The position numbers and the translations under genes were made by a program. The notes beneath the pieces were generated by a model. That model was not told the origin of the DNA and did no database searches. It worked only from the letters and a program-made list of their open reading frames with translations. A DNA stretch of 45,167 nucleotides from an uncultured Fidelibacterota bacterium (GTDB taxonomy: Bacteria; Fidelibacterota; Marinisomatia; Marinisomatales; UBA1611): NCBI GenBank assembly GCA_902559415.1, contig CACEHW010000006.1, forward strand, positions 1 through 45,167. The letters are read 5' to 3'. Positions within the stretch are counted from its first letter, which is position 1. The number at the start of each line of letters is the position of its first letter. Positions 1 to 45,167 of the stretch are shown in pieces.

Positions 1-654
1 CTTAACACTTTCTAAAAACTCTTTTGAGGTTGTTGTCGCCGTGAAATGTACTGGAATTGTCATACCAGGAATAGCATCTTGCGACACTCTTAGCTCAGGT
101 AATTTAAAATTATGAATTACATCCTTGGAGGATAGATCAACTCTTATTTTTTTATTTACAGGAATATGCATTTGGTTTTGAAGAATAATATCATCTTTAG
201 CAAATTCATCCGATCTATCTATTCCAATAAAATTTTGTTCAGATTCATCAACTAGATTAATATCCGTTCTGCCAAATACACCATCTACTCCAGGATAATG
301 AATGTTCCAAGCAAACTGCTGAGCTATGACTCTTATATTCACAGCATCTCTACTATCAGGGACATCATTGACCCGATACGCCCACACTGGATACGAAAAA
401 CCAAATAATGCAATGATTTCAACAATAGCAACAGCACCTTCTAAAACAGAAGATAAATGAGATTTTACACCATAGTAATCTGCCTTTTTATTCCTAGAAG
501 CTCTAAATTTGTAAAGACTTACAATGAAGAATACTCCCCAACCTAAAAATAAATAAAGCATCAACCAATGCATTAAAACGTTAGCGTTATCTATATACTC
601 ACCTTGAATTGATAAATTCTGTGGCAGCCCAAAACTATGTAAAAATTCTAACAA
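1..654 (-). CDS. coxB: Cytochrome c oxidase subunit II, partial (3' end outside window)
   Basis: The 218 visible codons encode the membrane-anchored N-terminal part of subunit II, which carries the CuA site that accepts electrons for the aa3 oxidase. Two hydrophobic helices (about residues 28-48 and 66-90) are followed by the family motifs AQQFAWNIHYPG and HNFKLPELRVSQDAIPGM. The CuA Cys-x3-Cys motif and any fused cytochrome c domain would lie beyond base 1, so neither can be judged here. I chose the TTG at 654: it follows the stop of the upstream 73-aa gene by three bases and has an AGGAAG ribosome site eight bases upstream. The next in-frame ATG (residue 31) would remove residues before the first helix. 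The gene is last in the visible cox cluster, and its position after subunits I, III and IV is unusual because coxB commonly comes first. The family call is secure; the start is likely. Confidence 0.95.
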   Translation of the reverse strand, partial: MLEFLHSFGLPQNLSIQGEYIDNANVLMHWLMLYLFLGWGVFFIVSLYKFRASRNKKADYYGVKSHLSSVLEGAVAIVEIIALFGFSYPVWAYRVNDVPDSRDAVNIRVIAQQFAWNIHYPGVDGVFGRTDINLVDESEQNFIGIDRSDEFAKDDIILQNQMHIPVNKKIRVDLSSKDVIHNFKLPELRVSQDAIPGMTIPVHFTATTTSKEFLESVK

Positions 655-657
655 AAT

Positions 658-879
658 TTATACTTCCTTAGATTTATTATATTTTTTTGATTTTTTCGCA
701 ATACTGAAGATTGAAAAACTTATACCAGATAATACTCCTCCAGTAGTAACAAGTAAAGAAATTATCGCCCAATTCATTCCATTTACAGCTGAAGAATTTG
801 GATCACCATAACACGTTCCGCAAGAAAATGCCATATCTAGACAAAAAATAACTATAAGAATTGTGAAACGAATAAACAA
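658..879 (-). CDS. Small membrane protein with CGTCYGDP motif, cox-cluster associated
   Basis: This 73-residue protein has an N-terminal hydrophobic segment (about 4-19), a Cys-x2-Cys motif within CGTCYGDP (Cys20 and Cys23), a second hydrophobic helix (about 37-60) and a lysine-rich C-terminus. The topology suggests that the two cysteines sit on the periplasmic face next to the membrane. They could bind copper or heme, or form a disulfide. It lies directly between the 65-aa gene and coxB, with almost no intergenic space, so it is probably co-translated and co-functional with the oxidase. I do not recognise a characterised family. A role as a small accessory subunit or CuA assembly factor is inference from position and the CxxC motif. 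Confidence 0.75.
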   Translation of the reverse strand: MFIRFTILIVIFCLDMAFSCGTCYGDPNSSAVNGMNWAIISLLVTTGGVLSGISFSIFSIAKKSKKYNKSKEV

Positions 880-1077
880 CTAAATCTCTCTAAATTTTTT
901 AAAAACACTGTAACCATAAAACCCGAGCCCAAACATGACCATAAAAGAGATTATGCTTAAAGAAGTCGAAATATTACCAGGATTTGATGGGGTCGCAATC
1001 TCAAAATAACCATACCAACCTGATAGTAAAATTGACATAAAAATAAAGAATAAATGAAATGATTTAATACCTATCAT
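880..1077 (-). CDS. Small two-helix membrane protein, cox-cluster associated
   Basis: This 65-residue hydrophobic protein has two predicted membrane helices (about 7-25 and 38-58) joined by a short polar loop, and a basic C-terminal end. No catalytic or metal-binding motif is visible. Its stop codon directly abuts the start of the 73-aa CxxC gene, and it follows the subunit IV gene by 11 bases, so it is inside the cox operon. Heme-copper oxidases often contain small, poorly conserved membrane subunits, and that is the most economical reading. The function is unknown. Confidence 0.7.
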   Translation of the reverse strand: MIGIKSFHLFFIFMSILLSGWYGYFEIATPSNPGNISTSLSIISFMVMFGLGFYGYSVFKKFREI

Positions 1078-1088
1078 AGAAATATCTA

Positions 1089-1418
1089 CTATTTAGTTGA
1101 AACCCATGGCATGTGAACACCAGCACTATCAATGTAAGAAATCAAAGGCAGAAAGATCATTATAAAAAAGAAAAATACCGTAAGTAATAAAATAGAGATA
1201 ATCATACTTTTCTCGGAAATAAGATGCATAAAATATCCAGCAACTAAAGAGGCCTTTACAGAGGCAATGATAAGAGCTAAAAATATTGCTTCAGAGGTAC
1301 TCACTTTTAGAAATGATGCAAGTACAGTTATGACTGTAAGTACAGCAAGTGCACCGAAAACCATCATATAAACTCTAATATGTTCTTGAATTGCCTCTTT
1401 GCTATTATCACTACTCAT
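1089..1418 (-). CDS. Cytochrome c oxidase subunit IV family protein
   Basis: This 109-residue protein has three hydrophobic helices (about 17-38, 42-63 and 72-95), the layout of the bacterial cytochrome c oxidase subunit IV family (caa3_CtaG/COX4_pro type). The helix 2 segment with SVKASLVAGYFMHL is typical of the family. Subunit IV is a non-catalytic membrane subunit that stabilises subunits I and III. The gene lies 10 bases downstream of coxC in the same direction. The starting ATG gives the expected short cytosolic N-terminus. The family call is good; no redox role is expected. Confidence 0.88.
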   Translation of the reverse strand: MSSDNSKEAIQEHIRVYMMVFGALAVLTVITVLASFLKVSTSEAIFLALIIASVKASLVAGYFMHLISEKSMIISILLLTVFFFFIMIFLPLISYIDSAGVHMPWVSTK

Positions 1419-1428
1419 GAATTAATCC

Positions 1429-2028
1429 TTATAGTAAGTAAAGAACTGGAAATAAGAAGATCCAGACTAAATCAACAAAATGCCAATATAATCCTAGAGC
1501 CTCTACTCTATTGGTAAAATGTTCTGGCTGATCATGCCACAATTGATGACTGATAGGTAAATAAAAGTATAACATTACCACCACACCACCAAGAATGTGT
1601 AAGCCATGTAAACCAGTTAACGTAAAATAAATTGCCATAAATGTACTGCTTGAAGGAAATATGTCATGACTAAACTTGCTGGTATACTCAAAATACTTAA
1701 TTACCATAAACAATGCAGAGCAAAGTAAAGTAATACCCATATACATTTTAAATTTTGAAAAATCTTTTAATTTTAATGAGGCCCAAGCCATAACCATAGA
1801 TACACTAGAAGAAATCAATACCATAGTGTTCACTGTCGCCATTGGAACGCTCAATTTAGATGCCCAATATTCAAAATCACCTGGAGGTGCAGCCAATCTC
1901 AAAAATATATACGCAGAGAAAAGACCCCCAAATAGCATTATTTCCGAAGCTAAAAATATCCATATCCCTAACTTTGAATTTATAAGTCCAGTATCTTCTC
2001 TTTCTTCTATACTATAAGGTATTTCCAT
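1429..2028 (-). CDS. coxC: Cytochrome c oxidase subunit III
   Basis: This 199-residue protein with five membrane helices belongs to the heme-copper oxidase subunit III family. Diagnostic segments are KLGIWIFLASEIMLFGGLF near the N-terminus, LTGLHGLHILGG in the middle and YWHFVDLVWIFLFPVLYLL at the C-terminus. Subunit III binds lipid and protects the proton-uptake route into subunit I, and it has no metal centre. The length matches bacterial five-helix forms, which lack the first two helices of the mitochondrial subunit. The gene starts just downstream of the coxA stop and precedes the subunit IV gene. It is intact, unlike neighbouring coxA. Confidence 0.96.
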   Translation of the reverse strand: MEIPYSIEEREDTGLINSKLGIWIFLASEIMLFGGLFSAYIFLRLAAPPGDFEYWASKLSVPMATVNTMVLISSSVSMVMAWASLKLKDFSKFKMYMGITLLCSALFMVIKYFEYTSKFSHDIFPSSSTFMAIYFTLTGLHGLHILGGVVVMLYFYLPISHQLWHDQPEHFTNRVEALGLYWHFVDLVWIFLFPVLYLL

Positions 2029-2035
2029 AATTTAT

Positions 2036-3758
2036 TTATTTCTCAAATTGCGGTTTAAAATCTTTTTTAGCATCTGGAACACTATACTCATACGAATTGT
2101 GATATACATTTACTGGCTTATCAAAGTTCCCATGTCCTACTGGAGGGGAAGGAGCAGCCCACTCTATTGTTGTAGAGTCCCAAGGATTTCTTGAAGCTTT
2201 ATCTCCTGAAAATAATGACATAATAATATTAACAATAAAAGGTATTTGAGCTAAACCGAGACAAAAAGCTGAGATTGACATGAACTCATTCCACTCTAAA
2301 ACACCACTAGCATGAGCATAAGACTGTCCTCCATCAGCTAACCTTCTTGAAACTCCTGCGAGACCTTGTATAAACATCGGCATAAAAATTCCATTCATAA
2401 AAATTAAAGATGGCCAAAAATGAAGTTTCCCAAGCATTTCACTCATTTTTTTGCCTGTCATTTTCGGGAACCAGTAATATATACCTGCAAATAGTGCAAA
2501 GATAGTACCAGGCGCAACAACATAATGAAAATGACCAATCACATAATACGTATCATGGAGATAAATGTCAGATGCTGCTAGACCTAGAGGCAAACCAGTT
2601 AAACCTCCAATACCAAACATTGGTAGAAATGCCAATGCAAACAGCATAGGAGTATTAAACCTTATTGATCCTCCCCAAAGAGATAGAAAATAAGAAGTTA
2701 AAATTACAACTGAAGGTATTGAAATTATCATCGTAGTAGTCTGAAAAAATGCGCTCATAGCTTGTCCCATGCCTGTCAAAAAACATGTGATGAGCCCAAA
2801 CAATAAAAGAAACAAAACCTAAAAAGACCATTGAATAGACAATTGATTTAAAACCCCAAATTGGTTTCCTAGTATTATTTGCTAAAATCTCACCAACTAT
2901 TCCAAGCGCTGGAAGAATTAATACATAAACTTCTGGATGTGCTAAAAACCAAAATAAATGCTGCCATAATAATGGAGAACCAGAACCTGCTACATCTACT
3001 ATCTCACCAGACATAACCAATCCACTAGGTAAAAAGAAACTAGTACTTGCTACTCTATCCATTAGTTGCATTACAGCTGCTGCCTCAAGAGGAGGGAAAG
3101 CCAAAACAAGAAGAAAAGATGTCACAAATTGAGCCCAAACAAAAATAGGTAATCTCATCCAAGTCAACCCGGGCGCTCTTAATTGAACAATGGTAACAAT
3201 AATATTCATTGAACCAAGTAAGGATGAGGTAATCAAAAAGATCATGGATATTAACCATATAGTTTGTCCATTTTCAAAAATGGATAATGGCGGATAAGAT
3301 GTCCAACCTGATCTAGCCGCACCCTCTGGCATAAAAAAACTAGAAATCATTATAACACCACCAACAAAATACGTCCAGTAGCTAGCGGCATTTAATTTTG
3401 GAAATGCCATATCAATAGCGCCAATTTGAAGAGGAACTAAATAATTACCAAAGGCACCAACTGCAAGAGGAACAATACCTAAAAAAATCATAATTGTGCC
3501 GTGCATTGCACCAAGAGAGTTGTATTGCTCTGAAGCTAATACGCCACCCTCACCAAAAATAAAACCAACTATCGGGATTTCTGTCCCTGGGTAAGCTAAC
3601 TGCCAACGCATGATAGCCATTAAAGAAAAACCAAATAAAAGAAATAGTAATGAAGTAATACCGTATTGTATACCAATTACTTTATGATCTACAGAAAAAA
3701 TATATTTCTGAATGAAGTTTTCTTCAGGGTGATCGTGATGATTATTATCTGAACTCAA
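2036..3758 (-). CDS. coxA: Cytochrome c oxidase subunit I, interrupted by a one-base frameshift
   Basis: This is the catalytic subunit of an aa3-type oxidase, which reduces oxygen to water and pumps protons. One extra base in a run of six T residues (coding strand, positions 2783-2778) splits it into two reading frames. Removing one T gives a continuous 573-residue protein. In the joined protein, His86 and His411 match the low-spin heme ligands, His409 the high-spin heme ligand, and His274, His323 and His324 the CuB ligands. HPEVY (274-278) carries the cross-linked Tyr and the Glu276 of A1-type oxidases. The upstream frame runs off after WAHHMFF and the downstream frame resumes at LTGMGQAMSAFF, which is standard family sequence. 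Everything else looks intact, so a base-calling or assembly error is the likeliest cause. The gene follows the ferredoxin gene and precedes coxC. Confidence 0.95.
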
Positions 3759-3782
3759 TGTGTTACTCCAAATAGGCTATAG

Positions 3783-4106
3783 TTAATTTATTTTTGTTCC
3801 GTACAATTCTTCAAAAGTATCTGTATCAATCATTCGAATTGCATCCCAAGTCATTTTAGTACAGACTCTCGCGCAAACCACACACCCAATACATTCATCA
3901 AAACGTATCTGAACTGGCGGAATAGGTATGTCGTATTTGTCTTTCGGAACAGACTCAATACAATCAACAGGGCAGAAAGGCACACAAGCCTGACAGCCCG
4001 TACAATTGTCCTCATCAACGACCGCAACAGATTTAGGTCTCTTTTTTTTAATATTAGGGGAATCTGGTAGTTCAGGAATTCCTTTTAAATGATTATATCC
4101 AGCCAT
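3783..4106 (-). CDS. Ferredoxin with two 4Fe-4S clusters
   Basis: This 107-residue soluble protein has two ferredoxin-type cluster motifs. The first is Cys35-x2-Cys38-x2-Cys41-x3-Cys45-Pro, with an extra Cys49. The second is Cys72-x2-Cys75-x2-Cys78-x3-Cys82, followed by Thr rather than the usual Pro. No signal peptide is visible, so it should be cytoplasmic. It lies 24 bases upstream of coxA, inside the cox cluster, which is an odd location because aa3 oxidase takes electrons from the periplasmic side. It could feed a cytoplasmic reductase or a separate pathway, or support metal-centre assembly. The family is certain; the partner is unknown. Confidence 0.92.
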   Translation of the reverse strand: MAGYNHLKGIPELPDSPNIKKKRPKSVAVVDEDNCTGCQACVPFCPVDCIESVPKDKYDIPIPPVQIRFDECIGCVVCARVCTKMTWDAIRMIDTDTFEELYGTKIN

Positions 4107-4174
4107 ATTTATTGGTTCTTATCTAGTATTAAAATTAATCACTTTATAGTAAAAAAATCACATAAAATAATCAA

Positions 4175-4333
4175 TTATTTCAGTAAATATTTTTCTATCG
4201 CCATACCAGAGCCAAAAATAATTAAAGCAGCCAAAAATAATTTGGGATCCATCAGCTTTGGATATTTTACAATTACCCCAATTGGTATGGAGAAAATCCC
4301 AAGTAATTGCAATGATTTTGCCATGTAATACAT
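4175..4333 (-). CDS. 52-residue membrane peptide, cox-cluster associated
   Basis: This short gene encodes a peptide with two hydrophobic segments (about residues 9-22 and 32-45) separated by KYPKLMDPK and ending in a basic tail. I chose the ATG at 4333: it directly follows the stop of the 167-aa membrane gene and has an AGGG ribosome site six bases upstream. An in-frame ATG at 4324 would give 49 residues. A clean stop, translational proximity and amphipathic order support it as a real gene. It has no recognised family and may be a small oxidase subunit or assembly peptide. Confidence 0.6.
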   Translation of the reverse strand: MYYMAKSLQLLGIFSIPIGVIVKYPKLMDPKLFLAALIIFGSGMAIEKYLLK

Positions 4334-4837
4334 TTATAGCCCTGAATTATTAGGGAGACTATCTACCACTTCAATCTGCATTTTAAAAGAGCTATTTTTA
4401 ACCTTTAGTGTCCAAATATGGTGAAAATAACTTATAGCCAAAAGAGGCAAAGAAATCCATGAATACGCTATCTCAGCTTTATTTGCATTTGAAGCTATGT
4501 ACCCAAAATAATAAACATATAACGTCCCGACCAGAGTTATAGTCAGCATAGTTTGAGGGAAGATTATATTTTTTATTTGTTTTATTTTATTCCAGAGTTC
4601 ATTTGACAAAGGACTTTCACTTTCAACTAAAATACTTTTAATACTTTTCCCTGTTGCTATAAAAAAATACATCACTATGGTTTCAGTCATAACAAATACC
4701 AAGACAGCGAATAAAGAAAACTGAGCATGATTTGCACCAAAAAATGAAGTCCCATAAATGCCCATTATACTACAAACTGTGAAGTTGAATAAATTGATTG
4801 CCATTAAAAAGTAGCATGAAATCATAAACAAGTACAT
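4334..4837 (-). CDS. Four-helix membrane protein of unknown function, cox-cluster leader
   Basis: This 167-residue protein has four predicted membrane helices (about 3-27, 38-62, 95-115 and 125-145). A charged cytoplasmic loop sits between helices 2 and 3, and a His-His pair (SYFHHIWTLK) lies at the end of helix 4. It is the first gene of the minus-strand cox cluster and is followed without a gap by the 52-aa peptide gene. No signal peptide or known cofactor motif is visible apart from the paired histidines. I do not recognise a characterised family. Heme or copper handling for the oxidase is possible but unproven. Confidence 0.75.
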   Translation of the reverse strand: MYLFMISCYFLMAINLFNFTVCSIMGIYGTSFFGANHAQFSLFAVLVFVMTETIVMYFFIATGKSIKSILVESESPLSNELWNKIKQIKNIIFPQTMLTITLVGTLYVYYFGYIASNANKAEIAYSWISLPLLAISYFHHIWTLKVKNSSFKMQIEVVDSLPNNSGL

Positions 4838-4901
4838 TACTGAACGTATCCTTTAAACATATTCTCTCTGGTTTTTGAAGTATTTAATAGTGTTGAAGTC
4901 A

Positions 4902-4932
4902 TTGTCTATATTGTAATAGATTTAGCTATAAT
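4902..4932 (+). promoter_or_regulatory. Candidate promoter for the cupredoxin gene
   Basis: A TATAAT hexamer (4927-4932) lies 19 bases after TTGTCT (4902-4907), in the divergent spacer between the minus-strand cox leader gene and the cupredoxin gene. An AAGGA ribosome site follows, about nine bases before the ATG at 4959. The spacing is slightly long for a sigma-70 promoter, so this is only a candidate. Confidence 0.35.
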
Positions 4933-4958
4933 TATTACTATAAAAAGGAATTCTTATC

Positions 4959-5666
4959 ATGAATATATTTAAAAGTATCCTAACATTTCTCATACTTTTT
5001 TGCTTTTTAAATGATGCCAATGCTGGTGATATTAAAGGTAAAGTCAAGTATGATGGGAAGCCACCGAAAAAACGACCACTCCGTATGGATGCAGATCCAG
5101 TTTGTGGTTCTTCACACTCCGGTAAAGTTTTTTCTGAAAGCTTTAAAGTAAACTCGAAAGGTGAATTGGCCGAATGCATAGTATATTTACGTAATGTTAA
5201 ATACAGTGGTGGAGTTCCTAAGACATCTGTCGAATTAGATCAAAAAGGCTGTATTTACACTCCTCATGTTTTCGGAATACAAGCAGGTCAAGAATTACTA
5301 ATAAAAAATAGTGATGCCACATTACACAATATTCACTCAATTCCTAAAAAGAACAAAGAGTTCAATTTTGCTATGCCTAAAGTTGTAAAAGAGAAAAAGG
5401 CCAAATTCGACAAATCTGAAGACCCCTTTTACATTAAGTGCGATGTTCACCCTTGGATGAAAACATGGGTACTAGTATCTGATCATCCTTATTATGCTGT
5501 TACTGATGAAAATGGAAACTATGAAATAAAAGGTGTTCCAGCTGGAACTTATGAGGTAGTATGCTGGCAAGAGAAATTTAAAAAGAAAGTAATTGTTGAT
5601 AAAGTTACTGTAGGATCAGACCCAGTTACAAAAGACTTCACCTTTTCTAGACCAAAGAAAAAATAA
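4959..5666 (+). CDS. Periplasmic cupredoxin with amicyanin-like copper site
   Basis: This 235-residue protein has a signal peptide (about 1-22, ending NANA) and is probably periplasmic. The central domain is cupredoxin-like. NSDATLHNIHS offers His123 or His126, and KCDVHPWM gives Cys161-x2-His164-x2-Met167, the spacing seen in amicyanin-type blue copper proteins. A C-terminal segment (about 175-230) with the pattern DENGNYEIKGVPAGTYEV resembles a carboxypeptidase regulatory-like beta-sandwich. The gene sits between the oxidase and complex III clusters and is followed by a CusF-SCO copper chaperone. That context suggests an electron carrier to the oxidase or a copper carrier. A strong terminator follows the gene. 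The copper-binding assignment is good; the redox partner is inference. Confidence 0.85.
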   Translation: MNIFKSILTFLILFCFLNDANAGDIKGKVKYDGKPPKKRPLRMDADPVCGSSHSGKVFSESFKVNSKGELAECIVYLRNVKYSGGVPKTSVELDQKGCIYTPHVFGIQAGQELLIKNSDATLHNIHSIPKKNKEFNFAMPKVVKEKKAKFDKSEDPFYIKCDVHPWMKTWVLVSDHPYYAVTDENGNYEIKGVPAGTYEVVCWQEKFKKKVIVDKVTVGSDPVTKDFTFSRPKKK

Positions 5667-5692
5667 TTATCAATAATCAATCTATTTCAAAA

Positions 5693-5720
5693 GGCGAGCA
5701 ATTTTGTTCGCCTTTTTTTT
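5693..5720 (+). terminator. Rho-independent terminator after the cupredoxin gene
   Basis: The hairpin ggcgagca-attt-tgttcgcc forms an eight-pair stem with one G-U pair and a four-base loop, followed directly by eight T residues (5713-5720). It lies 26 bases after the cupredoxin stop. The T-tract abuts the ATG of the next gene, so the SCO fusion is expressed either by read-through or from a start site within the hairpin. Confidence 0.85.
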
Positions 5721-6566
5721 ATGAAAAATAAAATCATATATCTACTTGTTATTTTCATCTACTCATGTGGAGAAAATAATAAAACATATAATGTAAATGG
5801 AGTAGTGATCAATATTGATAAAAGTGAACGTTCAATAGTAGTTGATCATGACTCTATACCTGGATTTATGATGCCAATGGTGATGCCGTTTAATGTAAAA
5901 AATATAGATGCAGTAAAAGGACTAAGTCTCAATGATAGCATCCATTTTAAATTTACGATAACTGATAAATCTAGCTACGCTCATGATTTTGTAGTTGTTG
6001 GTAAAAGATCCAATGAGACTGATGAAGATGACTTTTGGGAAGATGATGAATACAAAGAAAAAAAAATAGGTGAAGAGATTAGTAACATAACCCTAATCAA
6101 TTTAGATGGTAAAGAAGTAAATCTCGATCAGTTCGAGGACAAATATATTTTTATTTCTTTTATCTTTACCAGATGCCCTGTGCCAAACATGTGTCCAGCA
6201 GTTGTGATAAAAAATGGCGTTTTAGCTCGAAAATTCAAAGAAACAGATAAAATAAAATTTATTATGATCAGCTTTGATTACATTTATGATACTCCAGAAG
6301 TTTTAGGTTCGTATTATAGTGATGCGATTAGCAATTTCCCAAACTGGACGGCTTGGTCTAGCGTAGGAAAAATCAGTGACCTTTATACTTTGTCTTCCGA
6401 AATAGGTTGTGAATATTGGGGCATAGAAAAAAATAATATTGGGCACAATCTTCGATCAGCATTGATTGGGCCAAGAAGAAAACTTTTAAATACTTGGGAA
6501 GGAGATGATTGGCTGGCTAGCTCAGTAGGAAAAGAGATTGATTATTACATTAATGTCTTAAAATAA
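5721..6566 (+). CDS. CusF-like domain fused to SCO1/SenC copper chaperone (lipoprotein)
   Basis: This 281-residue protein starts with a lipoprotein-type signal (IYSC, Cys16). A CusF-type copper-binding domain follows (about 22-95, motif DHDSIPGFMMPMVMPF). An acidic linker (about 98-112) leads to a SCO/thioredoxin-fold domain (about 117-280). SCO proteins deliver copper to the CuA site of subunit II. The copper-binding pair is Cys152 and Cys158, spaced Cys-x5-Cys (RCPVPNMCP) rather than the usual Cys-x3-Cys, with a conserved His at 242. Met residues of the CusF part and the acidic linker add metal-binding capacity. The start codon follows the terminator T-tract with no ribosome site, but the signal peptide supports it. 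The stop lies three bases from the convergent octaheme cytochrome stop. Confidence 0.9.
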   Translation: MKNKIIYLLVIFIYSCGENNKTYNVNGVVINIDKSERSIVVDHDSIPGFMMPMVMPFNVKNIDAVKGLSLNDSIHFKFTITDKSSYAHDFVVVGKRSNETDEDDFWEDDEYKEKKIGEEISNITLINLDGKEVNLDQFEDKYIFISFIFTRCPVPNMCPAVVIKNGVLARKFKETDKIKFIMISFDYIYDTPEVLGSYYSDAISNFPNWTAWSSVGKISDLYTLSSEIGCEYWGIEKNNIGHNLRSALIGPRRKLLNTWEGDDWLASSVGKEIDYYINVLK

Positions 6567-6569
6567 GAA

Positions 6570-9569
6570 TTAATAATCTTCATCATCCCAGTCATCTTCA
6601 TCATCCCAGTCATCTTCATCATCATAATCATCACTACCATCTGAAAAATCGTATCCATTTTCATCAAAATACTCTTTTATTTCGTCTGAGATATCAACTT
6701 TACCTTTTATATTCCACATATAATCTCTAAGGCCTTCGAGCATTGCCTCTTGATTACCTTTAAGCTTAACCAAATCTTTTCCCCAAATCTCAACAGCATC
6801 ATCGGTCTCTAACACATCTGGTGTTGGAAGATAAGGTGCTGGCATTTTTGTACCAGGCATAATCGCCTGAGGCTCTCTTAACCAGTCAACGAGCCATTCA
6901 GGATTTAACCTCTCTTTTGTGAGCGCTAAATTAGGAGCCCAGGTTGATGCAACCTGAGTTGGGAACTCTGTTCCATAAAAGTGACAATTATTACAAGCAC
7001 CCAGTTCATGAACTTTTTCTCCAGCTTTAAACTTACTGCTCTTTGCGGCAAATTCGTGTGGGGCTCTGTATCCGGTATTCTCATCATCAATACTTTGGAA
7101 GTATTTTATGATGGTATCCCACTCCTGATCATTGATCTGGTGGAAACTCGGCATTCTAACCTGAAGATTAGGTCTCACTGTCATAGGATTATTAAAAAAC
7201 TTAATGAGCCAATTAGGATTAGTTTTCCTACCTTGAGAATGCAAATTCGGAGGACCATACTCTGGTGGGCCAATATGCTCAACTAGCTGACCACCTCTAT
7301 TTTCAATTAAATGACAGCCCTGACAATTATACTTTTTTACTAATCTATGACCTTCTTTATTATAATCTGGAACTTTCTTATGGGCGAGTAATGGCTCTCC
7401 GACTTTGTCAGTATTGAAAGATAACACTGCCATGGTTACAGCTTCGATCTCTTCTTCAGTAAAATGAAAATTAGGCATTCTTAGTAAATCTAGAGGGTCA
7501 CTTTCTTTACCTCTATCATATATCCTAGGTGTGCGTAATTTATTTTCAATCCAATCATGAATCGTATGAGGTATATCATGATAAAGTCCAAAATCAAATT
7601 TATCAACAGGCTTTGAACCTTCTTGGGTAATTTCTACACCAATTGGTTTAGCATCCATAAAACCATCAATATTATGGCAACCATAACAGCCATAGTGTCT
7701 TATACTTTTACCTCCCACAAAAGACATCTTCTCATTTTTTGTCATTTTTGATGCTTTTTCAATTGCATACTTCTCTGGATTCATCTTCATGAGCCAATCT
7801 AATGTTAGCTCATCTAAAACTTCATCGTCAGCCTCTGGTGCGTCCAATTGATCAAAGTCGTAGTTCTTATTATCGTATAAATATGCTGTAATATCCCTAG
7901 CATCACTATCACTTAAACGAAGATCTGGCATTCTAGTAGAAGGCATATATTCATGTGGCTTCTTCAGCCAGTTAAACAACCACTCAGGTGTAACTTTTGA
8001 TCCCATACCAATTAAATTTGGACCTTGGAGCTTGGTTAATTCTTTAAAAGTAGTAGGAGATGGAGCTAGAGATGGATCTTGCTCTTTTACGTGACAACCC
8101 ATACATCCTACAGCTGAGAAAACTTTTTCACCATTTGAAGGATCGCCTAAATATTTTGATGGATTCTTCGAATTTTTAACTTCTTTGCCTTCAAATAGGT
8201 AATGTGTGATTGAGGCAATCTCTGTAATGTTCCTCTTTGCTACGTTTGGCTTTTCTTGGTTTGCCTGTTCAAAGATATGAGGCATACGAGTATTATACCT
8301 AAATGCACGAGGATTTTTAATCCATTTCGCTACCCAATCAGGATGTGATTTCTCATTTAATTTTCTAAGATCAGGGCCAGATTTACCTTTTGATTCCCAA
8401 TTCCCTGATACGTGACAACCATTACAACCAGATCGGTCAACTAAAGTAAGACCTAGATTAATTTTCTCAGCACCAGCTAAATCACTAGTATTTTGATGAC
8501 ACTTAAAACAACTAGCTTGGGTATACCTGGTAGGTAGCATCGGCTGAAGCCAATGCTTAACTGGTTTCCAATGGTATTTTTCTTTCCACTCCTTTTTTTG
8601 TTCAGGAGAGTTTGGGGTATGAGCTGAAGAAATAAAAGAAGTACCCCTACTTCTTCCTGAATGGCAAGAAGTGCAACCAAAAGACTCTTCAGGGTGAGGT
8701 GACTTACTTGTTAAATAAAGGTCAAGATCTGGGTGAGTAGTGTAGGGCTGCTCCGCATCTTTAAAATCCGGATTTGCAATTCCTAGATGACAGCTAGTGC
8801 AACGATCTACTGCAGGCATAGCAGCAAAATTGACATCATAGAGAACGTCCTTGACAACTGTCTGCTTAACTTTATAATAAGGATCCATAAAATCTAGAAT
8901 AGGCAAATCACGAACGATATCGCCAATTTGATTCATGAATGACATCTTTGATCTATCTAATAGGTTTAATTTATTCTGCGCTAGATCAACCTTCTTTAAT
9001 ACTCTATCCCTTTCATCTTGAGCGATTTTAATATCTGCTTTTAAACCTTTAAGTTGCTTCTCTAAGCCACCGATTTCTATTTCAAACTGCTCTTTTTCAA
9101 CTTTTATTTCATTAAAGGCTGCTAATTTTTCTTTGTAATTTTTCCGGATTTTTTCTGCTTTTTCTACATCTTTAAGATTTGCACTCTCAAGTTCAAATTT
9201 AAGTACATCCAACTTCGCTTTTTTCTCAGCATATCTTAGATTGACTTTATAAAACCCAGCTCTGAGAATACCTAATTCACTGTTAATGTTTTTTACTTTC
9301 TCAGACTTGTCATCATAAAGTTTAACCGCTCTAGCGAGTTCTAATTCGTAGTCCTCTGATTTGCCCTCAACCAATGACTTTTCTTCGTTCAGCTTTGTTT
9401 CAGCAATTGCAATTTGAAGCTTCCTAAACTCTTTCTGGTACTCTTTAAACTCATCATCATTATCATCAATGAATATCCAAACTAAAACAAGCAGAAATAC
9501 TATTGATGAAATAGCAAACCACTTGTTTAGTAGATTAATATCCCAATATCGTTCGTCGTTTTTAAACAT
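6570..9569 (-). CDS. Octaheme cytochrome c with N-terminal coiled coil (putative complex III subunit)
   Basis: This 999-residue protein is anchored by one helix (about 17-34). A long charged coiled coil follows (about 36-205). The heme region has eight CxxCH motifs, at residues 257, 299, 354, 382, 489, 628, 749 and 859. The first three sit close together without nearby Met ligands and form a triheme-like module. Each of the last five precedes an R/K-Met-Pro segment (Met429, 547, 698, 806, 909), as in class I cytochrome c domains. The tail (about 978-999) is almost pure Asp/Glu/Trp/Tyr. The gene ends the Rieske-cytochrome b operon, which has no cytochrome c1 gene, so it probably passes electrons from the Rieske centre to the oxidase or a carrier. 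The complex role is inference; heme number and layout are read directly. Confidence 0.93.
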   Translation of the reverse strand: MFKNDERYWDINLLNKWFAISSIVFLLVLVWIFIDDNDDEFKEYQKEFRKLQIAIAETKLNEEKSLVEGKSEDYELELARAVKLYDDKSEKVKNINSELGILRAGFYKVNLRYAEKKAKLDVLKFELESANLKDVEKAEKIRKNYKEKLAAFNEIKVEKEQFEIEIGGLEKQLKGLKADIKIAQDERDRVLKKVDLAQNKLNLLDRSKMSFMNQIGDIVRDLPILDFMDPYYKVKQTVVKDVLYDVNFAAMPAVDRCTSCHLGIANPDFKDAEQPYTTHPDLDLYLTSKSPHPEESFGCTSCHSGRSRGTSFISSAHTPNSPEQKKEWKEKYHWKPVKHWLQPMLPTRYTQASCFKCHQNTSDLAGAEKINLGLTLVDRSGCNGCHVSGNWESKGKSGPDLRKLNEKSHPDWVAKWIKNPRAFRYNTRMPHIFEQANQEKPNVAKRNITEIASITHYLFEGKEVKNSKNPSKYLGDPSNGEKVFSAVGCMGCHVKEQDPSLAPSPTTFKELTKLQGPNLIGMGSKVTPEWLFNWLKKPHEYMPSTRMPDLRLSDSDARDITAYLYDNKNYDFDQLDAPEADDEVLDELTLDWLMKMNPEKYAIEKASKMTKNEKMSFVGGKSIRHYGCYGCHNIDGFMDAKPIGVEITQEGSKPVDKFDFGLYHDIPHTIHDWIENKLRTPRIYDRGKESDPLDLLRMPNFHFTEEEIEAVTMAVLSFNTDKVGEPLLAHKKVPDYNKEGHRLVKKYNCQGCHLIENRGGQLVEHIGPPEYGPPNLHSQGRKTNPNWLIKFFNNPMTVRPNLQVRMPSFHQINDQEWDTIIKYFQSIDDENTGYRAPHEFAAKSSKFKAGEKVHELGACNNCHFYGTEFPTQVASTWAPNLALTKERLNPEWLVDWLREPQAIMPGTKMPAPYLPTPDVLETDDAVEIWGKDLVKLKGNQEAMLEGLRDYMWNIKGKVDISDEIKEYFDENGYDFSDGSDDYDDEDDWDDEDDWDDEDY
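6576..6629 (-). repeat. 18-base tandem repeat encoding the acidic tail
   Basis: The plus-strand unit atcttcatcatcccagtc is repeated exactly at 6576-6593 and 6594-6611, and a third, diverged copy ends near 6629. On the coding strand it encodes DDEDDW-type hexapeptides at the C-terminus of the octaheme cytochrome. An in-frame repeat of this kind can change copy number between strains without breaking the gene. Confidence 0.85.
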
Positions 9570-9584
9570 AAATCTTAATTAATT

Positions 9585-10706
9585 TTAAATATTTAAGAAC
9601 CATTCAGGAATGGCTATTATATACTGAAGGTTAAATATCCAGCGCAAGTACATTTTTATAGGAAGTGCCAACATAACAAGGCCAAGTATCATCAAAGTGA
9701 CAAATCGAGTAGGACCATAAGCAGCTAGCATATCCTTTAGATAAGTCTTCGCTAGAATAACAGGTAAAACAAATAAGTAAAGACCCGTCACAATAAAACC
9801 AAGACTTTCTCTTATTAGAATGTTTGAGGGCAACCCTTGGTTCAACCATTTTACCCATAATATCTCAGATAGATTTACATTTGTTAGAGCTTCAACTTTA
9901 TGAGTATCCCAATACTCAAAGGGTCCAAAAAAGTTCCAATTAGGGCCCCTAAAAAATGTTCCAATTATAATTAAGAAAAGCCAGAGGACAACCCAACCAT
10001 ACATGAATATAAATATTCCCACTCTTCGCTCTTTAAAAGAGTAATAGCCGTCGCCCTTTTTATTAATGTCCAAATAAGGTATGGCCATAAGGCCAACTAT
10101 AATAAAGGTAGGAAGAAGAACACCAGCAATCCAGGGGTCATAATAAACAAGCATCTCCTGTAAACCCAAAAAGTACCAAGGAGCCTTAGATGGGTTTGGG
10201 GTAGCCGCAGGGTTAGCAGGTTCTTCAATTGGAGCAGCTACCAAAATAGACCACACAATTAAAAACACCTGAAACAATATCAGTGCAATGAATTCTATAT
10301 AAACGAGATCTGGCCAAACAAGTACCTTGTCATCTGGGTCATTATATTCTTCTGGCTTTAAACCTTGCTCTATCCTAATGTCATTGCGATATGCTTTATA
10401 CATGCCAAGCCATATCAAAAACCACATAGAATATATCATCAAAACAATGGGGAAATTATCGGCTTTGGTCAACGTTTTATTAAAATATACATCGAAGTAC
10501 CCTATCACAAAGAAAGCAGTGATAAGAATCATCCCAATCAAGCCTCCCGGCTTAGTCCACATCCTCCAAAGTCCAGTTTTTCTGTGTATTTTCTCAAACC
10601 AGTCAGAAGGTGGGAAAATAAAAGGAAAAATTACAGTTAAAATTGTAAAGCTAATTGTAGGTGCAGAAAGAGCATCAATAGCGGATTTTATGGCAACTAG
10701 ATTCAT
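9585..10706 (-). CDS. Cytochrome b C-terminal subunit (subunit IV-like, extended)
   Basis: This 373-residue membrane protein corresponds to the C-terminal half of cytochrome b (petD-like) plus a long extension. The quinol-site motif usually written PEWY appears here as Ala-Pro-Trp-Tyr (175-178, in NPSKAPWYFLGLQE), so the Glu is absent. The first three helices match subunit IV. Further hydrophobic segments (about 230-250, 303-325 and 333-355) extend beyond it. It lies 24 bases downstream of the b6-type gene and 15 bases upstream of the octaheme cytochrome gene, in one operon. With the N-terminal partner it forms the quinol-oxidising core. The missing Glu recalls variants reported in menaquinol-oxidising complexes, but quinone type cannot be proven here. 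Confidence 0.9.
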   Translation of the reverse strand: MNLVAIKSAIDALSAPTISFTILTVIFPFIFPPSDWFEKIHRKTGLWRMWTKPGGLIGMILITAFFVIGYFDVYFNKTLTKADNFPIVLMIYSMWFLIWLGMYKAYRNDIRIEQGLKPEEYNDPDDKVLVWPDLVYIEFIALILFQVFLIVWSILVAAPIEEPANPAATPNPSKAPWYFLGLQEMLVYYDPWIAGVLLPTFIIVGLMAIPYLDINKKGDGYYSFKERRVGIFIFMYGWVVLWLFLIIIGTFFRGPNWNFFGPFEYWDTHKVEALTNVNLSEILWVKWLNQGLPSNILIRESLGFIVTGLYLFVLPVILAKTYLKDMLAAYGPTRFVTLMILGLVMLALPIKMYLRWIFNLQYIIAIPEWFLNI

Positions 10707-10730
10707 AATCGATTAAAACAGTTCAACTCT

Positions 10731-11522
10731 TTAGAGAGGGCCTGAGATACCTCCATCTTTTCTAATTCTCCAAAAATGAACCGCCATAAATATCATCGCA
10801 ACAAAAGGGATAGCAATACAATGAAGAACATAAAATCTTAATAACGTCGCTTCACCAACAAATCGTCCCCCTAGAAGCGCAAATCTGACGTCTGATCCAA
10901 CATGAACTAAGTTAATATCACCAATAGCTAACAATGCAGCACCTGGCCCTTCGTTTCCAAGAAATGGGGTAGCTCGTGCCATGTTTGACCCTACAGTTAC
11001 AGCCCAGATAGCTAACTGATCCCATGGTAACAAATAACCAGTGAAGGATAACAACATAGTCAATGTCATAAGGATTACACCAATACCCCAATTAAATTCT
11101 CTCGGAGGCTTATATGAGCCAGTCATAAACACTCTTACCATATGAAGCCAGACAATAAGCACCATTGAATGAGCAGCCCAACGATGTAACTCCCTCATAA
11201 TTCCAAGAGGAACTTGCTCAGACAGATCGATAATATCTGTAAATGCGTATTCAACTGTGGGCCTGTAGTAAAACATGAGCAGGATTCCAGTGATGGTTAA
11301 ATTGACGAAAAGAAAAAATGAAAGACCGCCCATGCACCATGTGTAACCCACTTTGACAGCATGCTTTGGCAGACGGGCAGGATGCAAATGCAGAAAAACG
11401 CTTCCGAGAATGGCATGCATACGTTGCCTTCTTGTACGAGGAACACCTGATCTTATGATAGACTTCCATACTTGAGATTCACCCATTTTTTCTAAAATCG
11501 ATTTATTATTATTGTCACTCAT
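10731..11522 (-). CDS. qcrB: Cytochrome b N-terminal subunit, b6 type
   Basis: This 263-residue four-helix protein is the di-heme b subunit of a Rieske/cytochrome b complex. The heme ligands fit His113, His127, His234 and His249. The pair spacings of 14 and 15 residues match cytochrome b6 rather than mitochondrial cytochrome b. Cys63, in the segment YTWCMGG, aligns with the cysteine that covalently holds the extra heme c-n of b6f and Bacillus-type complexes, and it precedes the conserved FYYRPTV. Cytochrome b is therefore split, with the C-terminal half encoded next. The start lies three bases after the Rieske stop. Quinol oxidation at the membrane is the certain role. Confidence 0.94.
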   Translation of the reverse strand: MSDNNNKSILEKMGESQVWKSIIRSGVPRTRRQRMHAILGSVFLHLHPARLPKHAVKVGYTWCMGGLSFFLFVNLTITGILLMFYYRPTVEYAFTDIIDLSEQVPLGIMRELHRWAAHSMVLIVWLHMVRVFMTGSYKPPREFNWGIGVILMTLTMLLSFTGYLLPWDQLAIWAVTVGSNMARATPFLGNEGPGAALLAIGDINLVHVGSDVRFALLGGRFVGEATLLRFYVLHCIAIPFVAMIFMAVHFWRIRKDGGISGPL

Positions 11523-11525
11523 TTA

Positions 11526-12080
11526 TTATACCTTAAGAGATGAGTCTTTATTTTCCCACTCACCTTTTTCCCATTTGTAGCTTTTTGTCTTGTCTACTAA
11601 AATTTGACCATCATCAGCAATCCCAATTTTAAATCGTTCTAATGGACGCGGAGCAGGTCCTTCAAAGTGTATTCCTGTCATTCTAAAACCACTTCCATGA
11701 CATGGGCACTTAAACTTATTATCCGTAGCTAACCAGTTTGGCGTACACCCTAGGTGAGTGCAAACAGTAGAAAGAGCAAATATTGACTCATCATCTCTAA
11801 CTATCCACGCGTTAAACTCTTTTTTGTAACGGATATCAACTGAGTTTGGAGCAAAATCTTCTGGATAACCTATTTTAAAAGATTGGGGTGGTTCGAAAAG
11901 AACATTTGGAAATAAAAATCTAATAATAACTGTGAAAAAACCCCCTGTAACTCCCACGAAAGCTATCCAACCAACTGCTAGCCAGCTAAAAAAGCTGCGC
12001 CTCTCCATTGAAGTTTTTCTGCCCTTACTGACAGATCCTACGGCTGCTCTCGGTGCAGCAGAGCTTTTCGATTCACTCAT
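11526..12080 (-). CDS. qcrA: Rieske iron-sulfur protein
   Basis: This 184-residue protein carries the Rieske 2Fe-2S motifs Cys107-Thr-His109-Leu-Gly-Cys112 and Cys125-Pro-Cys127-His128-Gly-Ser, giving two Cys and two His ligands plus the disulfide pair. A twin-arginine motif (RRSFF, 27-31) precedes the single membrane helix (about 33-55), so Tat-dependent insertion of the folded protein is likely. The first 24 residues form an Ala/Ser/Lys-rich cytoplasmic extension. The start ATG overlaps the stop of the HEAT gene by four bases, which implies translational coupling. It transfers electrons from quinol at the cytochrome b site to the cytochrome c subunit. Confidence 0.96.
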   Translation of the reverse strand: MSESKSSAAPRAAVGSVSKGRKTSMERRSFFSWLAVGWIAFVGVTGGFFTVIIRFLFPNVLFEPPQSFKIGYPEDFAPNSVDIRYKKEFNAWIVRDDESIFALSTVCTHLGCTPNWLATDNKFKCPCHGSGFRMTGIHFEGPAPRPLERFKIGIADDGQILVDKTKSYKWEKGEWENKDSSLKV

Positions 12081-12970
12081 AATTTATTGGTTCCGTTACT
12101 ATATTTTTTTTCTAAAGCTTTAATCGCAGCATCTCTAATACTGAGATCTTTATCATTTTTAGATAGTGAAATTAGGTTATCTTCGAACCTTTTATCAAAT
12201 AAAATAGAAGCTGTTTTTATTGCAATCATCAAAACCCGTTTTTGTTCGACTGGATCGATCTCACTAAACTTATTTAAATATTCTCTATCAAGTAGGCCTT
12301 CAATAATATATGCACCCTCACTATTACCCATTTTTGCTAACGCTATCGCAGCATCCCACCTGATATTTGCTTGCTCATCTTCTAATAACTTTATTAAAAA
12401 AGGAACTGCCGAAATATCTCCTATCATTCCCAAAGAAATTGTGGCAGATAAACGCTCAGATTCAGAATCTGCGGTTTTGATCAATGTACTGATTGCGTTT
12501 ACAGCAGGTGGATATTGGATCATACCCAGTGCCTGTATAGCTGCAATTCTAGTCTCAATACTTTCATCTTTCAATCCATCTAAAAGAGTCTCACCAAAAA
12601 TTGTGTCCTGAGTTGCTCCCATCGCCATTGCTAAATAAGACCTCACAAGAGCATCATCATGAATAGATCTCTCGTAGGCTGAGGATAGCTGATCTTTAAA
12701 AGAATCCGATAGAGGATCTCTATCTGGATTATTTAATACTTTAGCAAGTTCAAATGCAGATTGCCACCTCTTAGATGCAGAACCAATTTTTACTTGATTT
12801 AAAAGCTCTTCAACGTCATTTGTTTCATACGTTACAAATTTAAATAGTAGAAAAAATACAGCCCCAAAAACAGCTATCATAAAGGGTATTAAGAAAAACG
12901 AGTAGAACAGTACATATACTCTACTATTTTCACTTTTCTTCTGCTCGTCTGTTTTAATTTTCTCTTCCAT
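12077..12970 (-). CDS. Membrane-anchored HEAT-repeat protein of the complex III operon
   Basis: This 297-residue protein has a charged N-terminus, one membrane helix (about 18-44) and then a run of helical pairs (about 95-290) of HEAT/PBS-lyase type. Typical repeat segments are TRIAAIQALGMI, ERLSATISLGMI, NIRWDAAIALAKMG and SIRDAAIKALEKK. The repeats should form a curved scaffold for protein binding; no enzyme motif is visible. Its stop overlaps the Rieske start by four bases, so it is made together with the Rieske protein. An assembly or structural role in the b6-type complex is inferred from that coupling. Which side of the membrane the repeats face is not certain. Confidence 0.85.
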   Translation of the reverse strand: MEEKIKTDEQKKSENSRVYVLFYSFFLIPFMIAVFGAVFFLLFKFVTYETNDVEELLNQVKIGSASKRWQSAFELAKVLNNPDRDPLSDSFKDQLSSAYERSIHDDALVRSYLAMAMGATQDTIFGETLLDGLKDESIETRIAAIQALGMIQYPPAVNAISTLIKTADSESERLSATISLGMIGDISAVPFLIKLLEDEQANIRWDAAIALAKMGNSEGAYIIEGLLDREYLNKFSEIDPVEQKRVLMIAIKTASILFDKRFEDNLISLSKNDKDLSIRDAAIKALEKKYSNGTNKL

Positions 12971-13015
12971 AATTAGTATCTAAACTAAACAGCAAACCCT
13001 AAAAAACTCAAACAC

Positions 13016-13186
13016 CTATCCTTCTTTTTTGCCTTCGAGACTGTCTATCTTTTTTTGCATAATATCAACTTTCTTAACAAGCCTCCTTTGTATTTTTTTT
13101 AGCTTAAACACCTCAGTAATCAAAAGCATAGAGAATGCTAAAACAAGGATTGATATTATTGGTAAAGAGCCATTAGAGCTAATCAT
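13016..13186 (-). CDS. 56-residue single-helix membrane peptide with basic coiled-coil tail
   Basis: The peptide has a short polar N-terminus, one membrane helix (about 8-25) and a Lys-rich amphipathic tail (about 26-56). I chose the ATG at 13186 because GAGGAAG lies about nine bases upstream. A TTG at 13219 would add eleven residues that overlap the neighbouring peptide gene. The start overlaps the preceding 41-aa frame by eight bases. It resembles small subunits such as CcoQ/CcmD in layout only. The function is unknown, probably a complex III accessory peptide. Confidence 0.65.
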   Translation of the reverse strand: MISSNGSLPIISILVLAFSMLLITEVFKLKKIQRRLVKKVDIMQKKIDSLEGKKEG

Positions 13187-13304
13187 TCTGACTTTCTTCC
13201 TCTTTAAGTTGCCAACCAAGTAAAAGCGGAAAGAAAAACAATATTATTATACCCACAAGAAGTAACCCTACAGCCCACTCTAGGTTTTGCTGAAGCCAGG
13301 ACAT
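13179..13304 (-). CDS. 41-residue single-helix membrane peptide
   Basis: An open frame from ATG 13304 encodes a peptide with an amphipathic N-terminus (MSWLQQNLEW), one strongly hydrophobic helix (about 11-30) and an acidic tail (KEEESQND). An alternative TTG at 13325 would add seven residues. It lies between two other tiny membrane frames in the complex III operon, and its stop overlaps the next start. Short length lowers confidence, but a single hydrophobic helix flanked by polar ends in an operon of membrane subunits is unlikely to be chance. Confidence 0.55.
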   Translation of the reverse strand: MSWLQQNLEWAVGLLLVGIIILFFFPLLLGWQLKEEESQND

Positions 13305-13328
13305 TGTTAGCCATTCAAAATCCAAGAA

Positions 13329-13436
13329 TTAAAGTACCCACGTAACCAAGGTGACATAAAGGATCAGCAAGAGAGTACAAATAACCATAGATAATAGTTG
13401 CGATGCTGATATCGGACTTTGTTTTTGCTCGTCCAT
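13329..13436 (-). CDS. 35-residue single-helix membrane peptide
   Basis: An open frame starting five bases after the stop of the SRPBCC gene encodes a polar N-terminus (MDEQKQSPIS) and one hydrophobic helix (about 14-34) running to the end. No strong ribosome site is visible, so translation would rely on coupling to the upstream gene. It is the first of three consecutive tiny membrane frames between the SRPBCC and HEAT genes. The function is unknown. Confidence 0.5.
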   Translation of the reverse strand: MDEQKQSPISASQLLSMVICTLLLILYVTLVTWVL

Positions 13437-13441
13437 TTAAT

Positions 13442-14755
13442 TTATTTATTGCGCTTAGCTTTAACAATAGCGGCTTTAATTTTACCTCGAAGCACTTTGT
13501 TATCTAAAGCATTAATCTCTTCCATATTACCATTTAGACCGTCAGCTATTAACCTTTCTTTCATTTCATCTTCAGACTCATCTTTTTGATCAACGGATGG
13601 TGGCGCAGTCGCTGATACATCAGGCATTGTAGGCCTCTCTGCTGAACCTCTTTTGATTTTAACCAATAGCGCTTTTGCTTTGCCTCTTGTAACTTTATCA
13701 TCAATAGCATCAACCGCTTCTGCATTACCATCAAGTACCTGATTAACAACTAATGCCACCTGATCATCCTTAGATAATTGACTACTCGCTGTTGAACTAG
13801 AAGCGCCTTTTCCTGCAGCAGGAGCTGAAGCAACGCCATCAACTTTATCAGGTATAGGCGGTCTTTCTGCTGTCCCTCTTTTTATTTTTATTAACATGGC
13901 TTTTGCCTTGCCTCGGGTAATTACATCCGATGTGCTATTCAGAGGATCCATATCACCATCTAATGCTTTGTTGACAATTACCGCTACATTATAAGCTCGT
14001 AATTCTGGAGAATCTGTTGATGAATCTGAGCCTTTATCATCATCATTTATTTCAATTGTAGGGGTAATATCAGCAAGCCTCTGAAGTACCTTAGATTTAG
14101 TTTTATTCCAGCCAAGCAGTGATAAAAATGAAAACGGCCCTCTACTAAAACGATTACAAGTAACGAAAACACCGTTTTTTGATTCTTCTATTCTAAATGA
14201 AATATACTCAGAAAAAAATGGACTCATTTTAAAATCAAAACCGAATTCTTTTTCTTTTTCAACTGTAATAATTCTACAACGGAACCAAGGAGCTAATGTG
14301 GCAGGTCTAATTTTAAAAAATGAACCAGGTTTCAAATCCAGCTTATCAAACGAGAATTTATGAACATACCTATCTGTATCTACATCCGCAATAGCTCTCT
14401 GAATTCCTGAAAACCAGATATTGTACATCTCAAGTGATGTAATCATCTCCCACACAATTTCTTTACTACTTAGAAAATGATGTTCTACCTGACTCTCAGC
14501 CTGAAATGGTACCCACACAGCATAGCTTGAACCGATACCATCGTATGGGACATCTGGGATACTTAGGCTAGTTTTTGGCCTTTCGTATCCATCAAAAGAA
14601 ATTTCATGAGTAGAATAGTGTTGGAACTCACCGTCGTCTGTTTTAACTAAGTACTTTGTTGGATAGTAAAAAATTCTTTGTAGAGTTCCAGACTGACCAG
14701 ATTCTTTGACAATGCAAGAAGTTCCAAGTTCAATTTGATTTAGAGGTTTTGACAT
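13442..14755 (-). CDS. SRPBCC-domain protein with three C-terminal repeats, complex III operon leader
   Basis: This 437-residue protein has no signal peptide or membrane helix and should be cytoplasmic. Residues 5-55 look like a small beta-barrel. Residues about 75-230 resemble an SRPBCC (START-like) domain with a hydrophobic ligand cavity. A Ser/Asp linker leads to three related modules of about 45 residues (256-303, 333-378, 398-437) with the pattern VNxxLDG ... D..V.RGKAKA.L.KIKR. The first two end AERP-x-x-PD and are separated by Ala/Ser-rich linkers. The modules are small charged helical hairpins of unknown fold. As first gene of the Rieske-cytochrome b operon it may aid assembly or handle a lipid, quinone or heme. 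That is inference; the repeats are read directly. Confidence 0.8.
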   Translation of the reverse strand: MSKPLNQIELGTSCIVKESGQSGTLQRIFYYPTKYLVKTDDGEFQHYSTHEISFDGYERPKTSLSIPDVPYDGIGSSYAVWVPFQAESQVEHHFLSSKEIVWEMITSLEMYNIWFSGIQRAIADVDTDRYVHKFSFDKLDLKPGSFFKIRPATLAPWFRCRIITVEKEKEFGFDFKMSPFFSEYISFRIEESKNGVFVTCNRFSRGPFSFLSLLGWNKTKSKVLQRLADITPTIEINDDDKGSDSSTDSPELRAYNVAVIVNKALDGDMDPLNSTSDVITRGKAKAMLIKIKRGTAERPPIPDKVDGVASAPAAGKGASSSTASSQLSKDDQVALVVNQVLDGNAEAVDAIDDKVTRGKAKALLVKIKRGSAERPTMPDVSATAPPSVDQKDESEDEMKERLIADGLNGNMEEINALDNKVLRGKIKAAIVKAKRNK

Positions 14756-14865
14756 TTAATTATAACCAAAAAGTTTATTCACACAAAAATACTAGGTTGA
14801 ATATTAGCATAAAGGTCAATTATAAGTCGATAATAAAAGTATCAAGATTTATTAGTCATTTGATA

Positions 14866-14884
14866 TATAATTTACGCCCCAAGT
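14866..14884 (+). promoter_or_regulatory. Candidate -10 element and very short leader for ctaA
   Basis: TATAAT at 14866-14871 lies 13 bases before the ctaA ATG in the divergent spacer. If used, transcription would start about six bases before the ATG, giving an almost leaderless mRNA. No ribosome site is visible before that ATG, which fits. No good -35 element is seen, so confidence is low. Confidence 0.3.
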
Positions 14885-15814
14885 ATGAAGAGATATTTTC
14901 AATTTTCAATATTATCGATGGTATTTACATACCTCCTTATTTTCGTAGGTGGACTTGTTCGCGTTTCAGGAGCGGGTATGGGCTGCCCGGACTGGCCAAA
15001 ATGCTTTGGCAGGTGGATTCCACCAACTAGTCTTAGTCAACTTCCTGATTATATTGATCCAGAAAAATTTAATCTTGTACTAGCATGGGTAGAGTATCTA
15101 AACAGATTATTCGGAGCACTAGTAGGCCTTATCATCTTGATAACTTTTATCCTTGGCTACTTACATTTTAAATCTTCTAAGAAAGTACTTTACTCAATTT
15201 CAGGAGCATTTCTCTTAACGCTTTTAGAGGGATGGGTCGGCGCAAAACTAGTAGACACAGTGCTAGACCCAATTACCATAACCATTCATTTACTTCTAGC
15301 TCTGGTAATTATCGGACTAATTATATACAGCTCTATCCAAGCATACTTCGCTATTGTTGGTAACTTTGAAAAAGATAGCAAATACCACCCTCATGCGAAA
15401 AATGTTATTTTGGGAATATTAGTTTGCCTCTTCATAGAAATTATTATTGGAACAGAAATTAGAGGCGGCTTGGATATGAGTAGAAAAGATAATCCCCTTA
15501 TCGAAGGTATAATCCTCCTCAAAATGCTTGGCCCTTTTAAATATATGCATACTATTCTGGGATTCTCTTTACTAGGTCTAACGCTCTATTTACGTAAAAT
15601 TATTTATGATAATAAATTCAAGTCATCACCATTTATGGTAAATTCAGTGAACTTTATCATGGTATTGATCTTTACTCAAATATTACTTGGCGAGGCATTA
15701 GTCTTTTTCGAGGTAAAACCTTTAATGCAGCTATTTCATATGTGGTTTTCATCTCTTCTTATTGGCCTGTCAGTTTCCACTTACACATATTGGAAAATTT
15801 CAATCGAACAATGA
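14885..15814 (+). CDS. ctaA: Heme A synthase (COX15/CtaA family)
   Basis: This 309-residue membrane protein oxidises the methyl group of heme O to give heme A for the aa3 oxidase. The N-terminal helix with LIFVGGLVRVSGAGMGCPDW and the segment EYLNRLFGALVG are family signatures; the second carries the conserved Glu and Arg near the heme ligand. Eight hydrophobic segments are visible, and the length is normal. It is the first gene of a tight plus-strand assembly operon with SCO, ctaB and DUF420. Its stop overlaps the SCO start (ATGA). It is divergent from the complex III operon, which allows shared control from the 129-base spacer. Confidence 0.94.
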   Translation: MKRYFQFSILSMVFTYLLIFVGGLVRVSGAGMGCPDWPKCFGRWIPPTSLSQLPDYIDPEKFNLVLAWVEYLNRLFGALVGLIILITFILGYLHFKSSKKVLYSISGAFLLTLLEGWVGAKLVDTVLDPITITIHLLLALVIIGLIIYSSIQAYFAIVGNFEKDSKYHPHAKNVILGILVCLFIEIIIGTEIRGGLDMSRKDNPLIEGIILLKMLGPFKYMHTILGFSLLGLTLYLRKIIYDNKFKSSPFMVNSVNFIMVLIFTQILLGEALVFFEVKPLMQLFHMWFSSLLIGLSVSTYTYWKISIEQ

Positions 15815-16416
15815 TAAAAAAAAGTTATATCATTTTTCTAGTTGTCATTATCAGTTTTCTTGGTATTAGTGCCACGTGGGTCATTACAAAAGCAAACCAG
15901 TCCATTCAAGAACTACCACCAGTTATAAAAAAAGTACCAGATTTTGAAATGGTCAGTCACCTAGGAAAACCGTTTAATCAAGACAGTCTAATTAATAAAA
16001 TATCTATATTGGATTTTATATTCACCAGCTGTCCGGGACCCTGTCCAACTATGTCAAGCAACATGCGTACTTTATATAAACAGTATAAATTACATCCAGA
16101 TCTACAATTTATTTCTATTTCTGTTGACCCGGAGTACGATACTCAGGAGGTATTAAAAGCTTACGCTGATGCCAATGGCGTTAATGATCAGCGCTGGAAA
16201 TTCCTAAGAGCTGATATGAAAGCGGTAAAAAAGCTAAGCACTGACGGTTTTATGTTCATGTCAGAAAGCCTACCTGCTGGCCATTCTGTGAAATTTGTGT
16301 TAATTGATCAAAATGGTAACGTCAGACAATATTATAATGGAACTGATGCTGGGAGTATTGCAATTTTACGAACGCACATCAACTCTATCTTAAAAAACAT
16401 AAAGCCGAAAGCATGA
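15811..16416 (+). CDS. SCO1/SenC-family copper chaperone
   Basis: This 201-residue protein has an N-terminal membrane anchor (about 6-26) and a thioredoxin-like domain. Its copper-binding motif is Cys74-Pro-Gly-Pro-Cys78-Pro, the standard Cys-x3-Cys form, with a conserved His in AGHSVKF. It inserts copper into CuA of subunit II or reduces the CuA cysteines. I chose the ATG at 15811 because it overlaps the ctaA stop and directly starts the membrane anchor; an upstream ATG at 15742 would add residues encoded inside ctaA. This is the second SCO protein in the window, the other being the CusF fusion with Cys-x5-Cys spacing. Confidence 0.93.
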   Translation: MIKKSYIIFLVVIISFLGISATWVITKANQSIQELPPVIKKVPDFEMVSHLGKPFNQDSLINKISILDFIFTSCPGPCPTMSSNMRTLYKQYKLHPDLQFISISVDPEYDTQEVLKAYADANGVNDQRWKFLRADMKAVKKLSTDGFMFMSESLPAGHSVKFVLIDQNGNVRQYYNGTDAGSIAILRTHINSILKNIKPKA

Positions 16417-17294
16417 AGAGAAAACCCTCACCAGCTAATAGTAAAATAGGTGCTTTTTTTGAACTGACAAAACCAAGGATAACCACACTAATAATCATTT
16501 CAACTGCCCTTGGTTATTATCTAGGAAATACTGAAAACATAGATATATATAATTTCATTTTAACCTTGCTTGGAACCGCACTTCTGTCCGGTGGCGCAGG
16601 TACTGTTAATCACTTTGTTGAGAAAGATCTGGATCAGTTAATGGACAGAACTAAATCAAGACCGATACCAGCGGGAATAATCGCAAGTCAAACTGCACTT
16701 TATTTTGGATTATCATTATCTATATTAGGTTTAATAATATTATTCATTTTTGTAAATAGTTTAACGGCGGTTCTAGGTCTTATTACAGTAGTGCTATATA
16801 TATTTGTATATACACCGTTAAAAAAGATTACCTGGCTCAATACAACAATCGGCGCGATTCCCGGCGCGATGCCTGCATTAGGTGGGTGGGCTGCGGCGGC
16901 GAATGAACTAGATCCTAATTCATGGATCTTATTTGCAATACTATTCCTATGGCAACACCCTCACTTTTATGCCATAGCATTAATGTGTAAAAAAGACTAT
17001 GAGAAAGCAGGATTTAAAATGCTGCCGGTTATTGAAGAAGAGAATTTCAGAACAAATCGACAGATTCTTTGGCATGCTTTTTTACTCATTCCAGTATCTC
17101 TATTTTTTGTCGTTACAGGGATCCTTGGAGAGGTTTATTTTTGGGGTGCATTGGTTCTGGGTGTTGGATATCTTGTTTCAGGAATACCTCTTTTGAGAAA
17201 TACAACAATCGATAATGCGAAGCTACTGCTTAAGACCTCTGTGGTCTATTTGCCAGCCCTTTTGGTTATTATTTTTATTGATCTAAATAGATAG
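16413..17294 (+). CDS. ctaB: Protoheme IX farnesyltransferase (heme O synthase)
   Basis: This 293-residue UbiA-family prenyltransferase converts heme B to heme O using farnesyl diphosphate, the step before CtaA. The conserved Asp-rich motif NHFVEKDLDQLMDRTKSRP (near residues 66-84) and the second motif around KKDYEKAGFKMLP are visible, along with nine hydrophobic helices. The start overlaps the SCO stop (ATGA). With ctaA it supplies heme A for the aa3 oxidase encoded in the same window. Length and motifs are normal. Confidence 0.96.
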   Translation: MKRKPSPANSKIGAFFELTKPRITTLIIISTALGYYLGNTENIDIYNFILTLLGTALLSGGAGTVNHFVEKDLDQLMDRTKSRPIPAGIIASQTALYFGLSLSILGLIILFIFVNSLTAVLGLITVVLYIFVYTPLKKITWLNTTIGAIPGAMPALGGWAAAANELDPNSWILFAILFLWQHPHFYAIALMCKKDYEKAGFKMLPVIEEENFRTNRQILWHAFLLIPVSLFFVVTGILGEVYFWGALVLGVGYLVSGIPLLRNTTIDNAKLLLKTSVVYLPALLVIIFIDLNR

Positions 17295-17300
17295 TTGACT

Positions 17301-17819
17301 ATGGAAAAAGAAAATTTCTGGTTAAAGATAATTTATATTTTATCAGCAGTTCTAAGCTTAGCCGTAGGATTTTTAATTCTTGGCCCAAGGCCAGATGGTA
17401 TTGAAGGTGCGATAGACGTCTCTGGACTTCCTTACGTAAATGCTTTCTTAAACTTAATTACAACTACCTTGCTCATAGTTGGATATATTTTGATAAGACA
17501 AAAAAAACGAGAGAAACACAGAACTGTAATGCTTTCTGCTTTTTTTACTTCGGCTTTGTTTCTTGTTAGCTATGTTGTTTACCATTGGTTTAAAAGCGGG
17601 CCCAAACCATATACCGGCGAGTTGACCTTTATCTATTACCCAATCCTATTAACGCACATCTTACTTGCGATGTCTATCTTGCCACTTGCAATGATCAGCG
17701 TTTATAGAGGAATGGTGCTACAGATTCAGCAGCACAAGAAAATCGCCAAGATCACTTTCCCTATTTGGCTCTATGTTTCTATTTCAGGGATTATAATATT
17801 TATAATGCTGTATACATAG
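17301..17819 (+). CDS. DUF420 (CtaM/YozB-like) membrane protein
   Basis: This 172-residue protein has five hydrophobic helices and several histidines at helix ends (EKHRTVM, YHWFK, LTHILLAM), matching the DUF420 family. CtaM of Staphylococcus, a member, is needed to make active aa3 oxidase. It directly follows ctaB and ends the assembly operon. A TTG at 17295, in frame, could be the start instead of the ATG at 17301; neither has a clear ribosome site. A heme A or CuB maturation role is likely from family and context. Confidence 0.88.
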   Translation: MEKENFWLKIIYILSAVLSLAVGFLILGPRPDGIEGAIDVSGLPYVNAFLNLITTTLLIVGYILIRQKKREKHRTVMLSAFFTSALFLVSYVVYHWFKSGPKPYTGELTFIYYPILLTHILLAMSILPLAMISVYRGMVLQIQQHKKIAKITFPIWLYVSISGIIIFIMLYT

Positions 17820-17859
17820 ACCTTAACAACTGACTTCTATAAAAAAATAAATGAAAGTG

Positions 17860-17942
17860 TACCGCGGAAAGGGCTCGAACCTTCACGCACAATGTGCACC
17901 AGATCCTAAATCTGGCGTGTCTACCAATTCCACCACCGCGGC
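17860..17942 (-). tRNA. tRNA-Leu (anticodon UAG)
   Basis: The 83-base minus-strand sequence folds as a leucine tRNA. The acceptor GCCGCGG pairs with CCGCGGT. The D-arm contains TGGTGGAATTGGTAGACA, and the anticodon arm CCAGA-TTTAGGA-TCTGG has UAG as anticodon. A long variable arm (TGCACATTGTGCG) and GGTTCGAGCCC in the T-arm complete it. The 3' CCA is not encoded. It lies between the converging ends of the DUF420 gene and the large secreted-protein gene. Confidence 0.96.
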
Positions 17943-17957
17943 ATATAATAAAATTAC

Positions 17958-17987
17958 AAAAAAGGGGCGATATTATCTGCCCCTTTT
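17958..17987 (-). terminator. Bidirectional hairpin terminator of the secreted-protein gene
   Basis: AAAAGGGGC and GCCCCTTTT form a nine-pair stem around a GATATTATCT loop region, flanked by A and T runs. It lies 23 bases after the stop of the minus-strand secreted-protein gene, and reading that strand a T-run follows the stem. The symmetric flanks allow termination in both directions. Confidence 0.85.
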
Positions 17988-18009
17988 ATTGAAAAGAAAA
18001 AATATATAA

Positions 18010-21000
18010 TTATTTCATCAAAATCATTTTCTTTGTAAACACCTTACCACCAGCTGTTAATCTGTAGAAATACATTCCAGCACTTAGTGAATTCCCAGCA
18101 TCATCTACACCGTACCAAGCTGTAACCTTTCTACCAGCACTTTCATTTTTGTTTATAATAGTTTTTACTTTTTTCCCTACAACGTTATAAATAGAGAGAT
18201 CTACATACCCATCCCCAGCTAAGTCATAGGTAATGACTGTAGAAGGGTTAAACGGATTTGGATAGTTTGAGTGCAAACCATACTCTTGCGGTAAGCTAGC
18301 TTCATCAACAGAAGAAAGAGATGAATTTGTAAATAAACCTAAGCCTTGAGAAGTAGCGGTGATTGAATTCGCACCAGCATCGCCAGCACTAACCTCTTCA
18401 AATAATAGCATAACATTTGGATTATCAATATTTTGATTCATCTGGACATTGACCTTGATTACAGGACCTTCTCCAACCGGAATACCTCCTGCAAAATCGT
18501 AACCAAGAAAATAAAAATTCTCATTATCAGAATCTTCGCCAGTGCTACCATCAACAATTCCATTCTCAAATCTTCCAACCGCTTCCACAGAAGTAACTGT
18601 CAAGTATTCTGGTGCATCAGAAAGTTCAAAAGACATTGTCCCAACAATCTCTGTATTTGTCAGGTGAACCTCAAAAGATCCTTCTCCACCTGGGGTTAAT
18701 AATCCTTCAACATTTTGAATACTATAAGATGCTGGAGGAGCTCCAATATAAACCTCTGAAGGCAACCCCTGAGAAACCATTGGCTGGTTGTATACATCTG
18801 AGAGAATCATTTCACCATAATCAATATCTACAACAAAGTCCTCAGGAGATCCAGGTAGAATATCAAGTAAAACCTCACCCAAATACCAATACCCCGCAGG
18901 AACGGGATTACTTAAGGTATTGTCAAAAAGTAATAACGTAAAAGTATTACCAAGCTGCTGAGAAGACACTGACCATGTACTTAGATCAAGTAAATCAGTA
19001 GTCTCAATACCGGCACCTGATACAAATGGTGGATCTGCGATAAATTCAACCTGAATACCATAAACTGGCTGGGTGTTTATCAAACACATTGATGAATTCA
19101 TCTGCGCACCCGGAGCAGCACTTCCATCAGTAAGCATAATAAACTGTGTTTCAATACCCACTTCATATACGCCTGGTTCAGAGGTCCAGTTTAATTGCAC
19201 CGGAGGAGAACTAATATCTTGAATTTGGACGTCTGTCATCGTCAAGCTTACAGTTAGTGATTGATCTCCTTGTGGGCGAACTACAACCCTACATACAGGA
19301 CCATCACCTGGCTGAAGTGGATCAGCTCCAGCAAGAGGACCAAAACCAGCAATCGAAATTTTACCATTATCATCTAAAATTGAGAGCGACCAACCATCTG
19401 TTCTCTCTGTAGTTAAAACACTCTCCCCAACTAGAACATCAGGGAAGTCTTCAATCTCAAAAAATAGTCCGCCTAATAAACTCTCATTATTAACAGATAT
19501 CTCAATAGTATCTGTTAGACCTACGAGTGAACTACCATCACTAATAAAACACTCAATCCACTCCACTGGCGTAGCAGAAACGACATTAGTAGCAACAGAC
19601 TCAGAGCCATCAGGGTATATCGCAGTTACGTAGTAATAATACGCAGTATTGTTAACAACATTCTCATCTACGTATGAGGTCACACTCCCCTCAACCTCTG
19701 CTATTTCTTCAAAGTCAGTCTCCCCATTTAGGGATTTGTATACCTTGTAAGCATCAATGTCAACAGGACGAATATTGTTCTGATTAATCGGATTTTCTAG
19801 ATCAACTCTATCATCAAACGGAATCCCACCTCTAAATGAACTAATTACCTCTTCCTTGGCCGCGGTAACAACCCACTCACCTAACTCGGTTAAATTATAA
19901 TGAACTAAACGCTCTGGGATTGCCCTGGTTTCAAAAGATATTGACACATCATCAACAGCCCAACCTGAAGCCCAGGTAGCATTATCATTTGAGTGAAATA
20001 AAATATATAAATTATCCCCAGTAATAAAAGGCGAAAGATCAACTGTCTCAGTGACCCATTCAGATGCAGCAGCTAAAACATAAACCTCAGTAAAATCAAC
20101 TCCATTTTCACTAACTCCAATAGAAGCACCGTGACCATAAGCACCATCAAAATAAGAATCAAAACTTAGAATAACACTCGCTGCACCACTAACATTTAAA
20201 CTTGGAGTTACTAAATAATCTACAGAACCATCATCATTTGCCTGATCATCATTTGAGCACATATAGTTCGTATGGGCAGGTACAGTCCACCACTCACTTG
20301 TACAGTCTGATGTAAGGTACCATCCTTGCGCAGAGTTGGTGGTTGTTGTCCAATCATCTGGCGCTCCAGCCTCAAAATCTTCTACAATATTGTCTGGGAT
20401 TGGTCCTGATGGTGGATCCCATGATAGCGCTACATAAGCATCTTGACCATCCACCGCTTGAAGATTTGAAGGTTCTTCGATATATCCGGGATAGACAACT
20501 ACAGTTCCTGAGTCAGCTGATGCAATCCAATAATCACCGCCAATACCATCAGTGACAATAATATTCTCCATAAACAGAGATACAGAATCAGCATATGCTG
20601 TGCTTACTACCTCAAACGTAGCTGTAACAACTGGCCCAGTACCTGGGTCTAAATTAATATTTTCTGAGCTATACATAACAATACGAGAGTTTGACCCTTC
20701 ATTTACATCATTAAACTCTACAGCAAATCCAGTGGTTCTGTCAGTAGTTGCAACAGAAACCAAATTCAAATAATTAGGACTGTCTTTTATATCAAATTGA
20801 AACCCTCCAACAGCACCTGTATTATTGATACTGAAATCAATTTCAACTGTCTCCTCAACATCTGCCGTACCAGTAGAGCCGCTTAGATATATAACATCAC
20901 CAATAGTCAAATTACCAGATGAGGCCTGAGAAGTAAGAAGGTCTCCGTTTCCATCACTGACAATGATATTGCTCAATTTAACTTCTAGAACAGCAGATAA

Positions 21001-21372
21001 CACCTCAGAACCAGCAAAATGAAGATTTATAACCCTAGAGTTTGTACCCGCACTTAGTCCACTAGGATCAGCACCATTATAAAAAACAACTCTAGAACTT
21101 CCATCACTCAGGGTATTATAATCTGCTGAAAATTCAGAAGCGACGCCGATAGCAGAAACGCCAGATAGCATTACCATAGATGGACTAACAGATACATCAA
21201 ATTGAACTCCACCAACATTACCATTTGGGTTAGATATAATTACTGGTACTACAATATCATTAGTATAGCCAGCAAATGCAGTATCACCAACAGCTATCGA
21301 TACGTCTTGGGCTTTGGTAAAAGAAAAAGCCATAGCAAAAACTATTAAAGTTTTATTTAGGTTTTTTAACAT
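18010..21372 (-). CDS. Secreted multidomain protein with cohesin-like repeats and type IX-like sorting domain
   Basis: This 1120-residue exported protein has a signal peptide (1-21). Five cohesin-like beta-sandwich repeats follow at about 23-155, 160-294, 606-740, 741-876 and 881-1016, with recurring patterns such as GGVQFDV or GGFQFDI and later GPV-type strands. A fibronectin type III fold appears to start at about 300-321 and resume at about 538-602. A jelly-roll/MAM-like domain is inserted between (328-481, with WAVDDVSISFE). The C-terminus (1028-1120) is a Por/type IX-type sorting domain with NYPNPFNPST, an IYNVVGKK strand and a final KKMILMK. I chose the ATG at 21372 because AAGGAG lies six bases upstream; the ATG at 21438 would put residues before the signal peptide. 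It is probably cell-surface. The ligand is unknown. Confidence 0.9.
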   Translation of the reverse strand: MLKNLNKTLIVFAMAFSFTKAQDVSIAVGDTAFAGYTNDIVVPVIISNPNGNVGGVQFDVSVSPSMVMLSGVSAIGVASEFSADYNTLSDGSSRVVFYNGADPSGLSAGTNSRVINLHFAGSEVLSAVLEVKLSNIIVSDGNGDLLTSQASSGNLTIGDVIYLSGSTGTADVEETVEIDFSINNTGAVGGFQFDIKDSPNYLNLVSVATTDRTTGFAVEFNDVNEGSNSRIVMYSSENINLDPGTGPVVTATFEVVSTAYADSVSLFMENIIVTDGIGGDYWIASADSGTVVVYPGYIEEPSNLQAVDGQDAYVALSWDPPSGPIPDNIVEDFEAGAPDDWTTTTNSAQGWYLTSDCTSEWWTVPAHTNYMCSNDDQANDDGSVDYLVTPSLNVSGAASVILSFDSYFDGAYGHGASIGVSENGVDFTEVYVLAAASEWVTETVDLSPFITGDNLYILFHSNDNATWASGWAVDDVSISFETRAIPERLVHYNLTELGEWVVTAAKEEVISSFRGGIPFDDRVDLENPINQNNIRPVDIDAYKVYKSLNGETDFEEIAEVEGSVTSYVDENVVNNTAYYYYVTAIYPDGSESVATNVVSATPVEWIECFISDGSSLVGLTDTIEISVNNESLLGGLFFEIEDFPDVLVGESVLTTERTDGWSLSILDDNGKISIAGFGPLAGADPLQPGDGPVCRVVVRPQGDQSLTVSLTMTDVQIQDISSPPVQLNWTSEPGVYEVGIETQFIMLTDGSAAPGAQMNSSMCLINTQPVYGIQVEFIADPPFVSGAGIETTDLLDLSTWSVSSQQLGNTFTLLLFDNTLSNPVPAGYWYLGEVLLDILPGSPEDFVVDIDYGEMILSDVYNQPMVSQGLPSEVYIGAPPASYSIQNVEGLLTPGGEGSFEVHLTNTEIVGTMSFELSDAPEYLTVTSVEAVGRFENGIVDGSTGEDSDNENFYFLGYDFAGGIPVGEGPVIKVNVQMNQNIDNPNVMLLFEEVSAGDAGANSITATSQGLGLFTNSSLSSVDEASLPQEYGLHSNYPNPFNPSTVITYDLAGDGYVDLSIYNVVGKKVKTIINKNESAGRKVTAWYGVDDAGNSLSAGMYFYRLTAGGKVFTKKMILMK

Positions 21373-21401
21373 CAAAAACTCCTTCAAAATAAAATGTTTT
21401 G

Positions 21402-21419
21402 TTGTATGTAAAAATACAA
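21402..21419. promoter_or_regulatory. Inverted repeat upstream of the secreted-protein gene
   Basis: ttgtat-gtaaaa-atacaa is a perfect six-base inverted repeat with a six-base spacer, ending 30 bases upstream of the start codon of the 1120-aa gene. The position fits an operator or an mRNA 5' structure. AT-rich DNA produces such palindromes often, so this is tentative. Confidence 0.3.
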
Positions 21420-21487
21420 TCCGTTTAATAAAGGGCATAATCTAAGGCACCGTGCACAAAAATAATAATTATTAAATAGTAAAATTT

Positions 21488-22651
21488 TTAGGATAAAGCG
21501 TGATCAATATCAGCTATCAGATCATCAATATGCTCAATTCCAACAGCCAACCTTAAGAGCTCTGGGACTAGATTCATTTCAGCTTTTACCTCTTCAGGAA
21601 CATCAGCATGTGTCATAAAATACGGTACAGACATAAGACTCTCTACTCCACCTAAACTCTCAGCAAGCGTGAATAAATTTATTTTACTAATGAAATTATC
21701 CATTTCATTTTTTGAATTAAAAACCACAGAAACCATACTGCCATATATGATATCACCATGAGAATTGATTTGTTGACTTTGAGCGACGCTGTGTTCAGGA
21801 TGAGAACCTAAACCCGGATAAATTGTTTTAGAAATTTTAGAATGACTATCAAAATACTTTGCTATTACCATAGCATTATCAGATGCTTTTTGCACTCTCA
21901 TAGAAAGGGTTTTTACAGATCTAAGAAGTAGCCAAGCATCAAAAGGACTAGGAATAGCCCCTCCGGATTTTTGAACAAAGTGTAACCTCTCAGCAAGTTC
22001 TTTATCCTTTGCAACTAAAACGCCACCTAGCACATCACTATGTCCACCGATGAATTTTGTTGAACTGTGCATTACACAATCGGCACCATGATCTAAAGGG
22101 CGTTGTCCATAAGGACTCATAAATGTATTATCAACCGCAAATTTTATATCATGATCTTGGCATATTTGAGAAACCGCTTTGATATCTGTGATCTCAAGCA
22201 TGGGATTCGTTGGAGTTTCAATGAAAACCCATTTTGTCTCAGGCTTAATAGCATCTTTAATATTTTGGGTATTAGTTGTATCAACGAAATCAAACTTCAA
22301 TCCATGATTACTTAAAATTTGTGTGGTCATACGATAAGTACCGCCATAAACATTTCTAGAAATAATTACGTGGTCACTCTGTTTTAAACTCTGGAAAAGT
22401 GCTGTCGTAGCTGCCATCCCGCTTGAGAAAGCAATTGCATCATAACCACCTTCTAATGAAGCTATATTTTTTTCTAACCTTTCTCTAGTCGGATTAGTAC
22501 CTCTCGAATAATCAAAGCCTTTGTTTTTGCCAATCCCATCCTGAGCAAATGTGGATGTTAAATTAATTGGTGGAGAGACAGAACCAGTAGAGGCATCAGG
22601 TTTGTTCCCTACATGAATTGCATTTGTCTCAAATTTATTTTTTTTTGCCAT
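21488..22651 (-). CDS. metB: Cystathionine gamma-synthase/lyase family PLP enzyme
   Basis: This 387-residue enzyme belongs to the Cys/Met metabolism PLP family. Lys199 in HSSTKFIGGHSD is the PLP-binding lysine. DYSRGTNPTR (47-56) holds the phosphate-binding Tyr and Arg, and SGMAA contacts the cofactor. The family includes cystathionine gamma-synthase, gamma-lyase and O-acyl-homoserine sulfhydrylases, and the sequence alone does not separate them safely. The length and the AIHVGNKPD start fit the cystathionine gamma-synthase/lyase group. It is three bases from the secA stop on the same strand, so it may be the last gene of that operon. Function in methionine or cysteine synthesis is likely. 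Confidence 0.88.
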   Translation of the reverse strand: MAKKNKFETNAIHVGNKPDASTGSVSPPINLTSTFAQDGIGKNKGFDYSRGTNPTRERLEKNIASLEGGYDAIAFSSGMAATTALFQSLKQSDHVIISRNVYGGTYRMTTQILSNHGLKFDFVDTTNTQNIKDAIKPETKWVFIETPTNPMLEITDIKAVSQICQDHDIKFAVDNTFMSPYGQRPLDHGADCVMHSSTKFIGGHSDVLGGVLVAKDKELAERLHFVQKSGGAIPSPFDAWLLLRSVKTLSMRVQKASDNAMVIAKYFDSHSKISKTIYPGLGSHPEHSVAQSQQINSHGDIIYGSMVSVVFNSKNEMDNFISKINLFTLAESLGGVESLMSVPYFMTHADVPEEVKAEMNLVPELLRLAVGIEHIDDLIADIDHALS

Positions 22652-22654
22652 GAG

Positions 22655-25600
22655 CTAGACCTGAGTATAGCCTTGATTTAAATATTGCTGTAGCTTTTTA
22701 TATTTAATTTGAATTTTTTCACCTTGAGGCGATTGAACATAAATTTTCTCGTTTCTGCCAATTTTTTTATCAGCTACTATAGGAGCTGATTTTCTTTGCT
22801 GACTCGTATTTGATTGCCTTTGAGGTTGTCCTGCAAACCCCATCCCTGTTGTATCTTGATGCTCAATTTTAACATTTTTAACACCACCTGATGAAATAGC
22901 AGGTGCCTGCTCCATACCTTGCAATTGAGTGCGGAAGATCCTCTGTGCGGTAACCGCATTCATATCTTTCATCATCTCTTGGAACATTCCAAAGCCTTCA
23001 GATTTGTATTCTAATAGAGGATTTTTTTGTCCATATGCTCTGAGGTTTATTCCTTCTCGTAATTGGTCCATTGCATATAAATGGTCTTTCCATTTCTCAT
23101 CAATTGTCCTAAGAATTACAAATCTCTCAAAACCCCTAATTACCTCAGAAGGAACCAGAGATTCTCGAGCTTTATAAACCGACTCAGCTTCTTTACTTAT
23201 CCAGTCTATTATGTCATCGCCAGAAAGATCATCTTTTTTTAGTTCAATAATTAATTTTTGATAGCTAACATCAACCAATAAATGTGTTGTAAAATTATTT
23301 CGGATTAACTCCCAATCCCAATCAGCTACAACACCAACAGCTGACTGAGTTTCTATTTCATCAATAATATAATCATCAATGATCTGCATAACAGTTTCTC
23401 TCATATTATCGCCAGAGAGAGCCTGGTTCCTTAAATCGTAGACAACCTGCCGCTGCTGATTCATAACATCATCATACTCAAGCAGGTGTTTTCTGACTCC
23501 AAAATTTCTAACTTCTACTTTTTTCTGTGCATTACCTATCGCCCTGGTTATCATACCAGCGGTAATCACCTCTCCCTCTTCAATTCCCATCCTATCCATA
23601 ATGCTCGCTACTTTGTCTGAACCAAAAAGTCTCATTAGATCATCTTCTAATGATAGGTAGAATACTGATGAACCTGGATCACCCTGCCTACCAGAACGAC
23701 CTCTTAATTGTAAATCTATTCTTCTTGAGTCATGTCTCTCGGTTCCTAAAATATGTAAACCCCCAGCTTCTTTTACACCTTCAGCTAATTTAATATCCGT
23801 TCCTCTTCCAGCCATATTAGTTGCTATTGTTACTGCACCTCTTTGGCCAGCACGCGCAACAACCTCGGCTTCTTTTTGATGTTGCTTAGCATTTAAAACG
23901 CTATGTGGGATATTTTTTCTTTTCAACATCCTGGCTAATAACTCAGAGGTCTCAACAGCTATCGTTCCAACAAGAACTGGCTGCCCTCTATGATGAGAAT
24001 CACTAATTTCATCAATAACAGCATTGTATTTCTCTCTCTTGGTTTTGTAAACCAGGTCATCACGATCATCTCTTAGAATATCTCGGTGAGTAGGGATTAC
24101 AACAACCTCCAAACCATAAATTGAGCCTAATTCTTCTGCTTCAGTTTCAGCTGTCCCCGTCATTCCAGATATTTTATCGTAAAGCCTAAAATAATTTTGA
24201 ATAGTGATTGTAGCTAACGTTTGAGTCTCCCTCTCAATTTTTACATTTTCTTTTGCCTCTAAAGCTTGATGTAAACCATCAGAATATCTTCTACCAGCTA
24301 AGATTCTACCCGTAAACTCATCAACAATCAGAACCTTGCCATCTTGCACGACATACTCAACATCTTTTTCGTACATGGTGTACGCTCTCAGAAGCTGATT
24401 AAAGTTATGAATCTGCCCACTTCTTTCAGCATGAAACTGATGTGCCTTATCTTTTTCAATTTCTTTAGCACTATCATCAAGATTATTATTTTCATCAATC
24501 TCAAGAAGTAATTCACCTATATCTGGAATTACAAAAGTTTCAGGGTCATCAGGAGCTAAAACACTCCTGCCTTTTTCAGTTATGTCAATTACATGTGATT
24601 TTTCATCTATCGAAAAATATAGATCATCATCAACCTCATGTAATTTTTTATCTCTAATATATTCTGACTCAGTACTTTGTGATAGTTTAAGAGTTCCAGG
24701 CTCTTGAAAAATTTTCATTACCTGAGGGTGTTTTGGCAACCCTCTTTTAGCCTGAAGAAGTTTCAAACCCGTGCCTTCATCATCACTATCTAATAAATTT
24801 TTCACTTCCTTCACTAGCTCTGAGACTAAAGTATTTTGCTTCCTAACAAGATTTTGAACATCAGGCCTTAGTTTAACAAAAGTATCATCAATAGGAGCAT
24901 CTACAGCACCAGAGATGATTAAAGGCGTTCTAGCTTCATCAATTAATACACTATCCACCTCATCTACAACCGCGAAAGCATGATCACGCTGACATAATTC
25001 ATCTGGGTGAAGAGCCATATTATCTCTTAAATAATCAAAGCCAAATTCGTTGTTGGTGCCATAGGTGATATCACGAGCATACATTTCACGACGCTTAACA
25101 TTATCCATAGAATTCAATATGAACCCAACAGTAAGCCCCAGTCTTCTGTATACCTCACCCATCCACTCAGCATCTCGCTGAGCTAGATAATCATTTACGG
25201 TAATGACATGGACGCCTCTTCCTGTTAAAGCATTTAAGTAGATCGGCATCGTTGCCACAAGAGTTTTACCTTCTCCCGTCTTCATCTCAGAAACCTTACC
25301 ATTGTGTAAGACAATTGCGCCAAGAAGCTGCACATCATACGGGATCATATTCCACTCAGCATTTTGTCCAGATACTCTAAAAGATTGTCCTACCATCCGG
25401 CGACATGTCTCTTTAACCATAGCAAATGCTTCTGGCATAATACTATCTAATGCCTTCTGCTCAGCTTCTAAAACTTTTTTCTTTAATTCATTTTTATCTA
25501 GATTGTTTTCATGTTCAGCTCTTGCGCCTTCTCTAGCTTCAGTTACAAATTTCTTTAGCTCTGCAGTTTTATCTATGAGATCTTGGTCTGTTTTATCGCT

Positions 25601-25696
25601 CAAACCATCATATAAGTCATTAATAGTTTGAACTAATGGGAAAACTTTTTTTATGTACCTAGTAGAACTAGTTCCAAAAATCTTTTTTAAAAACAT
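22655..25696 (-). CDS. secA: Preprotein translocase ATPase SecA
   Basis: This 1013-residue motor drives secretory proteins through SecYEG. Walker A is MKTGEGKT (138-145). The DEAD-type motif appears as VVDEVDS, and motif VI as QLRGRSGRQGDPGS. A large insertion in the first nucleotide-binding domain, as in FCB-group SecA, explains the length. The extreme C-terminus is unusual: after GRNE it continues KIYVQSPQGEKIQIKYKK and has no cysteines, whereas many SecA proteins end with a zinc-binding Cys motif right after GRNxP. The start directly abuts the nusB stop. Family assignment is certain. Confidence 0.98.
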   Translation of the reverse strand: MFLKKIFGTSSTRYIKKVFPLVQTINDLYDGLSDKTDQDLIDKTAELKKFVTEAREGARAEHENNLDKNELKKKVLEAEQKALDSIMPEAFAMVKETCRRMVGQSFRVSGQNAEWNMIPYDVQLLGAIVLHNGKVSEMKTGEGKTLVATMPIYLNALTGRGVHVITVNDYLAQRDAEWMGEVYRRLGLTVGFILNSMDNVKRREMYARDITYGTNNEFGFDYLRDNMALHPDELCQRDHAFAVVDEVDSVLIDEARTPLIISGAVDAPIDDTFVKLRPDVQNLVRKQNTLVSELVKEVKNLLDSDDEGTGLKLLQAKRGLPKHPQVMKIFQEPGTLKLSQSTESEYIRDKKLHEVDDDLYFSIDEKSHVIDITEKGRSVLAPDDPETFVIPDIGELLLEIDENNNLDDSAKEIEKDKAHQFHAERSGQIHNFNQLLRAYTMYEKDVEYVVQDGKVLIVDEFTGRILAGRRYSDGLHQALEAKENVKIERETQTLATITIQNYFRLYDKISGMTGTAETEAEELGSIYGLEVVVIPTHRDILRDDRDDLVYKTKREKYNAVIDEISDSHHRGQPVLVGTIAVETSELLARMLKRKNIPHSVLNAKQHQKEAEVVARAGQRGAVTIATNMAGRGTDIKLAEGVKEAGGLHILGTERHDSRRIDLQLRGRSGRQGDPGSSVFYLSLEDDLMRLFGSDKVASIMDRMGIEEGEVITAGMITRAIGNAQKKVEVRNFGVRKHLLEYDDVMNQQRQVVYDLRNQALSGDNMRETVMQIIDDYIIDEIETQSAVGVVADWDWELIRNNFTTHLLVDVSYQKLIIELKKDDLSGDDIIDWISKEAESVYKARESLVPSEVIRGFERFVILRTIDEKWKDHLYAMDQLREGINLRAYGQKNPLLEYKSEGFGMFQEMMKDMNAVTAQRIFRTQLQGMEQAPAISSGGVKNVKIEHQDTTGMGFAGQPQRQSNTSQQRKSAPIVADKKIGRNEKIYVQSPQGEKIQIKYKKLQQYLNQGYTQV

Positions 25697-26125
25697 TTAA
25701 TTAATCTCACTATAATCTTTATAAATAGCATCTAATATACCGTTAACAAAACTAGAGCTTTCCTCAGTGCTATAAACCTTAGCAATCTCAACCATCTCAC
25801 TAATTGAAACTTTTGGAGGGACATCCTCCATATGATACATCTCACTAACACCCATTCTGAGCAAAATTTTATCTAATAATGCTACTCTACCATATTCCCA
25901 ATTTTTAAGGCATTTCGAAATTAAATCATCTGCCCACGATGTTTGTTCTACAACACAATGAAATAACTGCTTCATGTATTTATTATTTTCTGAATCATTA
26001 AATGATTCATCGTAAAGGTCTAAAATGTCCGCAGGGTAGCCATTATTCATTTCTAAAGCATATAGAGCTTGCATTACTGACTCACGTGCTTTCCTTCTGG
26101 GATGAATTAAATTATTTTCTCCCAT
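25697..26125 (-). CDS. nusB: Transcription antitermination factor NusB
   Basis: This 142-residue helical protein matches NusB. The N-terminal RKARESVMQALYALE and the C-terminal VSISEMVEIAKVYSTEESSSFVNGILD are family signatures. NusB binds boxA RNA with NusE (S10) to support rRNA transcription. The gene lies five bases after the aminotransferase start region and directly upstream of secA, in one direction. Length is normal for the family and no odd features are seen. Confidence 0.95.
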   Translation of the reverse strand: MGENNLIHPRRKARESVMQALYALEMNNGYPADILDLYDESFNDSENNKYMKQLFHCVVEQTSWADDLISKCLKNWEYGRVALLDKILLRMGVSEMYHMEDVPPKVSISEMVEIAKVYSTEESSSFVNGILDAIYKDYSEIN

Positions 26126-26130
26126 TATCT

Positions 26131-27153
26131 TTACCTTAAGGGAATAACCCAGCCAAATGGATCTTCAATATTTTCATGTTGAATATCAATAATCTTTTCT
26201 CGTATTTGCTTAGTCATTGAATCATTGTATTTAGCATCAAATTCCATGGTTTTATTTTTGTAATTAATACTCCCAGCTGGAACAATAACAGCAGCAGTTC
26301 CAGTAAAGAAAACCTCATCTCCGTTCATTAGTTCTTCAATTGTAACATCGCCCTCATGAACCTCTAAATTAAAAAAATGGCTCGCAACTTTAATAACAGA
26401 ATCTCTTGTAATACCAGGAAGTATAGACCCTTGCAATGATGGCGTTTTTAGGATATTATCTTTTAATACAAAAATATTAGCTGACCTTGCCTCATCAATT
26501 ATATTTTCATCTGATGAGTTTAAAAAAATTATTTCATCATAACCTTGATCTGTTATTTCTTTAAAAGGAAGTAAGGTTCCCGCATAATTACCTATCGCTT
26601 TTGCAAACCCAACGCTTTTAGTGGCAGTCCGATGATATTTGTCAGTAATAATTGTATTTAAACTTTTTAAACCTGACTTAAAATATGAGCCAACAGGAGT
26701 AACATATATTAAAAAGGTAAAATTATCAGAGGCCTTTACCCCTAGCATAGGCCCCTCGCCGAAAGCTAGTGGCCTTATATAAAGGCTACCTTGCTCTTTA
26801 CTTGGTAGAAATTCTAAATTATCTTTAACTACATCTTGGACAGCCTTTTCAAAAAACCCTTTTGGTAGTGGCGGAATACACATTCTATCAGAAGATGATA
26901 AAAACCTATTCGCATTATCTTCTAGCCTAAAACAAACCACTCGCTCTCTTGATGTTTGATATGCTTTTGTACCTTCAAAAATTCCCTGGCCATAATTAAG
27001 TACTGTTGAAGCTGGCGAGAGGCTAACATCACCATAAGGTATTAAACCTTCAACTTGCCAATTACTTTCTAGAGTATAATTTGCTCTAAACATACTTTTA
27101 GTCTCATGAGCATTAAACCCGAGATTATCCCAATCTATATTTTTATTACTCAT
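26131..27153 (-). CDS. ilvE: Branched-chain amino acid aminotransferase
   Basis: This 340-residue fold-type IV PLP enzyme transaminates Leu, Ile and Val or their keto acids. Lys185 in VGFAKAIGNYAG is the cofactor lysine, and the following segment IIDEARSANIFVLK holds the conserved Glu. The N-terminal YGQGIFEGTKAY contributes to the active site. The length suits the longer group II enzymes rather than the roughly 310-residue E. coli form. The start overlaps the thiolase stop by four bases, so the two are co-translated, which may tie branched-chain amino acid use to acyl-CoA metabolism. Confidence 0.94.
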   Translation of the reverse strand: MSNKNIDWDNLGFNAHETKSMFRANYTLESNWQVEGLIPYGDVSLSPASTVLNYGQGIFEGTKAYQTSRERVVCFRLEDNANRFLSSSDRMCIPPLPKGFFEKAVQDVVKDNLEFLPSKEQGSLYIRPLAFGEGPMLGVKASDNFTFLIYVTPVGSYFKSGLKSLNTIITDKYHRTATKSVGFAKAIGNYAGTLLPFKEITDQGYDEIIFLNSSDENIIDEARSANIFVLKDNILKTPSLQGSILPGITRDSVIKVASHFFNLEVHEGDVTIEELMNGDEVFFTGTAAVIVPAGSINYKNKTMEFDAKYNDSMTKQIREKIIDIQHENIEDPFGWVIPLR

Positions 27154-28307
27154 AATTTTTCAACTATCATCGCAGATGCTTCACCTCCACCTATACATAA
27201 AGTCGCAAGGCCAATATTTTTATTTTTTTTATCTAAGGCTGTTAATAAGGTTGTTAATATTCTTGCTCCTGATGCACCAATAGGATGTCCTAGAGCTACA
27301 GCTCCCCCATAAATGTTAACCATAGAATCATCTAGCTCAAAGTCTTCAATCGTAGCCATCGCAACTGCGGAAAAAGCTTCGTTTATCTCCCATATATCGA
27401 TATCATTTTTTGTCATTTTCGCTATTTTAAGTATTTTTTCAATAGCTTTCCCCGGTGCTGTAGTAAACCACTTTGGATCATGGGCAAAAGAACAATGAGC
27501 AACCACCCGCGCTATTGGTTCAATACTAAATTCTTCCATCTTTTGTTTAGACATTAAAGCAACAGCAGCAGCACCATCATTTAATTTTGATGCATTTGCT
27601 GCAGTAATAGTACCATTTTTATCAAAAGCTGGTCTTATGTCTGGTATTTTTTCAAATTTAGCTTTTCTAGGTTCTTCATCTGTCGTTATTAATTTGCCAT
27701 TATCGATGCTAATTATTTCATCAAAAAAAATACCTTTATTGGTTGCATCTTGAGCACGTTTATAAGATTTAATAGCATATTTATCTTGTGCTTCTCTAGA
27801 AAAATTCTTTGAAGCAGCTAGCATCTCTGCACAACTGCCCATGTGCATCTCATTATAAACATCCCACAATCCATCATGAACCATACTGTCTAACATTTTA
27901 TGATGACCAATTTTATTTGGATTTTTATTCATAAGAAGTGGAGCATTTGACATACTTTCCATCCCACCTGCAATAATAGCACCTGTACCTCTAGATCTAA
28001 TTTCATTATCCGCAAGCATTACCGCTTTTAGACCAGAACCACACATTTTATTTATTGTCAAACACTCTGTACTATTTGAAAGACCACTTAAAATAGCTGC
28101 TTGCCGAGCTGGTGCTTGCCCTAAACCTGCGGATAAAACATTTCCCATTATAACTTCATTATAATTTTTTACATCTATATTAATATTTTTAATTATCTGC
28201 TCAATTACTTTTGAACCTAATTGAGGAGCAGAGAAAGATGATAATTCTCCCCCAAAAGAACCTATTGGCGTTCTGAATGCATTAACAATGAATGAATCAT
28301 TATTCAT
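27150..28307 (-). CDS. Thiolase (acetyl-CoA C-acyltransferase)
   Basis: This 385-residue thiolase carries the nucleophile Cys89 in KMCGSGLKAV, His341 in ALGHPIGASGAR and the acid-base Cys371 in LCIGGGEA. It condenses two acetyl-CoA or cleaves 3-ketoacyl-CoA. No 3-hydroxyacyl-CoA dehydrogenase or other beta-oxidation gene lies nearby, so biosynthetic versus degradative use cannot be decided. It lies between phoH (five bases) and ilvE (four-base overlap). Catalytic residues are complete and length is normal. Confidence 0.94.
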   Translation of the reverse strand: MNNDSFIVNAFRTPIGSFGGELSSFSAPQLGSKVIEQIIKNINIDVKNYNEVIMGNVLSAGLGQAPARQAAILSGLSNSTECLTINKMCGSGLKAVMLADNEIRSRGTGAIIAGGMESMSNAPLLMNKNPNKIGHHKMLDSMVHDGLWDVYNEMHMGSCAEMLAASKNFSREAQDKYAIKSYKRAQDATNKGIFFDEIISIDNGKLITTDEEPRKAKFEKIPDIRPAFDKNGTITAANASKLNDGAAAVALMSKQKMEEFSIEPIARVVAHCSFAHDPKWFTTAPGKAIEKILKIAKMTKNDIDIWEINEAFSAVAMATIEDFELDDSMVNIYGGAVALGHPIGASGARILTTLLTALDKKNKNIGLATLCIGGGEASAMIVEKL

Positions 28308-28312
28308 GATCT

Positions 28313-29269
28313 CTATTCTCCTTTTTTTCGTTCATTAGCATCATAAGCTACTATAATTTTTTTAACTAAGGGATGGCGTACAATATCAGAATCGTCAAAA
28401 TATGTAAAGCCAATTCCCTCAACATTTTTTAAAATCTTTTCAGCTTCAATCAATCCAGAAAATTTATTCCCAGACAAATCTATCTGTGTAGTGTCCCCAT
28501 TAATAATGGCCTTAGAACCCATACCTAATCTGGTAAGAAACATTTTCATTTGCATTACAGTACTATTCTGAGCTTCATCTAAAATCATAAAAGCGTTATC
28601 AAGTGTACGGCCCCGCATATAAGCTAATGGAACTATCTCAATATTTTTATTTTCAATTAAAATATTTAATTTATTTTTTGGAAGCAATGTATCCAAAGCA
28701 TCATACAAAGGAGACAAATATGGATCAACTTTTTCTTTAAGATCTCCAGGTAAAAACCCTAAGCTTTCACCAGCCTCTACCGCAGGCCGGCATAGAATAA
28801 TCCTATCAACTTCATTTTGTTCTAATGATGATAAAGCAAAGGCCATAGATAGAAATGTTTTCCCAGTGCCTGCAGGCCCAATTCCAAAAACTACATCATT
28901 GTCAATAAAATTTTTTAGATAAGCAATCTGTCCTTCTGTTCTAGGCCCAATCAAACCTTTACGCCCGTGATATATAACATGATCCTCTTTAATAGCAGAG
29001 GTTAAATTGACACTCCCCGCCCTAGATAATTTTATAAGATTATTTACATCATCTCTATAAAGTGCACCCTTGCTTGATAATGTTTCTCTCATTTCTTTAA
29101 GTATGTCATCAACTTCAGTAATATCTCTACTATCACCTTTTATTGTAATTTGGTCACCCCTAGCAGATATAGTTACAGGTATATTTGACTCAATTAACTT
29201 AATATTTGCATCACCAATGCCAAGAATATCAATTAACTCAACAGATTTTAGTTCTATAATTTTTTCCAT
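28313..29269 (-). CDS. phoH: PhoH-family ATPase
   Basis: This 318-residue protein has an N-terminal KH-like RNA-binding segment (about 25-65) and a PhoH ATPase domain with Walker A GPAGTGKT (131-138), LCRPAVEAGE and Walker B FMILDEAQN. PhoH proteins (YbeZ type) are linked to RNA handling and ribosome maturation, often beside ybeY. No ybeY gene follows here; a thiolase gene does. It heads the minus-strand run phoH-thiolase-ilvE-nusB-secA. The family call is secure; the cellular substrate is not known. Confidence 0.95.
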   Translation of the reverse strand: MEKIIELKSVELIDILGIGDANIKLIESNIPVTISARGDQITIKGDSRDITEVDDILKEMRETLSSKGALYRDDVNNLIKLSRAGSVNLTSAIKEDHVIYHGRKGLIGPRTEGQIAYLKNFIDNDVVFGIGPAGTGKTFLSMAFALSSLEQNEVDRIILCRPAVEAGESLGFLPGDLKEKVDPYLSPLYDALDTLLPKNKLNILIENKNIEIVPLAYMRGRTLDNAFMILDEAQNSTVMQMKMFLTRLGMGSKAIINGDTTQIDLSGNKFSGLIEAEKILKNVEGIGFTYFDDSDIVRHPLVKKIIVAYDANERKKGE

Positions 29270-29335
29270 TTATTGCAATAAAATTGTAATTTGATAGAAG
29301 TGAATTTACACATTGCAATGCTCTAAAACTTAAAA

Positions 29336-30211
29336 ATGAAATTTTTCCTTTTAATCCTTAAAAATCTAACTATACTTATTTGTATTTTCAATTCTTGGCA
29401 GTGTTCAAACCAAAAAATTGAATTAGAAAATGCAAAATCACAAAATATAGAATTCCTTATTATTCAAGCCCAAAACTTATGGGATTCGAGAGCCGATTCT
29501 AATTCAATAAGAAAAGCAAATTATATTTTAGGCCTTGCTTATGAAGAACAGAGCTCAAATGAAGAAATTATAAAGCTTTACAGTAAGACTCTTTTTTTTC
29601 AAGGCATGTTTCTTGAAAATGATAAAAATAAAAAAGATAGTCTTTTTTACAAAGGTTCAGAAGTAGCAAGGAAAGCTGTTTTAAATAATGAATTATTTGC
29701 ACTTCTTCTTAATAATGCAATTGGAGATTCTAGTTTTAAAGTATTATCTGCTCTTTCAGAAGCCCCCATGGAATTAGTCCCAACAATGTACTGGTGGGCC
29801 ACAAATAAATTATGGTACTTAAATAATAAACCAGCTATCGAGAGAATAAACCACAGAGAACTGCTCGAAATAATTATGCATAGAATTATTTCATTAGACC
29901 CAGACTATCACTATGGAGGAGCATATAGATTTTTTGGAGTTTTTTATAGTCGAATCCCTGGAGTAGAAATTAATCAATCAAAAACTTATTTTGAAAAAGC
30001 AATATCCTCAAATGAAAATTACTTAGGCAATAAAGTTCAGATGTCAGAATTTTTTTACCAAAAATCAGAAAATAAACCATCTTTCTTAGTTCACCTCCAA
30101 CAAGTAATCAATCTTGATGCTTCTACATTTACAGAAATGATGCCAGAAAATATATACTACCAAAAAAGAGCACAAAACTTACTCAATCAACAAGATACCT
30201 TATTTGAATAA
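29336..30211 (+). CDS. TatT-family lipoprotein (TRAP-associated TPR fold)
   Basis: This 291-residue protein has a lipoprotein-type signal (NSWQC, Cys23; Gln before the Cys is unusual). The helical body includes PTMYWWATNKLWYL and LDPDYHYGGAYRFFGVFYSRIPG, the hallmark segments of the TatT family first described in Treponema as a partner of TRAP-type ligand transporters. No TRAP transporter or DctP gene is nearby, so it may act with a remote transporter or with the two small envelope genes that follow directly. Probably periplasmic and membrane-tethered. Confidence 0.85.
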   Translation: MKFFLLILKNLTILICIFNSWQCSNQKIELENAKSQNIEFLIIQAQNLWDSRADSNSIRKANYILGLAYEEQSSNEEIIKLYSKTLFFQGMFLENDKNKKDSLFYKGSEVARKAVLNNELFALLLNNAIGDSSFKVLSALSEAPMELVPTMYWWATNKLWYLNNKPAIERINHRELLEIIMHRIISLDPDYHYGGAYRFFGVFYSRIPGVEINQSKTYFEKAISSNENYLGNKVQMSEFFYQKSENKPSFLVHLQQVINLDASTFTEMMPENIYYQKRAQNLLNQQDTLFE

Positions 30212-30550
30212 ATGAAGAATATTATAAAATTAATTAGATCTAGCTTAATCATCATTATCACATCAATTTCATTATCCATTTTCGCTTATGGTCAATCAGA
30301 GGATCATTTGAAACGCGCAATTTCTGCAATGGAGACTGGATTGTTTGATGAATCTTTAAAGCAACTTAACCTCGCATTAAGTGACAACCCAAAAAATGCT
30401 CAAGTTCATAAACTTATAGCTCTACTTTATGAAGCGCTTGAAAAAAAAGAAAAGGCTATAAAAGCATGGAATGATTGCATACGGTATTCAAAAGACCAAA
30501 GCATTATTAAGGAAGCGAAAATACATCTCAACTATTTGAATGGAATTTAG
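30212..30550 (+). CDS. Small exported TPR protein
   Basis: This 112-residue protein has a signal peptide (about 1-27, ending FAYGQ) and about two tetratricopeptide repeats (about 30-97), with the pattern METGLFDESLKQLNLALSDNPKN then YEALEKKEKAIKAWNDCIR. TPR proteins bind other proteins. Its start directly follows the stop of the TatT gene, and its end overlaps the next gene by eleven bases. A periplasmic scaffold for the neighbouring lipoproteins is a reasonable inference. Confidence 0.82.
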   Translation: MKNIIKLIRSSLIIIITSISLSIFAYGQSEDHLKRAISAMETGLFDESLKQLNLALSDNPKNAQVHKLIALLYEALEKKEKAIKAWNDCIRYSKDQSIIKEAKIHLNYLNGI

Positions 30551-31181
30551 ATTGTTTAAAAAAGCTATATACTTTTTTTTAATACTTTTGTATTCTAACA
30601 ATTGTTCTCATGCTCCGGCCATAAATGAGACCTATGATTTCAGCTTAGTAAATACCATCAACATAGATAAAATAGCTGACTATCCAAAAAGACCTGGCTC
30701 AGGGCAAATAATGGAAGATAATTTATCTTTTATATTTATGAAAAATGGATTCAATGTTTCTCAAATAATGAGTAACAATACAGTAATTAATTTAAATGAT
30801 GAAGGGGAAAACAACCTCTCATTATCTTGCACATTAACAGAATATACGGACCGAGAAACAATTTTAATACCATACCGAGTTGAAGATAGAGGTTCCATTG
30901 AAACAACAATTACTCAATCATCAGAATCCAATGGAGATGATCAAAATGCTATTGCTACTACCTCAACCACCACCACTACTGATGGAGGTTCAATTCAAGA
31001 AAGTAGAAAATTAGAATATACTCAGGCTAGAGTTGGTATGATTTTAAAACTCAAAGATGAGAAAACTGGATTATTGGTTTGGACACATTCTTACTGGTAC
31101 AGTGGAATAGAATTGTCAAGTACCGCACAAATATGTGCAAGAAACTCTGTCGGATTAATTAGTAAATTATTTAATAATTAG
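30540..31181 (+). CDS. Putative lipoprotein of unknown function
   Basis: This 213-residue protein has a lipoprotein-like signal ending at Cys22 (SNNC). The body is mostly beta, with a low-complexity Thr run (STTTTTT) near residue 145 and a C-terminal segment VWTHSYWYSGIELSS. The fold resembles periplasmic beta-sandwich lipoproteins, but I do not recognise a named family. It overlaps the TPR gene, so the three genes form one envelope operon. Its stop overlaps the convergent aspS stop by three bases. Confidence 0.75.
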   Translation: MEFRLFKKAIYFFLILLYSNNCSHAPAINETYDFSLVNTINIDKIADYPKRPGSGQIMEDNLSFIFMKNGFNVSQIMSNNTVINLNDEGENNLSLSCTLTEYTDRETILIPYRVEDRGSIETTITQSSESNGDDQNAIATTSTTTTTDGGSIQESRKLEYTQARVGMILKLKDEKTGLLVWTHSYWYSGIELSSTAQICARNSVGLISKLFNN

Positions 31182-32929
31182 TCTTTTTTTATCTCTAACC
31201 CTAAATCTCGTAATTGTTGATTATCAACATTACTAGGACTGTCATCCATTAGAGAAGTTGCAGATGTAGTTTTTGGGAAAGCAATGACATCTCGAATGTT
31301 TTCTGTACCCGCTAAAAGCATCACTAGCCTATCAAATCCAAAAGCTATGCCTCCATGTGGTGGAGCTCCATATCGAAGCGCCTCTACTAAAAACCCAAAT
31401 TTATCAACTGCCTCTTTTTGAGTAAGCCCTAATAGAGAAAATACTTTTTCTTGAACTTCTGGAGAATGAATTCGAATTGAGCCACCAGCAATTTCATGAC
31501 CGTTCATCGTTAAATCATAACCGCGACTTAAAGCTCTTTTTGGATCGCTATCTAATTTGTCTATATCAGATTTTCTCGGAGCAGTAAAAGGGTGGTGCAT
31601 GGCAACATAACGATTATTCTCATCATCAAAATCAAACATTGGAAATTCAGTGACCCACAAAGGTTTGAATTCATTTTCATTTGCTAAGTTTTCTTTTGAG
31701 GCTATTATTGTTCGAAGTTTACCAAGTGACTTAGTTACAATATTCTTATCATCTCCAACAAGCAGTAATATATCATCATTCTCTACTTTAAGTTTGTCAG
31801 AGATATTTTTTTGCAGGCTTTCAGAAAAAAACTTTGAGATTCCACCATTAAAATTTCCATCTTGAAATTTCATCCAGGCTAATCCTTTGGCTCCATACTT
31901 TTTAGCTTTATCAGTTAAATCGTCTATAACTTTCCTAGAGTATTTAGCACCAGTTTTGACAAGCAATGCTTTTACAGATCCAGCATCGCTAAAAGCTTTA
32001 AAATCAGATTCGTCAGTAAAAGACTTTACATCAATCAGCTCCATTTCATATCTAATATCAGGCTTATCTGAACCATATTTTTCCATCGCATCAGCATAGG
32101 TCATCCTTGGAAAAGGGTCAGATAGCTTTATATCTTTTACTGTCTTAAATATATATCTAGTTAGATTTTCCATATATGTGAAAATATCTTCTTCATCCAC
32201 AAATGACATCTCAATATCTATTTGAGTGAATTCAGGTTGACGGTCAGCTCTTAAATCTTCATCTCGAAAACACTTAACAATTTGAAAATAGCGATCATAA
32301 CCTGAGACCATTAAAATTTGTTTATAAATTTGCGGAGATTGAGGCAACGCATAAAATTTTCCTTTATGAACCCTACTAGGTACTAGAAAATCTCTAGCCC
32401 CTTCAGGAGTAGACTTCATTAATATAGGCGTTTCAACTTCAAGGAAATCATTATCTGAAAGATATTTTCTAACAGCTTGATATGTATTATGCCGAATGAA
32501 TATATTATTTTGCAATTCATCAAAACGTAATTCTAGATAACGATATTTTAATCTTAGGGGCTCTTCAGAGCTATTCCTATCCGTTAACACAAAAGGTAGT
32601 GTAGAAGCTTTATTTAAAATTGAAAAATCAGATACTGATATCTCAATTTTTCCAGTTTTCATGTTTGGATTAATAGCACCTTCATCTCTGTTTTTAACAG
32701 TACCAGAAATAGAAATAACATCTTCAGTAGAGAGTTTTTTAATTTTTTCGAAGACCTCAAAAAAATCAGTTTCATCAAAAACTAATTGAGTTTTTCCATA
32801 CCTATCTCGTAGATCAACAAAAACAATTTTACCATGTAATCTTGAAGTATTAACCCAACCATTTAATTGAACTTGAGAGCCTACAGATGATTCATCTAAC
32901 TCTCCGCAGGTATGTGTTCGTTTATACAT
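31178..32929 (-). CDS. aspS: Aspartyl-tRNA synthetase
   Basis: This 583-residue class II synthetase charges tRNA-Asp. It has an N-terminal OB anticodon-binding domain (about 15-105), then motif 2 (FRDEDLRADRQPEFTQID), the bacterial GAD insertion (about 275-420) and motif 3 near the C-terminus (GFDRLVMLLAGTENIRDVIAFPK). The length is typical of bacterial AspRS. Whether it is discriminating or also charges tRNA-Asn cannot be read from the sequence alone. It stands alone between the envelope operon and atpC. Confidence 0.98.
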   Translation of the reverse strand: MYKRTHTCGELDESSVGSQVQLNGWVNTSRLHGKIVFVDLRDRYGKTQLVFDETDFFEVFEKIKKLSTEDVISISGTVKNRDEGAINPNMKTGKIEISVSDFSILNKASTLPFVLTDRNSSEEPLRLKYRYLELRFDELQNNIFIRHNTYQAVRKYLSDNDFLEVETPILMKSTPEGARDFLVPSRVHKGKFYALPQSPQIYKQILMVSGYDRYFQIVKCFRDEDLRADRQPEFTQIDIEMSFVDEEDIFTYMENLTRYIFKTVKDIKLSDPFPRMTYADAMEKYGSDKPDIRYEMELIDVKSFTDESDFKAFSDAGSVKALLVKTGAKYSRKVIDDLTDKAKKYGAKGLAWMKFQDGNFNGGISKFFSESLQKNISDKLKVENDDILLLVGDDKNIVTKSLGKLRTIIASKENLANENEFKPLWVTEFPMFDFDDENNRYVAMHHPFTAPRKSDIDKLDSDPKRALSRGYDLTMNGHEIAGGSIRIHSPEVQEKVFSLLGLTQKEAVDKFGFLVEALRYGAPPHGGIAFGFDRLVMLLAGTENIRDVIAFPKTTSATSLMDDSPSNVDNQQLRDLGLEIKKD

Positions 32930-32995
32930 TATTCAAATATAGGTATTCAGTGCGTTTTCTTAAAATTAAAAAGAGATGATTTAAAATTTTAAAAA

Positions 32996-33393
32996 CTATT
33001 TATTAGAAACATTGAGCCTGTTAATTGCTCTTGAGAGTGAAGCCTCTAATCGAACGCTATCTATATCTTCTTTATTATCTGCTCTTCGCTGCTTAGCTCT
33101 TTCTAAAGCTTCTGAAGCTCTTTTAACATCAATCTCATTAGATTTTTCAATGGATTCTAATAATAGCTCAACCTTGTCATCAGTAATTTCAACGAATCCA
33201 CCACTAGTGGCATACCATTCTATACCGTTTTTAGTTTCAATTTTTAACTCTCCAATATCCAAAGCAATAATACCATTTCTGTGTTTTTTCATAACACCAA
33301 AAGAACCATCAATGCCAGGACATCTTAGATATTTAACAGTATCTTCGTTAAAAACCTTTATTGGGGTAACAATTTCAACAGAAAAAACTCCCA

Positions 33394-33394
<1 letters not shown>
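32996..33394 (-). CDS. atpC: ATP synthase epsilon subunit
   Basis: This 132-residue protein is the F1 epsilon subunit, with an N-terminal beta-barrel (about 1-85, LRCPGIDGSFGVMKKHRNGI) and a C-terminal helical hairpin rich in Arg, Lys and Ala. It joins gamma to the c-ring and can inhibit ATP hydrolysis. Its start overlaps the atpD stop by one base. It is the last gene of the atp operon, and length is normal. Confidence 0.94.
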
Positions 33395-35668
<2,274 letters not shown>

Positions 35669-35672
35669 AGAT

Positions 35673-37196
35673 TTATGCTATAAAACTATTTTTAAAATCT
35701 GAAATAATCTTATCCAATGCCACACCTGCATCTTCACTCAAATCACCTTCTTGGCTAATTGACTTTAATTGGTCAGAGGCATTCGCATCTAGATAATCAA
35801 AAAGACTACTTTCAAAATCTGCTACCTTATCAATATCAACATCATCTAGGTGCCCTTTTGAAGCAGCAAAAATAATAGCCACTTGTCTTTCAACCGTCAT
35901 CGGAACATATTGATTTTGTTTTAGTATCTCAACCATCCTCTCGCCTCTTGTTAATTGGGCTAATGTGGACTTATCTAAGTCTGACCCAAATTTTGCAAAA
36001 GCCTCTAACTCTCTATACTGTGCCAAATCAAGTCTTAAAGTTCCAGCAACTTTTTTCATTGCTTTAATTTGAGCATTTCCGCCTACACGAGAGACTGATA
36101 ATCCCACATCAATCGCAGGACGTATACCAGAATTGAATAAATTAGTTTCAAGATAAATCTGACCATCAGTAATGGAGATTACATTTGTTGGGATATATGC
36201 TGAAACATCACCTTCCTGCGTTTCAATAATAGGCAGAGCTGTCAGAGAACCACTCCCGTGATCTTCAGATAGTTTCGAAGCCCTTTCAAGAAGGCGACTA
36301 TGCAAATAAAAAACATCTCCAGGGAAAGCTTCTCTGCCAGGAGGTCTTCGTAAAACCAGTGACATCTGACGATATGCTACTGCCTGTTTTGATAGATCAT
36401 CATAAACAATTAAAGAATGTTGACCATTATCCCTAAAAAATTCTCCCATAGCACAACCAGCATAAGGAGCAATATATTGCATTGGAGCTGGGTCAGAAGC
36501 ATTAGCAGCAACAACGATAGTATATTCCATCGCGCCTTGTGCTTCAAGTTCAGAAACTAAACTAGCAACCGTAGATGCTTTCTGTCCAATTGCAACATAA
36601 ACACAAAAAACTGGAGCGTCTGTATCTTGGGTATTTTTTTGGTTAATAATTGCATCAATCGCTACGGCAGTTTTCCCAGTTTGTCTATCTCCAATAATTA
36701 ATTCTCTTTGACCTCTACCAATTGGGACCATACTATCAATGGCCTTAATTCCTGTTTGAAGAGGCTCATTAACAGGGCTACGCGACATGACGCCAAGAGC
36801 TTTACGCTCTACAGGCAAAGACTCACTACTATTAATAGGCCCTTTCCCATCTAAAGGCTGCCCCAATGGATTCACAACCCTTCCAAGCATTTCTCTTCCT
36901 ACAGGAACCTCAACAACTTTTCCAGTTCTTTTTGCAATATCACCTTCTTTAACTTTCCTAGTTTCACCAAAAAGAACTAGTCCAACGTTATCTTCTTCTA
37001 AGTTTAAAGCCATCCCAAAAACATCATTTGGTAACTCTACTAATTCAGAGCTCATAACATTTTCAAGACCTGATGCACGAGCGACACCATCTCCAACTTC
37101 AATGATTTCACCAACTTCAGAGACATCTATGTCGTTATTATATTTTTCTAACTGCTCTTTGAGCAGATTTGTTATTTGATCTGTTTTAATATCCAT
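35673..37196 (-). CDS. atpA: ATP synthase alpha subunit
   Basis: This 507-residue F1 subunit has the P-loop GDRQTGKT (169-176) and the family signature [14 protein letters not shown]. It holds non-catalytic nucleotide sites and shares the catalytic interface with beta. It lies between atpH and atpG with short spacers. Length and motifs are standard. Confidence 0.98.
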
Positions 37197-37207
37197 AACT
37201 TCCTAAC

Positions 37208-37756
37208 TTATATTTTCATTAAATCTGATTTAATATTTTTTAATTGGCTCTTAACAGATGCATCTAGAAACATATTGTCTATTCTAAATTTTGCACCGCC
37301 TATTAAAGATGGGTCAACTTCAAATGTTAGCTCTGCATCCTTATTTAAATAGCTACTTAACTTTTTTTGAATGTCATTTAACTCTTCTTCACTTACCTCT
37401 GAGCTAAACGTAGCGTGGACTGAAACTATATTTTTCATATCCTTATAAGTGTCTATAAAATTATTCTTTACTTGTCTTATTATTTTACTTGCTTTGATTC
37501 CACTGGTGTAAGAAACTATCCCTAAAACGAACCCATTGAAAGAAGAGCCCAATGCATCCATAAGAATTGCTAATTTTTCTACTTGGGAAAATCTCTTAGA
37601 CTGAACAAAACTTTTTAATTCGTTATTTGTTCTAAGAATATTATCAAATTCAATGATCGAAGTTTTAACTTGCTCAATAGAATCATTATTTTTTGCAATC
37701 TCAAAGAGTGTATCCGATAACCGCTTAGCAGATATTTTATGCTTCATAGTTTTCAA
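37208..37756 (-). CDS. atpH: ATP synthase delta subunit
   Basis: This 182-residue protein matches the F1 delta subunit, with an N-terminal helical bundle (AKRLSDTLFEIAKNNDSIEQV) and the C-terminal segment DPSLIGGAKFRIDNMFLDASVKSQL. It links the peripheral stalk to F1. The gene overlaps the atpF end by 20 bases; ATG codons at 37756 and 37747 are both possible starts. Delta subunits are divergent in general, and this one is recognisable mainly from its C-terminus and position. Confidence 0.94.
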   Translation of the reverse strand: MKTMKHKISAKRLSDTLFEIAKNNDSIEQVKTSIIEFDNILRTNNELKSFVQSKRFSQVEKLAILMDALGSSFNGFVLGIVSYTSGIKASKIIRQVKNNFIDTYKDMKNIVSVHATFSSEVSEEELNDIQKKLSSYLNKDAELTFEVDPSLIGGAKFRIDNMFLDASVKSQLKNIKSDLMKI

Positions 37757-38312
37757 TATTTTCTAAAGAACTATTAATTAATTCAACATTGTCGTCCTTA
37801 GATAAATTTTTCTTAATTATTTTTTCTGCAACATCTATAGAAAGAGTTACCACCTCTTTCCTAATCTCTTGCATTGCTTTATCCTTTTCAACATTAATCT
37901 GGACTTTGGCTTTTTCAAGTTGACTATCAGCTTCTTGCTTCGCTTTAAAAACAATATCTTCTTTTAAATTATCCGCAGCAGATTTAGCCTCACTTATTAT
38001 TGATTGTGCTTCAGTCTTTGCTTTTGTTAAAATCACTTCAGATTCTTGATTGATATTTTCAAGCTCTTTCCTAGCTTTTTCAGCAGAAAGAAGTGAATCT
38101 TCTATACTTTTATTTCTTTCTTCAAGCATTGCAAGCAAAGGCTTCCATGCAAATTTTGCCAGAATAGTTGAAATCAAAACAAATGTTAAAATAGTCCAAA
38201 TGAAAAGACCGGGATCTAATTTAACTAAGGGGTTTTGCTGAGTTTCAGCTCCATGAGTGCCAGTTGACTCATGGAGCTGATTATCACCTGGAATAATCCA
38301 ATGTTGATTCAT
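37737..38312 (-). CDS. atpF: ATP synthase b subunit
   Basis: This 191-residue peripheral-stalk subunit has an N-terminal extension (1-30), one membrane helix (about 33-51, then KFAWKPLL) and a long charged coiled coil (about 60-165). The N-terminal extension before the helix is longer than in E. coli. It follows atpE by three bases and overlaps atpH. It should form a dimer that holds F1 still against the rotating ring. Confidence 0.95.
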   Translation of the reverse strand: MNQHWIIPGDNQLHESTGTHGAETQQNPLVKLDPGLFIWTILTFVLISTILAKFAWKPLLAMLEERNKSIEDSLLSAEKARKELENINQESEVILTKAKTEAQSIISEAKSAADNLKEDIVFKAKQEADSQLEKAKVQINVEKDKAMQEIRKEVVTLSIDVAEKIIKKNLSKDDNVELINSSLENIENYEA

Positions 38313-38315
38313 AAT

Positions 38316-38531
38316 CTATAATATCAACATTAAGAATATAAAAACCTCAGCAAGGATAGCCACACCCTCTAATAAGAAAAGTGGTAGTTGCACAGCACCA
38401 CTAATCTTGTCCGCTGCTTCTGGTTGACGAGCAATAGCTTCTGCTGCCGCTGCAGCAAATTTTCCTATACCAAGCGCAGCGCCTATTACCGTTATCCCTA
38501 ATCCAATAGGTACTAATAAAGTTGCATCCAT
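38316..38531 (-). CDS. atpE: ATP synthase c subunit
   Basis: This 71-residue hairpin forms the rotating proton ring. The conserved loop ARQPEA (34-39) separates the two helices, and Glu55 in FLLEGVAI is the ion-binding carboxylate. Gly rather than Ser/Thr follows it, and no Na-type Gln-Glu-Ser set is seen, so proton coupling is likely. Helix 1 is Ala-rich (KFAAAAAEA) where many c subunits have a Gly pattern. It lies 24 bases after atpB and just before atpF. Confidence 0.96.
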   Translation of the reverse strand: MDATLLVPIGLGITVIGAALGIGKFAAAAAEAIARQPEAADKISGAVQLPLFLLEGVAILAEVFIFLMLIL

Positions 38532-38555
38532 TATTTACTTCCTTTTTTTATTTTG

Positions 38556-39476
38556 TTAATGATGTACGTTTATTGCCATGCCAACGAACACAGCTGTTAA
38601 TAATGTAAAAACATATGCTTGAACCAGTATGACTATAATTTCAAGACCATATATTGCCGCTGCCATTGGGACAGCTATAAAACCAACTCCTATACCTACT
38701 GACGCACTTGCAAACATCTCTCCAATGATAGCCATAAGAGATAAGAGTGCTAAAATTGCTATATGACCACCAGTCATGTTTGCAGCGAGCCTCATTGTAA
38801 GTGCAAAAGGCTTAACAAAAAGTCCCATAAGCTCAATAGGGATTAAAATAATATAAACAGGCCAAGCAAGGCCATGAGGCACTAAATTTTTCCAATGTTT
38901 TATAAACCCATGCTTTTTTACACCTGCAATGATAATAGAAAAAAATGTGACTACTGCAAGTCCTGCAGTTACATTAAAATTTCCGGTAGCTGTTACCCCT
39001 CCATGCAGCAAATTATTGATAGTTGAATGAGAATCAGTCTTTAGAAAAAATCTATCTAATAATCCAATAGTATCGAAAATAGGTACCATGCCTATACCGT
39101 TAGCAAAAAGAATGAAAAAGAAAAATGTTAAAAATAATGGCGTCCATGTCATAACCCAATTAGGCCCTACATTAGGACTAGATATAGTATCTTTTACAAA
39201 TTCCACTATATATTCAATAAACGTAACCCACTTAGATTTTTTCTTACCATTACTAGATAAATAAGCTCTGATAGGAAAGACTATGACTATTGAAACAATA
39301 ACTGCAACAATCCACAGCATAAATACATGCTTTGTAACCGAAAAGTCAATTCCAAACAACTTGGGTAACTGTATTATTGGATGCGATATATCAGAATTTG
39401 AGACATGATGAATAATGTTAGGGCCGACTTGGTCTAAAACTGATTGTCCACTATGGCTAGTGTTAGCAGCTATCAT
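38556..39476 (-). CDS. atpB: ATP synthase a subunit
   Basis: This 306-residue membrane subunit forms the proton half-channels. The essential Arg lies in ALTMRLAANMTGGH, and LVPHGLAWPVYIILIPIE and VQAYVFTLLTAVFVG are family signatures. A long N-terminal periplasmic segment with several His residues precedes the first helix. Its start overlaps a short upstream open frame (ATGA), which suggests coupling. It heads the structural atp genes. Confidence 0.96.
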   Translation of the reverse strand: MIAANTSHSGQSVLDQVGPNIIHHVSNSDISHPIIQLPKLFGIDFSVTKHVFMLWIVAVIVSIVIVFPIRAYLSSNGKKKSKWVTFIEYIVEFVKDTISSPNVGPNWVMTWTPLFLTFFFFILFANGIGMVPIFDTIGLLDRFFLKTDSHSTINNLLHGGVTATGNFNVTAGLAVVTFFSIIIAGVKKHGFIKHWKNLVPHGLAWPVYIILIPIELMGLFVKPFALTMRLAANMTGGHIAILALLSLMAIIGEMFASASVGIGVGFIAVPMAAAIYGLEIIVILVQAYVFTLLTAVFVGMAINVHH

Positions 39477-39562
39477 TTTAATATAAACTCACTATTATTA
39501 ATTTTTATTTTTTTAATTAAATATTTAATAAATACTGCAATTGAGGTGGAAAAGATAAGCAT
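39473..39562 (-). CDS. Possible short AtpI-like ORF or remnant between atpZ and atpB
   Basis: A 29-residue frame starts at ATG 39562 and ends with TGA overlapping the atpB start. It encodes a hydrophobic stretch followed by KKIKINN. The open frame extends upstream without a stop to 39595, which adds further hydrophobic residues but no good start. Position and composition recall the C-terminal end of AtpI, yet the 215-base gap is too short for a full-length gene. It could be a truncated remnant, a very small AtpI form, or chance. Confidence is low. Confidence 0.3.
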   Translation of the reverse strand: MLIFSTSIAVFIKYLIKKIKINNSEFILK

Positions 39563-39691
39563 AAAAAATGTCTGTTTAAAATAAATAAGAACAATTTATA
39601 GCAATGGTTTAAACTAAAATATTTTTTAACAAAATAATTAGATGCTATTTAATGAATTTTTACGAAAAAAATGTTCTATAATGAAAAAAGT

Positions 39692-39907
39692 TCAGTCTTT
39701 TTTTTTAAAATTTACTAAGAAATATATCTGGTAAAAACCGAAAGCAATTCCTATCAATAAACAAGGTAAAAATATAAAAGGAAATGTATCAAATTTCTGA
39801 TCAACGTAATAGCCTGAAAGAGAGAATATGATTACATAAAAAAACAGAGACTGAACAGCTGACATAATTGGTGCAGATTTTTGTAATATTCTTTGAAAAA
39901 AATTCAT
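39692..39907 (-). CDS. atpZ: AtpZ/AtpI-family small membrane protein
   Basis: This 71-residue protein has two membrane helices (about 18-35 and 44-64) and the segment GYYVDQKFDTFPFIFLPCLLIGIAFGFY, which matches the AtpZ (F0F1-ATPase gene 1) family. AtpZ with AtpI helps assemble the c-ring or carries Mg/Ca. It lies between bactofilin and atpB on the same strand, the usual place. Family recognition is good despite the small size. Confidence 0.85.
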   Translation of the reverse strand: MNFFQRILQKSAPIMSAVQSLFFYVIIFSLSGYYVDQKFDTFPFIFLPCLLIGIAFGFYQIYFLVNFKKKD

Positions 39908-39933
39908 AGTGAATTTTTTAAGTTCTATTTATA

Positions 39934-40305
39934 TCAATTAATCGGATTTGAAATTGTTGAGCTAGTTGAATCTAAAACTAAGTCGCATTGCCCCTCAAAT
40001 TGAGCACCATCCTCAATATGCAACTTCCTGTAGCTAATATCACCTTTTAATTTACTAGTCTTTTTTAAAGTGACTGAACCTTCAGATTTAACATGCCCAA
40101 TTATTGTTCCACCTAGTATAACATTAGAACCTCTAACATTACCTTCGACTATTCCATCTTTAGCAACCCTGATTGAACCTCGAGTAATAACATCACCATA
40201 GACTTGACCGTATACTATAATACCTTGATCAAGATTTATAGGACCTTTTATTTTTGCATCAGGGCCTATCATTGTGTGAACATTTTTAAACTTAGATGTC
40301 GCCAT
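39934..40305 (-). CDS. Bactofilin (polymer-forming cytoskeletal protein)
   Basis: This 123-residue protein consists mostly of one beta-helical bactofilin domain (about 12-110). Its repeated pattern of Gly/Val/Ile turns, as in GQVYGDVITRGSIRVAKDG and KSEGSVTLKKTSKLKGDI, forms the right-handed solenoid that polymerises without nucleotide. Bactofilins organise cell shape and recruit peptidoglycan enzymes. Its start shares one base with the stop of the M23 peptidase gene (TAATG), the common bactofilin-peptidase pairing, and parAB are upstream. Confidence 0.94.
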   Translation of the reverse strand: MATSKFKNVHTMIGPDAKIKGPINLDQGIIVYGQVYGDVITRGSIRVAKDGIVEGNVRGSNVILGGTIIGHVKSEGSVTLKKTSKLKGDISYRKLHIEDGAQFEGQCDLVLDSTSSTISNPIN

Positions 40306-41084
40306 TACTTTTTTAAAGTTAAGTCTTTTTTCTGGTACTCAGGAAAATATATCAAAGGGTCTATTGATTTATCACCTTTCCATATCTCAAAATGTAAATG
40401 TGGCCCAGAAGATATGCCAGTGTTACCAACATAGCCAATCACATCACCTTTTTTTACAATGTCTAATCTTGAAATAATATTTTGCTGGTTGTGCCCATAA
40501 TGAGTGATATAATCATCTCCATGATATATAATAATTAAATTTCCCATTTCATACGTCCAGCCGGAAAACACAACTACACCAGATGCGGTTGCTCTAATAG
40601 GTGTACCTTCTGATGCTACTATATCTATTCCGCCATGCAAATTATCAACATTAGAAAATGCATCCTCCATTCTTTTGCTTATAAACCCCTCTATAGGTGC
40701 TAAAGATGGGATATTATTTGATAATGAAATTAAATGATTTTCTGGAATGAGCATTAATACACTATCAACAATCTTAGGTTTTTCAGAGAAATTAAGTTCT
40801 GAACCTAAAGAGTTCCTAACAAACTCATCCATCTGACTTAATTTTTCTAAACTCTCCATTAACTCAAGGACCTTTAGCCTTTCTTTAGCAATAACATTAT
40901 ATTTTTTATTTAGGCTCTCATATTTTGAAATATTAGGGACAGTTTTAATAGTTACAATAATCGATGCAAGAATAACAGTTAAAGAAAAAACGATTGCAAT
41001 TGTTATAAAAAATTTACTAAACCTATACGAACTTGTTTCTGAATCATCATCAGGAATAACAAGAATTGTAAATTTTTTACTCAT
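40305..41084 (-). CDS. M23 (LytM) peptidase, membrane anchored
   Basis: This 259-residue protein has a short cytoplasmic N-terminus, one membrane helix (about 24-47), a coiled coil (about 55-90) and a C-terminal M23 domain. The zinc ligands and catalytic residues fit His150-x3-Asp154, His198 and His229-Leu-His231. All look intact, so it should be an active peptidoglycan endopeptidase rather than a degenerate regulator. It lies between parB (six bases) and bactofilin (one-base overlap), so bactofilin probably places this hydrolase at a site of cell-wall remodelling. Confidence 0.93.
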   Translation of the reverse strand: MSKKFTILVIPDDDSETSSYRFSKFFITIAIVFSLTVILASIIVTIKTVPNISKYESLNKKYNVIAKERLKVLELMESLEKLSQMDEFVRNSLGSELNFSEKPKIVDSVLMLIPENHLISLSNNIPSLAPIEGFISKRMEDAFSNVDNLHGGIDIVASEGTPIRATASGVVVFSGWTYEMGNLIIIYHGDDYITHYGHNQQNIISRLDIVKKGDVIGYVGNTGISSGPHLHFEIWKGDKSIDPLIYFPEYQKKDLTLKK

Positions 41085-41090
41085 AATAAA

Positions 41091-41957
41091 TTATAGTGAT
41101 TGGAGGAGATCAATAATTCTTTCTAGATCATCATCAGAAAAGTAAACAATCTCTATCGAACCTCCAACCTGAGAAGGCTTTAATTTTACTTTCGTCCCAA
41201 AAATCTCAATTAGTTTATTTTCTATTGATCTAATTGACCCTTTTTGAATTTTTAATTTTTTAACTTTTTTTATTTTTTTCACAGGCTTTGTATGAGCCTC
41301 AGCAGCGCGGACACTCAATGACTCATTAATGATTTTCTTCCAAAAAGCCTGCATCGCAGAGACGGTCTTTTTCTGCAAAATTGCTCTCCCATGCCCTGCA
41401 GAAATTTTTCCATCTCGAATACTTTTACGAATTTCAGGAGGAAGTTTTAAAAGACGCAGAGAATTAGAAATTGTCACACGTTTTTTACCAATAGTCTTCG
41501 CAATCTCATCATGAGAAAAACCATGCTTGCTATTTAATATTGCATAACCCTGAGCTTCTTCAATAGCATTTAAATCTTCCCTTTGAATATTTTCTATAAG
41601 TGCTACTTCCATCATTTCTGAATCATTTTTAATATTAATTATGTAAGCAGGGATAGATCTTAAATTAGCTTTCTTTGCAGCTCTCCATCTTCTTTCTCCT
41701 GCAATAATTTCATAACCATTATCTTTTTTTCTTAATGTGATAGGCGTGATTATACCTTTCTTTTTTATTGATTGGCTTAACTGCTCTAAAGATTTTTCAT
41801 CAAAATCACGCCTAGGTTGATCAAGATTTGGATTAATATCTACTAACTTAACTTTACTGACACCAGGCGCTGTTGCCAAATTAGCAGGACTATTGTTTTT
41901 TTTAGTTTTAGGATTAATTATTGCATTAATCCCCTTACCCAATCTTTTAGATGACAC
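41091..41957 (-). CDS. parB: Chromosome partitioning protein ParB
   Basis: This 288-residue protein has the ParB CTP-binding motif GERRWRA (87-93), a helix-turn-helix region (SHDEIAKTIGKKRVTISNSLRLLKLP) that binds parS, a very basic linker (KKIKKVKKLK) and a C-terminal dimerisation domain. The start overlaps the parA end by eleven bases. I found no clear parS (tgtttcacgtgaaaca) in the window, so the site must lie elsewhere or differ. It works with ParA to segregate the origin. Confidence 0.95.
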   Translation of the reverse strand: MSSKRLGKGINAIINPKTKKNNSPANLATAPGVSKVKLVDINPNLDQPRRDFDEKSLEQLSQSIKKKGIITPITLRKKDNGYEIIAGERRWRAAKKANLRSIPAYIINIKNDSEMMEVALIENIQREDLNAIEEAQGYAILNSKHGFSHDEIAKTIGKKRVTISNSLRLLKLPPEIRKSIRDGKISAGHGRAILQKKTVSAMQAFWKKIINESLSVRAAEAHTKPVKKIKKVKKLKIQKGSIRSIENKLIEIFGTKVKLKPSQVGGSIEIVYFSDDDLERIIDLLQSL

Positions 41958-42711
41958 GCTGTAAGATCTCCTCAGTTAAACTCAAATAGTTTTTTGCTCC
42001 ATTAGAACTAGCGTCATAAAGTAACGCTGGCTTACCAAAACTTGGAGCTTCACTCAATTTTACATTCCTATAAATCAAAGTCTTAAACAATTTATCTTTG
42101 AAGTAACTCTTTACTTCTTGAACGACCTGTTTAGATAAATTTAATCTACTATCATACATAGTCATCAGTACACCACCAATCACTAACTTTTTATTTAAAT
42201 GCCTTTGCACTAGTCTAAATGTGTTTAATAATTGGCTTAGACCTTCCAAAGCATAGTACTCACATTGAATCGGAATAATAATGGCATGAGAAGAAGTTAA
42301 GGCATTAATTGTTAAAAGCCCTAATGAAGGAGGACAATCCAATATTATAACATCATATTTTCGCACCACTTTTTTTAAAGCAGTTTTCAACTGGTATTCT
42401 CTAGCCATTATATTTACTAACTCCACCTCTGCACCTACTAAATCGTTCGTAGATGAAACAACATCCAAACATGGGAATGTTGTTTTTGAAATCGCATCAT
42501 TTATATCATCATTATTAATCAAAACATCGTAAATATTTTTATCAGATTTCTCTGTTAAATCAGAAAGCCCTATCGTAGCATTAGCTTGTGGGTCAAGGTC
42601 TACTATTAAAGTCTTAATCTCAGATACGGCTAGACTTAGCCCAACGTTTACAGCAGAAGTCGTTTTCCCAACTCCGCCTTTTTGATTAATAAATGCTAAA
42701 ACTTTTCCCAT
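41947..42711 (-). CDS. parA: Chromosome partitioning ATPase ParA
   Basis: This 254-residue MinD/ParA-family ATPase has the deviant Walker A KGGVGKTT (11-18), LIVDLDPQANAT and VIILDCPPSLG. It has no N-terminal HTH extension, so it is the chromosomal Soj type. It forms the cluster parA-parB-M23-bactofilin on the minus strand. Divergent secD starts 174 bases away. Parenthood near the atp operon is common and often marks the origin region. Confidence 0.96.
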   Translation of the reverse strand: MGKVLAFINQKGGVGKTTSAVNVGLSLAVSEIKTLIVDLDPQANATIGLSDLTEKSDKNIYDVLINNDDINDAISKTTFPCLDVVSSTNDLVGAEVELVNIMAREYQLKTALKKVVRKYDVIILDCPPSLGLLTINALTSSHAIIIPIQCEYYALEGLSQLLNTFRLVQRHLNKKLVIGGVLMTMYDSRLNLSKQVVQEVKSYFKDKLFKTLIYRNVKLSEAPSFGKPALLYDASSNGAKNYLSLTEEILQRVI

Positions 42712-42885
42712 AACTTTTTAAATAGTCTAGAAATTAATTCTTATTATTTAGCAAAATAAGAATTATAAAATTGTATTTTTTAAAATGAGGTGAAAATATT
42801 AAACAATATGTCGTGTTGCTCTATGAGTTTTCTAAAGTTAAATTTCCGCTCTTTAATAAAACTTTAATTAACAAAATGTAAAAAA
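42712..42885. other. Divergent spacer between parA and secD
   Basis: The spacer is about 80 percent A/T and must hold the parA and secD promoters. I see no DnaA boxes, parS, riboswitch or clear -35/-10 pair. Confidence 0.5.
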
Positions 42886-44781
42886 TTGAAAAACAATTTG
42901 ACACCAAGATATTTAATTATTCTAGTGATATTAGGATGGTCATTCTACTCATTATGGCCCTCAATTAAATACCAAAACTTATCTTCTGAAGACAAAGAAG
43001 TTTTAAGAGAACAAGGTAAGCTTTCTCAAATAGAATCTCGCGTTATTCGTCAGGGGTTAGATCTTAAAGGTGGTATGTTTATTGCGCTCGAAGCTGACAT
43101 CCCTGCTCTTGTAAAAAACTTAGCTTCGAATCGGAATGAAAAGTTTAACAATTTACTTATAGAAGTAATTAATGATTTTAAGTCTGATGAAAAAGAAAAC
43201 TTTTTTGATATTTTTAGAAATAAAGTCCAAAATAGTAATATTAAAATTGTACGCTACTTTCATGAATATGGATCCAACCTTGACGATATCATAATTGCCT
43301 TAGAGCAGGAGGCAGAAGATTCAATTAACAGAGTTTTAGAAATCCTTCAAAATAGAATAGATCAATTTGGTGTCGCTGAACCAACTATCCAAAAACAAGG
43401 TAAATATCGTATCCTAGTAGAATTAGCAGGTGTACAAGATTCAGATAGAGCTAGAGCTCTTCTCCAAAGTACAGCATTATTAGAATTTTATTTAGTAAAA
43501 AACAGTGCTGCAACAAACGAGATTATTATTCAGCTTGATAACATCCTAAAAAAAGCGGTTAGTAGTGAAGATTTAGAAAGCTTAATCGCTGAATCAACTA
43601 TTGATGATAAAACAAATAATGAAAAACAAAGTCCTGATGATAATGTAACAACTATTGATGAGATTTTTGGAGAAACAGACGTTGCAACTTCAGATAGTTC
43701 TGATCTTGAATCTGATCTTATCATTGACTCCCCTCTACAATCACTAATTGAATTTGTTCAGGGCGATATGGTTGTAAAATCGAAAAATTTATATGCTTTG
43801 AAAAAATTATTAAATGAAGAAGGTGCTAAATTAAAATTAAAATCATCAACAGGTCAGTTTTTATTTAGCAATAATTCTGAACAGTTAGGTACCTCTGGAG
43901 AATATTTTAGATTATATTATTTAGAATCTATGCCTGAATTAACTGGGGGAGTTGTAGAAAAAGCAAAAGCTAACCTCGGAAGCTTAGGAGGAGGAAGTGC
44001 TGGACTTCCCGTTGTATCACTTGACATGAATAGCGAAGGTGCTAAAACTTGGTCTCGCGTAACAGGAGCAAACGTTGGTCAACGAATAGCAATCGTACTT
44101 GATAATAAGGTCCACATGGCACCTAATATTAGAGAAAAAATTCCTGGAGGGAGAACTCAAATAGAGGGCTTTGCTGATATAAACGAAGCTAAGGATATTG
44201 CAATTATTCTAAGAGCAGGTGCTTTACCAGCCCCAGTTAATATTGTTGAAGAAAGGACTGTTGGACCCAGCCTAGGTGCTGATTCAATTTCTAGAGGCCA
44301 AAAATCAATTCTAATAGGTCTGGGCATAGTATTTATTTTTATGCTAGTCTATTACAAATCTTCTGGAGCTATCGCAAATTTTGCATTAATATGGAATATT
44401 ATTTTAATTCTAGCCGTTCTTGCCTCACTTGGTGCCACATTAACTCTTCCTGGTATTGCAGGACTTATTTTAACAGTTGGAATGTGTATAGATTCAAATG
44501 TAATAATTTTTGAAAGAATTCGCGAAGAATTAAAAAAAGGTAAAACACCAAAATCAGCTATAGAAGCTGGCTATAATAGAGCTATTACAACCATCATAGA
44601 CGCCAACCTGACTACTGTTATTGCATCTTTAGTGCTTTATCAATTCGGGACAGGCCCAATCAAAGGTTTTGCTACTGTACTTTTCTGGGGAATTCTAATC
44701 AGTATGTTTACCGCTGTTTATGTTACTAGAACTATTTTTTACACAATCACGAAAAAATCAATCAAAACTTTAAGTATTTAA
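42886..44781 (+). CDS. secD: Protein translocase subunit SecD
   Basis: This 631-residue protein uses proton energy to pull translocated proteins out on the periplasmic side. It has an N-terminal helix (about 8-24), a large periplasmic P1 region with RQGLDLKGGMF and NRIDQFGVAEP, and six C-terminal helices including ILTVGMCIDSNVIIFERIREE. An acidic insertion (about 240-280) rich in Asp/Ser lies inside P1. The start codon appears to be TTG at 42886, because the upstream ATG is followed at once by a stop. secF follows two bases later. No ribosome site is obvious. Confidence 0.96.
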   Translation: MKNNLTPRYLIILVILGWSFYSLWPSIKYQNLSSEDKEVLREQGKLSQIESRVIRQGLDLKGGMFIALEADIPALVKNLASNRNEKFNNLLIEVINDFKSDEKENFFDIFRNKVQNSNIKIVRYFHEYGSNLDDIIIALEQEAEDSINRVLEILQNRIDQFGVAEPTIQKQGKYRILVELAGVQDSDRARALLQSTALLEFYLVKNSAATNEIIIQLDNILKKAVSSEDLESLIAESTIDDKTNNEKQSPDDNVTTIDEIFGETDVATSDSSDLESDLIIDSPLQSLIEFVQGDMVVKSKNLYALKKLLNEEGAKLKLKSSTGQFLFSNNSEQLGTSGEYFRLYYLESMPELTGGVVEKAKANLGSLGGGSAGLPVVSLDMNSEGAKTWSRVTGANVGQRIAIVLDNKVHMAPNIREKIPGGRTQIEGFADINEAKDIAIILRAGALPAPVNIVEERTVGPSLGADSISRGQKSILIGLGIVFIFMLVYYKSSGAIANFALIWNIILILAVLASLGATLTLPGIAGLILTVGMCIDSNVIIFERIREELKKGKTPKSAIEAGYNRAITTIIDANLTTVIASLVLYQFGTGPIKGFATVLFWGILISMFTAVYVTRTIFYTITKKSIKTLSI

Positions 44782-44783
44782 AA

Positions 44784-45167
44784 ATGCAGATTATAAAAAA
44801 TTCCAATATTGATTTTATTAACAATTCAAAGTTTACTATTTTTCTTTCCAGCGCCTTAATACTGGCAAGTATTTTTTCTTTGATTATCAATAATGGCCCT
44901 CGATTAAGTATAGATTTCAAGGGTGGAACATTAGTAGCTGTAAAATACACAAAAGAAATCAACATTAATGAATTTAGATCTAAACTAAAAAAAGTAAATA
45001 TAAATGGACAAAATTTTGATTTTAGTTCTGCTGAAATAAAACACTTTGGAAATAAATCAAATGTTGCACTCCGCATAGCAAGTATTGAAAATGAACCCGA
45101 AAACTTTTCCCGTGACCTAATTAAAGTACTAAAAGATATATATCCAAATGCATCCCCAACAGATAAA
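44784..45167 (+). CDS. secF: Protein translocase subunit SecF, partial (3' end outside window)
   Basis: The 128 visible codons encode the N-terminal part of SecF: a short cytoplasmic segment, the first membrane helix (about 18-38) and the conserved NNGPRLSIDFKGGTLVAV that opens the periplasmic domain. SecF forms a complex with SecD. The ATG at 44784 lies two bases after the secD stop, so they are co-translated. The remaining helices are beyond the window edge. Confidence 0.92.
   Translation, partial: MQIIKNSNIDFINNSKFTIFLSSALILASIFSLIINNGPRLSIDFKGGTLVAVKYTKEININEFRSKLKKVNINGQNFDFSSAEIKHFGNKSNVALRIASIENEPENFSRDLIKVLKDIYPNASPTDK

Follow-up and report, generated by a model that had tools for sequence, protein, structure and literature searches.

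The octaheme gene and its operon

The window is a 45,167-nucleotide stretch of DNA from a genome assembly of 1.21 Mb that is 65% complete. Its relatives belong to the Marinimicrobia (SAR406, today the Fidelibacterota), uncultured bacteria that are abundant in the ocean. The genes of interest are listed in table 1. They run in the order HEAT-repeat protein, Rieske protein, cytochrome b6-like subunit, subunit IV-like protein and, last, a large octaheme protein that we call OctaC. The Rieske gene matches PF00355 above cutoff and carries the motifs CTHLGC and CPCHGSG; the cytochrome b genes match PF00033 and PF00032, also above cutoff. The initial annotation had OctaC closing a Rieske–cytochrome b operon, as it does, but its gene set was short by one, for the HEAT-repeat gene precedes that of the Rieske protein. 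The product of this additional gene is perhaps an accessory or assembly subunit. The 437-residue protein listed at the end of table 1 has no Pfam match; it adjoins the operon in relatives too.

Table 1. Features of the window, in order of position (aa, residues of the encoded protein).
Feature	Position	Strand	Remarks
CoxB, aa3 subunit II	1..654	(-)	cut by window edge
CoxA, aa3 subunit I	2036..3758	(-)	in two overlapping reading frames
Dicluster [4Fe-4S] ferredoxin, 107 aa	3783..4106	(-)	between OctaC and CoxA; conserved in family
CusF-like domain fused to SCO1-like domain	5721..6566		beside cytochrome genes
OctaC, putative octaheme c subunit, 999 aa	6570..9569	(-)	ORF and motif scan; in 113/245 phylum genomes
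OctaC Asp/Trp-rich C-terminal tail	6573..6650	(-)	common to CoxB of relatives
OctaC heme 8, CNNCH, aa 859-863	6981..6995	(-)	ligand Met909
OctaC heme 7, CQGCH, aa 749-753	7311..7325	(-)	ligand Met806
OctaC heme 6, CYGCH, aa 628-632	7674..7688	(-)	ligand Met698
OctaC heme 5, CMGCH, aa 489-493	8091..8105	(-)	ligand Met547
OctaC heme 4, CNGCH, aa 382-386	8412..8426	(-)	ligand Met429
OctaC heme 3, CFKCH, aa 354-358	8496..8510	(-)	probably bis-His
OctaC heme 2, CTSCH, aa 299-303	8661..8675	(-)	probably bis-His
OctaC heme 1, CTSCH, aa 257-261	8787..8801	(-)	probably bis-His via one of invariant His 279/292/317
OctaC coiled-coil arm, aa 39-206	8952..9455	(-)	composition, 3.5-residue periodicity, AlphaFold helices
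OctaC single membrane anchor, aa 17-35	9465..9521	(-)	hydropathy
Subunit IV-like cytochrome b C-terminal half, 373 aa	9585..10706	(-)	8 predicted membrane helices; Qo motif APWY
Cytochrome b6-like subunit, 263 aa	10731..11522	(-)	Cys63 at b6f heme cn cysteine region
Rieske [2Fe-2S] subunit	11526..12080	(-)	
HEAT-repeat protein, membrane-anchored	12077..12970	(-)	first in cluster; conserved in relatives
437-aa protein	13442..14755		no Pfam match

Anatomy of OctaC

The reading frame, its one membrane helix, its eight CxxCH motifs and its Asp-rich tail are all as the initial annotation had described them. The charged coiled coil of about 170 residues that it described is also borne out: 44% of residues 39–206 are D, E, K or R, and AlphaFold predicts helices at residues 41–67, 71–86, 89–133 and 135–204 with pLDDT of about 69–89. 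A membrane anchor followed by a coiled coil is thus supported by the helix at residues 17–35, by the charged periodicity and by the predicted helices spanning residues 41–204. The AlphaFold model had a pLDDT of 50 when built from 17 close relatives and of 71.7 when built from 31 sequences. With the latter model, Foldseek returned nothing significant from the PDB; the best matches were coiled coils.

Are the heme motifs genuine, and what might be their axial ligands? To address these questions we examined an alignment of 31 homologues, 36–91% identical to the window protein. All eight heme histidines are invariant (31/31), as are Met 429, 547, 698, 806 and 909, an invariance that argues against a chance origin of the motifs. 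The five methionines belong to the [RK]MP segments at residues 428, 546, 697, 805 and 908, with which the last five hemes had been paired from the outset. The first three hemes had been noted as having no Met nearby, a description that can now be refined: three additional histidines, His 279, 292 and 317, are likewise invariant in 31/31, and so hemes 1–3 are probably bis-His. On the simplest reading of the sequence, the first three hemes of OctaC are probably bis-His and the remaining five His/Met. Pfam matches in the protein comprise domains of class I cytochrome c (PF13442, PF00034) and a c7/c3-like region across hemes 2–4.

The Rieske protein and the split cytochrome b

The closest PDB entry to the Rieske protein is 9rk3, Kustd1480 of Kuenenia, with 64 of 117 residues identical (55%) and the motif CPCHGSGF in common. 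In the same PDB comparison, Kuste4569 and the Rieske proteins of b6f and bc1 are much more distant. The soluble fragment of Kustd1480 has a measured potential of +335 mV (PMC12954380). From this value and from the likeness between the two proteins we infer that the Rieske protein of the window is likely to be of high potential.

The b6-like subunit has the two pairs of histidines for the b hemes, His113/His127 and His234/His249. Its Cys63, in the sequence WCMGG, aligns with YCLGG of the b6 structures, the site of the heme cn cysteine, and heme cn is probably present in the complex. The first histidine, His45 of FLHLHP, is spaced as would be expected for the extra b heme of the Kuenenia models, a suggestion that comes from counting residues against loop lengths. 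Eight helices are predicted for the subunit IV-like protein and five for its counterparts in the NAD(P)-linked SAR406 relatives. In both the window and its relatives KAPWYF occupies the PEWY position. We assume that the quinone is menaquinone.

OctaC as the probable c subunit of complex III

The usual c subunit of complex III is a cytochrome with one or two hemes, and it is the least conserved part of the complex. How general, then, is the association of the octaheme protein with the b6-type genes? In addition to its overall frequency in the phylum (table 1), OctaC is found in 43 of the 94 high-quality genomes. A scan of the genome contig collection gave 26 loci with an OctaC homologue, all of the SAR406 type. 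Viral contigs scanned with the OctaC alignment held no relative, and the plasmid records scanned gave only single cytochrome c domains. One record labelled Alphaproteobacteria has a SAR406-type operon, with 90% identity in b6, and is probably mis-binned.

The gene order of the window, from the HEAT-repeat gene through to OctaC, is kept in the closest relatives and on down to loci with 36–46% identity. All 90 of the b6-type matches listed fall in genomes that bear OctaC, and in 88 of these 90 the two genes lie no more than 6 kb apart on the same contig. In the remaining two, a gene lies at, or is split across, the end of a contig. A search for a separate cytochrome c1 or f turned up neither: among the 245 phylum genomes none matched cytochrome c1 (PF02167) and none matched cytochrome f (PF01333) above cutoff, with profiles that recognized their positive controls (Caulobacter in the case of c1) and that would miss some unrelated small c subunits. 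Matches to cytochrome f below cutoff were set aside; nearly all are in ORFs of about 1400 residues, a length like that of RNA polymerase beta'. The analysis thus turned up neither of the two findings that the initial annotation had named as counting against its proposal, a separate c1/f gene or homologues lying mostly apart from Rieske–cytochrome b genes.

The linkage of OctaC to b6, together with the absence of c1 and f, makes OctaC very probably the c subunit of this complex III, and its standing in place of cytochrome c1/f, as the initial annotation had proposed, is well supported by these genomic comparisons. We conclude, with a probability of about 0.87, that OctaC serves a menaquinol-oxidizing Rieske/cytochrome b6-type complex III of SAR406 as its high-potential c-type subunit.

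Might OctaC share the operon without being part of complex III, and act instead as an independent membrane-bound reductase or wire of the c type, serving for example a nitrogen oxide or an extracellular acceptor? Eight hemes are more than the replacement of c1 would need, and the three bis-His hemes recall, by motif, those of multiheme reductases. Against this, the linkage to b6 is strict and no other c-subunit gene was found. Moreover, five of the domains are His/Met class I domains, profile searches gave no match to the HAO or nitrite reductase families, and multiheme c subunits exist in the related Kuenenia complexes (PMC12954380). We regard a separate reductase as very improbable.

How might electrons pass through a complex III with OctaC as its c subunit? 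Quinol would be oxidized at the Qo site, the first electron passing to the Rieske cluster and from there to the octaheme subunit, while the second would cross the membrane by way of the b hemes, probably with the participation of heme cn. OctaC would stand in for cytochrome c1/f, with its single helix as the anchor and its coiled coil holding or wrapping the complex. The three bis-His hemes and the five tandem His/Met class I domains would then form a wire leading away from the membrane; with or without a small lipoprotein cytochrome c as intermediary, this wire may deliver electrons to CuA in the adjacent aa3 oxidase.

Relation to known complexes

The initial annotation spoke of a new complex III variant, which overstates the case. 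For Nitrospina, a Rieske protein and a b6 split from subunit IV were described in 2013, with an octaheme c of atypical form that is the sole c subunit; the arrangement in Kuenenia and Methylomirabilis is the same (PMC3578206). In 2025 Kuenenia complexes were modelled in which a hexa- or octaheme c replaces cytochrome f; in one of these, Kustd1485 has long helices that wrap the complex, and its c hemes are grouped in twos and threes (PMC12954380). In view of these precedents the complex encoded in the window is of a kind already known.

The closest likeness is to Kustd1480–1485 of Kuenenia. Like the window, this has a four-helix b6-like cytochrome b and a subunit IV-like protein, in one operon with the similar Rieske protein described above and with a multiheme c that is large and has long helices. 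The Kuenenia complex, however, includes an NAD(P) oxidoreductase subunit and a five-helix subunit IV (PMC12954380). The window operon has no NAD(P) oxidoreductase gene, there being only the separate 107-residue ferredoxin; its subunit IV has eight helices, and an aa3 operon adjoins it. Nitrospina gracilis and Methylomirabilis oxyfera have the same gene set but belong to other phyla and have another metabolism (PMC3578206). The comparison of OctaC with Kustd1485 and with the octaheme c proteins of Nitrospina and Methylomirabilis is one of gene order, anatomy and published description.

Within SAR406 itself there are NAD(P)-linked complexes (loci L060, L061 and L062) with a Rieske protein, b6 and an octaheme homologue of OctaC (E 1e-60 in the case of the L060 protein). 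These octaheme proteins are shorter, about 655–703 residues, and have no coiled coil; their operons include an FAD/[4Fe-4S] NAD(P)-oxidoreductase-like gene, and their b6 lacks the heme cn cysteine. Rieske, b6 and multiheme genes together with an NAD(P)-oxidoreductase-like gene, resembling the anammox complexes, occur at L060 1515-8304, L061 4585-10766 and L062 3688-9900, and also at L063 and L075.

How does the window compare with the more familiar complexes? With cytochrome b6f it shares the split between b6 (263 residues) and subunit IV (373 residues), the cysteine at the cn site and the Rieske protein; it differs in having no cytochrome f, APWY rather than PEWY, and additional helices in subunit IV. 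From bc1 it differs in the missing cytochrome c1. The actinobacterial bcc–aa3 is similar in its multiheme replacement of c1 and in the proposed direct link to aa3, but its QcrC has two hemes, its b is fused and its c subunit is of another architecture; the QcrC model scored 26.9 of 200 bits on OctaC, far below cutoff. Alternative complex III (ActABCDE) has neither Rieske protein nor cytochrome b, whereas the window has both; ActA gave a weak match to a single class I domain of OctaC. The octaheme proteins of the HAO/ONR type are mostly bis-His and have a catalytic heme; OctaC has class I domains with His/Met ligation, five in number, and gave no match to that family.

OctaC is thus a real, conserved and functionally interpretable protein, and the complex III that we describe is of a kind already published, found here in a phylum and a setting that are new for it. 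New are the wide distribution of OctaC across SAR406, its usual association with an aa3 operon without an NAD(P) module, and the tail common to OctaC and CoxB. Octaheme c subunits were previously known from a handful of nitrogen-cycle bacteria and were tied to unusual energetics. With a form that is widespread, linked to an oxidase and present in an abundant phylum of the sea, the purpose of eight hemes can be studied in a simpler setting, and the common tail makes a link between complexes III and IV in SAR406 directly testable.

The aa3 oxidase and the question of a carrier

To what acceptor does OctaC deliver its electrons? In every locus of the family with a contig long enough, aa3 Cox genes follow OctaC. 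Of the more distant loci, L066, L068, L070, L071 and L074 have them close behind OctaC; L067 has a CoxA fragment further from OctaC, and the stretch examined of L064, L065, L069, L072 and L073 contains no Cox gene. In those last five the acceptor need not be aa3.

CoxB of the window is incomplete. A full-length CoxB from the same genus (L138 2928-3767) carries the CuA motif and lacks a heme c domain; its C-terminal Asp/Trp tail, DDDDWGDDDW, resembles the tail of OctaC. When one fixed rule was applied, such a tail was present in 26 of 33 OctaC and 17 of 20 CoxB proteins, and in both proteins at 16 of 20 loci, counts that are not independent since the loci are related. It occurs in none of about 520 other ORFs of these loci, the one extra match being an OctaC fragment.

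The initial annotation suggested that OctaC may be wired directly to the aa3 oxidase as a supercomplex. If OctaC docks on CuA and needs no soluble carrier, as in the actinobacterial bcc–aa3, the Asp/Trp tails may join the two complexes via a common partner. The adjoining Cox operon and the restriction of the tail to OctaC and CoxB speak for this, as does one genome of the window's genus, G138, where the exact coding pattern of the tail is found in the OctaC and CoxB genes and nowhere else. In G138 and G140 (92% and 93% complete) matches to PF00034 and PF13442 occur in OctaC alone, and no PF00127 cupredoxin was found in the genus. These two genomes hinted at a general absence of a soluble carrier, which we rejected: a small lipoprotein cytochrome c, of about 130–150 residues with an extra CxxC (for example L135 575-967, and in L136, L140 and L141), is present in 25 of 33 family genomes. 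Nor would two acidic tails do other than repel one another unless a third, basic partner bound both.

Does the lipoprotein cytochrome c then carry electrons from OctaC to CuA, with the acidic tails as its docking surfaces, much as mitochondrial complex III has an acidic hinge region? Its frequency in the family favours such a shuttle, and so does a mature pI of 8.8 in one member of the genus. In two other family genomes, however, the calculated pI is 5.2 and 7.1, so the protein is not generally basic, and it is present in only two of the seven genomes of the window's genus; of the five in which it was not found, two are more than 90% complete. With no other cytochrome c match in G138 and G140 on the one side and the lipoprotein in 25 of 33 genomes on the other, direct transfer and a short shuttle are about equally likely, each falling somewhat short of even odds. 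We put forward as more doubtful the stronger proposal of a SAR406 III–IV unit, in which a wire of about 999 residues takes the place of c1 as well as that of the mobile carrier, and the near-identical tails on OctaC and CoxB serve to recognize or tether complexes III and IV. In the literature searched we found no description of such a tail-based coupling device.

Three further genes near OctaC call for comment. The ferredoxin has weak similarity (32% over 74 residues) to the [4Fe-4S] portion of the NAD(P) oxidoreductase from a related complex; electrons might pass between it and the b6 complex on the cytoplasmic side. The CusF–SCO1-like fusion probably delivers copper to CuA. The two CoxA frames overlap at 2655-2815, with a frame shift around 2742-2782; relatives have intact copies, and the split is probably an assembly or sequencing error.
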